From the IMG/VR virus record IMGVR_UViG_3300044522_000017, positions 1 to 35,318 of that record: a stretch of DNA of 35,318 nucleotides; one strand, given 5' to 3'. The position numbers were made by a program, and so were the translations under genes. The stretch is from a virus. Of this stretch, positions 1 to 35,318 are shown in pieces; position 1 is the first letter of the stretch, and every line of letters begins with the position of its first letter. A model generated the notes under the pieces. The model was not told the origin of the DNA. It made no database searches and saw only the letters and a list, made by a program, of their open reading frames with translations.

Positions 1-172
1 TTAAATAATGGCACGCAACGGTTCAGGTACATATTCCTTACCTATTGGAAACCCTGTAATAACAGGTACAACTATTAGTTCTACATGGGCTAATAACACC
101 CTTACAGACATTGCTAATGCCCTTACAGGTTCATTATCTGCTGACGGTCAAACAACCGCTTCTGGAAACCTT
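1..172. repeat. Terminal overlap, left copy
   Basis: The first 172 bases recur at the right end of the window (35147-35318). By eye the copies differ only at 128-129, where GG here is AA in the right copy, changing codon 41 of the tail fibre from Gly to Asn. The simplest reading is that the contig is a circularly closed, circularly permuted or terminally redundant genome of about 35,146 bp. A true direct terminal repeat or a second fibre gene with the same N-terminus are alternatives. Confidence 0.9.
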
Positions 173-1237
173 AATATGGGTTCATACAGAATTACCAACG
201 CTGGTGACCCTGTAAACGCACAAGATTTAGCTACTAAATACTATATAGACCAAGTAATTGCCACTTTAGGCACAATGGCTTACCAAAATGCCAACCTTGT
301 TGCTATTACTGGTGGTGCTATTTCAAATGTGGATTTAGATTTAAGTGCAAAAACCAATGAAGTTTATTTGCCAAAAGGCCCTACATCATTGCGTACAGCA
401 AGCCCTGTCACAGGTATATTGCGCTACAACACTACAGAAAGCTATTACGAAGGCTACACAGGTGGCGTTTGGGTAAGATTCCAAACATTCCCACAAGGGG
501 CATATACATTTAGTTACCTTATTGTAGCTGGTGGCGGTGGCGGTGGCGCTGGTGGCGCTGCTGGTGGCGGTGGCGGTGGTGGTGGATTTATTAATAGTTC
601 ATTATCAGTCAATCCTGGCACTACTTACACAATGGTTGTTGGTGGCGGTGGTGCTGCCAGTACAGCAGGAACAAACTCATCCATTACTGGTGTTGCTATA
701 GCTACTGGAGGCGGTGCTGGTGGTACACCAACCAATAATGGTGGAAGTGGTGGTTCTGGCGGTGGTGGCGGTGCTGATGGTGCAACTAGCGGTGGCGCTG
801 GTATATCTGGTCAAGGATTTAGTGGTGGTGGTGGTAGCACTTTTGTTGGCGGTGGCGGTGGCGGTGGAAGTGCCGTTGGAGGCAATGGTGCTGGCGCACT
901 TGCTGGTAGTGGTGGCGCTGGTTTTGCTAACACATTAACAGGCACTACTGTTTACTACTCAGGTGGTGGTGGAGGCGGTGCTGGCGGTTCTGATGTGGAT
1001 GGTGCTGGTGGTATTGGTGGCGGTGGTGCTGGAGGTGTTAACGGTACAACCAATACTGGTGGTGGTGGCGGTGGATTTAATAACGGTGTTGGTACTGGTG
1101 CTGGTGGTTCAGGTGTAATTATTGTTTCTATACCTACTGTGAACTATAGCGGAACGACTACTGGTAGCCCAACGGTTACTATTTCTGGCGCAAACACTAT
1201 TCTTAAATTTACAACTTCTGGTACTTATACGGCTTAA
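8..1237 (+). CDS. Glycine-rich tail fibre / adhesin protein
   Basis: This 409-residue protein probably forms a tail fibre or adhesin that contacts the host surface. Residues 1-85 resemble the N-terminal part of many phage fibres (short repeats ending near NAQDLATKYYIDQ). A short linker follows, and from about residue 168 (YLIVAGGGG) to 372 the chain is dominated by glycine runs broken by small residues, closing with GGSGVIIVSIP. That pattern matches the glycine-rich domain of phage adhesins, which can pack as polyglycine helices. The C-terminus is a short beta-rich piece. On the circular genome it directly follows the ejection proteins (TAATG junction at 35152-35156) and precedes lysis genes, so it is a late gene. 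The valine- and leucine-rich reading in the second frame is a by-product of the GGT/GGC repeats. Function is inferred from composition and position. Confidence 0.8.
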   Translation: MARNGSGTYSLPIGNPVITGTTISSTWANNTLTDIANALTGSLSADGQTTASGNLNMGSYRITNAGDPVNAQDLATKYYIDQVIATLGTMAYQNANLVAITGGAISNVDLDLSAKTNEVYLPKGPTSLRTASPVTGILRYNTTESYYEGYTGGVWVRFQTFPQGAYTFSYLIVAGGGGGGAGGAAGGGGGGGGFINSSLSVNPGTTYTMVVGGGGAASTAGTNSSITGVAIATGGGAGGTPTNNGGSGGSGGGGGADGATSGGAGISGQGFSGGGGSTFVGGGGGGGSAVGGNGAGALAGSGGAGFANTLTGTTVYYSGGGGGGAGGSDVDGAGGIGGGGAGGVNGTTNTGGGGGGFNNGVGTGAGGSGVIIVSIPTVNYSGTTTGSPTVTISGANTILKFTTSGTYTA

Positions 1238-1246
1238 AGGACTACT

Positions 1247-1411
1247 ATGTTTATTGTTACTTGGTTATTTGACAAAATGGGTTATATGCCCAAAATTACT
1301 GTAGATACTGCATGGTCTTTTCCTACACCTAATAAAGTTGCCCCAAAACCTACAACTGTTGCTAAAAAGTTAGCAGTAAAAAAGACTACAGCACGCAAAA
1401 AGAAAGCATGA
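1247..1411 (+). CDS. Small basic protein at the head of the lysis cassette
   Basis: A 54-residue protein starts at an ATG preceded by AAAGGA and ends one base before the next gene. The N-terminus (MFIVTWLFDKMGYMPK) is hydrophobic and aromatic. The C-terminus is a Lys/Ala/Thr-rich basic tail ending KKTTARKKKA, suggesting nucleic-acid or membrane-surface contact. I do not recognise the family. The tight spacing and good ribosome site make it a credible gene, possibly a lysis accessory or minor virion protein. Confidence 0.6.
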   Translation: MFIVTWLFDKMGYMPKITVDTAWSFPTPNKVAPKPTTVAKKLAVKKTTARKKKA

Positions 1412-1412
1412 T

Positions 1413-1619
1413 ATGGCTGAATTTGATATGTTTAAATTTGGCGGTCTTGTACAGCAAGTAGAAACTTTGCAAGCCAAAGTCGATGGCATGGACAGAGATA
1501 TTAAAGAACTGCTTGAATTAGCCAATAAGAGTCGTGGTGGTTTCTGGATGGGTATGGCTGTTGTTTCTGCAATTAGTGGAATTATTAGCTTTTTTGCTGG
1601 TATATATCACGCCAAATGA
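1413..1619 (+). CDS. Holin-like / XhlA-type membrane protein
   Basis: A 68-residue protein with an amphipathic, probably coiled-coil N-terminal half (about residues 11-40, VETLQAKVDGMDRDIKELLEL). A single hydrophobic segment follows at about residues 44-65 (FWMGMAVVSAISGIISFFAG). This coil-then-anchor plan is like haemolysin XhlA-type phage lysis proteins. Its stop overlaps the ATG of the next membrane protein (ATGA), implying coupled translation. It probably acts in the inner membrane with the following holin candidate. The family assignment rests on topology and position, not on a diagnostic motif. Confidence 0.6.
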   Translation: MAEFDMFKFGGLVQQVETLQAKVDGMDRDIKELLELANKSRGGFWMGMAVVSAISGIISFFAGIYHAK

Positions 1620-1819
1620 GGCGCAAGACTAAGGGTGCTATGCACTCCAAAACCATGTGGTTTTCTTTTGCATTGGTTGTACTAGGTGTGGTCTATGACA
1701 ATTTTAGCTATGTTGAAAATCTTATTGACCCTCGTTTGTATGGCGTATGCCTTATTTTTATTGGTATTGTTGTTGCTGTGCTTAGATTTGTAACCACAAT
1801 GCCTTTGGAGGACAAATAA
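1616..1819 (+). CDS. Putative holin with two possible starts
   Basis: A 67-residue membrane protein with two hydrophobic segments (about residues 13-28 and 42-60) joined by a short loop, and a charged C-terminus: the size and topology of a small class II-like holin. Two starts are plausible. ATG 1616 overlaps the upstream stop as ATGA but has no Shine-Dalgarno site. ATG 1640 follows a good TAAGGGTG site. The longer form carries the strongly basic prefix MRRKTKGA. This recalls holin/antiholin pairs made from two starts, as in lambda S. It lies directly before Rz and the endolysin. The holin role is inferred. Confidence 0.65.
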   Translation: MRRKTKGAMHSKTMWFSFALVVLGVVYDNFSYVENLIDPRLYGVCLIFIGIVVAVLRFVTTMPLEDK

Positions 1820-2238
1820 TGTTTGGTTTAACAATTCCAATTCAGTTTTATATATACGCAGCGCTGTCTTTGGCTGCTGTTGGTGGTATTGGCTACGGCA
1901 AATATCAGTCTGTAAAATATGATGCCTATGTTTCTAAAGCTGAAGCACAAGCTAAAGAACAAGATATGATTAATCTTTATAAAGCTAAAGAAGCTGCCCA
2001 AATAAACGAAAAGGTAAAAAATGATTATGAAAATAAGCTGTCTATTATTAAGTCTACTTATCGTGGGGTGCGCTTCACCAATCCCCAACAAACAGGCGTT
2101 ATTTCCAACACCGCCAGCGCAACTGATGGCACAGCCACCGACCCTCAATTTATTGAAAAGTGCGCCATAACGACATTACAACTTGTTTCATTGCAAGCAT
2201 GGTTAAATGAACAAATAGGCATTTTTAATGCAAGGTAA
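1819..2238 (+). CDS. Rz: Rz-like i-spanin
   Basis: A 139-residue protein with one N-terminal membrane anchor (about residues 5-25) followed by a long Lys/Glu/Ala-rich, probably coiled-coil, periplasmic region (about 38-80). This is the architecture of Rz inner-membrane spanins, which join an outer-membrane lipoprotein to fuse the two membranes in the last step of Gram-negative lysis. The strongest support is the lipoprotein gene nested in its +1 frame at 2021-2170. It begins on the stop of the holin gene (TAATG) and its 3' end overlaps the endolysin start by 11 bases. Confidence 0.8.
   Translation: MFGLTIPIQFYIYAALSLAAVGGIGYGKYQSVKYDAYVSKAEAQAKEQDMINLYKAKEAAQINEKVKNDYENKLSIIKSTYRGVRFTNPQQTGVISNTASATDGTATDPQFIEKCAITTLQLVSLQAWLNEQIGIFNAR
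2021..2170 (+). CDS. Rz1: Rz1-like o-spanin lipoprotein nested in Rz
   Basis: A 49-residue gene lies wholly inside Rz in the +1 frame, the same arrangement as lambda Rz/Rz1. The start ATG at 2021 follows AAGG by six bases; a second ATG at 2027 is also possible. The product has a short basic start (MIMK), a hydrophobic stretch and a lipobox ending IVGC, with the lipidated Cys at residue 17. The mature part is small and proline-rich, with eight prolines in 33 residues. These are the hallmarks of o-spanins. It should be exported, lipidated and inserted in the outer membrane, where it pairs with Rz. It is easily missed because it is under 60 codons. Confidence 0.88.
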   Translation: MIMKISCLLLSLLIVGCASPIPNKQALFPTPPAQLMAQPPTLNLLKSAP

Positions 2239-2740
2239 TTTTAAAGAGTGTCTTGAGTTAGTATTGAAGTCAGAAGGTGGTTGGGTTAATCATCCTAGCG
2301 ACCCTGGCGGTGAAACGAATTTAGGCGTTACTAAGCGTGTTTGGGAAGAATGGGTAGGTCACCCTGTGGAGTCCCTTAAAAACCTCACAAAAGACCAAGT
2401 AGCACCCTTATATGAACAAAGATACTGGAGGCCTTGCTATGGAGAAGTATTGCCTAGGGGACTCGACCTTATTGTCTTTTCAATGGGAGTTAACGCAGGG
2501 CCAGGTAGGTCAGTTAAATTGCTTCAATCATCTATTGGATGCCTACCTGACGGAGTTATTGGACAAGCAACAAGAGGAGTTATTCGTGACTCCAATACTG
2601 CAACTCTTATCGCTAAATTCTCTGAAACTAGACGAGAATATTACAAGTCATTAAAAACCTTCCCCATGTTTGGAAAAGGTTGGTTTGCAAGAGTAGACAA
2701 AGAAGAATTAGAAGCCCTTAACATGGCTAAGAACTCTTGA
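2228..2740 (+). CDS. Endolysin, GH108-type N-acetylmuramidase
   Basis: A 170-residue endolysin that should cleave the glycan strands of peptidoglycan. The N-terminal catalytic part carries the family signature SEGGW at residues 15-19, with Glu16 the expected catalytic acid, then NHPSDPGGETNLGVT (about 21-35). The C-terminal half (about 85-165), including GVNAGPGRSVKLLQ and GVIGQATRG, matches the peptidoglycan-binding region paired with GH108 domains. The length is normal for the family. No signal peptide or membrane segment is visible, so release probably needs the upstream holin. Its last 33 bases are overlapped antisense by a leftward gene. Confidence 0.9.
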   Translation: MQGNFKECLELVLKSEGGWVNHPSDPGGETNLGVTKRVWEEWVGHPVESLKNLTKDQVAPLYEQRYWRPCYGEVLPRGLDLIVFSMGVNAGPGRSVKLLQSSIGCLPDGVIGQATRGVIRDSNTATLIAKFSETRREYYKSLKTFPMFGKGWFARVDKEELEALNMAKNS

Positions 2741-2938
2741 CCCCTTTGTAATCTGTCCTAAAGGCGTTTCTAGGCGTTTTACACGATTGTCGGGGTGACA
2801 CACCCACTTATTGCCCATACGCCTAATCATGGCCTTAGAATTGGCTGCATTCTGCTTTATTAATAACTCATACATTGGGTAGCTAAAGCGCCCAGCTTCA
2901 ATCATTTGTTTTAATAAATTCTTGTCGTTTTTTGTCAT
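2708..2938 (-). CDS. Small hypothetical protein, leftward cluster
   Basis: A 76-residue basic protein rich in Lys and Arg (for example MIRRMGNKWVCHPDNRVKRL). The ATG is preceded by AGGGGAAAACC, a convincing ribosome site. It runs leftward and its end overlaps the endolysin end tail-to-tail by 33 bases. It is the last gene of a leftward run starting near 3434. I do not recognise the family; the basic charge would suit nucleic-acid binding, but that is a guess. Confidence 0.6.
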   Translation of the reverse strand: MTKNDKNLLKQMIEAGRFSYPMYELLIKQNAANSKAMIRRMGNKWVCHPDNRVKRLETPLGQITKGSRVLSHVKGF

Positions 2939-3050
2939 GGTTTTCCCCTACTGTTATTTCACCACCATTAACATTAATAGTGTATGACCCATCTTTTTCT
3001 AAAATCAATAGCTTTTCTATATCTTCAATCACCCACAAGTCCTTATCCAT
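2898..3050 (-). CDS. Tiny hypothetical protein bridging two leftward genes
   Basis: A 50-residue reading frame starting MDKDLWVIEDIEKLL, with a beta-like middle (DGSYTINVNGGEITVG). It overlaps the upstream gene by 22 bases and the downstream gene by 41, filling what would otherwise be a 90-base gap. The ribosome site (GCGGTAG) is weak. The composition looks protein-like and the overlaps match the compact style of the cluster, but there is no family support. Confidence 0.45.
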   Translation of the reverse strand: MDKDLWVIEDIEKLLILEKDGSYTINVNGGEITVGENHDKKRQEFIKTND

Positions 3051-3211
3051 CTACCGCTTGCTTTTTGCATAACGCAACCACCAACCATTTGGTTCTGTTC
3101 ATACGGTTCTTTAACACATTCTTGCACGGCTATTTGTGTTGTATTTATGCTAAAAGACAAAATTAAGCCAACAGCCAATACAACTATTAAAATGTCTTTA
3201 AAATAATTCAT
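3029..3211 (-). CDS. Small single-pass membrane or exported protein
   Basis: A 60-residue protein with one hydrophobic N-terminal segment (about residues 6-24) followed by a short polar domain with three cysteines (residues 35, 49 and 59). ATG 3211 is preferred because AAGGTGG lies five to six bases upstream; a GTG three codons earlier is possible. The segment could be a signal peptide or an anchor. It overlaps the 3' end of the upstream Cys-rich gene by 14 bases. No family recognised. Confidence 0.55.
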   Translation of the reverse strand: MNYFKDILIVVLAVGLILSFSINTTQIAVQECVKEPYEQNQMVGGCVMQKASGRWIRTCG

Positions 3212-3434
3212 TGTTTCCACCTTTAGCTTGTAATGCTTTTAGGTAATTTTTAAGGGCCTTGTCATCTTCTTTAAATACCTTTTGAAACAGTTGGTTAGAA
3301 GGCATCCTTATTCTGTTTTCATCAAATACGCCACGCAATACAAAGCTAGAAAATGCCCTGCAAGCTAACTCATCTTCACCGCATTTATAAGCTAATTCGC
3401 AGTTATCGCAAGGGCATATTTCAGTAAAATTCAT
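3198..3434 (-). CDS. Small cysteine-rich, possibly zinc-binding protein
   Basis: A 78-residue protein, the first gene of the leftward cluster. The N-terminus has cysteines at 8, 10, 13, 18 and 25 (CPCDNCELAYKC), an arrangement suited to zinc binding. The rest is helical and charged, with a Lys-rich end. The ATG is preceded by AAAAAGGG. The CxCxxC start is like many small phage proteins of unknown role. No further function can be assigned. Confidence 0.6.
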   Translation of the reverse strand: MNFTEICPCDNCELAYKCGEDELACRAFSSFVLRGVFDENRIRMPSNQLFQKVFKEDDKALKNYLKALQAKGGNNELF

Positions 3435-3810
3435 AAACCCTTTTTAGAAATATCAGGTCAAAGTCTTTTTAGTCGTTCGTCTACGAGTACTTAAGCTGAA
3501 TAGTGTCAATGACCTGATGTAAAGAAGTTTATTCTAAATGCAATAGTTTTATGTAGGTGTTTTCCCTAAGTGTTGTATTTTGCCAAACTTTACAAACATA
3601 GGACATTAATGTCACATTTTTGCATGATTTTTTATTGAAATTTCATGCACTTATTTATTTCCTAAACGGGAATAATGTAAGAAAAAGTAGCGTATATTAC
3701 ACAAAAATTCCCGATAGGGGCATTTTGTAAGGTTTAGTAAATGACTCTTTAATAAGGCTTTAAGCTATTTAAGGATTCTTTAATAAGCTAAGAACTTTAC
3801 AAACATATAT
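3435..3810. promoter_or_regulatory. AT-rich non-coding region with palindromes and repeats; possible origin or control region
   Basis: No convincing gene lies here. Visible elements: a 9-bp inverted repeat (ATCAGGTCA at 3452-3460, TGACCTGAT at 3510-3518); a TTGACA-like box on the minus strand at 3504-3509; a perfect 12-bp palindrome GACATTAATGTC at 3602-3613; an inverted repeat TGCATGA/TCATGCA at 3621-3627 and 3643-3649; a 15-bp direct repeat AACTTTACAAACATA at 3586-3600 and 3793-3807; and TCTTTAATAAG repeated at 3746-3756 and 3777-3787. The leftward cluster at 3434 must be transcribed from here or from further upstream. AT-richness with repeats also suits a replication origin, but no initiator-binding iteron set is proven. 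Confidence 0.5.
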
Positions 3811-3859
3811 ATATTTTTTGCCAATTAATGTACACATAGGCATCAATATGTATAAGGTT

Positions 3860-4095
3860 TAGACATAACTTGACCAAGGGTGATAGGGGACTATCAGCCG
3901 ACCCAATGTCTATGACATCTAGTCCTTCACGAAGATAATGTTCATTCGATGAAAAGTTTGTATCACCCAAGTCCTTTCCGTCTTGTGTAGTCGCCATTTA
4001 ACGCTACGAGGCTTGCAATGGGGTTCACACTAGCCTATCTTTTCTCCCACGCTGGCGATTTAACCACTTAATACGCTTGGGGTGCGGACTGCAAT
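3860..4095. ncRNA. Candidate structured RNA (strand uncertain)
   Basis: This gene-free stretch looks more GC-rich than its flanks and contains several short stems. TGATAG/CTATCA closes a GGGA tetraloop (3881-3896). GGACTA/TAGTCC (3888-3893 with 3920-3925) encloses ATGTC/GACAT (3906-3918). TTCAT/ATGAA closes a TCG loop (3941-3953). GGGTGATA pairs long-range with TATCACCC (3878-3885 with 3961-3968). TCGCCA pairs with TGGCGA (3991-3996 with 4053-4058). The first three-way choice is mutually exclusive, as in a switching RNA. A 66-codon leftward reading frame here has no ribosome site and poor composition. It matches no RNA family I can name. Confidence 0.35.
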
Positions 4096-4099
4096 CTTA

Positions 4100-4654
4100 C
4101 TACAAATATTTATCTCTATGAAATTCCCCATGAAAACCAAAGGTTTGCAAATTAGACAACTCTCTTTCAAAAGAAAAATACCTTGCTAATTCTTCTGGCG
4201 CAAACTTAATTCCATTGCTTACAAGGTAATCCCTATTTAAATGGCAAATAAGGTCATCTTCATTTTTTTCTTTATAAACAAATTTAGAACTTGATGTTAA
4301 CTCTAAAAGACGCTTACTGCGTAGGGAGAAACCCCCATTACCTACACGCAATCCTTCAGGATGCCAAGGCCATACTGCACCTATGTAATCGTAATCTAAA
4401 AATTGAGGTTGCCAAGCGCTTGCATTGATTACCCACCCATCCCATTGGACAATTAAAACAAAGTCCGTCTTGATGTATTTATGCAGTTCTTGAAGCACAA
4501 ATTTGCTATAGGCTTGACGGCTATTAATGCTGGCATGATTTATAAATAAGTCATCACCAAACTGAATATGGCGCTTGCTTCTTTCCATAGCTTTTAATGC
4601 CAACTCTGGTTGTACCGAGTCTATAGCACAAATGGTTACATTACTCAGTTTCAT
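4100..4654 (-). CDS. DUF5672-type glycosyltransferase-like protein
   Basis: A 184-residue protein matching the DUF5672 family of glycosyltransferase-like proteins. It opens with a short strand (VTICAIDSV), then the core QWDGWVINASAW (about residues 70-81), FLDYDYIGAVWPWHPEG (86-101) and VGNGGFSLRS (104-113). The QWDG and NGGFSLRS motifs are the most diagnostic. The expected role is transfer of a sugar to an unknown acceptor, for example a host surface glycan, a virion protein or modified DNA. ATG 4654 is preferred; a TTG four codons upstream is possible, and no strong ribosome site is seen. It overlaps the regulator stop by 14 bases, so the two are co-transcribed and probably translationally coupled. 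Being tied to a regulator rather than to structural genes hints at an early or host-altering role. Confidence 0.78.
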   Translation of the reverse strand: MKLSNVTICAIDSVQPELALKAMERSKRHIQFGDDLFINHASINSRQAYSKFVLQELHKYIKTDFVLIVQWDGWVINASAWQPQFLDYDYIGAVWPWHPEGLRVGNGGFSLRSKRLLELTSSSKFVYKEKNEDDLICHLNRDYLVSNGIKFAPEELARYFSFERELSNLQTFGFHGEFHRDKYL

Positions 4655-4916
4655 TTTGAGTGCCAAATGCGTTGGTTTTTAGCAACTCAGGCCATATAAG
4701 CCAAAAGCTAGTAGGAAACAAGTCTTGGCGAGTTACCAAACCATGACTTTCTTTTTCAATTCTTGCGCCCAAAAGCATATATTTGTCGGCTGGAATACCC
4801 CTAATACGCCAATTAGAAACAGCAGCAGGGTCTACTTTGCACATCCTAGCTACCTTTGCTGTACCACCCAGTAGGTCAATAATTGCCGTGTCTGTTAGTT
4901 TTAATTTTGTGTCCAT
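4641..4916 (-). CDS. Cro/YdaS-like helix-turn-helix regulator
   Basis: A 91-residue DNA-binding protein. Residues about 11-48 form a helix-turn-helix of the Cro/YdaS type: LLGGTAKVARMCKVDPAAVSNW followed by RIRGIPADK. The linker after it (GLVTRQDLFP) is also typical of YdaS/Cro-like proteins. It is read leftward, divergently from the early operon, and the 109-bp gap contains two perfect inverted repeats, so it probably represses the early promoter and/or its own. No cI-type peptidase domain is present. It shares an operon with the glycosyltransferase-like gene. No integrase is visible, so a classical lysogeny role is unproven. Confidence 0.8.
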   Translation of the reverse strand: MDTKLKLTDTAIIDLLGGTAKVARMCKVDPAAVSNWRIRGIPADKYMLLGARIEKESHGLVTRQDLFPTSFWLIWPELLKTNAFGTQNETE

Positions 4917-5025
4917 TAACGCAGTTTAACTTAAATGTTGTTTATTTGCATAGACTTTACTTTTTTTATTTACTTGTGTTAAAGTCTAGTTATAGCAATT
5001 TTGCTATGCCAAAGGGAGAAATACT
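4917..5025. promoter_or_regulatory. Divergent promoter/operator region
   Basis: The gap between the leftward regulator and the rightward early operon holds two perfect inverted repeats: TAGACTTTA/TAAAGTCTA (4951-4959 and 4980-4988) and ATAGCAA-TT-TTGCTAT (4992-5007). A leftward promoter fits well: TTAACA (complement of 4977-4982) and TAAAGT (complement of 4954-4959) with a 17-bp spacer, both boxes lying in the arms of the first repeat. A rightward -10 such as TTATAG (4990-4995) overlaps the second repeat, but its -35 is unclear. AGGGAG precedes the early ATG. The repeats are the likely operators of the HTH protein. Confidence 0.65.
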
Positions 5026-5235
5026 ATGGATGAAATGGCACAGGTGATGACTGAAATGGAAGAACGCTTAGAAATAGCGTTAGATAACATGGAATTTGGC
5101 ACAGAGTTGTCGCAAGACGATGTGGATGTTATTCGTGCAGCGTGTGGTAAACCCAACAACAAACGCAATGTTTTGTTGCAATCAGTATTTGAAGATTTTG
5201 GTAATGTCTTTGGAGGTAAAAATGCCTCAATCTGA
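5026..5235 (+). CDS. Small acidic early protein, function unknown
   Basis: The first gene of the rightward early operon, 69 residues and acidic, with a helical Met/Glu-rich start (MDEMAQVMTEMEERLEIALD). AGGGAG lies eight bases upstream of the ATG. Its 3' end overlaps the ERF gene by 14 bases, and the ERF ribosome site lies inside it. No family recognised. Position suggests a role in early takeover or recombination, or simply coupling. Confidence 0.65.
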   Translation: MDEMAQVMTEMEERLEIALDNMEFGTELSQDDVDVIRAACGKPNNKRNVLLQSVFEDFGNVFGGKNASI

Positions 5236-5662
5236 TTCTATTAAAGAACTTGCAACCGCATTGTCTAAAGTTCAAGGGGAACTCACTTATGCTAAAAAAG
5301 ATTCAGCAAATCCTTTCTTCAAATCTCGGTATGCTGATTTGGAGTCTGTTTGGGATGCTTGTCGCAGTCTTATGGCTGCAAACGGTCTTAGTGTTATCCA
5401 GATGCCTGGCAATTACTTTGAAGGCCGTATGTGGCTGGTAACACGCCTATGCCATAACTCTGGCGAATGGATTGAACAAGAAATGTCTGTGCCTGTCCAA
5501 AAGGCAGACGCACAAGGCGCAGGGTCAGCATTAACCTATATGCGTAGGTATGCGCTGGCGGCATTTGTTGGTGTAGTACAAGCTGACGATGATGGAAACG
5601 CTGCATCACAAACAATTAAAACAACCTTAAAACCTGTAGCTAAACCTGTGGAGATGATTTAA
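5222..5662 (+). CDS. erf: ERF-family single-strand annealing protein
   Basis: A 146-residue ERF-superfamily recombinase, which anneals complementary single strands during phage recombination and circularisation. Diagnostic stretches are NPFFKSRYADLESVWDACR (about 30-48), GLSVIQMP, and GAGSALTYMRRYALAAFVGV (99-118) followed by ADDDGN. It is short for the family, with little beyond the core domain. ATG 5222 is chosen because GGAGGT lies five bases upstream; reading further back would overlap the previous gene in another frame. Partners downstream are an SSB-like protein and an exonuclease, a complete strand-annealing module. Confidence 0.9.
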   Translation: MPQSDSIKELATALSKVQGELTYAKKDSANPFFKSRYADLESVWDACRSLMAANGLSVIQMPGNYFEGRMWLVTRLCHNSGEWIEQEMSVPVQKADAQGAGSALTYMRRYALAAFVGVVQADDDGNAASQTIKTTLKPVAKPVEMI

Positions 5663-5916
5663 TGGCTTTTCAACCTAAAGAAGGTAGCGGTAACCTTTTT
5701 AAAAATACCCGCAAAACAAGCGAAACCCACCCAGACTACACAGGTTCAATTATGAACAATGGTAAAGAACATTGGTTGTCTGCATGGGTTAAAGAAGGTA
5801 AAAACGGTAAATATTTTAGCGTTTCTATTGGTAAAGAAAAGTTACCAATGGGCTTTAAAGAGTCTGGCGCTGATGAATTACCTAAAAACACCATTGAAGA
5901 TGATGTGCCATTTTAG
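5662..5916 (+). CDS. Single-stranded-DNA-binding-like protein with acidic tail
   Basis: An 84-residue protein starting on the ERF stop (TAATG). The middle (HWLSAWVKEGKNGKYFSVSIG) looks like a small beta-barrel. The last residues are EDDVPF, closely resembling the DDxPF tip of bacterial SSB proteins that recruits repair and replication partners. Together with its place between annealing protein and exonuclease this suggests a compact ssDNA-binding protein. The OB fold is inferred, as overall similarity to cellular SSB is not obvious. Confidence 0.7.
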   Translation: MAFQPKEGSGNLFKNTRKTSETHPDYTGSIMNNGKEHWLSAWVKEGKNGKYFSVSIGKEKLPMGFKESGADELPKNTIEDDVPF

Positions 5917-5925
5917 GAGTTAAAT

Positions 5926-6126
5926 ATGAATACCCAGTTGAACTGCATTATTAAAGAACAGGCAATTATTCACACAGAGGAATACCATGTGGATGAAGAA
6001 AGACAGCTAATTTCAATGACGCTAGAAGGTCTTGAAAGTGTTTTAAATACAGCATTTCAACTGGCAGCAGACATGGTGCAAGATGAAGCTGATAGAATGA
6101 AAATATTACAGTTGCAAATTAAGTAG
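5926..6126 (+). CDS. Small early hypothetical protein
   Basis: A 66-residue acidic protein in the recombination operon, with AGGAG upstream of the ATG. The C-terminal half (LESVLNTAFQLAADMVQDEA) is probably helical. I do not recognise it. Its position between SSB-like and nuclease genes suggests a recombination or nuclease-modulating role, without sequence proof. Confidence 0.6.
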   Translation: MNTQLNCIIKEQAIIHTEEYHVDEERQLISMTLEGLESVLNTAFQLAADMVQDEADRMKILQLQIK

Positions 6127-6145
6127 TAAATCTAAGGGGAAACAA

Positions 6146-6886
6146 ATGGCAGAACATTGGTATTGTGGAAACACAGGCGAACCACGCTATACAATTATTG
6201 GCAAAAACGGTAAAGAACGAAACACCAATATAAAAGACGCTAGGGAATTAGGGTTAGTACCTAGTGTTACAACAATTAATTCAATGTTATCTAAATCGGG
6301 CCTAGACACTTGGAAACAAACCCAAGTGCTATACGCTGCGGTTGAATATCCAAGATGGGAAAACGAAGATGAAAAAGAATGGGTATCAAGAATACTTGAC
6401 CTTGCAAAAGGAAAAAGCAGGGAAGCTGCACAAAGGGGTACTAATATCCACGACATTTTGGATAGTTATTTCTCTAATGTTTATTTACCTGAGTGGCCTA
6501 CTTATATCGCTAGGGTTCAAGAACATCTTGACAACACCTTTGGAAAACGCCAATGGTTGTCAGAACAGTCTTTTAGACACCCCGAAGGTTATGGTGGCAA
6601 GGTCGATTTGTACTGTAAAGCCGACAATAACCTGCCTAGCGTAGTAATTGACTTTAAGACGACAGAGAAACCCCCTGGTGAACTAACACCCTACTATGAG
6701 TATACATTGCAGCTTGCAGCCTATAGAGAGGCTTTAGGGCCTGACGCAATATGCGCTAATGTGTTTATAAATGGGGATACAGATGAAGTTGCAATAAAAA
6801 TCCATAAAGAACAAGACCTTAAAGATGGGTACGAGGCTTTTCTGTCTTTATTAAAAGTATTTAAGTTAAAAAATAAGCTAAACTAA
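6146..6886 (+). CDS. PD-(D/E)XK exonuclease (RecB/lambda-Exo type)
   Basis: A 246-residue nuclease that probably resects double-stranded ends to supply single strands to ERF. Visible core residues: RGTNIHDILD (His102), GGKVDLYC (Asp154), VVIDFKTTE (Asp169, Lys171) and TLQLAAYREAL (Gln189), the order expected of the PD-(D/E)XK/Cas4-RecB fold. AGGGGA precedes the ATG. It is the last gene of the early operon and is followed by a terminator-like hairpin. Confidence 0.88.
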   Translation: MAEHWYCGNTGEPRYTIIGKNGKERNTNIKDARELGLVPSVTTINSMLSKSGLDTWKQTQVLYAAVEYPRWENEDEKEWVSRILDLAKGKSREAAQRGTNIHDILDSYFSNVYLPEWPTYIARVQEHLDNTFGKRQWLSEQSFRHPEGYGGKVDLYCKADNNLPSVVIDFKTTEKPPGELTPYYEYTLQLAAYREALGPDAICANVFINGDTDEVAIKIHKEQDLKDGYEAFLSLLKVFKLKNKLN

Positions 6887-6956
6887 TCAAGAGGTGGTAG
6901 GTGCGATTTCCCCTTTCGCAACCATACATCACGGAGTCCTGCCACCTCCCCTTTTT
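6887..6956 (+). terminator. Terminator-like hairpin after the recombination operon
   Basis: GAGGTGGTAGG (6891-6901) pairs with CCTGCCACCTC (6938-6948) over 11 bp with one T-G wobble, followed by CCCTTTTT. The 36-base interior has its own small stem TGCGA/TCGCA. It sits just after the exonuclease stop, as expected for a factor-independent terminator, though the large loop is unusual. Confidence 0.65.
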
Positions 6957-7148
6957 ATCAAGGCGTTAAGCCACCATTGTAGGATGCAGTAAGTTAGGGT
7001 TTTTGTGGCTTTCCACCTAACGAGTAGCAACTGCCAAATACAGCCTTGTCGTATTTTGGCAACTTGAAGTAAATAGTTAGTGACAATAGGGGAAGTTAGT
7101 AATAAATTGGAATGACTCAATAACGAGTAAACATTTAAGGGGATTTAA
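6957..7148 (+). other. Gene-free spacer with further hairpins
   Basis: No plausible gene. A strong hairpin TGCCAAATAC (7032-7041) with GTATTTTGGCA (7051-7061) has one bulged base, and a weaker stem GTTAG/CTAAC encloses GTGG/CCAC near 6990-7020. Only weak promoter-like hexamers can be made out before the next ATG, which has the ribosome site AAGGGG. The stretch may be a promoter leader or part of a small RNA together with the upstream terminator-like hairpin. Confidence 0.4.
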
Positions 7149-7466
7149 ATGAAAGATTTTATAGGGGCTTGTTTATTAGGTGCTTTTCTAGGCATTATGT
7201 TTGGATATGGCATACCAGCAAAAGCACAGGCTTTGTATGGCCCACAAGGTCAATATTTAGGCAACATTCAACAGTCTGGCAATACTGCCAACTACTATGG
7301 CCCAGCAGGTCAATACCAAGGCAGCGCACAAACAAGCGGTAATCAAGTAAACTTTTACGGTGCTGCTGGTCAATACCAAGGCACTTACCAAACGCCACAA
7401 CCTACGCCATACACACCATACATACCAGCACAACCTGTTCAACCTATACGCCCTTGGGGATATTAA
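7149..7466 (+). CDS. Secreted or membrane-anchored tandem-repeat protein
   Basis: A 105-residue protein with an N-terminal hydrophobic segment (about residues 4-20) ending near AKA/QA, consistent with a signal peptide or anchor. Three copies follow of a roughly 20-residue unit with core YGPxGQYxG: LYGPQGQYLG, YYGPAGQYQG and FYGAAGQYQG. The end is Pro/Tyr-rich (TPYTPYIPAQP). Similar short glycine/glutamine repeats occur in small exported bacterial proteins. The role is unknown; a cell-envelope action such as exclusion or adsorption change is conceivable. The stop overlaps the next ATG by one base. Confidence 0.7.
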   Translation: MKDFIGACLLGAFLGIMFGYGIPAKAQALYGPQGQYLGNIQQSGNTANYYGPAGQYQGSAQTSGNQVNFYGAAGQYQGTYQTPQPTPYTPYIPAQPVQPIRPWGY

Positions 7467-7768
7467 TGAACAATGAACGCAGTCTTGCCAAAGAAATAAC
7501 AGAAGGATTTGAAGCACTTAAATCTATGAGAAACAATGAACCAGTAGCGTGGATTACCAAGAAAGGCACAAAAAAAATGACCACTTTTACAACTGAAGAT
7601 AGATTAGACGCTGAAAAGCTATCACAAGCCAATATTATGATTACCGCCAAAGGCAATGAAGTAGATGTCCATACAGAAGGCGAAGGACAGGCTTTATTTA
7701 TTGCTAATTTAATTGTTTCTATGATGGACAACGAGGTCAAAAATGCTAATAAAGATAACAAAGGTTAA
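7466..7768 (+). CDS. Hypothetical protein
   Basis: A 100-residue protein starting on the previous stop (TTAATG) with GGGGA upstream; a TTG four codons earlier is a less likely start. It has a helical N-terminus (LAKEITEGFEALKSM), then VAWITKKGTKKMTTF and a C-terminal helix with NLIVSMMDNEV. I do not recognise the family. Its end overlaps the next gene by 26 bases. Confidence 0.6.
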   Translation: MNNERSLAKEITEGFEALKSMRNNEPVAWITKKGTKKMTTFTTEDRLDAEKLSQANIMITAKGNEVDVHTEGEGQALFIANLIVSMMDNEVKNANKDNKG

Positions 7769-8015
7769 AGAAAACCCCGATGGGTCTGCTGATGTCAATG
7801 TACGCTACGACAAAAAAGGTTTACAGTTTTTAGTTCAGCAAGGCTTAACAGCAACAATGGTAGAAGCTATTGTCCAATATCAAACAGGGGATGATTACAA
7901 TGTTTGCGACATTCTGGGGTCTTTACCCAAAAAAAGTAGCAAAGGGAACAGCGATAAAGGCGTGGCTAAAATTAAAACCAGAGGAACACCAAGAAGTAAT
8001 ACAGGCCCTTGCTAG
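7743..8015 (+). CDS. Hypothetical protein with long overlap into the next gene
   Basis: A 90-residue frame with GAGGT five bases upstream of its ATG. The first 48 residues (KVKENPDGSADVNVRYDKKG then LQFLVQQGLTATMVEAIVQY) resemble a common small phage protein that normally ends about there. The remaining 42 residues are read out of frame over the start of the replication-like gene and look low-quality. So either the overlap is genuine, or a natural or assembly frameshift removed the original stop. No function known. Confidence 0.55.
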   Translation: MLIKITKVKENPDGSADVNVRYDKKGLQFLVQQGLTATMVEAIVQYQTGDDYNVCDILGSLPKKSSKGNSDKGVAKIKTRGTPRSNTGPC

Positions 8016-8271
8016 TCATATAAAATACTGGAGGGTCAAAGGCACGGATAAGGAGTTTATTCCTTACCCAGCCTCATGGCTTAATCAAATGCGTTGGCTT
8101 GATGAATTAGACTTTGAACCGCCCAAAAAGCCAGCATTACCTTGGTATTCATCGGAAGAATTGACACTTGCTAAAGCATTTGAACTTGGAATTACTCCCT
8201 ACGCAGGAGAGTCATACGCCCAATTACGACAAAGAATTTCAACACAAATCAGCCGTCAGGCAATTGTGTAA
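7900..8271 (+). CDS. Replication protein / helicase-loader-like C-terminal domain protein
   Basis: A 123-residue protein whose N-terminal region matches the C-terminal domain of many phage replication and primosomal proteins: FATFWGLYPKKVAKGTAIKAW, then FIPYPASWLNQMRWLDE and later GESYAQLRQRI. In larger homologues this follows a winged-helix part; here it stands alone. ATG 7900 has AGGGG nine bases upstream; ATG 7891 and a GTG or TTG further back are possible. It overlaps both neighbours by about 100 bases. It may help load the host helicase, since no phage polymerase or helicase is visible. Confidence 0.65.
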   Translation: MFATFWGLYPKKVAKGTAIKAWLKLKPEEHQEVIQALASHIKYWRVKGTDKEFIPYPASWLNQMRWLDELDFEPPKKPALPWYSSEELTLAKAFELGITPYAGESYAQLRQRISTQISRQAIV

Positions 8272-8407
8272 GTTTCGTAAAGACATGGGGCTAACCAAGT
8301 TTCGTATATACATTAGTGAAAAAGTTGTTTTACATCAATACTTTGCAGACTTTCAAGACCAGTATGCAAAAGGAAACAGGGGAGAATGGGAATGTTGGAA
8401 AAAATAA
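8168..8407 (+). CDS. Hypothetical protein, start uncertain
   Basis: The convincing part runs from about residue 20: YDKEFQHKSAVRQLCKFR, then DMGLTKFRIYIS and a GNRGEWECWKK end, which looks like a real conserved small protein. No ATG precedes this part; TTG at 8168, 8180 or 8186 are the only standard starts, and the first ATG (8285) would remove the conserved N-terminus. It overlaps the replication-like gene by 104 bases. A frameshift joining it to its neighbour cannot be excluded. Confidence 0.5.
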   Translation: MLKHLNLELLPTQESHTPNYDKEFQHKSAVRQLCKFRKDMGLTKFRIYISEKVVLHQYFADFQDQYAKGNRGEWECWKK

Positions 8408-8538
8408 TAGTAGGCGCTACAGGGTTAGGTTACCTTATAGTCTGTATAGCCCAGTTTAATAAGGGTGCTACATCTAACGCTATGATTTGGGGTGGATACG
8501 CCTTTGCCCAAGTTGGATTGTGGTTGGCCCTCAAATGA
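8392..8538 (+). CDS. Tiny two-segment membrane protein
   Basis: A 48-residue protein, MLEKIIVGATGLGYLIVCIA followed by a short polar loop and a second hydrophobic stretch (GGYAFAQVGLWLALK). GGGAGAATGGGA lies just upstream of the ATG. Its stop overlaps the next ATG as ATGA, the junction style used through this genome. Two short membrane passes are predicted. The role is unknown; a holin-like or membrane-remodelling function is possible but unsupported. Confidence 0.6.
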   Translation: MLEKIIVGATGLGYLIVCIAQFNKGATSNAMIWGGYAFAQVGLWLALK

Positions 8539-8864
8539 AAGATTACGACCCTAACGATGCTATTGACTTTATCTTCAAAACAGCGCCAGCGTATGCCAAA
8601 GCGAAGGGCGAACTGGCCCAGCTTGAAGCGTTTAAAAGTTCTCTTAAGGCGATTAAAATGGCACAGACAAACGAACAAAGTTTGGGCGCACAAGAACGAG
8701 AGGCTTATAGAAGCCAAGAGTACCAAGATTTATGCAAAGCTATTGGAACGGCAACGGAACAAGCTGAAGCATTAAGATGGCAATTAACTGCTGCCCAACT
8801 TAGAGTAGAAATATGGCGCACAGACCAAGCTAACAACCGTAATATTGAAAGACTGACTAAATGA
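8535..8864 (+). CDS. Conserved phage hypothetical protein, helical
   Basis: A 109-residue, largely helical protein (MKDYDPNDAIDFIFKTAPAY to ALRWQLTAAQLRVEIWR). ATG 8535 overlaps the upstream stop (ATGA); reading from an earlier codon would be unsupported. The pattern EAYRSQEY...LRW...AAQLRVEIWRTDQA is familiar from phage early regions, but I cannot attach a function. The stop overlaps the next small gene by four bases. Confidence 0.65.
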   Translation: MKDYDPNDAIDFIFKTAPAYAKAKGELAQLEAFKSSLKAIKMAQTNEQSLGAQEREAYRSQEYQDLCKAIGTATEQAEALRWQLTAAQLRVEIWRTDQANNRNIERLTK

Positions 8865-9037
8865 GTGATTACTCAGAAAATTACCTTAAAATTCAAAGAC
8901 TTCTAAGAAAATACCATGAAGCTACACTTAAAAACAATTATGAAAAAGCCACTCAAATTGCTTGTGAGTTAGCAGAAGAAACAATACAACTAGAGTTTGC
9001 TACCTATGACCAAGTAAGGAAACAATGGCTGAAGTAA
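8861..9037 (+). CDS. Small helical hypothetical protein
   Basis: A 58-residue protein (MSDYSENYLKIQRLLRKYHE...) starting in an ATGA overlap with the upstream gene and ending inside the next one. Two charged helices are likely. It is under 60 codons and easy to overlook, but the junctions on both sides and the codon use support it. Function unknown. Confidence 0.6.
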   Translation: MSDYSENYLKIQRLLRKYHEATLKNNYEKATQIACELAEETIQLEFATYDQVRKQWLK

Positions 9038-9423
9038 GGTCAATGCGTAACCCTAATCCTAAAGTTGTGGATTATGGTGAACTTATAGGGTTAATACCTA
9101 GTAATGAAAAGTTTTCTCCCAGCGATATAGACGGTATATGTGAAAGAAAAGGCAAGTTTTTAGTAATGGAATGGAAACGGCCTAAAACTAATGATTATGA
9201 AGGTGAACAAGTTAGTTATGGGCAGCAAATATTATTGCAAGCATTAGCAAACAAAGAAGAATTTATTGTTATTATTGTTTGGGGTCATTCTGACAACAAC
9301 AAAATGTTTGTTGACAAGTTTTTTAGAGTGCAACCAAAAGGCAAATGTATTGAAATAGGTTCTGGACTTGAAATGTTTAAAGCCTATTACAAACAATGGT
9401 ATGAATGGGCTGATGGTATATAG
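9025..9423 (+). CDS. Putative PD-(D/E)XK nuclease-like protein
   Basis: A 132-residue protein with the layout of a small PD-(D/E)XK nuclease: Asp36 in SPSDIDGICE, then KFLVMEWKRP with Glu49 and Lys51, then a helix with SYGQQILLQAL (Gln67). A strand IVIIVWG follows. AAGG precedes ATG 9025; ATG 9043 is an alternative start. It sits beside a YbcO-like nuclease, suggesting a DNA-processing group such as junction resolution. The fold call comes from motif order only. Confidence 0.6.
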   Translation: MAEVRSMRNPNPKVVDYGELIGLIPSNEKFSPSDIDGICERKGKFLVMEWKRPKTNDYEGEQVSYGQQILLQALANKEEFIVIIVWGHSDNNKMFVDKFFRVQPKGKCIEIGSGLEMFKAYYKQWYEWADGI

Positions 9424-9703
9424 AAACAAAAAATTACTTGAAATCATCAGACAATCTCCCTGCCAAAACTGCGGAAATTCCGATGGAACTGTGGTTGCAG
9501 CACACAGTAACCAGCTTCGGGATGGTAAAGGTAGAGGACTTAAATCTCATGATTATCGCATCGCAGCCCTTTGTTACCGTTGCCACATGGAACTCGACCA
9601 AGGGTCTAAAATGGATAAGATGTCACGGGTTGAATTCTTTGAAAACTCTCATCGCAATACAATCGGATGGTTATTTGACGAAGGGTATATTAAAATCGTA
9701 TGA
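9413..9703 (+). CDS. YbcO/DUF1364-like HNH nuclease
   Basis: A 96-residue protein with the metal-binding pattern of the YbcO (DUF1364) family: CQNC at residues 17-20, VVAAHSNQ (His31), GKGRGLKSHDYRIAALC and CYRCH at 54-58. Related phage proteins are HNH/beta-beta-alpha-metal nucleases, often found near recombination or late-control genes. ATG 9413 lies inside the preceding gene's 3' end (11-base overlap) and has only a weak GGGC ribosome site, so an earlier start cannot be excluded. It converges with the leftward metallopeptidase gene, which ends at 9704. Confidence 0.75.
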   Translation: MVYRNKKLLEIIRQSPCQNCGNSDGTVVAAHSNQLRDGKGRGLKSHDYRIAALCYRCHMELDQGSKMDKMSRVEFFENSHRNTIGWLFDEGYIKIV

Positions 9704-10057
9704 CTAAAGTTCTAGAGGGTCAACAAACCCAATTTCAGACCAAATACGGTAAGCTTTTTTACGAAACTCCTTGTCGTGGTGTGTCCATTTATTTGTCCGA
9801 TGACGGGACATATGGATTGCTTCATGCAACAACACCTTTAACACCGTGTCCAGAGTCCCACAACGAACCTCAGAAATAGTAATGGTGTGTTCATACTTGT
9901 CATTAGATGGGTCATATAAATAAGTACCCATGTCATCACCTTTATCTACAATAAACTCTATTTCATCTGGCAATGGCATACTCCGCCAGTTACAAAACGG
10001 TTTCATACAGTAAATAGCGCTGTATAGATTTTTAAGAATAGCTGGAGTTAGTTTCAT
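9704..10057 (-). CDS. SprT-like zinc metallopeptidase domain protein
   Basis: A 117-residue protein with a zinc-protease motif HEAIH at residues 78-82 and a probable third ligand in HHDKEFRKKA (His94). This matches the SprT/wss-type HExxH arrangement. Such domains in cells (SprT, Spartan) act on DNA-associated proteins; the phage target is unknown. The ATG overlaps the stop of the phosphoesterase gene (ATGA), so the two form a leftward operon. It converges with the rightward YbcO-like gene without a spacer. Confidence 0.75.
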   Translation of the reverse strand: MKLTPAILKNLYSAIYCMKPFCNWRSMPLPDEIEFIVDKGDDMGTYLYDPSNDKYEHTITISEVRCGTLDTVLKVLLHEAIHMSRHRTNKWTHHDKEFRKKAYRIWSEIGFVDPLEL

Positions 10058-11013
10058 ACACTATGTATTTTGCCTCTAAACTCAACTTCATCTTCACCCC
10101 AAACCCTAATGATTTCAGGCATTAATAATTTTGACCGTTCAAAAGTCAACAAAGCCCATCCACTATTCCAATCTTTAACTGTGTCCTCAGTATAAGAAAA
10201 TTGAGGGCCATTAACATCTGCTAATGTGCCAGTTTGACAACCCCATCTTGTGCCAGAATAATCGGCAACTGGAAAAACAGACAAATGGTGCGTATGCCCA
10301 GTAATCATATTTAAACCAGCAGCCAAAGGATTTGCCCTTGTTGCCCCAAAAGAACCTTTATGGCGATGCTTTATACAAGTATCTTCATTAACCCAAAAAG
10401 ACCAACAAGAATTCCACATAGGAAAATAATCTTTTAAATGAGTGCCTGGCACACCTTCAAAAGCTGGTAAATTTTGAACGACACTTGCTAGAAATCTTTG
10501 GTCATGGTTACCCATTGTCCATATTAATTTAGCACCTTTAGCAACTTTTTCAATTTCACCTAAATAATGCTGACAGGCTTCTAATTCTTCTTTTACGCTA
10601 GGCAACTTGTCAAAATCCATTCTTGGAAATCTTGACAAACCACTTCCATCAAAACAGTCCCCATTAGCCACTATAACCGAAGGTTTGTGTTCTTTGATGC
10701 CTTCAATTAATGATTTAAAAGCAGTTGTAGTAATGTCAGGCCAAAAGTGTGCGTCAGAAAAAACAACAATTCTGCCTTTTTCTAAATCAATTCCTCTGCG
10801 TACATGACCTTCTGTTTGTTGAATTTTTTTTATTATGGCTATTCTTTGGTCATTAAAAGTAGGTAATTCAATGCCATGTCTTGTTTCTATAGAACGCCTA
10901 CGGTTATATATTGACCTTACATCTTGCTTATGAATTTCTGCAAACTTTTGAGGGCTGCCAATTTTTTTCCATTCGGCAATCCATTCTTCATCCAATAAAT
11001 GATAACCAGCCAT
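10054..11013 (-). CDS. Calcineurin-like metallophosphoesterase with N-terminal HTH-like region
   Basis: A 319-residue protein with all main metallophosphoesterase blocks: SDAHF (Asp87, His89), NGDCFDGSG (Asp119), MGNHDQR (168-173), a His in HRHKG near 218 and GHTHH at 239-243. Phage members act on phosphodiesters such as DNA ends or nucleotides; the substrate here is unknown. Residues 1-50 (LDEEWIAEWKKIGSPQKFAE...DVRSIYNRRR) look like a helix-turn-helix, which may direct it to DNA. The ribosome site AAGGGG precedes the ATG. It leads a two-gene leftward operon that interrupts the rightward genes. Confidence 0.88.
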   Translation of the reverse strand: MAGYHLLDEEWIAEWKKIGSPQKFAEIHKQDVRSIYNRRRSIETRHGIELPTFNDQRIAIIKKIQQTEGHVRRGIDLEKGRIVVFSDAHFWPDITTTAFKSLIEGIKEHKPSVIVANGDCFDGSGLSRFPRMDFDKLPSVKEELEACQHYLGEIEKVAKGAKLIWTMGNHDQRFLASVVQNLPAFEGVPGTHLKDYFPMWNSCWSFWVNEDTCIKHRHKGSFGATRANPLAAGLNMITGHTHHLSVFPVADYSGTRWGCQTGTLADVNGPQFSYTEDTVKDWNSGWALLTFERSKLLMPEIIRVWGEDEVEFRGKIHSV

Positions 11014-11059
11014 TAATTACCCCTTATACTTGTTAAGTTACTGAATACTAACCTAAAAT

Positions 11060-11359
11060 ATGGCATACGCTAAAAAAGTTGATAAAAATCAAGGTGATGT
11101 GGTAAAAGCACTACGAAAAATGGGGGCAGATGTGTTTCTGCTTCACATGGTTGGCGGTGGGATACCAGATTTAATGGTTGCCTACGCAGGACACACTATT
11201 CTAATCGAAGTTAAAGACGGTGAGGATAAGAAACTAACCCCACAACAATTAACTTTATTTGCTAATTGGAAAGGTGGTCAATTAGCTAGGGTAAATTGCG
11301 TGCAAGAAGCTGAAGAACTGTTAAAATGGCTTGAAATTGATGAGGATTCTTATGAATGA
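11060..11359 (+). CDS. VRR-NUC domain nuclease
   Basis: A 99-residue stand-alone VRR-NUC protein, a PD-(D/E)XK subfamily found in phages and in repair nucleases such as FAN1. Key pieces are GGGIPDLMVAY (Asp37), TILIEVKDG (Glu50, Lys52) and KKLTPQQLTLF (Gln62/63). The family is linked to Holliday-junction or flap cleavage. No clear Shine-Dalgarno site precedes the ATG. The 46-bp gap to the divergent phosphoesterase must contain the promoters for both directions. Confidence 0.88.
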   Translation: MAYAKKVDKNQGDVVKALRKMGADVFLLHMVGGGIPDLMVAYAGHTILIEVKDGEDKKLTPQQLTLFANWKGGQLARVNCVQEAEELLKWLEIDEDSYE

Positions 11360-11711
11360 CAACATGGCTTTATTTGCTGCTACGATGCTGCATAGCGCTA
11401 CTAATACCCATTTCTTTCATTGGTCTACTGATAGTTTCAGCAAGCATATGGCTTTGGGAACTTACTACGACAGTATTGTTGACCTTACAGACGATTTACT
11501 TGAGGCTTACATGGGCTGTTATAACAAAATTACAACCTTTCCAAGCGTATATCACCAGCCTAAAGAAGCGGTTAAGTACTTGGAATCATTGAAGAATTTT
11601 GTTAATGATGCCCGCAAAGATTTGCCCCAAGAAAGCCAAATTCAGAATATTATTGATGAGATAGCACAGCTTATTGACTCAACCCTTTACAAACTACGCT
11701 TTTTAAAATAG
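11352..11711 (+). CDS. Dps/ferritin-like protein (DUF5856 type)
   Basis: A 119-residue protein resembling DUF5856 phage proteins and the Dps/ferritin fold. The block TNTHFFHWSTDSFSKHMALG, then YYDSIVDLTDDLLEAYMG, parallels the Dps ferroxidase region (His-rich helix, then acidic helix). Candidate metal ligands are His20, His23, His32, Asp47/48 and Glu51. ATG 11352 is chosen because GAGG lies seven bases upstream; it overlaps the nuclease end by eight bases. It could store iron, protect DNA from oxidation, or have lost metal binding. Family call is moderate. Confidence 0.65.
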   Translation: MNDNMALFAATMLHSATNTHFFHWSTDSFSKHMALGTYYDSIVDLTDDLLEAYMGCYNKITTFPSVYHQPKEAVKYLESLKNFVNDARKDLPQESQIQNIIDEIAQLIDSTLYKLRFLK

Positions 11712-11719
11712 GAAGCACC

Positions 11720-11905
11720 ATGCCATTAGATAAGTCAGGTAGCGCCCAAAGCGTAGGTAAGAACATTAAAACTGAAATGAAAGCTGGTAAGCCTAAAAAA
11801 CAGGCAGTAGCTATTGCACTAAGCGAAGAACGCAGCCACGCAAAAGGCAAGCGTAAAGCAATGTTAGAAGAACAGTATGCTAAATATGTAAAGGCTAATT
11901 CATGA
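11720..11905 (+). CDS. Small basic conserved phage protein (DUF6496-like)
   Basis: A 61-residue Lys-rich protein. SVGKNIKTEMKAGKPKKQAVAIALSEE is a pattern seen in many phage genomes (DUF6496-like), without a known role. The positive charge suggests DNA or virion association. AGGAAGCACC precedes the ATG. It overlaps the next gene by four bases (ATGA), just ahead of the terminase genes. Confidence 0.7.
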   Translation: MPLDKSGSAQSVGKNIKTEMKAGKPKKQAVAIALSEERSHAKGKRKAMLEEQYAKYVKANS

Positions 11906-12129
11906 AACACATGACACGAACCTATAAAAAAGAAGATGCCATGTTACGCCCAGAACATGAGTCAACGCTTGAGAAACAACAGCGTATGCGTAGAGATAAG
12001 AAGAAGCCACCACTACTAGCAGTAGGTGGTAAAGGCGAAATGCTTAACCCTAAAGAGAACGCTAGAATGAAGCGTAAACAAGCATTAGCTGACGCAATGA
12101 ACAAGATACACGACCCCGACATTGCTTAA
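11902..12129 (+). CDS. Small basic hypothetical protein
   Basis: A 75-residue, very basic protein (RMRRDKKKPPLLAVGGKGEML...) probably disordered or DNA-binding. It starts in an ATGA overlap; ATG 11911 is an alternative. It ends before a 48-base spacer that contains TAGAAT (12140-12145), a possible -10 box for the packaging genes, without a good -35. Function unknown. Confidence 0.6.
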   Translation: MKHMTRTYKKEDAMLRPEHESTLEKQQRMRRDKKKPPLLAVGGKGEMLNPKENARMKRKQALADAMNKIHDPDIA

Positions 12130-12177
12130 TAATTTGTAGTAGAATAAAACCCTTACAAATCAATTACTTGAGAATGT

Positions 12178-12507
12178 ATGGATAAAAAACTGTCGAAGTC
12201 TGTTGAAAACAACTTAAATAGGGCTGGTCGTAAGGCTGGAGTGCCTAATAAAGCCACTACAGAAGCCCGTGAAGCGATTAAAGCGTTACTTGATAGTAAC
12301 CTACCTTATATTCAATCGTGGATACAAAGCACCGCAGAAGGCATCTATGATGACCTTGCTGGTAAGTGGATTGTGCAACCTAACCCTGCTAAAGCCTGTG
12401 AGATAGTACAAAACCTAGTTGAATACTCTGTACCTAAGTTAGCTAGGACTGAAGTAGTAGGTGATGCTAAAGCCCCACAAAGGATGGTTATTTCTTGGAA
12501 GAAATAG
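12178..12507 (+). CDS. terS: Terminase small subunit-like protein
   Basis: A 109-residue protein directly before the large terminase. Its N-terminal stretch NRAGRKAGVPNKATTEAREAI is typical of phage small-terminase or adjacent DNA-binding proteins. The C-terminus (VPKLARTEVVG...QRMVISWKK) is also common at this locus. It would recognise the packaging start and deliver DNA to the motor. The ribosome site is weak (TTGAGAA). Its end overlaps the large subunit by 13 bases, suggesting coupling. Confidence 0.75.
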   Translation: MDKKLSKSVENNLNRAGRKAGVPNKATTEAREAIKALLDSNLPYIQSWIQSTAEGIYDDLAGKWIVQPNPAKACEIVQNLVEYSVPKLARTEVVGDAKAPQRMVISWKK

Positions 12508-13838
12508 AGATTGAACTAGACTACAAGCCTAGAGAAGTATTCTTAGATTTCCACGATAGAGAACAACGCTGGGCTGTCATAGTAGCGCATAGACGCTGTG
12601 GCAAGACTGTTAGCTGTATTAATGACATCATCTATAAAGCATTAACAGAGAATAAAGAAAACGCTATTTATGCGTATATAGCACCGTACTATAGCCAGGC
12701 TAAAACTATTGCTTGGGACTACTTAATGCGCTTTACTGAACCAGTAAGGGCAAAACACAATATTGCAGAATTATGGGTTGAATTAATTAATGGCGCAAAA
12801 ATTAGGCTATTTGGCGCAGATAACCCAGATAATTTGCGTGGCTTGGGATTGTGCGGAGTAGTGCTTGACGAATACGCTGATATGAAGCCCTCTACATGGG
12901 GTGCTGTAATACGCCCACTCTTAGCAGATAGACGGGGTTGGGCTGTATTTATTGGTACACCCAAGGGCCATAACCAATTTTGGGATATATATAACCAAGC
13001 TGGCAAAGACGATGGTTGGTATTGCAGAACATTTAGGGCTAGTCAAACTGGGTTACTTGCACAGTCAGAGTTAGAAGATGCTGCTAAGTCTATGACTCAA
13101 GACCAATACCTACAAGAGTTTGAATGTGACTTTGAAAGCGCTATTATTGGTTCGTTTTACGGTAAAGAAATGCGTTCTTTAACTGATTCAGACCGCATAA
13201 CACCAATAGAGTATGACCCTTTATTCCCATTAGAAAGTGCTTGGGACTTAGGTTACTCAGACGATACAACTATTTGGACATTCCAAGTGGTGCATGGCGA
13301 GGTTAGATTCCTTGATTACCAAACAAGTAATGGCAACAGTATTCCCTACTACACAGGGTACATACAGCAGAAAGAAAAAGAGTACAACTGCAAATATGAC
13401 ACTCATTGGCTACCTCATGACGCTAAGGCAAAAACACTAGCAAGTGGAGGAAAGTCAATAATTGAACAACTTTCTTTGAAAATTCCGTTAAAATCTATGA
13501 AGATTGTGCCAAATTTGTCACTTCAAGACGGAATTCAAGCAACACGCATGATGCTATTGCGTAGCTGGTTTGACCCTAAGTGCGAAGAAGGTATTGAATG
13601 TTTAAGACAGTATCAGCGTGAGTATGACGAGGATAAGAAGATTTTTAGAGATAAACCTAGACATGATTGGGCTTCACATGGCGCAGACGCATTTAGGATG
13701 GCAGCAGTAGCTTGGAAAGAACAGGCAAGACTTCCCCATAAAGACGACTCGATTACTGGGGTTTTTGTAGGACAAACAGATGTTTCGTTGAATGACTTGT
13801 GGAAAGCAAACCCCAAGCCAACAACAGGGAGAATTTGA
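12495..13838 (+). CDS. terL: Terminase large subunit (packaging ATPase-nuclease)
   Basis: A 447-residue packaging motor. The ATPase half shows the Walker A-like AHRRCGKT (31-38), Walker B VVLDE (122-126) and the coupling motif GTPKG (154-158). The nuclease half shows WDLGYSDDT (Asp251 and Asp256/257) and a C-terminal HDWASHGADAFR block with the last acidic ligand. The start is TTG 12495: no ATG occurs before Walker A and AAAGGA lies about ten bases upstream, inside terS. The length is normal. Next to the portal, it sets the headful or cohesive-end packaging mode, which cannot be told from motifs alone. Confidence 0.95.
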   Translation: MEEIEIELDYKPREVFLDFHDREQRWAVIVAHRRCGKTVSCINDIIYKALTENKENAIYAYIAPYYSQAKTIAWDYLMRFTEPVRAKHNIAELWVELINGAKIRLFGADNPDNLRGLGLCGVVLDEYADMKPSTWGAVIRPLLADRRGWAVFIGTPKGHNQFWDIYNQAGKDDGWYCRTFRASQTGLLAQSELEDAAKSMTQDQYLQEFECDFESAIIGSFYGKEMRSLTDSDRITPIEYDPLFPLESAWDLGYSDDTTIWTFQVVHGEVRFLDYQTSNGNSIPYYTGYIQQKEKEYNCKYDTHWLPHDAKAKTLASGGKSIIEQLSLKIPLKSMKIVPNLSLQDGIQATRMMLLRSWFDPKCEEGIECLRQYQREYDEDKKIFRDKPRHDWASHGADAFRMAAVAWKEQARLPHKDDSITGVFVGQTDVSLNDLWKANPKPTTGRI

Positions 13839-16114
13839 TGGCGAATGACAAGGCAACGGTAAACCGTACATACGAAGATTGGTACAACTGTATCTTAGGG
13901 TATGAAAGGTCTTACAAGAAATGGGAGTCAAGGGCTGACCGCATTGTTAAGAAATACAAAGACGATAGCCGTTATGACCGCAACCCTAATGCCAGGTTTA
14001 ATATCCTTTGGTCAAATGTCCAAACAATTCAACCAGCTATCTTTGCTAGATTGCCACGCCCCGATGTTTCGAGGCGGTTTCGTGATAACGACCCAATAGG
14101 TAGAGTCGCATCAATGATGCTAGAACGGGCATTAGAGTTTGAGATTGAACACTATGGTGACTATAAGTCAGCAATGAACAACGCTGTATTAGACCGCTTA
14201 TTAGGTGGTCGTGGTGTTAGCTGGGTTCGTTATGAACCACACATTGTTGGTGAAATGGGTGGCATGGCTGATGGTGCGCCTGATGATGGCTACCAAGTAA
14301 CTGAAGATACCGATGAAGCCCAAACGCCAGAAGGTATGGAAAATGAGAACCAAGAACGCATAGAGTATGAGTGCGCCCCAGTAGACTATGTGCATTGGAA
14401 AGACTTTGGACATACTGTTGCACGCACCTGGGAAGAAGTAACTTCTGTATGGCGTAAAGTCTATATGACACGCCCAGCATTGGTTGAACGCTTTGGCGAA
14501 GATTTAGGCTACAAAATCCCATTGGATACCAAGCCTGACGATTTAAAGCAGTCTTACAAGTCTAATGACGGTGTATACGAAGCTGTTATCTATGAAATAT
14601 GGGACAAAGAAACAGGCAAGGTATATTGGTTATCTAAGTCATTAGGCAAGATTCTTGATGAACGGGATGACCCATTAGAGTTAGAGAACTTTTGGCCTTG
14701 TCCAAAGCCTTTGTACTCTACATTGACTACAGACAGCTTAGAACCAATCCCTGACTTTACTATTTACCAAGACCAAGCAAGAGAATTAGACACTTTGGCT
14801 GACCGTATTGATGGCCTTATTAACGCATTGAAAGTGCGTGGTGTGTATGACGCATCATCTTCTGAACTACAGCGCTTATTCTCTGAAGGCGAGAACAACA
14901 CCTTGATTCCAGTACACAACTGGATGGCATTTGCCGAAAAACAAGGTATGAAGGGCGCTATTGACTTAGTTGACATTACCCCATTTGCTAACGCATTGAT
15001 GTCTTGCTATCAAGCAATGGAACAAGTTAAGGGTCAAATCTATGAATTAATGGGTATTGCCGATATTCAGCGTGGTCAGACTGACCCTAATGAAACATTG
15101 GGCGCACAGATTATTAAGTCAAACAACGCTGCTGGTCGCTTAAAGACTATGCAACACTCAGTTGTAGACTTTGCTACTGAAATACTGCGTATTAAAGCCC
15201 AAATTATCTGTAATCATTTTACTGATGAAACATTAGTACAGATTAGTGGTGCTATGCAGTTGTCACCGCAAGACCAACAGATGATTCCACAGGCCATTGA
15301 ATTACTACGCAATGATGCAAGCAAGAATTTCCGCATAGAAGTCACCTCTGACTCCATGATTTACCAAGATGAACAGCAAGAAAAGGCAGATAGAACCGCT
15401 TTCCTAGCTGCTATTGGTCAATTTACACAGATGGCGTTACCAGCAGCAGCACAAGCACCTGAATTAGTGCCTATGTTGATGGAAATGTTGAAGTTTGGCG
15501 TAACAGCGTTTAAAGCTGGTAAGCAATTAGAAGGAATTATTGACGAAACTGCTGATAAATTCCGTGACCAGGCTAAACAAGCTGAAGGTCAGCCTAAACC
15601 ACCGTCTGTTGAAGTACAAAAGATGCAGATGCAACAACAAGCTGATATGCAAAAGCTACAAATGCAGTCACAGTTAGAACAGCAGAAGATGGCTGCACAG
15701 ATGGAGTTAGAAAAGGCTAAACAAGAGTACCAGGCGCAAGAAAACCAACTTAAATTCCAGTTAGAAGAACAGCGCAATCAGATGCAGATGGACATGGAAA
15801 TGAAAGTTGCCCAGATGAAGTCAATGACTGAGAGAAACACTCAAGTATTGTTGGCCCATATTAATAATGGTGCAAAGATTGAAGTAGCCCGCATTGGTGC
15901 TGATGAATCAGATGGCGCACAAGCCTATATGACTGAGGAAACCCTAGCACACGCTATGGAACACCCAATGCAGCCTATTGCTAACGCTATTGGTCAAGGT
16001 AATGAACAAATGGCACAGGCTATTACTGCACTTGTTGATACAATCAATGCACAACAAAGTAGACCTAAGACTGTAGTTAGAGGTCAAGACGGCAAAATTA
16101 TAGGTGTCCAATAA
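13838..16114 (+). CDS. Portal protein
   Basis: A 758-residue portal protein of the large podovirus (P22/Bcep22-like) type. It forms the ring through which DNA enters and leaves the capsid. Typical pieces include NARFNILWSNVQTIQPAIFA, the long domain with DYVHWKDFGH, and GIADIQRGQTDPNETLGAQ. Residues about 586-667 are a Gln/Met-rich, probably coiled-coil barrel-like region. ATG 13838 overlaps the terminase stop (TGATG) and has GGGAG upstream; an earlier in-frame codon would enter terL. Confidence 0.92.
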   Translation: MANDKATVNRTYEDWYNCILGYERSYKKWESRADRIVKKYKDDSRYDRNPNARFNILWSNVQTIQPAIFARLPRPDVSRRFRDNDPIGRVASMMLERALEFEIEHYGDYKSAMNNAVLDRLLGGRGVSWVRYEPHIVGEMGGMADGAPDDGYQVTEDTDEAQTPEGMENENQERIEYECAPVDYVHWKDFGHTVARTWEEVTSVWRKVYMTRPALVERFGEDLGYKIPLDTKPDDLKQSYKSNDGVYEAVIYEIWDKETGKVYWLSKSLGKILDERDDPLELENFWPCPKPLYSTLTTDSLEPIPDFTIYQDQARELDTLADRIDGLINALKVRGVYDASSSELQRLFSEGENNTLIPVHNWMAFAEKQGMKGAIDLVDITPFANALMSCYQAMEQVKGQIYELMGIADIQRGQTDPNETLGAQIIKSNNAAGRLKTMQHSVVDFATEILRIKAQIICNHFTDETLVQISGAMQLSPQDQQMIPQAIELLRNDASKNFRIEVTSDSMIYQDEQQEKADRTAFLAAIGQFTQMALPAAAQAPELVPMLMEMLKFGVTAFKAGKQLEGIIDETADKFRDQAKQAEGQPKPPSVEVQKMQMQQQADMQKLQMQSQLEQQKMAAQMELEKAKQEYQAQENQLKFQLEEQRNQMQMDMEMKVAQMKSMTERNTQVLLAHINNGAKIEVARIGADESDGAQAYMTEETLAHAMEHPMQPIANAIGQGNEQMAQAITALVDTINAQQSRPKTVVRGQDGKIIGVQ

Positions 16115-18204
16115 TGGCTATAACGGTCAAGCATAGTAAGGTTTCAACGATACCTGACGGTGATGACACATCGTTAGTACGCCCAACTGATTGGAACGCA
16201 GACCATACTTTAGTTGGTACTGTACCTGTAGCTAACGGTGGTACAGGTGCAGCTACATTAACTGGCTATGTTAAGGGTAATGGCACAAGCACAATGACTG
16301 CTGCTGCCACTATTCCTAACACCGATGTAACTGGTCTAGGTACAATGTCCACGCAAAACAGTAATAACATAAATGTTACTGGTGGGGCAATGTCTGGCGT
16401 TACGATTAGTGACTACATTCCTACCACGCAAAAGGCTGCTGCATTAGGCGTAGCTACATTAGATTCATCTACCAAAGTACCTATTAGTCAAATACCTGAC
16501 GCTGTCATTGGTGCGCTGAATTATCAAGGAACATGGGATGCAAGTACTAATACTCCTACTCTTACTTCCTCTGTTGGTACTAAGGGTTATTACTATGTGG
16601 TTAGTGTCGCTGGCAGTACTAACCTTAATGGGACTACTGATTGGTTGGTTGGCGATTGGGCGGTTTATAACGGCACGATTTGGCAAAAGGTAGACAATAC
16701 TGACTCTGTTACCTCAGTAAATACCCTTACAGGCGCAGTAGTGTTAACCACTACAAACATTGCCGAAGGCACAAACCTTTACTACACAGACGCTAGGGCT
16801 AGGGCATCAGTTAGCGCTGGTACAGGCATTAGCTATAACAATACTACAGGTGTTATTACTAATTCTTCCCCATCATTAGGTGGTGATGTAGTTGGCCCAG
16901 CAAGTGCCACAGATAATGCAATAGCACGATTTGATACCACTACAGGTAAATTACTGCAAAACAGCATAGTTACAGTAAGTGATACAGGTGCAATTACAGG
17001 GCTTATTGAAGAAAACTTTACACCAGTTACAGCCCCTTCCTATTTAGAAGGCAAAGTTTTTTACGATACAGATGCCAAAACATTAGCTTATTACAACGAT
17101 AACAGTCAAATGACTGTAAATATCGGCCAAGAAAACATTGTTAGAGTACGCAATCAAACAGGCGCAACCATACCTGATGGAACAGTAGTTTATATAAATG
17201 GCGCAACGGGCAACACTCCAACCATTGCCAAAGCAATAGCAACTAGCTTTGCTACTGCTGACATTATTGGTGTAACTACCACATCTATTGCAAACAATGG
17301 TTTTGGTTATGTAACTATTAATGGATTGGTTAATGGTTTAGATACTTCTGCATTTGCCGAAGGTGCAGCCGTATTCTTATCAGCTACAACTGCTGGCGCA
17401 TATACAGCTACCGAACCTACAAGGCCTAATTATTCAATTCAAGTAGGCGTAATTCTTAGGTCTAACCCTAGTGTTGGCACATTGTTAGTTTCAGTACAAT
17501 TTATTTCTACAGAAACTCAGCACATTATTGGCACAATTCCAGTAGACCAAGGTGGAACAGGTCAAACTAGCTATACCAATGGGCAACTGCTAATTGGCAA
17601 TACAACAGGCAATACCCTTACAAAAGCCACATTAACGGCTGGTACTGGTGTTTCTGTAACTAATGGCACAGGGTCAATTACATTAACAAACACAGCCCCA
17701 GACCAAACTGTAGCTATTGCTAGCGGTACAGGCATTAGTGTTACTGGTACTTACCCTAACTTTACAGTTACCAATACAGAACCTTCAAGCGGTGGTACGG
17801 TAACTAGCGTTAGCGCCACAGCACCATTAACAAGTTCTGGTGGGGCTACGCCTAACCTGGCTATGCCAGCAGCCACAACAAGCGTAAATGGTTATCTTAC
17901 AAGCACAGATTGGACTACTTTTAACAGTAAAGCCCCTGCTGTAACTTATACTACTAACTATGTGCCATTTGGTCAGGGAACAACAACCCCTAACCTATCG
18001 GCTAGTTTTACCTATGTAACTGGTACAGGTACTTTAACTGCGCCAGTAGTTTCAGCAAGTAATGGTCTTGTATTAAACAGCGCAACTGTTAGTGCAAGTT
18101 TCTCAATTCCAAGCGGAAGCAACGCAATGTCTGTTGGCCCAATAACTGTGGCAAGTGGACAGACTGTTACAGTTGCTTCTGGTAACCGTTGGGTGGTTCT
18201 CTAA
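16114..18204 (+). CDS. Large modular tail fibre / virion adhesin
   Basis: A 696-residue Thr/Ser/Gly-rich protein made of typical fibre modules. NGGTGAATL-type and DQGGTGQTSYTNGQLLIGN repeats recur, with DARARASVSAGTG and GGDVVGPASATDNAIARFD blocks. The last part (SFSIPSGSNAMSVGP...ASGNRWVVL) is a common C-terminal tip of phage fibres. It starts on the portal stop (TAATG). It would be an exposed receptor-binding or spike component. Its place between portal and scaffold, rather than after the tail genes, is notable. Confidence 0.8.
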   Translation: MAITVKHSKVSTIPDGDDTSLVRPTDWNADHTLVGTVPVANGGTGAATLTGYVKGNGTSTMTAAATIPNTDVTGLGTMSTQNSNNINVTGGAMSGVTISDYIPTTQKAAALGVATLDSSTKVPISQIPDAVIGALNYQGTWDASTNTPTLTSSVGTKGYYYVVSVAGSTNLNGTTDWLVGDWAVYNGTIWQKVDNTDSVTSVNTLTGAVVLTTTNIAEGTNLYYTDARARASVSAGTGISYNNTTGVITNSSPSLGGDVVGPASATDNAIARFDTTTGKLLQNSIVTVSDTGAITGLIEENFTPVTAPSYLEGKVFYDTDAKTLAYYNDNSQMTVNIGQENIVRVRNQTGATIPDGTVVYINGATGNTPTIAKAIATSFATADIIGVTTTSIANNGFGYVTINGLVNGLDTSAFAEGAAVFLSATTAGAYTATEPTRPNYSIQVGVILRSNPSVGTLLVSVQFISTETQHIIGTIPVDQGGTGQTSYTNGQLLIGNTTGNTLTKATLTAGTGVSVTNGTGSITLTNTAPDQTVAIASGTGISVTGTYPNFTVTNTEPSSGGTVTSVSATAPLTSSGGATPNLAMPAATTSVNGYLTSTDWTTFNSKAPAVTYTTNYVPFGQGTTTPNLSASFTYVTGTGTLTAPVVSASNGLVLNSATVSASFSIPSGSNAMSVGPITVASGQTVTVASGNRWVVL

Positions 18205-18728
18205 TGAGTTCAATAGTCTTATCTGGTGACACAAGCGGTACAGTTACCGTTGCTGTACCTGCTGTAGCTGGTACTAATACCGTTACTATTGCAGCGCAAA
18301 CTGGTACGCTTAACGCTGCTGGGCCAGCTTTTAGTGCTTATGCTTCAAGTGGAACATCTGTTGGTAATGGCGCAGAAGTAATAGTAGGTTTTCAAACAGA
18401 AGAATTTGATACTAATAATAATTTTGCATCAAACAGATTTACTCCTACTGTTGCTGGCTACTATCAAATAAATGCTATGGTTGGTTACAACGGCAATTTT
18501 AGTTTTACTTTAGTTAATTTAAATAAAAATGGTTCAGCATATAAAAGAGGCGCACAAAGTTATACAAACTCAAGTGCATCGCAATTTGGTATTTCATCAT
18601 TAGTTTATTTAAATGGTTCAACTGATTATGTTGAAATATCTACAACTCAAAATTCTGGAAGTACACAAACAACAGTAGCGGGCATTTCAATAACTTGGTT
18701 TAATGCTTGTTTAGTGAGGGGCGCATAA
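18204..18728 (+). CDS. C1q-like domain virion protein
   Basis: A 174-residue protein. An N-terminal beta stretch (VLSGDTSGTVTVAVPAVAG) is followed by a C1q/TNF-like jelly-roll from about residue 40: PAFSAYASSGTSV, then FTPTVAGYYQINAMVGY and SSLVYLNGSTDYVEI. Such trimeric domains sit at the tips of phage fibres and bind surface sugars or proteins. It starts on the previous stop (TAATG), so it works as a separate fibre piece or tip. Confidence 0.75.
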   Translation: MSSIVLSGDTSGTVTVAVPAVAGTNTVTIAAQTGTLNAAGPAFSAYASSGTSVGNGAEVIVGFQTEEFDTNNNFASNRFTPTVAGYYQINAMVGYNGNFSFTLVNLNKNGSAYKRGAQSYTNSSASQFGISSLVYLNGSTDYVEISTTQNSGSTQTTVAGISITWFNACLVRGA

Positions 18729-19228
18729 TGCCAAGATTAGAAATGCGATTAGAAGATTTTGAACCATTCTTTGAATACAAAGACGGTCAGCTTATTCGCA
18801 AAATTGACCAAAAACACAAGAATAAAGGCAGAATTGCTGGATACCCTGACGCTAAAGGTTATTTAAAAGTAACGCATAAAACCAAAGGATATATGGTTCA
18901 TCGTATTGTTTTCTTATTGCATCATGGTTATTGCCCTGATTTTGTAGACCATATTGATAACGACCACACAAACAATCGTATTGAGAACCTACGACCAGCA
19001 GATATAACAACCAATCACTATAACTGTAAGACTCCATGTAATAACAAAACAGGAATTAAAGGCGTGCATAAAATAAAGCGCCAAAAAGGTTATCAAGCTG
19101 CTATTAGCTACAACAAAAAGAAAGTATATTTAGGGACTTTTCCAACAGTAGCTTTAGCTGGAGAGTTTGTAGGACTTGCTAGAGATATGCTTCATGGCGA
19201 ATTTGCCAATCATGGATTAGGAGTTTAA
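18728..19228 (+). CDS. Free-standing HNH homing endonuclease with AP2 domain
   Basis: A 166-residue homing endonuclease. The HNH core is YMVHRIVFLLHHG (56-68) followed by VDHIDNDHTNNRIENLRP (73-90). The C-terminal AP2-type DNA-binding domain spans about 108-163 (GIKGVHKIKRQKGYQAAISY, then KKVYLGTFPTVALAGEF). Such genes spread by cutting intron- or gene-free alleles. It fits between two fibre genes at TAATG junctions, with no sign of an intron. It is selfish DNA in the receptor-binding cassette and may help exchange fibre modules. Confidence 0.9.
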   Translation: MPRLEMRLEDFEPFFEYKDGQLIRKIDQKHKNKGRIAGYPDAKGYLKVTHKTKGYMVHRIVFLLHHGYCPDFVDHIDNDHTNNRIENLRPADITTNHYNCKTPCNNKTGIKGVHKIKRQKGYQAAISYNKKKVYLGTFPTVALAGEFVGLARDMLHGEFANHGLGV

Positions 19229-19229
19229 T

Positions 19230-20354
19230 ATGCCCTACGGCACGGTAAACGCAGATGTAATAAGCACTAGCGTAGCAAATACCTCGCTAGGCGCTGGAAA
19301 CGCTACACGCTTTAAGAATCGCATTATTAACGGTGATATGCGTATTGACCAGCGTAATGCTGGTGCTTCAATAACTCAATCTACATCTGTCCAATATATA
19401 GTAGATAGATTTGCTTTGTTTGGTAGCGTAGCCTCCAAATGCACAGGTCAGCAAAATCAAGGTTCTGTAACACCTCCAACAGGGTTTACAAATTATTCTG
19501 GAGTGACTTCATCTTCAGCTTATACGGTAGGCGCTAGTGAACAGTTTTTAATGTGGCAAAGAATTGAAGGGCTTAATGTTGCAGACTTAGGTTGGGGAAC
19601 AGCTAATGCTAAAGCTATTACTTTGTCATTCTGGGTGAGAAGTTCATTAACAGGAACTTTTGGCGGTGTCTTTAAAAATTCCGCTGGTAACCGTTCTTAC
19701 CCATTTACATACACAATTACAACAGCAAACACTTGGGAACTTGAAACTATAAGCATTGCAGGTGATACCACGGGTACATGGCTTACAACAAACGGTCTTG
19801 GTATAAACGTATATTGGGGATTAGGTGTAGGTTCTACTTTAAGCGGAACTGCTGGGTCTTGGTCTGCTGGTGATTTTTCATCAGCCACAGGCGCAACAAG
19901 CGTAGTAGGTACAAATGGCGCAACATTCTACATAACAGGCGTACAACTAGAAGTAGGTAGTTCTGCTACTGGATTTGAATATGTTGATTACGGTACTCAA
20001 GAAGCAATGTGCCAAAGGTATTTTTTTAGAAAAAATATTGTTTCAACTTCTGCTGACTTTGTTACTACTTTACAAGCGTATAGTACAAGCGCTGCTTATG
20101 GAAAATTTTGTGATTTACCAGTAACCATGCGAACAACCCCAACTGGGACTTTATCTGCTATAGGACATTTTAGGGCAAGCAACGCTTCTGCTGGTTCTGC
20201 AGCCGTATTTACTGGTGGGTCAATAGATTCTTTAAGTCCTACATCCATTGGCACTACTGGCATGACTGGTTCATCTGGGCTTGTTGCTGGTAGCGCTACC
20301 GTTATTTCAGCTAATACTACTTCTGCATGGATTGCAGCTTCAGCGGAGTTATAA
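19230..20354 (+). CDS. Tail fibre / carbohydrate-binding virion protein
   Basis: A 374-residue protein with the familiar phage fibre stretch FKNRIINGDMRIDQRNAGAS (28-47) and later VGSSATGFEYVDYGTQEAMCQRYF (near 243-266). These occur in many phage tail and adhesin proteins with a jelly-roll, sugar-binding-like domain. The C-terminal 110 residues are beta-rich and probably the variable tip. It follows the homing endonuclease by one base. A receptor-binding role is inferred from family and place. Confidence 0.75.
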   Translation: MPYGTVNADVISTSVANTSLGAGNATRFKNRIINGDMRIDQRNAGASITQSTSVQYIVDRFALFGSVASKCTGQQNQGSVTPPTGFTNYSGVTSSSAYTVGASEQFLMWQRIEGLNVADLGWGTANAKAITLSFWVRSSLTGTFGGVFKNSAGNRSYPFTYTITTANTWELETISIAGDTTGTWLTTNGLGINVYWGLGVGSTLSGTAGSWSAGDFSSATGATSVVGTNGATFYITGVQLEVGSSATGFEYVDYGTQEAMCQRYFFRKNIVSTSADFVTTLQAYSTSAAYGKFCDLPVTMRTTPTGTLSAIGHFRASNASAGSAAVFTGGSIDSLSPTSIGTTGMTGSSGLVAGSATVISANTTSAWIAASAEL

Positions 20355-20355
20355 A

Positions 20356-20520
20356 ATGTACCAATTAAAAAATAGTCCTACAACTGGCGAGTTAATGACA
20401 GGCGTTTTGCGCTTATCAGACCTTGCTTGGATTCCAGATGATATAGAAAACACAGATTGGCAAGCCTATCAAGCATGGTTAGCCGAAGGCAACACCCCAT
20501 TACCACCAGAAGGAAACTAA
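20356..20520 (+). CDS. Small tail-fibre assembly chaperone-like protein
   Basis: A 54-residue protein. Its C-terminal half, IENTDWQAYQAWLAEGNTPL ending PPEGN, matches the end of many phage fibre assembly chaperones and fibre-linked small proteins. The ATG 20356 lies one base after the fibre stop; the longer reading upstream is a frame artefact over the fibre gene. It probably helps fold or attach the fibre encoded just before it. Confidence 0.65.
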   Translation: MYQLKNSPTTGELMTGVLRLSDLAWIPDDIENTDWQAYQAWLAEGNTPLPPEGN

Positions 20521-20521
20521 T

Positions 20522-20875
20522 ATGACTTACTTTGCACAATGTGAACAAACTAGCGAACCATCATTAAAAGTAGTACTTGATGTAATTCGTGCAGACCAAG
20601 AGTTTGTAGACACTCAACCTGGCTATTGGGTACAAACAGACTACAACACTTACGGTAATGTGCATTACGCACCATCACCTCCTGCTGAACCGCACACACC
20701 TGACGGTGGCACACCATTGCGTGCTAACTACGCTGGTATTGGCTATACATTAGATGAGTCAGTAGTTATTGACGGTGTAGTAGGCGTGTTTTACGCACCT
20801 AAACCAACAGAACCAGGTAATTGGGTATTAAATACATCCACTTACCTTTGGGAAGATGTACCTGTAGAGGCTTAA
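20522..20875 (+). CDS. Small virion-associated protein of the fibre cassette
   Basis: A 117-residue protein of a type common in freshwater and marine phages: MTYFAQCEQ at the start, DQEFVDTQPGYWVQTDYNT, then GGTPLRANYAGIGYTLDE and YAPKPTEPGNWVLN with a WEDVP ending. Related proteins sit in tail or fibre operons and are usually called structural, without a known role. It starts one base after the upstream stop. Confidence 0.65.
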   Translation: MTYFAQCEQTSEPSLKVVLDVIRADQEFVDTQPGYWVQTDYNTYGNVHYAPSPPAEPHTPDGGTPLRANYAGIGYTLDESVVIDGVVGVFYAPKPTEPGNWVLNTSTYLWEDVPVEA

Positions 20876-20876
20876 T

Positions 20877-21353
20877 ATGACATTTATTGTCGATGGCACA
20901 AGTGGCCTAACTTTTCCTAATAGCACGGTGCAAGCTAGTGCTGGAACTGTATTGCAAGTTGTTCAAAGTACTTATACAACAAGCACAAGTAATTCAACAG
21001 GCACTTACGCTGATACTGGTTTAACTGCTTCTATTACACCTAAATTTTCTACTAGCAAAATATTAGTAATTGCAAATCAAATGGGCGTAAGAAAAATAAA
21101 TGATACAGGTGTAAATTTTAATTTATGTAGAAATGGTACAAACATTAATAATTTTGTAACTTTTGTTGCTGGAACATCATCTACCTCAGAAATGGCTGTT
21201 GGGTCTTGCGTTTTTACATATTTAGATAGCCCAGCAACAACTTCTACTGTAACTTATAAAACACAGTTTGCTTCTCGAACTGCACCATCTGTTGTAAATG
21301 TTCAGTATTTAACAGCAACTTCTACTATTACTTTAATGGAGATTGCAGCATGA
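20877..21353 (+). CDS. Short tail fibre-like protein
   Basis: A 158-residue beta-rich protein. The start (FIVDGTSGLTFPNSTVQASAG) is a typical fibre attachment stretch. It is followed by VLQVVQSTYTT and DTGLTASITPKFSTSKILV, a domain repeated in many phage fibre genes. The C-terminal part is likely the variable tip. It overlaps the next chaperone-like gene by four bases (ATGA), implying that the two act as a pair. Confidence 0.7.
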   Translation: MTFIVDGTSGLTFPNSTVQASAGTVLQVVQSTYTTSTSNSTGTYADTGLTASITPKFSTSKILVIANQMGVRKINDTGVNFNLCRNGTNINNFVTFVAGTSSTSEMAVGSCVFTYLDSPATTSTVTYKTQFASRTAPSVVNVQYLTATSTITLMEIAA

Positions 21354-21691
21354 ATGATTATTTTATTGATGCCATTTATTTACTTTATCCACAAGTTGTT
21401 AGAACTGTTGGCGAAGAAGCGTTTGATGTTGAAGGTAATCAAGTAATTTATAACCCTGTTGCGGTGCAACAAGAAGCTGACAAATTGTCATGTGCTAATC
21501 AAGCTAAAGCCATTCTTAACTCAACCGATTGGACTTCTATTGCCGATGTAGGCGACCCATTAAAGTCAAACCCATACCTTGTAAACCAAGCTGAGTTTAT
21601 TGCTTATAGAAGCACAGTTAGAGGCTATGCTGTTAACCCTGTAGTTGACCCTGTATGGCCTACACCTCCTACGGAACAATGGTTTAACTAA
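21350..21691 (+). CDS. XkdW-like tail fibre chaperone-type protein
   Basis: A 113-residue protein with the pattern ANQAKAILNSTDWTSIADV, SNPYLVNQAEFIAYRSTVR and a Pro/Trp ending (VWPTPPTEQWF). This set occurs in small tail-fibre assembly or XkdW-like proteins. It is coupled to the fibre gene before it through ATGA. Probable role: folding or attachment of that fibre. Confidence 0.65.
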   Translation: MNDYFIDAIYLLYPQVVRTVGEEAFDVEGNQVIYNPVAVQQEADKLSCANQAKAILNSTDWTSIADVGDPLKSNPYLVNQAEFIAYRSTVRGYAVNPVVDPVWPTPPTEQWFN

Positions 21692-22167
21692 TGTTTCAAA
21701 CTGCTTTTCAGCCTAATGCGTTTCAAAATGACGCATTTCAGATATTCATTACACCCCCTACGCCTACTGGCCCTAGCGGTGGTGATGGCTGGACTAAAGA
21801 AGAATGGAAGCATTACCAAGAATTAGACAAGAAAAAGCGTAAGGCTGAAGAAAAGCGCCTAGCTGCGCTAAAAGCTGACAAGGAAAGTCGCAAGCAAAGT
21901 ATTGCTGACTTAATTGACCCACCAAAAGTTGGCAAACGCAAACAAAAAGAATTACAATCTAATCAAGCAGTTAGCGTTGATACACCGTCAAACCTAGCCA
22001 ATATTGACCGATACATCGCTAATCTTATTAAGCAGCAACAAGATTTGCAAACCGCAGTAGCAATGAGAGAAGCAAAATTCCGTCTAGAACAGGAAATTGC
22101 AATACTTGAAGCCATACGGTTAGCAGAATTAGACGATGAGGAAGCGTTATTAGCCCTAATACTATAA
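21691..22167 (+). CDS. Coiled-coil structural protein
   Basis: A 158-residue protein starting with MFQTAFQPNAFQNDAFQI, a beginning repeated in many phage virion proteins. A charged, coiled-coil-like middle (about 38-80, KKRKAEEKRLAALKADKE) and a second helix (about 105-155) follow. It ends the fibre cassette. Its stop TAA at 22165-22167 overlaps the unusual ATA start of the glycosyltransferase gene. Role unknown. Confidence 0.6.
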   Translation: MFQTAFQPNAFQNDAFQIFITPPTPTGPSGGDGWTKEEWKHYQELDKKKRKAEEKRLAALKADKESRKQSIADLIDPPKVGKRKQKELQSNQAVSVDTPSNLANIDRYIANLIKQQQDLQTAVAMREAKFRLEQEIAILEAIRLAELDDEEALLALIL

Positions 22168-23057
22168 ATCCCCACCAGCAATACAAACTGGCATACGAAC
22201 ATTTACACGCAGGGCGATTAGACGCTGGTTTTAGGTTATTTGAATACCGTTGGCATCCTGATGTCATGGCTAATCAAGCACAGCCATATACTCAACCGTT
22301 AAAAATGCCTGTATGGAGAGGTGAAAGCCTATTAGGAAAAACCATTACAGTTATGGCTGAACAAGGCTTTGGCGACATTATTCAATATGCGAGGTTTTTG
22401 CCATTTTTAAAGGTCATGGGCGCTAAGTCTGTTGTTTTATTGCAACATGGTTCATTACATACTCTGTTTGGTCAAATAGAGTGCGTTGACACCTTTACCA
22501 ATATGCCAGAAGAAGGTATTGCTACGCAATCTGACTACTGGATTGGCATTATTTCTCTGCCTTACTATATCTCTTTAGCGCCCTCTTATGCAAAAGCCCT
22601 ATTTCCACTATCAACTGACAAAATAATTGGTTCTGAGGGCTATTTAGATGCCTTACCAAGCAATATTCCTAAGAAGATAGGTATTAACTGGTCTACCTCT
22701 AAAGGCTTATTGCATTATGTCCGCACAATCCACCCAGAAAAAATGCTAGAAGTCATTGGGCCTGACGCTTATTCATTTAATCCTGAAGAAGATAGGTTTT
22801 GGACACCATTACCTAATGACGGATGGAAGCAAGATTGGAATAAGACTGCAAGCCACCTTAAAGCAATGAAGGGTTTGGTAACTGTAGACACAGGCATAGC
22901 CCATCTTGCTGGCGCATTAGGCGTAAAGACGGTTTGCATCATGCCTAGAAAAGACTTTAAGTGTTGGCGATGGAAGCATGGCACTTGGTACGATTCTGTA
23001 GTCACAGTTGAAGAAGATGAATTAGACAAAATACCTGAATTAATAAGGAGAATGTAA
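22164..23057 (+). CDS. GT9-like glycosyltransferase with unusual ATA start
   Basis: A heptosyltransferase/TPR-linked glycosyltransferase-like protein, 297 residues if read from ATA 22164. The first ATG (22266) would cut off a clearly conserved N-terminus: NPHQQYKLAYEHLHAGRLDA then GFRLFEYRWHPDVM. The core has GKTITVMAEQGFGDIIQYAR and the C-terminal part LVTVDTGIAHLAGALGVKTV. No ATG, GTG or TTG lies between the in-frame stop at 22137 and 22266. ATA overlaps the upstream TAA where an ATGA junction would be expected. It may glycosylate virion or host-surface components; it sits right after the adhesins. Confidence 0.8.
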   Translation: MNPHQQYKLAYEHLHAGRLDAGFRLFEYRWHPDVMANQAQPYTQPLKMPVWRGESLLGKTITVMAEQGFGDIIQYARFLPFLKVMGAKSVVLLQHGSLHTLFGQIECVDTFTNMPEEGIATQSDYWIGIISLPYYISLAPSYAKALFPLSTDKIIGSEGYLDALPSNIPKKIGINWSTSKGLLHYVRTIHPEKMLEVIGPDAYSFNPEEDRFWTPLPNDGWKQDWNKTASHLKAMKGLVTVDTGIAHLAGALGVKTVCIMPRKDFKCWRWKHGTWYDSVVTVEEDELDKIPELIRRM

Positions 23058-23434
23058 TGATTTGCCCTAAATGCGGTTATTCAGAAGGTAACCACACACA
23101 AGCCAAAAAGTCTGACAAAGACCATTACCTTGAATTCTGGGGGTTTACCCTAGGTAGCCCCGAAGCAGAAAAGGCTTGGACAGAAAAGCAAAATATGACT
23201 GCTAGGGAAGCACCTACCATTATTTCTGACATTGAAGGCTATGTTAGTCAGGTAGATGGCACATGGATTAAGTCTAAATCTATGCACCGTGACCACCTAA
23301 AACAGCACAAAATGATTGAATTGGGCAATGATGTCCCTTTGCAACATAAACCTCCTGAATTAAGCAGGAAGTCACAAGAGGCACGCAAGCGCCAAATAGC
23401 AGAATTAACTTACGCAAAACTTAACTACCGATAA
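23057..23434 (+). CDS. Hypothetical protein with CxxC zinc-knuckle start
   Basis: A 125-residue protein beginning MICPKCGYSEGNH, a likely zinc ribbon, then TIISDIEGYVSQVDGTWIKS followed by RDHLKQHKMIELGND. This second part is a conserved piece in phage genomes near scaffold and capsid genes. The C-terminus is basic and helical. It starts on the previous stop (TAATG). Function unknown; position suggests a head-assembly or virion role. Confidence 0.65.
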   Translation: MICPKCGYSEGNHTQAKKSDKDHYLEFWGFTLGSPEAEKAWTEKQNMTAREAPTIISDIEGYVSQVDGTWIKSKSMHRDHLKQHKMIELGNDVPLQHKPPELSRKSQEARKRQIAELTYAKLNYR

Positions 23435-23446
23435 CTTGGAGAATAT

Positions 23447-24499
23447 ATGTCTGAAGAACAACTAAACCGCAGAGATGCCCTATTACAAGCCATGGAAGCT
23501 GCGGAGGAAGGCACACTTGAAACACCAGCCGATAAAGAACTTGATGTTGTCCAAGACGATATTGCCCAGGAGTCCGTTGAAGTTAAAACTAGCGAGGCAG
23601 ATAACGAAAAACCTGCCGAAGTTTCTGAAGAACTTGAATTTGAGGCATCGCATGAAGATGCGGAGGAAGTCAAGCCCGTAACTCGCCCAAGCACTTGGAA
23701 GAAAGAATATGTCCAAATTTGGGACAAAATGGAAGCTGGGCAACAGATTAGTAAGGAAGATTTTACTAAGTTTGCCGAATATGCCAACCAGCGTGAGTCA
23801 GAATATAAGAAAGGCGTAAGCACTTATAAGGCTGAAGCTGATAGGGCAAGAGGCTACGAAGAAGCTATTGCACCGTTTATTCCAGAATTGCAATCCCAAA
23901 ATATTAGTCCTGCTGCATGGATTAATAACCTAGGTAGGGCGCACATGGTATTGTCAAAAGCACCGTACAGCGAAAAAGTGCAAATGTTTCAAAGACTTGC
24001 ACAAGATTATGGAATACAATTAGGTGAAGATGGTATGAGTGTCCCTCAAACAGACGCTTATACACAGCAGTTGATGAACCAACTTAATCAGGTAAACCAA
24101 GAGGTTTCCACCATTAAGAACCGTTTTCAACAGGAAGAACAAACTCGATTGATGTTAGAAATCGAAAGAGTAAGAAGTGATGTGGAGAAGTTTCCGCATT
24201 TTGATGTGGTTCGGGAAGAAATGGCTCAACTACTTGAGTTAGGGAAAGCCCAAGACCTAGAAACGGCCTACAAGAAAGCCGTGCGAATGAATGATGATGT
24301 ATGGGCATTAGAACAGGAAAGACTCCTGACAAGTGCCAAACAAGCATCAAGCAAAGCACAGCAAGTAGCGAAGGCTAAGACTGTTGCAGTCAGTCCGAAG
24401 TCCTCTACTCCTAGAGGCACGGTAGCTACAACGGATAAAAAGGATAGACGGGCAATGTTAGCCGAACAATTAGGTGAGGCAATGGCCCGTAGGGTTTAA
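23447..24499 (+). CDS. Capsid scaffolding protein
   Basis: A 350-residue, highly charged, helical protein directly before the major capsid gene, the classic scaffold position. Residues 1-85 are acidic and probably disordered. A helical middle (about 90-290) has Gln/Glu-rich coil (LMNQLNQVNQEVSTIKNRFQ). The C-terminus is basic (DKKDRRAMLAEQLGEAMARR), as in scaffolds that bind coat protein. GGAGA precedes the ATG. No protease motif was seen. Confidence 0.8.
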   Translation: MSEEQLNRRDALLQAMEAAEEGTLETPADKELDVVQDDIAQESVEVKTSEADNEKPAEVSEELEFEASHEDAEEVKPVTRPSTWKKEYVQIWDKMEAGQQISKEDFTKFAEYANQRESEYKKGVSTYKAEADRARGYEEAIAPFIPELQSQNISPAAWINNLGRAHMVLSKAPYSEKVQMFQRLAQDYGIQLGEDGMSVPQTDAYTQQLMNQLNQVNQEVSTIKNRFQQEEQTRLMLEIERVRSDVEKFPHFDVVREEMAQLLELGKAQDLETAYKKAVRMNDDVWALEQERLLTSAKQASSKAQQVAKAKTVAVSPKSSTPRGTVATTDKKDRRAMLAEQLGEAMARRV

Positions 24500-24524
24500 C
24501 TTAACAATTTATTAAAGGAATATC

Positions 24525-25499
24525 ATGACATACGCTAACTCAGCGATTACCGATATTATCGCAACGACTATTCAAAGCCGTAGCGGTGAATTGGCAGATA
24601 ACTTAACACAAAACAACGCAATCCTACAAAGATTGAACTCAAAAGGTAATGTACGCCCTTTTTCAGGTGGAAATGTAATCCTGGAAGAAATAATGTATGA
24701 GGATAGCGCTACAAATAATGCTAATTCTTATAGCGGTTACGAAGTATTGAACATTGCCCCAGATAGCCCTATCTCTGCTGCACAATTTAAGATTGCACAG
24801 TACGCAGATTCAGTAACAATGTCTGGTTTAGAAATGTTACAAAACAGCAGCAAAGAAGCAATCATTGACCTGTTAGATGGTCGTATGCAAGTTTCCGAAG
24901 CACGCTTGTTGAACCGCATTTCTGGTGACTTATACCTTGACGGTACAGGTAACGGTGGTAAGAACCTGGATGGTCTAGGCGCTGCTGTTTCAGCAACTCC
25001 TACAACTGGCACATACGGTGGTATTAATGCTGCTAACTGGACTTTCTGGCGTAACCAAATCACTACTGGCGCTACTGCTAACACAATGTTGGCTTCTATG
25101 ACTACTGCTGCTATTAAGCAGATTCGTGGCACAGACAAAGCTGACCTTATTGTAGCTGGCAACACAATGTACCAATATTATGTTGGCGCATTGCAAGCTA
25201 TTCAGCGTATCGCTTCTGAAGAATCTGGCGCTGCTGGATTTGCTTCATTGAAGTTCTACGGTGGTGGTACTTCTGCTGATGTGGTATTAGGTGGTGGTTA
25301 TGGTTCACAAGAAACAGCAACATATATGTATTTCTTGAACACTAACTACATTTTCTTCCGCCCTCACAAAGACCGCAACTTTGTACCTATCGGTGGCGAA
25401 CGCCAAGCGATTAACCAAGATGCGATTGTTAAGCTGTATGGTGTTGCTTGCAACCTAACAACTTCTAACCGCTTCTTACAAGGCTTGTTGACAACCTAA
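24525..25499 (+). CDS. Major capsid protein
   Basis: A 324-residue capsid protein, probably HK97-fold. Supporting pieces: IIATTIQSRSGELADNLTQN at the start, RPFSGGNVILEEI, then QYADSVTMSGLEMLQNSSKE, a Gly-rich loop (LDGTGNGGKNLDGLG), and FFRPHKDRNFVPIGGERQAI near the end. These match podovirus-type capsid proteins found downstream of such scaffolds. AAAGGA precedes the ATG. It is followed by a small hairpin, fitting the most abundant product. Confidence 0.88.
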   Translation: MTYANSAITDIIATTIQSRSGELADNLTQNNAILQRLNSKGNVRPFSGGNVILEEIMYEDSATNNANSYSGYEVLNIAPDSPISAAQFKIAQYADSVTMSGLEMLQNSSKEAIIDLLDGRMQVSEARLLNRISGDLYLDGTGNGGKNLDGLGAAVSATPTTGTYGGINAANWTFWRNQITTGATANTMLASMTTAAIKQIRGTDKADLIVAGNTMYQYYVGALQAIQRIASEESGAAGFASLKFYGGGTSADVVLGGGYGSQETATYMYFLNTNYIFFRPHKDRNFVPIGGERQAINQDAIVKLYGVACNLTTSNRFLQGLLTT

Positions 25500-25530
25500 T
25501 AGATTGGGGGAAACCCCTCTCTATTTAACT
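25500..25530 (+). terminator. Hairpin after the capsid gene
   Basis: TAGA-tt-GGGG-gaaa-CCCC-tc-TCTA (25500-25523) forms a compact hairpin with a GNRA-like loop, followed by a short T stretch. It may be a weak terminator or an mRNA-stabilising element that raises capsid output over the gene behind it. It lies directly on the capsid stop. Confidence 0.5.
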
Positions 25531-25559
25531 GTCTAATTTATAAAGAAAAGGAATTAATC

Positions 25560-25856
25560 ATGGCATTTACAACTCTCCCCATCGCAGGTGTAGACCTTGT
25601 TGGAACTCAAACTGCAACAGAATTAACTGCACAAGGTACTTCTGCTAGTTTTGGCCCATTAGGTGTACAAACTTTTGCAAACGATGGTTTGCGTTATGTT
25701 TGGGCTATTGCTGGCGCAGCTATTACTGCTTCAACAACAACTTGTACTGTTAACGCTTCAACCTTTGTAGCTACCGCTTCTGCTGGTACTTACACTTCAC
25801 CTACAACCGCAATGGCTTCTGGCGATTATGGTTGGTTTAGCAAGGCTTCAGTCTAA
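25560..25856 (+). CDS. Head decoration-like protein
   Basis: A 98-residue Ala/Thr-rich, beta-like protein (TLPIAGVDLVGTQTATELT to SGDYGWFSKASV) right behind the capsid gene, with AAAGGAATTAATC before the ATG. Its size and place fit a capsid decoration or head-stabilising protein. A strong terminator follows at 25882-25917. No diagnostic motif was recognised. Confidence 0.6.
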   Translation: MAFTTLPIAGVDLVGTQTATELTAQGTSASFGPLGVQTFANDGLRYVWAIAGAAITASTTTCTVNASTFVATASAGTYTSPTTAMASGDYGWFSKASV

Positions 25857-25881
25857 AAAATTGAAGAATAAGTAGTAACCT

Positions 25882-25917
25882 AGGGACTTCCTCACAAGGG
25901 GAGTCCCTTTTTCTTTT
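25882..25917 (+). terminator. Rho-independent terminator
   Basis: AGGGACTTCC (25882-25891) pairs with GGGAGTCCCT (25899-25908), 10 bp with one G-T pair, followed by TTTTTCTTTT. This is a textbook factor-independent terminator closing the capsid-decoration unit. Confidence 0.85.
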
Positions 25918-25945
25918 AATAACCCTAACCACTTAGGAGATTTAA

Positions 25946-26569
25946 ATGGCTATCGAGTCAGATGTAAGAAACGCAGACGCAAACCTAGCAGTCACATTCT
26001 ATAAACGGTCAGTAAAGCAAGATATGGCTTCTGAAGAAGCTGGCAGACCGATTTTTAAAGAATTTGATTTTATAAGAATTATGGTTCCTGGCGATAATTT
26101 AAGTGAAATTGACACTTATGCCCAAGAGTCCCATAAACAGCGTTTCCCACGCCATTGGGCGCATTACCAAAACCAAGAGGGTACAAGTCAAAGTTTTGAA
26201 GGCACACTTATTGAACAATGGCCTTTGGTTACCCGTAGTCAAGCTGATGAATTAAGAGGAATTAAGTTTCCTACCGTAGAGTCTGTTGCTAACTGTTCAG
26301 ACGCACAATTACAGCGTATTGGCATGATTGCAGGGATGTCACCTCATTCTTTCCGTGAAAAAGCCAAGGCTTTTCTTAATTTAGCCACCGATTCAGCCGA
26401 AGTAGCACAAAGAGAAGCAGAATTGCAAGCATTAAAAGAAGAAAATGCTAAAATTAAGGCTGAAACAGATGCGAAGCTATCCAAAATGCAGGAACAAATG
26501 GAAGCCCTACTTGCTGCTGTTGCGGAAAAAACTCCAAAATCACGCAAACCGAAAGTAGTAGAGGCCTAA
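25946..26569 (+). CDS. Structural protein with C-terminal coiled coil
   Basis: A 207-residue protein. The N-terminal half has TFYKRSVKQDM and GTLIEQWPLVTRSQADELRG, then TVESVANCSDAQLQRIGMIAG. This pattern is found in proteins of unknown role beside podovirus capsid and neck genes. The last third is an Ala/Glu/Lys-rich coil with a basic tail (KTPKSRKPKVVEA). It starts a unit after the strong terminator. Probably a minor head or neck protein. Confidence 0.65.
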   Translation: MAIESDVRNADANLAVTFYKRSVKQDMASEEAGRPIFKEFDFIRIMVPGDNLSEIDTYAQESHKQRFPRHWAHYQNQEGTSQSFEGTLIEQWPLVTRSQADELRGIKFPTVESVANCSDAQLQRIGMIAGMSPHSFREKAKAFLNLATDSAEVAQREAELQALKEENAKIKAETDAKLSKMQEQMEALLAAVAEKTPKSRKPKVVEA

Positions 26570-26570
26570 T

Positions 26571-27113
26571 ATGTTAAACAGCGCAGGAAATGTAGTGAAG
26601 TCAAGCACTTCCTGTGCTTTTTATACCTACGCCCACATTAATCCAATAACTAATAAAATTTTTTATATTGGAAAAGGCACAAAATCTAGGCATTTAGCAG
26701 CAACAAGACGAAATCCGCATTGGACTAATATTGTTAATAAATACGGTTTTATTGCTGAAATTTTGGCATATTGGCAAACTTCTGAAGAAGCGCTAAGTCA
26801 CGAAAAGCTGTTAATTTCATCATTTAATGACATGGGTTATGTTTTGGCAAACAAAACTAGCGGTGGTGAAAATTGTCATTTGTCGGATGAAACAAGAAAA
26901 AAAATAGCTATTTCACAAATTGGCAAAAAAAGAAGTCAAGAAGCACGCAAAAAAATGAGTGAATCAGCTTTAAAAAGAAAGCCTATAACTGGCTGGAAAC
27001 ATTCTGAAGAAACTAAGCAAAAAATTAGAAGCAAATTAAAAGGCAGAATAATGTCTGAAGAAAGTAGGCTGAAAATGATTGCTACTAAATTAGCCAAAAG
27101 AGGTCAATTATGA
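26571..27113 (+). CDS. GIY-YIG homing endonuclease with NUMOD3 repeats
   Basis: A 180-residue homing endonuclease. The GIY-YIG core is FYTYAHINP (17-25) and FYIGKG (31-36), with the catalytic Glu in SHEKLLI (Glu78). NUMOD3-type helices follow: LSDETRKKIAISQIGKK, RSQEARKKMSESALK, and GWKHSEETKQKIRSKLKG with MSEESRLKMI. GAGG precedes ATG 26571. The first 15 residues are encoded by a terminator-like hairpin and do not belong to the usual domain. It overlaps the next gene by four bases, so it rides in the structural operon. Confidence 0.9.
   Translation: MLNSAGNVVKSSTSCAFYTYAHINPITNKIFYIGKGTKSRHLAATRRNPHWTNIVNKYGFIAEILAYWQTSEEALSHEKLLISSFNDMGYVLANKTSGGENCHLSDETRKKIAISQIGKKRSQEARKKMSESALKRKPITGWKHSEETKQKIRSKLKGRIMSEESRLKMIATKLAKRGQL
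26581..26622 (+). terminator. Terminator-like hairpin inside the 5' end of the GIY-YIG gene
   Basis: GCGCAGGAA (26581-26589) pairs with TTCCTGTGC (26609-26617), with one G-T pair and a small inner GTG/CAC, followed by TTTTT. It lies within codons 4-18 of the endonuclease. It may be the original terminator of the upstream gene, captured as coding sequence, or an attenuator that limits nuclease expression. Confidence 0.6.
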
Positions 27114-28021
27114 GTCAAACAATGCTTCAGATGGTTCAGCAAGTCACAGCAGAACTTAACTTAGCCGTACCTACCTTTGTTGCTGGTAATCAGTCACAAG
27201 ATGTCCAACAAATATTGGCGTTGATGAATGGTGCTGGGTATGATTTAGTTAAGGAATACAACTGGCAAGCCCTCCAAGTGCAATATCGTTTCTACACACA
27301 GGCAATTAATACTACAGGCACTACCGTAAACGGTTCTACTGTGTTGCAAATTGATGAAGCGATTGATTTAAGTGGTGTTACTAAGCAATGGCAGGTAACT
27401 GGCACAAATATCAACCAAGACACCAATGTAGTGTCAGTAAACAACACTACCAAAACCATTGTTTTAAGCCAAATGGCTTCAGGTACAGGTTCAGGTGAGA
27501 TTGTATTAGCCCAAACAGCTTATTCATTACCTGCTGACTTTGAAACCATTACAGACCGTACTCAATGGGACAAAACTAAGCATTGGGAAGCATTAGGGCC
27601 TGAAAGCGCACAACAATGGCAATGGCTAAAGTCTGGTTATATCTCTACTGGCCCACGCATCAGATGGCGTATTCTGGACAATCAATTCCAAGTATGGCCT
27701 CCAATGAATACCAACGAATACCTTGGTTGGGAATACCGTAGCAAAGGTTGGGCAAGGGCAGCAGACGGAACTATAAAGAATAGCTTTACTGCTGACTCAG
27801 ACACAACTGTATACGATGACCGTTTAATGGTTATTTATACAAAACTCAAATATTTCCAAGTAAAGTCTTTTGACACAACTGCTTTAAACCAAGACTATAT
27901 GCGCTATTTAAGCGTTGTTAAAGCTAATGACAAAGGTGCGCCAAATCTGTCATTTGCACCATACCCAAGCAAAGTGCTTATTGGCTACGCTAATATTCCT
28001 GATACTGGTTATGGGTCTTAA
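27110..28021 (+). CDS. Head-to-tail adaptor / neck protein
   Basis: A 303-residue protein typical of podovirus neck genes: an N-terminal helical part (MLQMVQQVTAELNLAVP then ALMNGAGYDLVKEYNWQAL), a beta-rich insert (near 60-145), and a C-terminal domain with SLPADFETITDRTQW and WEYRSKGWARAADG. This layout occurs in adaptor or tail-tube-A-like proteins that bridge portal and tail. It starts in an ATGA overlap and is followed by the large hub gene two bases later. Confidence 0.75.
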   Translation: MSQTMLQMVQQVTAELNLAVPTFVAGNQSQDVQQILALMNGAGYDLVKEYNWQALQVQYRFYTQAINTTGTTVNGSTVLQIDEAIDLSGVTKQWQVTGTNINQDTNVVSVNNTTKTIVLSQMASGTGSGEIVLAQTAYSLPADFETITDRTQWDKTKHWEALGPESAQQWQWLKSGYISTGPRIRWRILDNQFQVWPPMNTNEYLGWEYRSKGWARAADGTIKNSFTADSDTTVYDDRLMVIYTKLKYFQVKSFDTTALNQDYMRYLSVVKANDKGAPNLSFAPYPSKVLIGYANIPDTGYGS

Positions 28022-28023
28022 TC

Positions 28024-30705
28024 ATGGCGCAGCCTAAACAAAGAAGTGCTGTAACAGCCTCAGTTTCTAGTCCTATTGGTGGATGGAACGCAAGGGACTC
28101 TATTGCTGAAATGCCACCCTTAGATGCGGTTGTTTTAGACAATTTTTACCCTACACCTACGGATGTGCAATTAAGACTAGGCTACACAAAAGCCAGCATT
28201 ATTACTACAACAACTGGCGTACAAACTATCTCTAGTATTACTGTTGCTGGGGCTGTAGCAACGCTTACTACCGCAGCAGCGCATGGTTTAGCTACTGGTG
28301 CTACAGTTTCAATTACTGGCGTTACCCCTGCTGGATATAACGGTATTTATACAATAACTGTTATTAATTCAACTTCTTTTAGTTTTAGACCTGTTGCCGT
28401 GCCTACTGTAAGTGCATCAGTAGTGGGTGTTTATGCAATAGAAGTAAACACACCTATTAATTCTTTAATGAATTACGCTGGGCCAAGCACTCAAGACTTA
28501 TTTGCTGCTGCTGGCACACAGATTTATGATGTTTCTGGGCCTGTTGCAGTAGCTTCACACACCATTACTAATGACAAATTGCAGCACATTAATATTACTA
28601 CTGCTGGCGGTCATTTTCTAGTAGCTTGTAACGGTCAAGACGCTACTACCTTTTGGAATGGCACAGATTGGATAAATAACGCTGCTACTGATGTACCCCA
28701 AGTAATGCAAACCATTACAAGAGTAGGTACTTTAGCAACCGTTACTACAGCAGTTGCACATGGTCTTGTAACAGGCAATCAAATTGTAGTTTCTGGCGTT
28801 ACACCAGCAGCTTATAACGGTACATTTAAAGTTACCGTATTAACAGCTACCCAATTTACCTATGTAATGGCTACAACGCCAGCTAGTAATGCTACAGCCA
28901 ATGGTACAGCCTATGCTATTACTTCTATTACCAACACAGGTACAGGCGCTTTAGTTACTACGGCTGCTGCCCATAATTTGTATACAGGCAACATTGTTAC
29001 GGTTGCTGGTGCTACACCAAGTCAATATAACGGTACTTTTGCCATTACACGCCAAAGTGCTACAACCTTTACTTATGCCTTAGTAAGTAACCCAGGCGGT
29101 AATGCAACTGTTGTAGGCACTTACAGCATAGCAGTTGCAGCATTAAGCACTATTAGCAATACTGGTGCTACAGCTAATGCGGTTACAGCCACAAATCATG
29201 GTTTATTTACTGGTAACCAAATAATCGTATCTGGTGCTACACCTGCTGCATATAACGGCACATTTACCATTACCAAGCTAAGTGATGTGCAATTTAGCTA
29301 TGAAATGGCTTCTACCCCCGCTACTGTAGCTACGGTTGTTGGTTCTTATACTGTACCTGCCCAAACTATTAGCAGTAATGTGCAAACTGGTATTGTTGCC
29401 AAGCTACAAGCTGCTGCAAACCATGATTTAGACACAGGTGATGTGGTGACTATTTCTGGCGCTGTGCCAAGCCAATACAACGGCACATATAACATTATTA
29501 AAATTAGCGATAGTATATTTAGCTACATTATGGCTGCCTCGCCTGTTTCTGACGCTTCAACTACAGGCACTTACTCAACCTTTCAAGGTGTGTATTCCAT
29601 TAATTTTGCTATTACTGGCGTTAATTCTAATAAATTTATTCATGTAAACTTGTTTAAAAACAGGCTATATTTCACCGAAGAAGGCAGTATGAGGGTCTGG
29701 TATTTGCCAGTTAATTCTATTGCTGGTGAGGCGCAACCCCTTGAATTTGGTGGTATAGCCCGCAATGGTGGCTACATACAAGCAATGGCTACTTGGACTA
29801 TTGACGCTGGACAAGGTGCTGACGATTACGCAGTTTTTGTTACCTCAATGGGCGAAATTATTGTATTTAACGGTACTGACCCTGATTCTGTTGACACATG
29901 GGCATTAAAAGGCGTATGGCAACTAGGCTTTGTATTTAGTCGTAGATGCTTTTATAAGTTTTCTGGTGACATTTTATTGCTTACCCAAGACGGTTTAGTG
30001 CCTTTGGCTTCTGCATTGCAGTCTAGCCGATTAGACCCTAGGGTTAACCTTACCGACAAGATTTACTACGCTATTTCTCAAGCAGCCACGCTGTACGGCA
30101 TTAACTTTGGTTGGCAAATTGCCTACTATGCTTCCCAAAATATGTTAATTATTAATGTGCCAATTAACGCAGGTATTCAGCAATATGTAATGAATACTAT
30201 TTCTAAGTCTTGGGCAAGTTTTAGTGGCTTTAATTCCCAATGTTGGGAACTATCTAACGACCAAATGTACTTTGGTGCTGATGGCTATGTTGGTCATTTT
30301 TGGAACGCCTACTCAGACAATGGTAGCAATATTAATGCTGAAGTACAGCAAGCCTATAGCTACTTTGACGCTAGAGGCCAATTAAAACGCTTTACTATGA
30401 TTCGCCCAATATTCCAAACTGATAACGGAATACCTGGCGTATTGGCTGGTATCAATGTGGACTTTGACACTCAAAACAATCTTGGTACTGTGTCATTTAA
30501 CGCCCAAAACGCCCAAATTGGTTCATGGGATAACGCCATTTGGGATGAGTCCCAATGGGGTGGTGCGCTATCTATTACTAAGTCATGGCAAGGCGTAACA
30601 GGTATTGGTTATTCAGGCGGTGTAGCTATGAGAATAGCTTCCCAAGGTATTGATGTGCATTGGGCTTCTACGGATTATGTAATGGAACGCGGAGGTGTTC
30701 TCTGA
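28024..30705 (+). CDS. Large tail hub/nozzle-like protein with five Ig-like repeats
   Basis: An 893-residue virion protein. The start (SSPIGGWNARDSIAEMPPLD, VVLDNFYPTPTDVQLRLGY) and the C-terminal half (RLYFTEEGSMRVWYLP, LPLVTQD-type propeller-like strands) match podovirus stabilisation or tail-nozzle proteins. Five copies of a roughly 70-residue beta domain are inserted (about residues 67-139, 229-299, 299-370, 374-445 and 447-518). Each has an AHGLxTGxxVxVxG core and then TPxxYNGTFxIT. The first copy is separated from the others by about 90 residues of the conserved body. The stop overlaps the next start (CTGA). Confidence 0.78.
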   Translation: MAQPKQRSAVTASVSSPIGGWNARDSIAEMPPLDAVVLDNFYPTPTDVQLRLGYTKASIITTTTGVQTISSITVAGAVATLTTAAAHGLATGATVSITGVTPAGYNGIYTITVINSTSFSFRPVAVPTVSASVVGVYAIEVNTPINSLMNYAGPSTQDLFAAAGTQIYDVSGPVAVASHTITNDKLQHINITTAGGHFLVACNGQDATTFWNGTDWINNAATDVPQVMQTITRVGTLATVTTAVAHGLVTGNQIVVSGVTPAAYNGTFKVTVLTATQFTYVMATTPASNATANGTAYAITSITNTGTGALVTTAAAHNLYTGNIVTVAGATPSQYNGTFAITRQSATTFTYALVSNPGGNATVVGTYSIAVAALSTISNTGATANAVTATNHGLFTGNQIIVSGATPAAYNGTFTITKLSDVQFSYEMASTPATVATVVGSYTVPAQTISSNVQTGIVAKLQAAANHDLDTGDVVTISGAVPSQYNGTYNIIKISDSIFSYIMAASPVSDASTTGTYSTFQGVYSINFAITGVNSNKFIHVNLFKNRLYFTEEGSMRVWYLPVNSIAGEAQPLEFGGIARNGGYIQAMATWTIDAGQGADDYAVFVTSMGEIIVFNGTDPDSVDTWALKGVWQLGFVFSRRCFYKFSGDILLLTQDGLVPLASALQSSRLDPRVNLTDKIYYAISQAATLYGINFGWQIAYYASQNMLIINVPINAGIQQYVMNTISKSWASFSGFNSQCWELSNDQMYFGADGYVGHFWNAYSDNGSNINAEVQQAYSYFDARGQLKRFTMIRPIFQTDNGIPGVLAGINVDFDTQNNLGTVSFNAQNAQIGSWDNAIWDESQWGGALSITKSWQGVTGIGYSGGVAMRIASQGIDVHWASTDYVMERGGVL

Positions 30706-31142
30706 GGCAAGTTGTTACTGCTAACCAAGACCATATGCGTGCTTGGTTGGGTAATAAATTGGGCGAGAAATTGCCAGAGAATACTACCTGTATTGGGCAG
30801 GAAAAAGACGGTAATTTAGTAGCAGTAGTTGGGTATTGTGGTTTTATGGCTAAATCATGTGTAATTCATGTGGCAGCCATAGATGAAAATTGGGCAAGTA
30901 AAGACCTGTTGTGGGCAGCATTTGATTATCCCTTTAATAAACTAGGAGTTAGCGTTATACTTGCAACAGTTTCCTCTAATAATAAGGAAGCGTTAAAGTT
31001 AGACCGACACCTTGGTTTTGTTGATAAAGCGTATATTGAAGATGCCCATCAAGATGGGGATTTAGTGATATTAGCAATGAGGCGTGAACAATGTCGTTTT
31101 CTCGACATCAAGACGCCCCTAAAAGGAGTTAAACATGGGTAG
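30702..31142 (+). CDS. GNAT-type acetyltransferase with CTG start
   Basis: A 146-residue GNAT-like protein of a kind often found in podovirus structural regions. Supporting pieces are QEKDGNLVAVVGYCGF, CVIHVAAIDENWASKDLLWA, then VILATVSSNNKEALKLDRHLGFVDKA, the usual acetyl-CoA and C-terminal strands. The start is inferred as CTG 30702: GGAGGTG lies five bases upstream and CTGA overlaps the previous stop as ATGA does elsewhere. The next ATG (30735) would remove the first strand. Substrate unknown, perhaps a virion or host protein. Confidence 0.75.
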   Translation: MRQVVTANQDHMRAWLGNKLGEKLPENTTCIGQEKDGNLVAVVGYCGFMAKSCVIHVAAIDENWASKDLLWAAFDYPFNKLGVSVILATVSSNNKEALKLDRHLGFVDKAYIEDAHQDGDLVILAMRREQCRFLDIKTPLKGVKHG

Positions 31143-32238
31143 CGGTGGCGGATTATTAGGCGGTATTACAGAAGGTTTGTTTGGCAGTCCACAGACTGTA
31201 GACACACCAGACTATACAGGTGCAGCGCAGCAAACTGCTGCTGCTAATGCGGCTAATAACCGTATTAACCAAGTTACACCTTACGGTAACTCCAGTTATG
31301 TTCAATCTGGTACTGACCAATACGGTAACCCTACCTACACAATGAATACAACGGCTGCACCGTTTGTGCAAAACGCTATTAATGCACAAGGCGGTCAATT
31401 AGCTTCTACTTACGGTTCAGCGTTTCAATCACCTACATTTAATAGCACAGGCGATATGCCAGCTATGAATTACTATGGTTCACGCTTAAATCAGCAACAA
31501 TTTAACCCTGCTACTCAGCTTTTGCCTTTGCCAAAATTTGATGTTAATACACAAATTAATCAAGCTGCTTTACCTTCTTATGGTATTAACCCAGGCGAAA
31601 CCTATGAAAACGCCATCATGCGTAGGCTTGAACCTACTATACAGCGCCAATCAGCAGCTTCAGACGCACAGTTAGCTAATCAAGGTATTGTGCCTGGTAC
31701 TAGGGCTTACGAAACAGCTAAACAACTGCTTGCACAACAACAAAATGACGCAAGAACTAGCGCTATTGTTGGCGGTATGGACACAGGATTGCGTGCTAAT
31801 CAACAGGCTTATGGTCAACAAGCTGGTCAAATTGGACTTAATTTACAAGGTCAAGAACAATCATTTAATCAGCCATTACGCACCAATGTGCAAAATATGT
31901 CTGCTAATGAATTGGCTTACAACCAACAAATTGCTAACCAAGGTCTTGGTATGCAAGCGCAAAATCAAGCGTTTACTCAAGCTATGATGAAGTACATGAC
32001 TCCATTGCAAGTTGCCCAAGGATTAAAAGGTTTGTCTACTCCTACTTATGCGCCTACAACAACAGTTCCAGGAACAGATTATTTAACTTCTATGGGGCTT
32101 ACAAACCAAGGAAATGTTGCAAGTGCAAACGCTAATAATGCTTACAACAACGCAATGATGCAAGGATTGTTTACGCTGGGTGCTGGTTCTATTGCTTCCC
32201 CAAAAGGAACTATTAGTGATTTATTCAAGTTTGGTTAG
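31135..32238 (+). CDS. Internal virion / DNA-ejection protein
   Basis: A 367-residue Gln/Asn/Ala-rich protein with a glycine-rich start (MGSGGGLLGGITEGLFG) and a low-complexity middle (RANQQAYGQQAGQIGLNLQ). Similar Q-rich proteins precede the two large internal proteins in many podoviruses, where they enter the cell with the DNA. AAAAGGAGT precedes the ATG. It overlaps the acetyltransferase by eight bases. The role comes from position and composition. Confidence 0.65.
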   Translation: MGSGGGLLGGITEGLFGSPQTVDTPDYTGAAQQTAAANAANNRINQVTPYGNSSYVQSGTDQYGNPTYTMNTTAAPFVQNAINAQGGQLASTYGSAFQSPTFNSTGDMPAMNYYGSRLNQQQFNPATQLLPLPKFDVNTQINQAALPSYGINPGETYENAIMRRLEPTIQRQSAASDAQLANQGIVPGTRAYETAKQLLAQQQNDARTSAIVGGMDTGLRANQQAYGQQAGQIGLNLQGQEQSFNQPLRTNVQNMSANELAYNQQIANQGLGMQAQNQAFTQAMMKYMTPLQVAQGLKGLSTPTYAPTTTVPGTDYLTSMGLTNQGNVASANANNAYNNAMMQGLFTLGAGSIASPKGTISDLFKFG

Positions 32239-32246
32239 GAATTAAT

Positions 32247-33512
32247 ATGGCAACCGATTTATCTCAATTATTAGCTAATCCAGAACTTGCTGGATTTGAC
32301 CGCCAAAGAAAAATGGCGCAAATGCTTGTTCAACAAGGTATGCAAACACCACAAGGGCAAATGGTTGGTGACAGATATGTACCAGCAAATCCTTTGCAAT
32401 TTATTGGCAATTTATTTCAACAATATTCTGGTCAAAAAGGACTTGAAGATGTTGACAAAAAAGAACTTGACCTTGCTAAAGCATTGCGTCAAAAAGAAAT
32501 TGCAGATTTAGCTAAATTTACAGAATTTCAATACGGAACGCCTGACCAAATGGTTCAACAAGCTGGCCCAATGCCTGATGGTGGAAATATTGCACCGCAA
32601 ATGGTACAAGGTCAAGCACCTAATCCAATGGCTGCTTATCAACTTGGTTTGCAATCAACAAATCCATTAGTTAGGTCACAATTAGCAGAAATGCTAAAAG
32701 GTCAAAAATTAGGTGAGGGTGAAGTTTTCCAACGCTACAACCCAGCTACAGGTAAAACTGAAACAGTAGGTCAAGGTGGCCCTAAATATCGTGCGCCTAT
32801 TCAAATTGACACAGGAACAGCTATTGAATTGCGTGACCCAGAAGATGTAACTAAAGTATTACAAAGAATACCTAAAGCACAAGCGCCTACTGCTGGTCAA
32901 ATTTATGAAAGTGCTGATGGCCCATTATTAATTAATACAAGGGCTGGTACTGCAACACCATTAATGGGGCCTGATGGTCAGCCTTTAGCTGCAAAAGCAA
33001 AACCATTACCTGAAGGACTTAATAAACAAGTTACTGGTTCTGTTAATTTAAGTGACGCAATTACTGATTATCAAACAAAAATTAAAAGTTTTTCAACTGT
33101 AGATTTTGCTAACCCTGATAAAAGGGCGGAAATGGGTAACGCATACAACAATATGATGTTGCAAGCTAAAGAAGCATACAACTTGGGTGTATTAAACGGC
33201 CCTGACTATGCTATTTTGCAAAAAGTTGTGCGTGACCCAACAAATCCATCTTCTTTGTTGTTTACAAATAAAGCGTTAGATAAACAAGCTGAAAACCTAA
33301 GAAACACAGCCCAAAGCATTGTTAAAAACGCATATATGTCACAAGGTCGTGAAGTTCCTGCTGATATTGCTAAAAAACTTGTTAAACCTGAAGCACCTCA
33401 AAGTGGAAAGAATTTTTCTTCAGAACAAGATGTAGAAAAAGCAATACAAAATGGTAAATTAAAAAAAGGTGACAGAGTAACTATCAATGGCGTAACTGGA
33501 ACTATTCAATAA
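32247..33512 (+). CDS. Internal virion / DNA-ejection protein
   Basis: A 421-residue Gln/Lys-rich protein: MATDLSQLLANPELAGFDRQ at the start, then FIGNLFQQYSGQKGLEDVDK and a helical middle. The C-terminal part (ANPDKRAEMGNAYNNMML, then GPDYAILQKVVRDP) is a stretch common to podovirus ejection proteins. The end (KLKKGDRVTINGVTGTIQ) resembles a short SH3-like barrel. It lies between two other internal proteins. Function inferred from synteny. Confidence 0.65.
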   Translation: MATDLSQLLANPELAGFDRQRKMAQMLVQQGMQTPQGQMVGDRYVPANPLQFIGNLFQQYSGQKGLEDVDKKELDLAKALRQKEIADLAKFTEFQYGTPDQMVQQAGPMPDGGNIAPQMVQGQAPNPMAAYQLGLQSTNPLVRSQLAEMLKGQKLGEGEVFQRYNPATGKTETVGQGGPKYRAPIQIDTGTAIELRDPEDVTKVLQRIPKAQAPTAGQIYESADGPLLINTRAGTATPLMGPDGQPLAAKAKPLPEGLNKQVTGSVNLSDAITDYQTKIKSFSTVDFANPDKRAEMGNAYNNMMLQAKEAYNLGVLNGPDYAILQKVVRDPTNPSSLLFTNKALDKQAENLRNTAQSIVKNAYMSQGREVPADIAKKLVKPEAPQSGKNFSSEQDVEKAIQNGKLKKGDRVTINGVTGTIQ

Positions 33513-33513
33513 T

Positions 33514-35154
33514 ATGAAATTTGTACCCGACACCCAACAGACATCACGCTTTGTTCCTGATGAGGTAGTAAATCCAACGCCTACAGCATACGCAGGGCCA
33601 ACTATAGAAGAAAACCCAATATGGGCTTCTACAGGAGGTGGCGCTGCAATGGGTAGACCACGCATGGTTAATCGTACAAATGTACAAGAACAACCACGCC
33701 CATTAGAGTCAGCATTAGCTGGCGCTACTAAATCTGCTGTTATTGACCCTGTATTAGGTGTTTCTCAATTATTAACTGGTGGCAATGTAGGTGGTCAAGC
33801 TGCACAAAGTTACGCAGAAGAAGCAAAACCTTATCAAGAAGCTAATCCAGGTTCTTATTTAACTGGACAAATTGGTGGCGCTATAGCGCCTGGTCTTGTA
33901 ATGGCAAAAGGCGCTGGCATGATACCTTCTTTTGCAAGGGCTAACCCATTAATTCAAGGCACAACTTTTGGTGCAACGCAAGGCGCAATTACCCCTGAAT
34001 CAACAGGTAAAACTGGTCTAGATTATTACAAAAACCAATTACAACAAGCTGGTATTGGCGTTGCTATTGGTGCAGTCCCATCTTTTGTATCATCTGGCGC
34101 AAAAGCATTATCTAGTGGTTTGCGTAGAGGTCTTGGAATGACTACTGGCGCTGGTGAGGAAGCTATTGGGCAAGCCTTTCAAGCTGGTAAAACAGGCAAC
34201 CAAGCGTTTGTACAAAACATCAAAGGCGAAGTGCCTACTGTTGAAGTTCTTGACCAAGCCAAACAAGCATTATCTAATATTCGTGCAAATCGTATGGCTG
34301 GGTACAAAGAAGGTATCCAATCAACAATGCCATCACAAGAAATTATTGCTGGTAAAACATTACCAACGCCCATGAAGCGTTTAAGTTTTGAACCTATTAC
34401 AAGCAAACTAGATGAAACAATCCAATCTTTAAAAGTAGAAACACCAACTACTAGCAAATTTAAAATTGGCAAAGAAGAATTGTCTAAAGTTAAAGAATTA
34501 GAAAGTATTGTTGGAGAATGGAAAAAAGACTCTACATTGCATACTGCTGAAGGTTTAGACGCTTTAAAACAGCGTTTAGATGCTTTATACCCTGAAAGCC
34601 CAATGCAAAGACAGGCACAAAGGGCTATTACTTCAGTTAGAAATGCAGTTAAAGACACTATTGTTTCTCAAGACAAAAACTACGCTAAAACAATGAAAGC
34701 GTATGAAGAATCTTTGACAATGGAAAGAGAAATTGAAAGGGCATTGTCTTTAGGAGATAAGGCTTCTGCCGATACAGCTATTCGCAAACTGCAATCTTTA
34801 ACTAGAAACAATGCCAACACAAGTTTTGCATACAGAAAAGAATTGGCTGATGCTTTAAAGACTGAAGGTGGTGTTGATTTAATGCCAGCTTTATCAGGTC
34901 AAGCATTATCTTCTTGGACACCAAGAGGTATGGCTGGTCAAGGTACTGCACTAGGTATTGGTGCTACTGGCGCTTTAACTGTAAACCCCATGGCTGCTGC
35001 TTTATTGCCTTTAACTAGCCCAAGATTGGTAGGCGCTACTGCTTATGGCGCTGGTAAAATGGCTTCAAAATTACCTTCTTCAGGAATGACCGAAGAACAA
35101 AAAAAATTAGCCCAACTATTAATGATTAAAGCAGCACAAGAAGGAGTTAAATAA
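33514..35154 (+). CDS. Large internal virion / DNA-ejection protein
   Basis: A 546-residue protein. The start has two copies of a short RFVPDE-like motif (MKFVPDTQQ and SRFVPDEVV). Glycine- and alanine-rich, membrane-compatible segments follow (about 125-210, for example YLTGQIGGAIAPGLVMAKG). A long charged helical region (about 290-430, for example EELSKVKELESIVGEWKKD) leads to a hydrophobic C-terminal part (about 480-525). This pattern is usual for podovirus ejection proteins that cross the envelope with the DNA. Its stop overlaps the tail-fibre ATG of the next genome copy. Confidence 0.65.
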   Translation: MKFVPDTQQTSRFVPDEVVNPTPTAYAGPTIEENPIWASTGGGAAMGRPRMVNRTNVQEQPRPLESALAGATKSAVIDPVLGVSQLLTGGNVGGQAAQSYAEEAKPYQEANPGSYLTGQIGGAIAPGLVMAKGAGMIPSFARANPLIQGTTFGATQGAITPESTGKTGLDYYKNQLQQAGIGVAIGAVPSFVSSGAKALSSGLRRGLGMTTGAGEEAIGQAFQAGKTGNQAFVQNIKGEVPTVEVLDQAKQALSNIRANRMAGYKEGIQSTMPSQEIIAGKTLPTPMKRLSFEPITSKLDETIQSLKVETPTTSKFKIGKEELSKVKELESIVGEWKKDSTLHTAEGLDALKQRLDALYPESPMQRQAQRAITSVRNAVKDTIVSQDKNYAKTMKAYEESLTMEREIERALSLGDKASADTAIRKLQSLTRNNANTSFAYRKELADALKTEGGVDLMPALSGQALSSWTPRGMAGQGTALGIGATGALTVNPMAAALLPLTSPRLVGATAYGAGKMASKLPSSGMTEEQKKLAQLLMIKAAQEGVK

Positions 35155-35318
35155 TGGCACGCAACGGTTCAGGTACATATTCCTTACCTATTGGAAACCC
35201 TGTAATAACAGGTACAACTATTAGTTCTACATGGGCTAATAACACCCTTACAGACATTGCTAATGCCCTTACAAATTCATTATCTGCTGACGGTCAAACA
35301 ACCGCTTCTGGAAACCTT
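35147..35318. repeat. Terminal overlap, right copy
   Basis: This is the second copy of bases 1-172, aligned with an offset of 35,146. It differs only at 35274-35275 (AA instead of GG), so the fibre start reads Thr-Asn-Ser here and Thr-Gly-Ser at the left end. The Asn form looks like the usual form of this fibre motif. Confidence 0.9.
35154..35318 (+). CDS. Tail fibre N-terminus, partial (repeat of the gene at 8-1237)
   Basis: The first 55 codons of the glycine-rich tail fibre appear again, cut by the window end. The ATG overlaps the stop of the last ejection protein (TAATG), showing what truly precedes the fibre gene in the genome. Codon 41 is AAT (Asn) rather than GGT (Gly). It is most likely the same gene on a closed genome. 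Confidence 0.85.
   Translation, partial: MARNGSGTYSLPIGNPVITGTTISSTWANNTLTDIANALTNSLSADGQTTASGNL

Follow-up and report, generated by a model that had tools for sequence, protein, structure and literature searches.

A conserved hairpin in the first codons of a phage homing endonuclease gene that apparently took over the start of a tail gene

RNA structure limits several phage homing endonuclease genes (HEGs). In phage T4, the coding regions of mobE and segF have terminators at their 5' ends, and mobE, which is coupled to nrdA through UAAUGA, shows about 30% termination (excerpts of PMC2988022). The T4 record places the mobE hairpin at about +33 to +54 and that of segF, GACGCCGAAAGGCGTC-TTTT, from about +48; the former is missed by the scoring scan used here because CC precedes its T-run. 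A different arrangement is described in excerpts of PMC2988022 and PMC3014915 for I-TevI, segB and Aeh1 mobE, where the hairpin covers the ribosome site and a late promoter is placed so as to escape it, and I-TevI is also stated to repress itself at its operator (PMC2988022, in part).

The window analysed here is a virus contig of 35.3 kb, whose own HEG allele is denoted W, while L-numbers denote relative loci or contigs. The HEG lies between an upstream gene of phrog_20268 and a tail gene (Table 1), and the major head protein gene is found further upstream of this stretch. One base separates the upstream stop from the ATG of the HEG, whose TGA stop overlaps the tail-gene ATG at 27110. The major head gene is followed by a small virion gene, behind which a strong terminator-like hairpin (score +33) lies at 25882-25908, so the stretch of upstream gene, HEG and tail gene may be less transcribed than the head gene. 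Beyond the tail gene, positions 28024-30705 encode an 893-aa virion-type protein with several repeat units recognised by eye ('HGL.TG..V.ISG.TP..YNG.F.IT'), the number of which may vary among relatives.

Table 1. Positions of the features at the HEG junction in the window.
Feature	Coordinates	Strand	Basis or remark
Upstream gene, phrog_20268, function unknown	25946..26569	+	TAA stop 26567-26569
AGAGG, Shine-Dalgarno-like, within the end of the upstream gene	26560..26564	+	precedes the tail gene in empty-site relatives, the HEG here
GIY-YIG-like HEG with NUMOD3, 180 aa	26571..27113	+	PHROG and Pfam
HEG start codon and codons 2-3	26571..26579	+	ATG at 26571
Hairpin 5' arm	26580..26593	+	10 pairs up to 26589, one mismatch, then 3 pairs
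Hairpin 3' arm	26605..26618	+	folding and allele alignment
T-run abutting the stem, codons Ala-Phe-Tyr	26618..26622	+	sequence
Second AGAGG, Shine-Dalgarno-like, in the last codons of the HEG, ahead of the tail gene	27099..27103	+	
Altered tail-gene start, ATGAGT...	27110..27130	+	versus L040: 4 synonymous changes, codons 2-7
Tail gene downstream, phrog_6013	27110..28021	+	

The HEG product belongs to the PHROG 314 homing endonucleases (6e-20) and contains NUMOD3, a DNA-binding module of the HEG type (35.5 bits in W, cut-off 20.4), which also exceeds the cut-off in L002 and L121 and stays under it in L001 and L006. The Pfam models GIY-YIG (12.9 bits, cut-off 22.6) and LEM-3_GIY-YIG (19.3 bits, cut-off 27) remain under their cut-offs in W, and a YTY...YIG motif is recognised by eye. 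A sequence search of the PDB with the product returned only matches at E 0.13 and 0.18, both to GIY-YIG proteins, and the AF2 model (pLDDT 52.6) was too poor for use. The gene is predicted to be a GIY-YIG-like homing element of the free-standing type, located right where a phage tail gene begins.

The hairpin occupies codons 4-18 of the HEG (26580-26618, then the T-run, inside ORF 26571-27113), as stated in the initial annotation, which also rightly placed the nuclease part immediately behind it, where FYTYAHIN...FYIGKG follows in the HEG reading frame. Its 5' arm AGCGCAGGAA (26580-26589) pairs with the 3' arm TTCCTGTGCT (26609-26618), TTTT standing directly after; the ten pairs are succeeded by an A-C mismatch and three further pairs, and the stem region folds at -17.3 kcal/mol. 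In the whole window, both strands included, three stems have 9 or more pairs and TTTT behind them, this hairpin being one and that at 25882-25908 another, against a mean of 0.5 and a maximum of 2 in 40 shuffles. Compared with 2000 synonymous recodings of its peptide, the hairpin has a z of -3.75, with 0.05% of the recodings equally stable; dinucleotide shuffling of 91 nt gives a z of only -2.24 (5/200 shuffles as good), and a tight 57-nt window around the hairpin one of -4.26. The hairpin is real and non-random. It is not listed by a consensus terminator scan, because its loop is at least 11 nt long and the scan admits loops of 3-8 nt; the window has no Rfam match at gathering scores, and an exact search of viral contigs with the hairpin core gave no match.

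According to the initial annotation, the HEG had probably landed at, or grown through, the terminator of the upstream gene, and relatives lacking the endonuclease should carry the hairpin behind the 25946-26569 gene. This comparison was run on two sets, the best 80 of 288 upstream-gene relatives (set 1) and the best 80 of 230 around L002 (set 2), which have no exact 200-mer in common and thus share no contig; near-identical contigs within a set are counted separately. In set 1 the upstream stop lies 1 nt from the tail-gene ATG at 79/80 loci, and L047 holds a different insert. Among 77 scoreable loci of set 2, 73 show a gap of 0-2 nt, three contain this HEG and one another insert. The pooled 157 scoreable junctions therefore comprise 152 empty ones (0-2 nt, no HEG), two with an HNH gene and three with this HEG, the latter (contigs L002-L004) being the only GIY-YIG inserts and all having the hairpin. 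None of the 152 empty junctions has the hairpin, and its covariance model finds it at 0/80 loci of set 1 and 5/80 of set 2, all five from HEG-bearing contigs. It follows that the hairpin was not derived from the upstream gene. Its terminator-like form and its beginning 10 nt past the upstream stop are what an upstream terminator with an HEG inserted into it would show, but with neither room nor hairpin there in 152/157 scoreable relatives this origin is extremely improbable. As judged from the junctions, the hairpin belongs to the HEG and travels with it.

The sampling of HEG alleles is subject to one bias: GCTTTTTAYAC is a requirement of one search pattern, and of the two A1 peptide patterns one derives from the N-terminal extension, so hairpin-free HEG alleles could be under-sampled; the upstream-gene searches behind sets 1 and 2 are independent of these patterns. 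Copies of the hairpin apart from the HEG were sought with the pattern AGCAYTTCYYRTGCTTTTT, which returned 25 stretches, 12 of them from HEG contigs; local folds of the other 13 (L130-L142) show no 5' arm, and these are taken as chance. In 54 sources, covariance model R1 found the window site with its weaker opposite-strand match (E 0.032) and five others at only E 1.1-10, and no relative was confirmed among the genome contigs searched.

The HNH inserts are found at the same junction of upstream stop and tail gene in two lineages, at L047:4627-5121 (minus strand) and in L239. Both encode 165 aa on the opposite strand with HNH_3 above its cut-off (AP2 is under its cut-off in L047), and the tail gene beside them keeps the TCN form of its start. 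This second, unrelated type of HEG makes the junction look like a homing-gene hot spot.

Beside this upstream gene, the HEG is present in 13 contigs (W, L001-L009, L121, L123 and L125; L008 and L009 end ahead of the tail gene), and the hairpin in 13/13, representing eight distinct sequences. A stem-loop and U-run within the 5' coding region, as in mobE and segF, is found at codons 4-18 in 8/8 alleles, the stem starting 9 nt after the ATG in seven and 12 nt in L001, and abutting TTTTT in all eight. Over the 14-pair stem, 110/112 cells pair, the two exceptions being pair 11-32 in W and L001; pairing drops to 39-66% in partner-slid controls, and 1/500 column shuffles equals the observed value. 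Two pairs are changed on both sides, 5-38 (U-A/C-G) and 6-37 (G-C/A-U), and five more vary on one side. Column shuffles reach the number of doubly changed cells in 11/500 cases and the covariation score in 1/500, but as 219/500 match the count of two doubly changed pairs, covariation alone argues only weakly for the pairing; moreover, both pairs separate W and L001 from the remaining alleles and so may reflect one event. Synonymous recoding is the stronger test: in 8/8 alleles at most 0.32% of 5000 draws reach the observed stem pairs (p <=0.0032) and at most 0.3% of 2000 draws the observed energy (p <=0.003). The loops differ in length by 3 nt between alleles with the frame kept, which indicates a stretch that encodes protein and forms structure simultaneously. 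Judging from these comparisons, the pairing is maintained beyond the demand of the peptide.

A functionless stem reflecting the peptide or shared ancestry could be suspected from the fact that the eight alleles form one clade with few independent changes; the synonymous null speaks against this, as does the retention of pairing though the paired codons encode different residues among alleles (5' arm: A, T or M; 3' arm: C or H), and such a relic or coincidence is very improbable. A role of the DNA itself, as a palindromic operator for self-repression by the endonuclease or as a recombination end of the element, is given slightly more weight but is likewise improbable. It would agree with the autorepression of I-TevI at its operator (PMC2988022, in part) and with the 3' arm AGCAYTTCYYRTGCT (window 26604-26618), a 5-bp palindrome in its own right in 8/8 alleles, one pair of which is changed on both sides. 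Against it, the small palindrome stays within what synonymous recoding gives by chance (p 0.12-0.14), G-U pairs at five stem positions fit RNA rather than DNA, and no promoter stands out at the hairpin. The same chance level led to rejection of the small hairpin in the 3' arm as an alternative structure of an attenuator switch.

Two alleles show peculiarities of sequence. The HEG of L007 has a stop at codon 2 (L007:1855-1863); an in-frame ATG is present in the hairpin 5' arm of L007, as in that of all six AGCATG-type alleles, so that the stem may contain a second start. The upstream gene of L121 matches as two pieces in different frames near 661, which may be a frameshift or an assembly error.

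The hairpin alleles make up one side of a branch in a 33-row GIY-YIG tree (support 94/86), and related HEGs elsewhere are mostly without the hairpin. Neighbours in this tree that lack the extension begin M-FYTYAH (L154, L156-L159) or M-HYTY (L152), and none of L152-L159 is located beside the present flanking genes, within flanks reaching at most 3 kb on either side. In the tail-gene tree, L001 falls with L002, L005, L007, L121 and L123 (100/100) and a grouping of W with L001 is rejected (p-AU 4e-67), while the HEG tree joins W with L001 (94/93) and L006 with L002/L005/L007 (91/90); the wider 33-row tree does not place L006, and the host grouping forced on the HEG tree is rejected at a borderline level (p-AU 0.041). 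The HEG thus seems, from these trees, to have moved between phage lineages, and it combines such transfer with presence/absence polymorphism at one junction. Among 28 further GIY-YIG loci, start-region hairpins unlike the present one are found in L161 (near 1470), L167 (near 3000), L155 (near 515) and L153 (near 650), with z from -3.9 to -2.0, the other 24 loci being above -1.3; this suggests that start-region hairpins were gained repeatedly among GIY-YIG genes. The L161 hairpin reads AATATAGTATTCT...AGAATACTATATT, and no ATG, GTG or TTG start is seen there by eye.

The HEG coding sequence starts where the tail gene starts in empty relatives, behind the same Shine-Dalgarno-like AGAGG. In set 1, AGAGG or GAGG lies at most 20 nt from the tail-gene ATG at 75/80 loci (L047 included), and in set 2 AGAGG precedes the tail gene at 73/73 empty sites. 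The gain of a ribosome site and of an N-terminal extension, which the initial annotation had attributed to the terminator of the upstream gene, is upheld for both parts, the ribosome site being apparently that of the tail gene. In L002, L001 and L005 the HEG opens with 10 nt that are also known as tail-gene starts; in L002 these are ATGTCATACA, exactly as in the tail genes of L198-L203, close relatives with 97% identity in the upstream protein. The HEG start of L005 agrees with L198-type tail genes but differs from the empty relative closest to it in the tail-gene body (80%). In W only ATGT matches its empty relative, which would be expected if the left end arrived with the element from another lineage.

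Behind the HEG the tail gene restarts, in the clearest alleles with synonymously changed codons. The restarted tail gene of L002 has the same first 14 residues as that of L198, with 13/13 of codons 2-14 differing, all synonymously, against 19/76 of codons 15-90 (Fisher p 2.5e-7). Compared with L202, 97.5% identical over the tail-gene body, 10/13 of these early codons differ against 9/76 after them (p 3.7e-6), and compared with L204 10/13 (one nonsynonymous) against 31/76 (p 0.017). L001 (8/13, one nonsynonymous) and L006 (10/13, three nonsynonymous) give p 0.005 each against more distant relatives. For W, the difference is 4/13 against 6/76 relative to L040 (p 0.036) and not significant relative to L042 (p 0.31). 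Two control comparisons between empty loci showed no start recoding (p 0.57 and 0.99). In all eight filled alleles the tail gene restarts as ATGAGY (Ser AGY) with a purine-rich stretch ahead, whereas the serine is TCN in all 153 HEG-free tail-gene starts (80/80, L047 included, and 73/73, one start being ATT). The HEG TGA overlaps the new tail-gene ATG in W, L001, L006, L121 and L123, and in L002, L005 and L007 the HEG stop is a TAA supplied by the first codons of the restarted tail gene (ATGAGTTATAAC). Apparently, insertion took place within the first codons of the tail gene, the HEG took the start, and the element supplied a recoded tail-gene start; L002 appears to be the clearest case of such capture, and the signal of capture and recoding in W itself is weak.

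On d'Aubenton-style scores (L001 tail scored over 10 nt), W has -3.6 and the other seven alleles range from -8.2 to +1.7, which is borderline for a terminator, the comparators being +33 (the terminator at 25882) and +6.4 (T4 segF). The T-run is not independent evidence, because Phe-Tyr codons provide most of it: across seven genes of the window, 71/86 Phe codons are TTT, and 4/5 M-FYTY relatives have TTT TAT but not the hairpin. A promoter scan between hairpin and tail gene found none that stands out (1 found, 1.7 expected), so strong termination would starve the tail gene. The hairpin is likely a weak attenuator and/or a translation brake on the HEG; with borderline scores the two are hard to separate, and both may act. 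Attenuation of the HEG, as the initial annotation proposed, is plausible by analogy with T4.

A brake on translation only, with a stem (at about +10 to +50) that delays initiating or early elongating ribosomes on the HEG and does not terminate transcription, is a rather unlikely but serious alternative. The stem begins 9 nt after the ATG in 7/8 alleles and 12 nt in one, and a distance of 9-12 nt past the ATG is the edge of the 30S footprint; the borderline terminator scores also agree with this reading, and folding of 110 nt leaves the ATG paired more often than unpaired in 6/8 alleles. Those pairings differ in place between alleles, however: non-conserved pairings outside the stem reach the HEG ATG in some folds, and no conserved pairing of the stem with the Shine-Dalgarno sequence or the start was found, the stem lying 9-12 nt past the ATG in 8/8. 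Furthermore, five T abut the stem in 8/8 alleles, which is the arrangement of a terminator, an elongating ribosome would melt the stem, and mobE of T4 offers a precedent that terminates.

The reading preferred here, and thought probable though well short of certain, is that of a captured-start HEG element whose conserved hairpin brakes HEG output while the tail gene is fed from the recoded start. As the element uses a structural gene's start of translation, its hairpin would act as a brake: some RNA polymerases may stop at the nascent RNA hairpin with its U-run, which is what is reported for mobE of T4, when a re-initiating ribosome does not melt this hairpin soon enough, and the same stem may also hinder initiation or early elongation on the HEG. 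By either route little endonuclease would be made, and read-through transcripts would still supply the tail gene via its new ribosome site. The recoded start would protect the carrier from its own enzyme and remove the direct repeat that would permit deletion of the element; we infer both the lowered HEG output and this protection from sequence. For the fuller proposal of a 'home-and-rescue' element the case is evenly balanced: it would insert within the initial 10 nt of a tail gene that is presumably essential, take the ribosome site of that gene and start codon, throttle itself by a conserved hairpin, and carry a synonymously recoded tail-gene start that keeps the protein and destroys the target and the direct repeat.

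In its arrangement, the locus is most like T4 mobE at the nrdA/nrdB junction, a free-standing operon HEG with its start coupled to the upstream stop and with a hairpin and U-run in the 5' coding region. However, mobE encodes an HNH and not a GIY-YIG enzyme, a middle promoter is reported to serve nrdB, and neither a captured start nor a recoded gene start is described for it in the excerpts of PMC2988022. T4 segF is a free-standing GIY-YIG HEG (a hybrid) with a 5' intragenic terminator-type hairpin, but its loop is short (4 nt), its score is higher, and sequence and site differ. The locus shares with I-TevI, segB and Aeh1 mobE an RNA structure limiting a phage HEG (PMC2988022 and PMC3014915, in part), and departs from such RBS-sequestering HEGs in that the stem in W starts 9 nt past the ATG and no promoter stands out. 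A captured start together with a synonymously recoded downstream start is not described in the portion of the literature searched, which includes text from PMC2988022, PMC3014915 and PMC10448857.

The present analysis carries the mobE/segF arrangement over to a different HEG, one of uncultured phages. The comparative evidence, comprising the synonymous null, the retained pairing and the 152 empty sites, points to an intragenic hairpin that is kept and travels with the homing gene. With its recoded gene start, the element resembles the recoded-rescue design of synthetic gene drives, and the taken start and recoded tail-gene start would provide a sequence view of a selfish gene entering a structural gene and leaving its protein unchanged.
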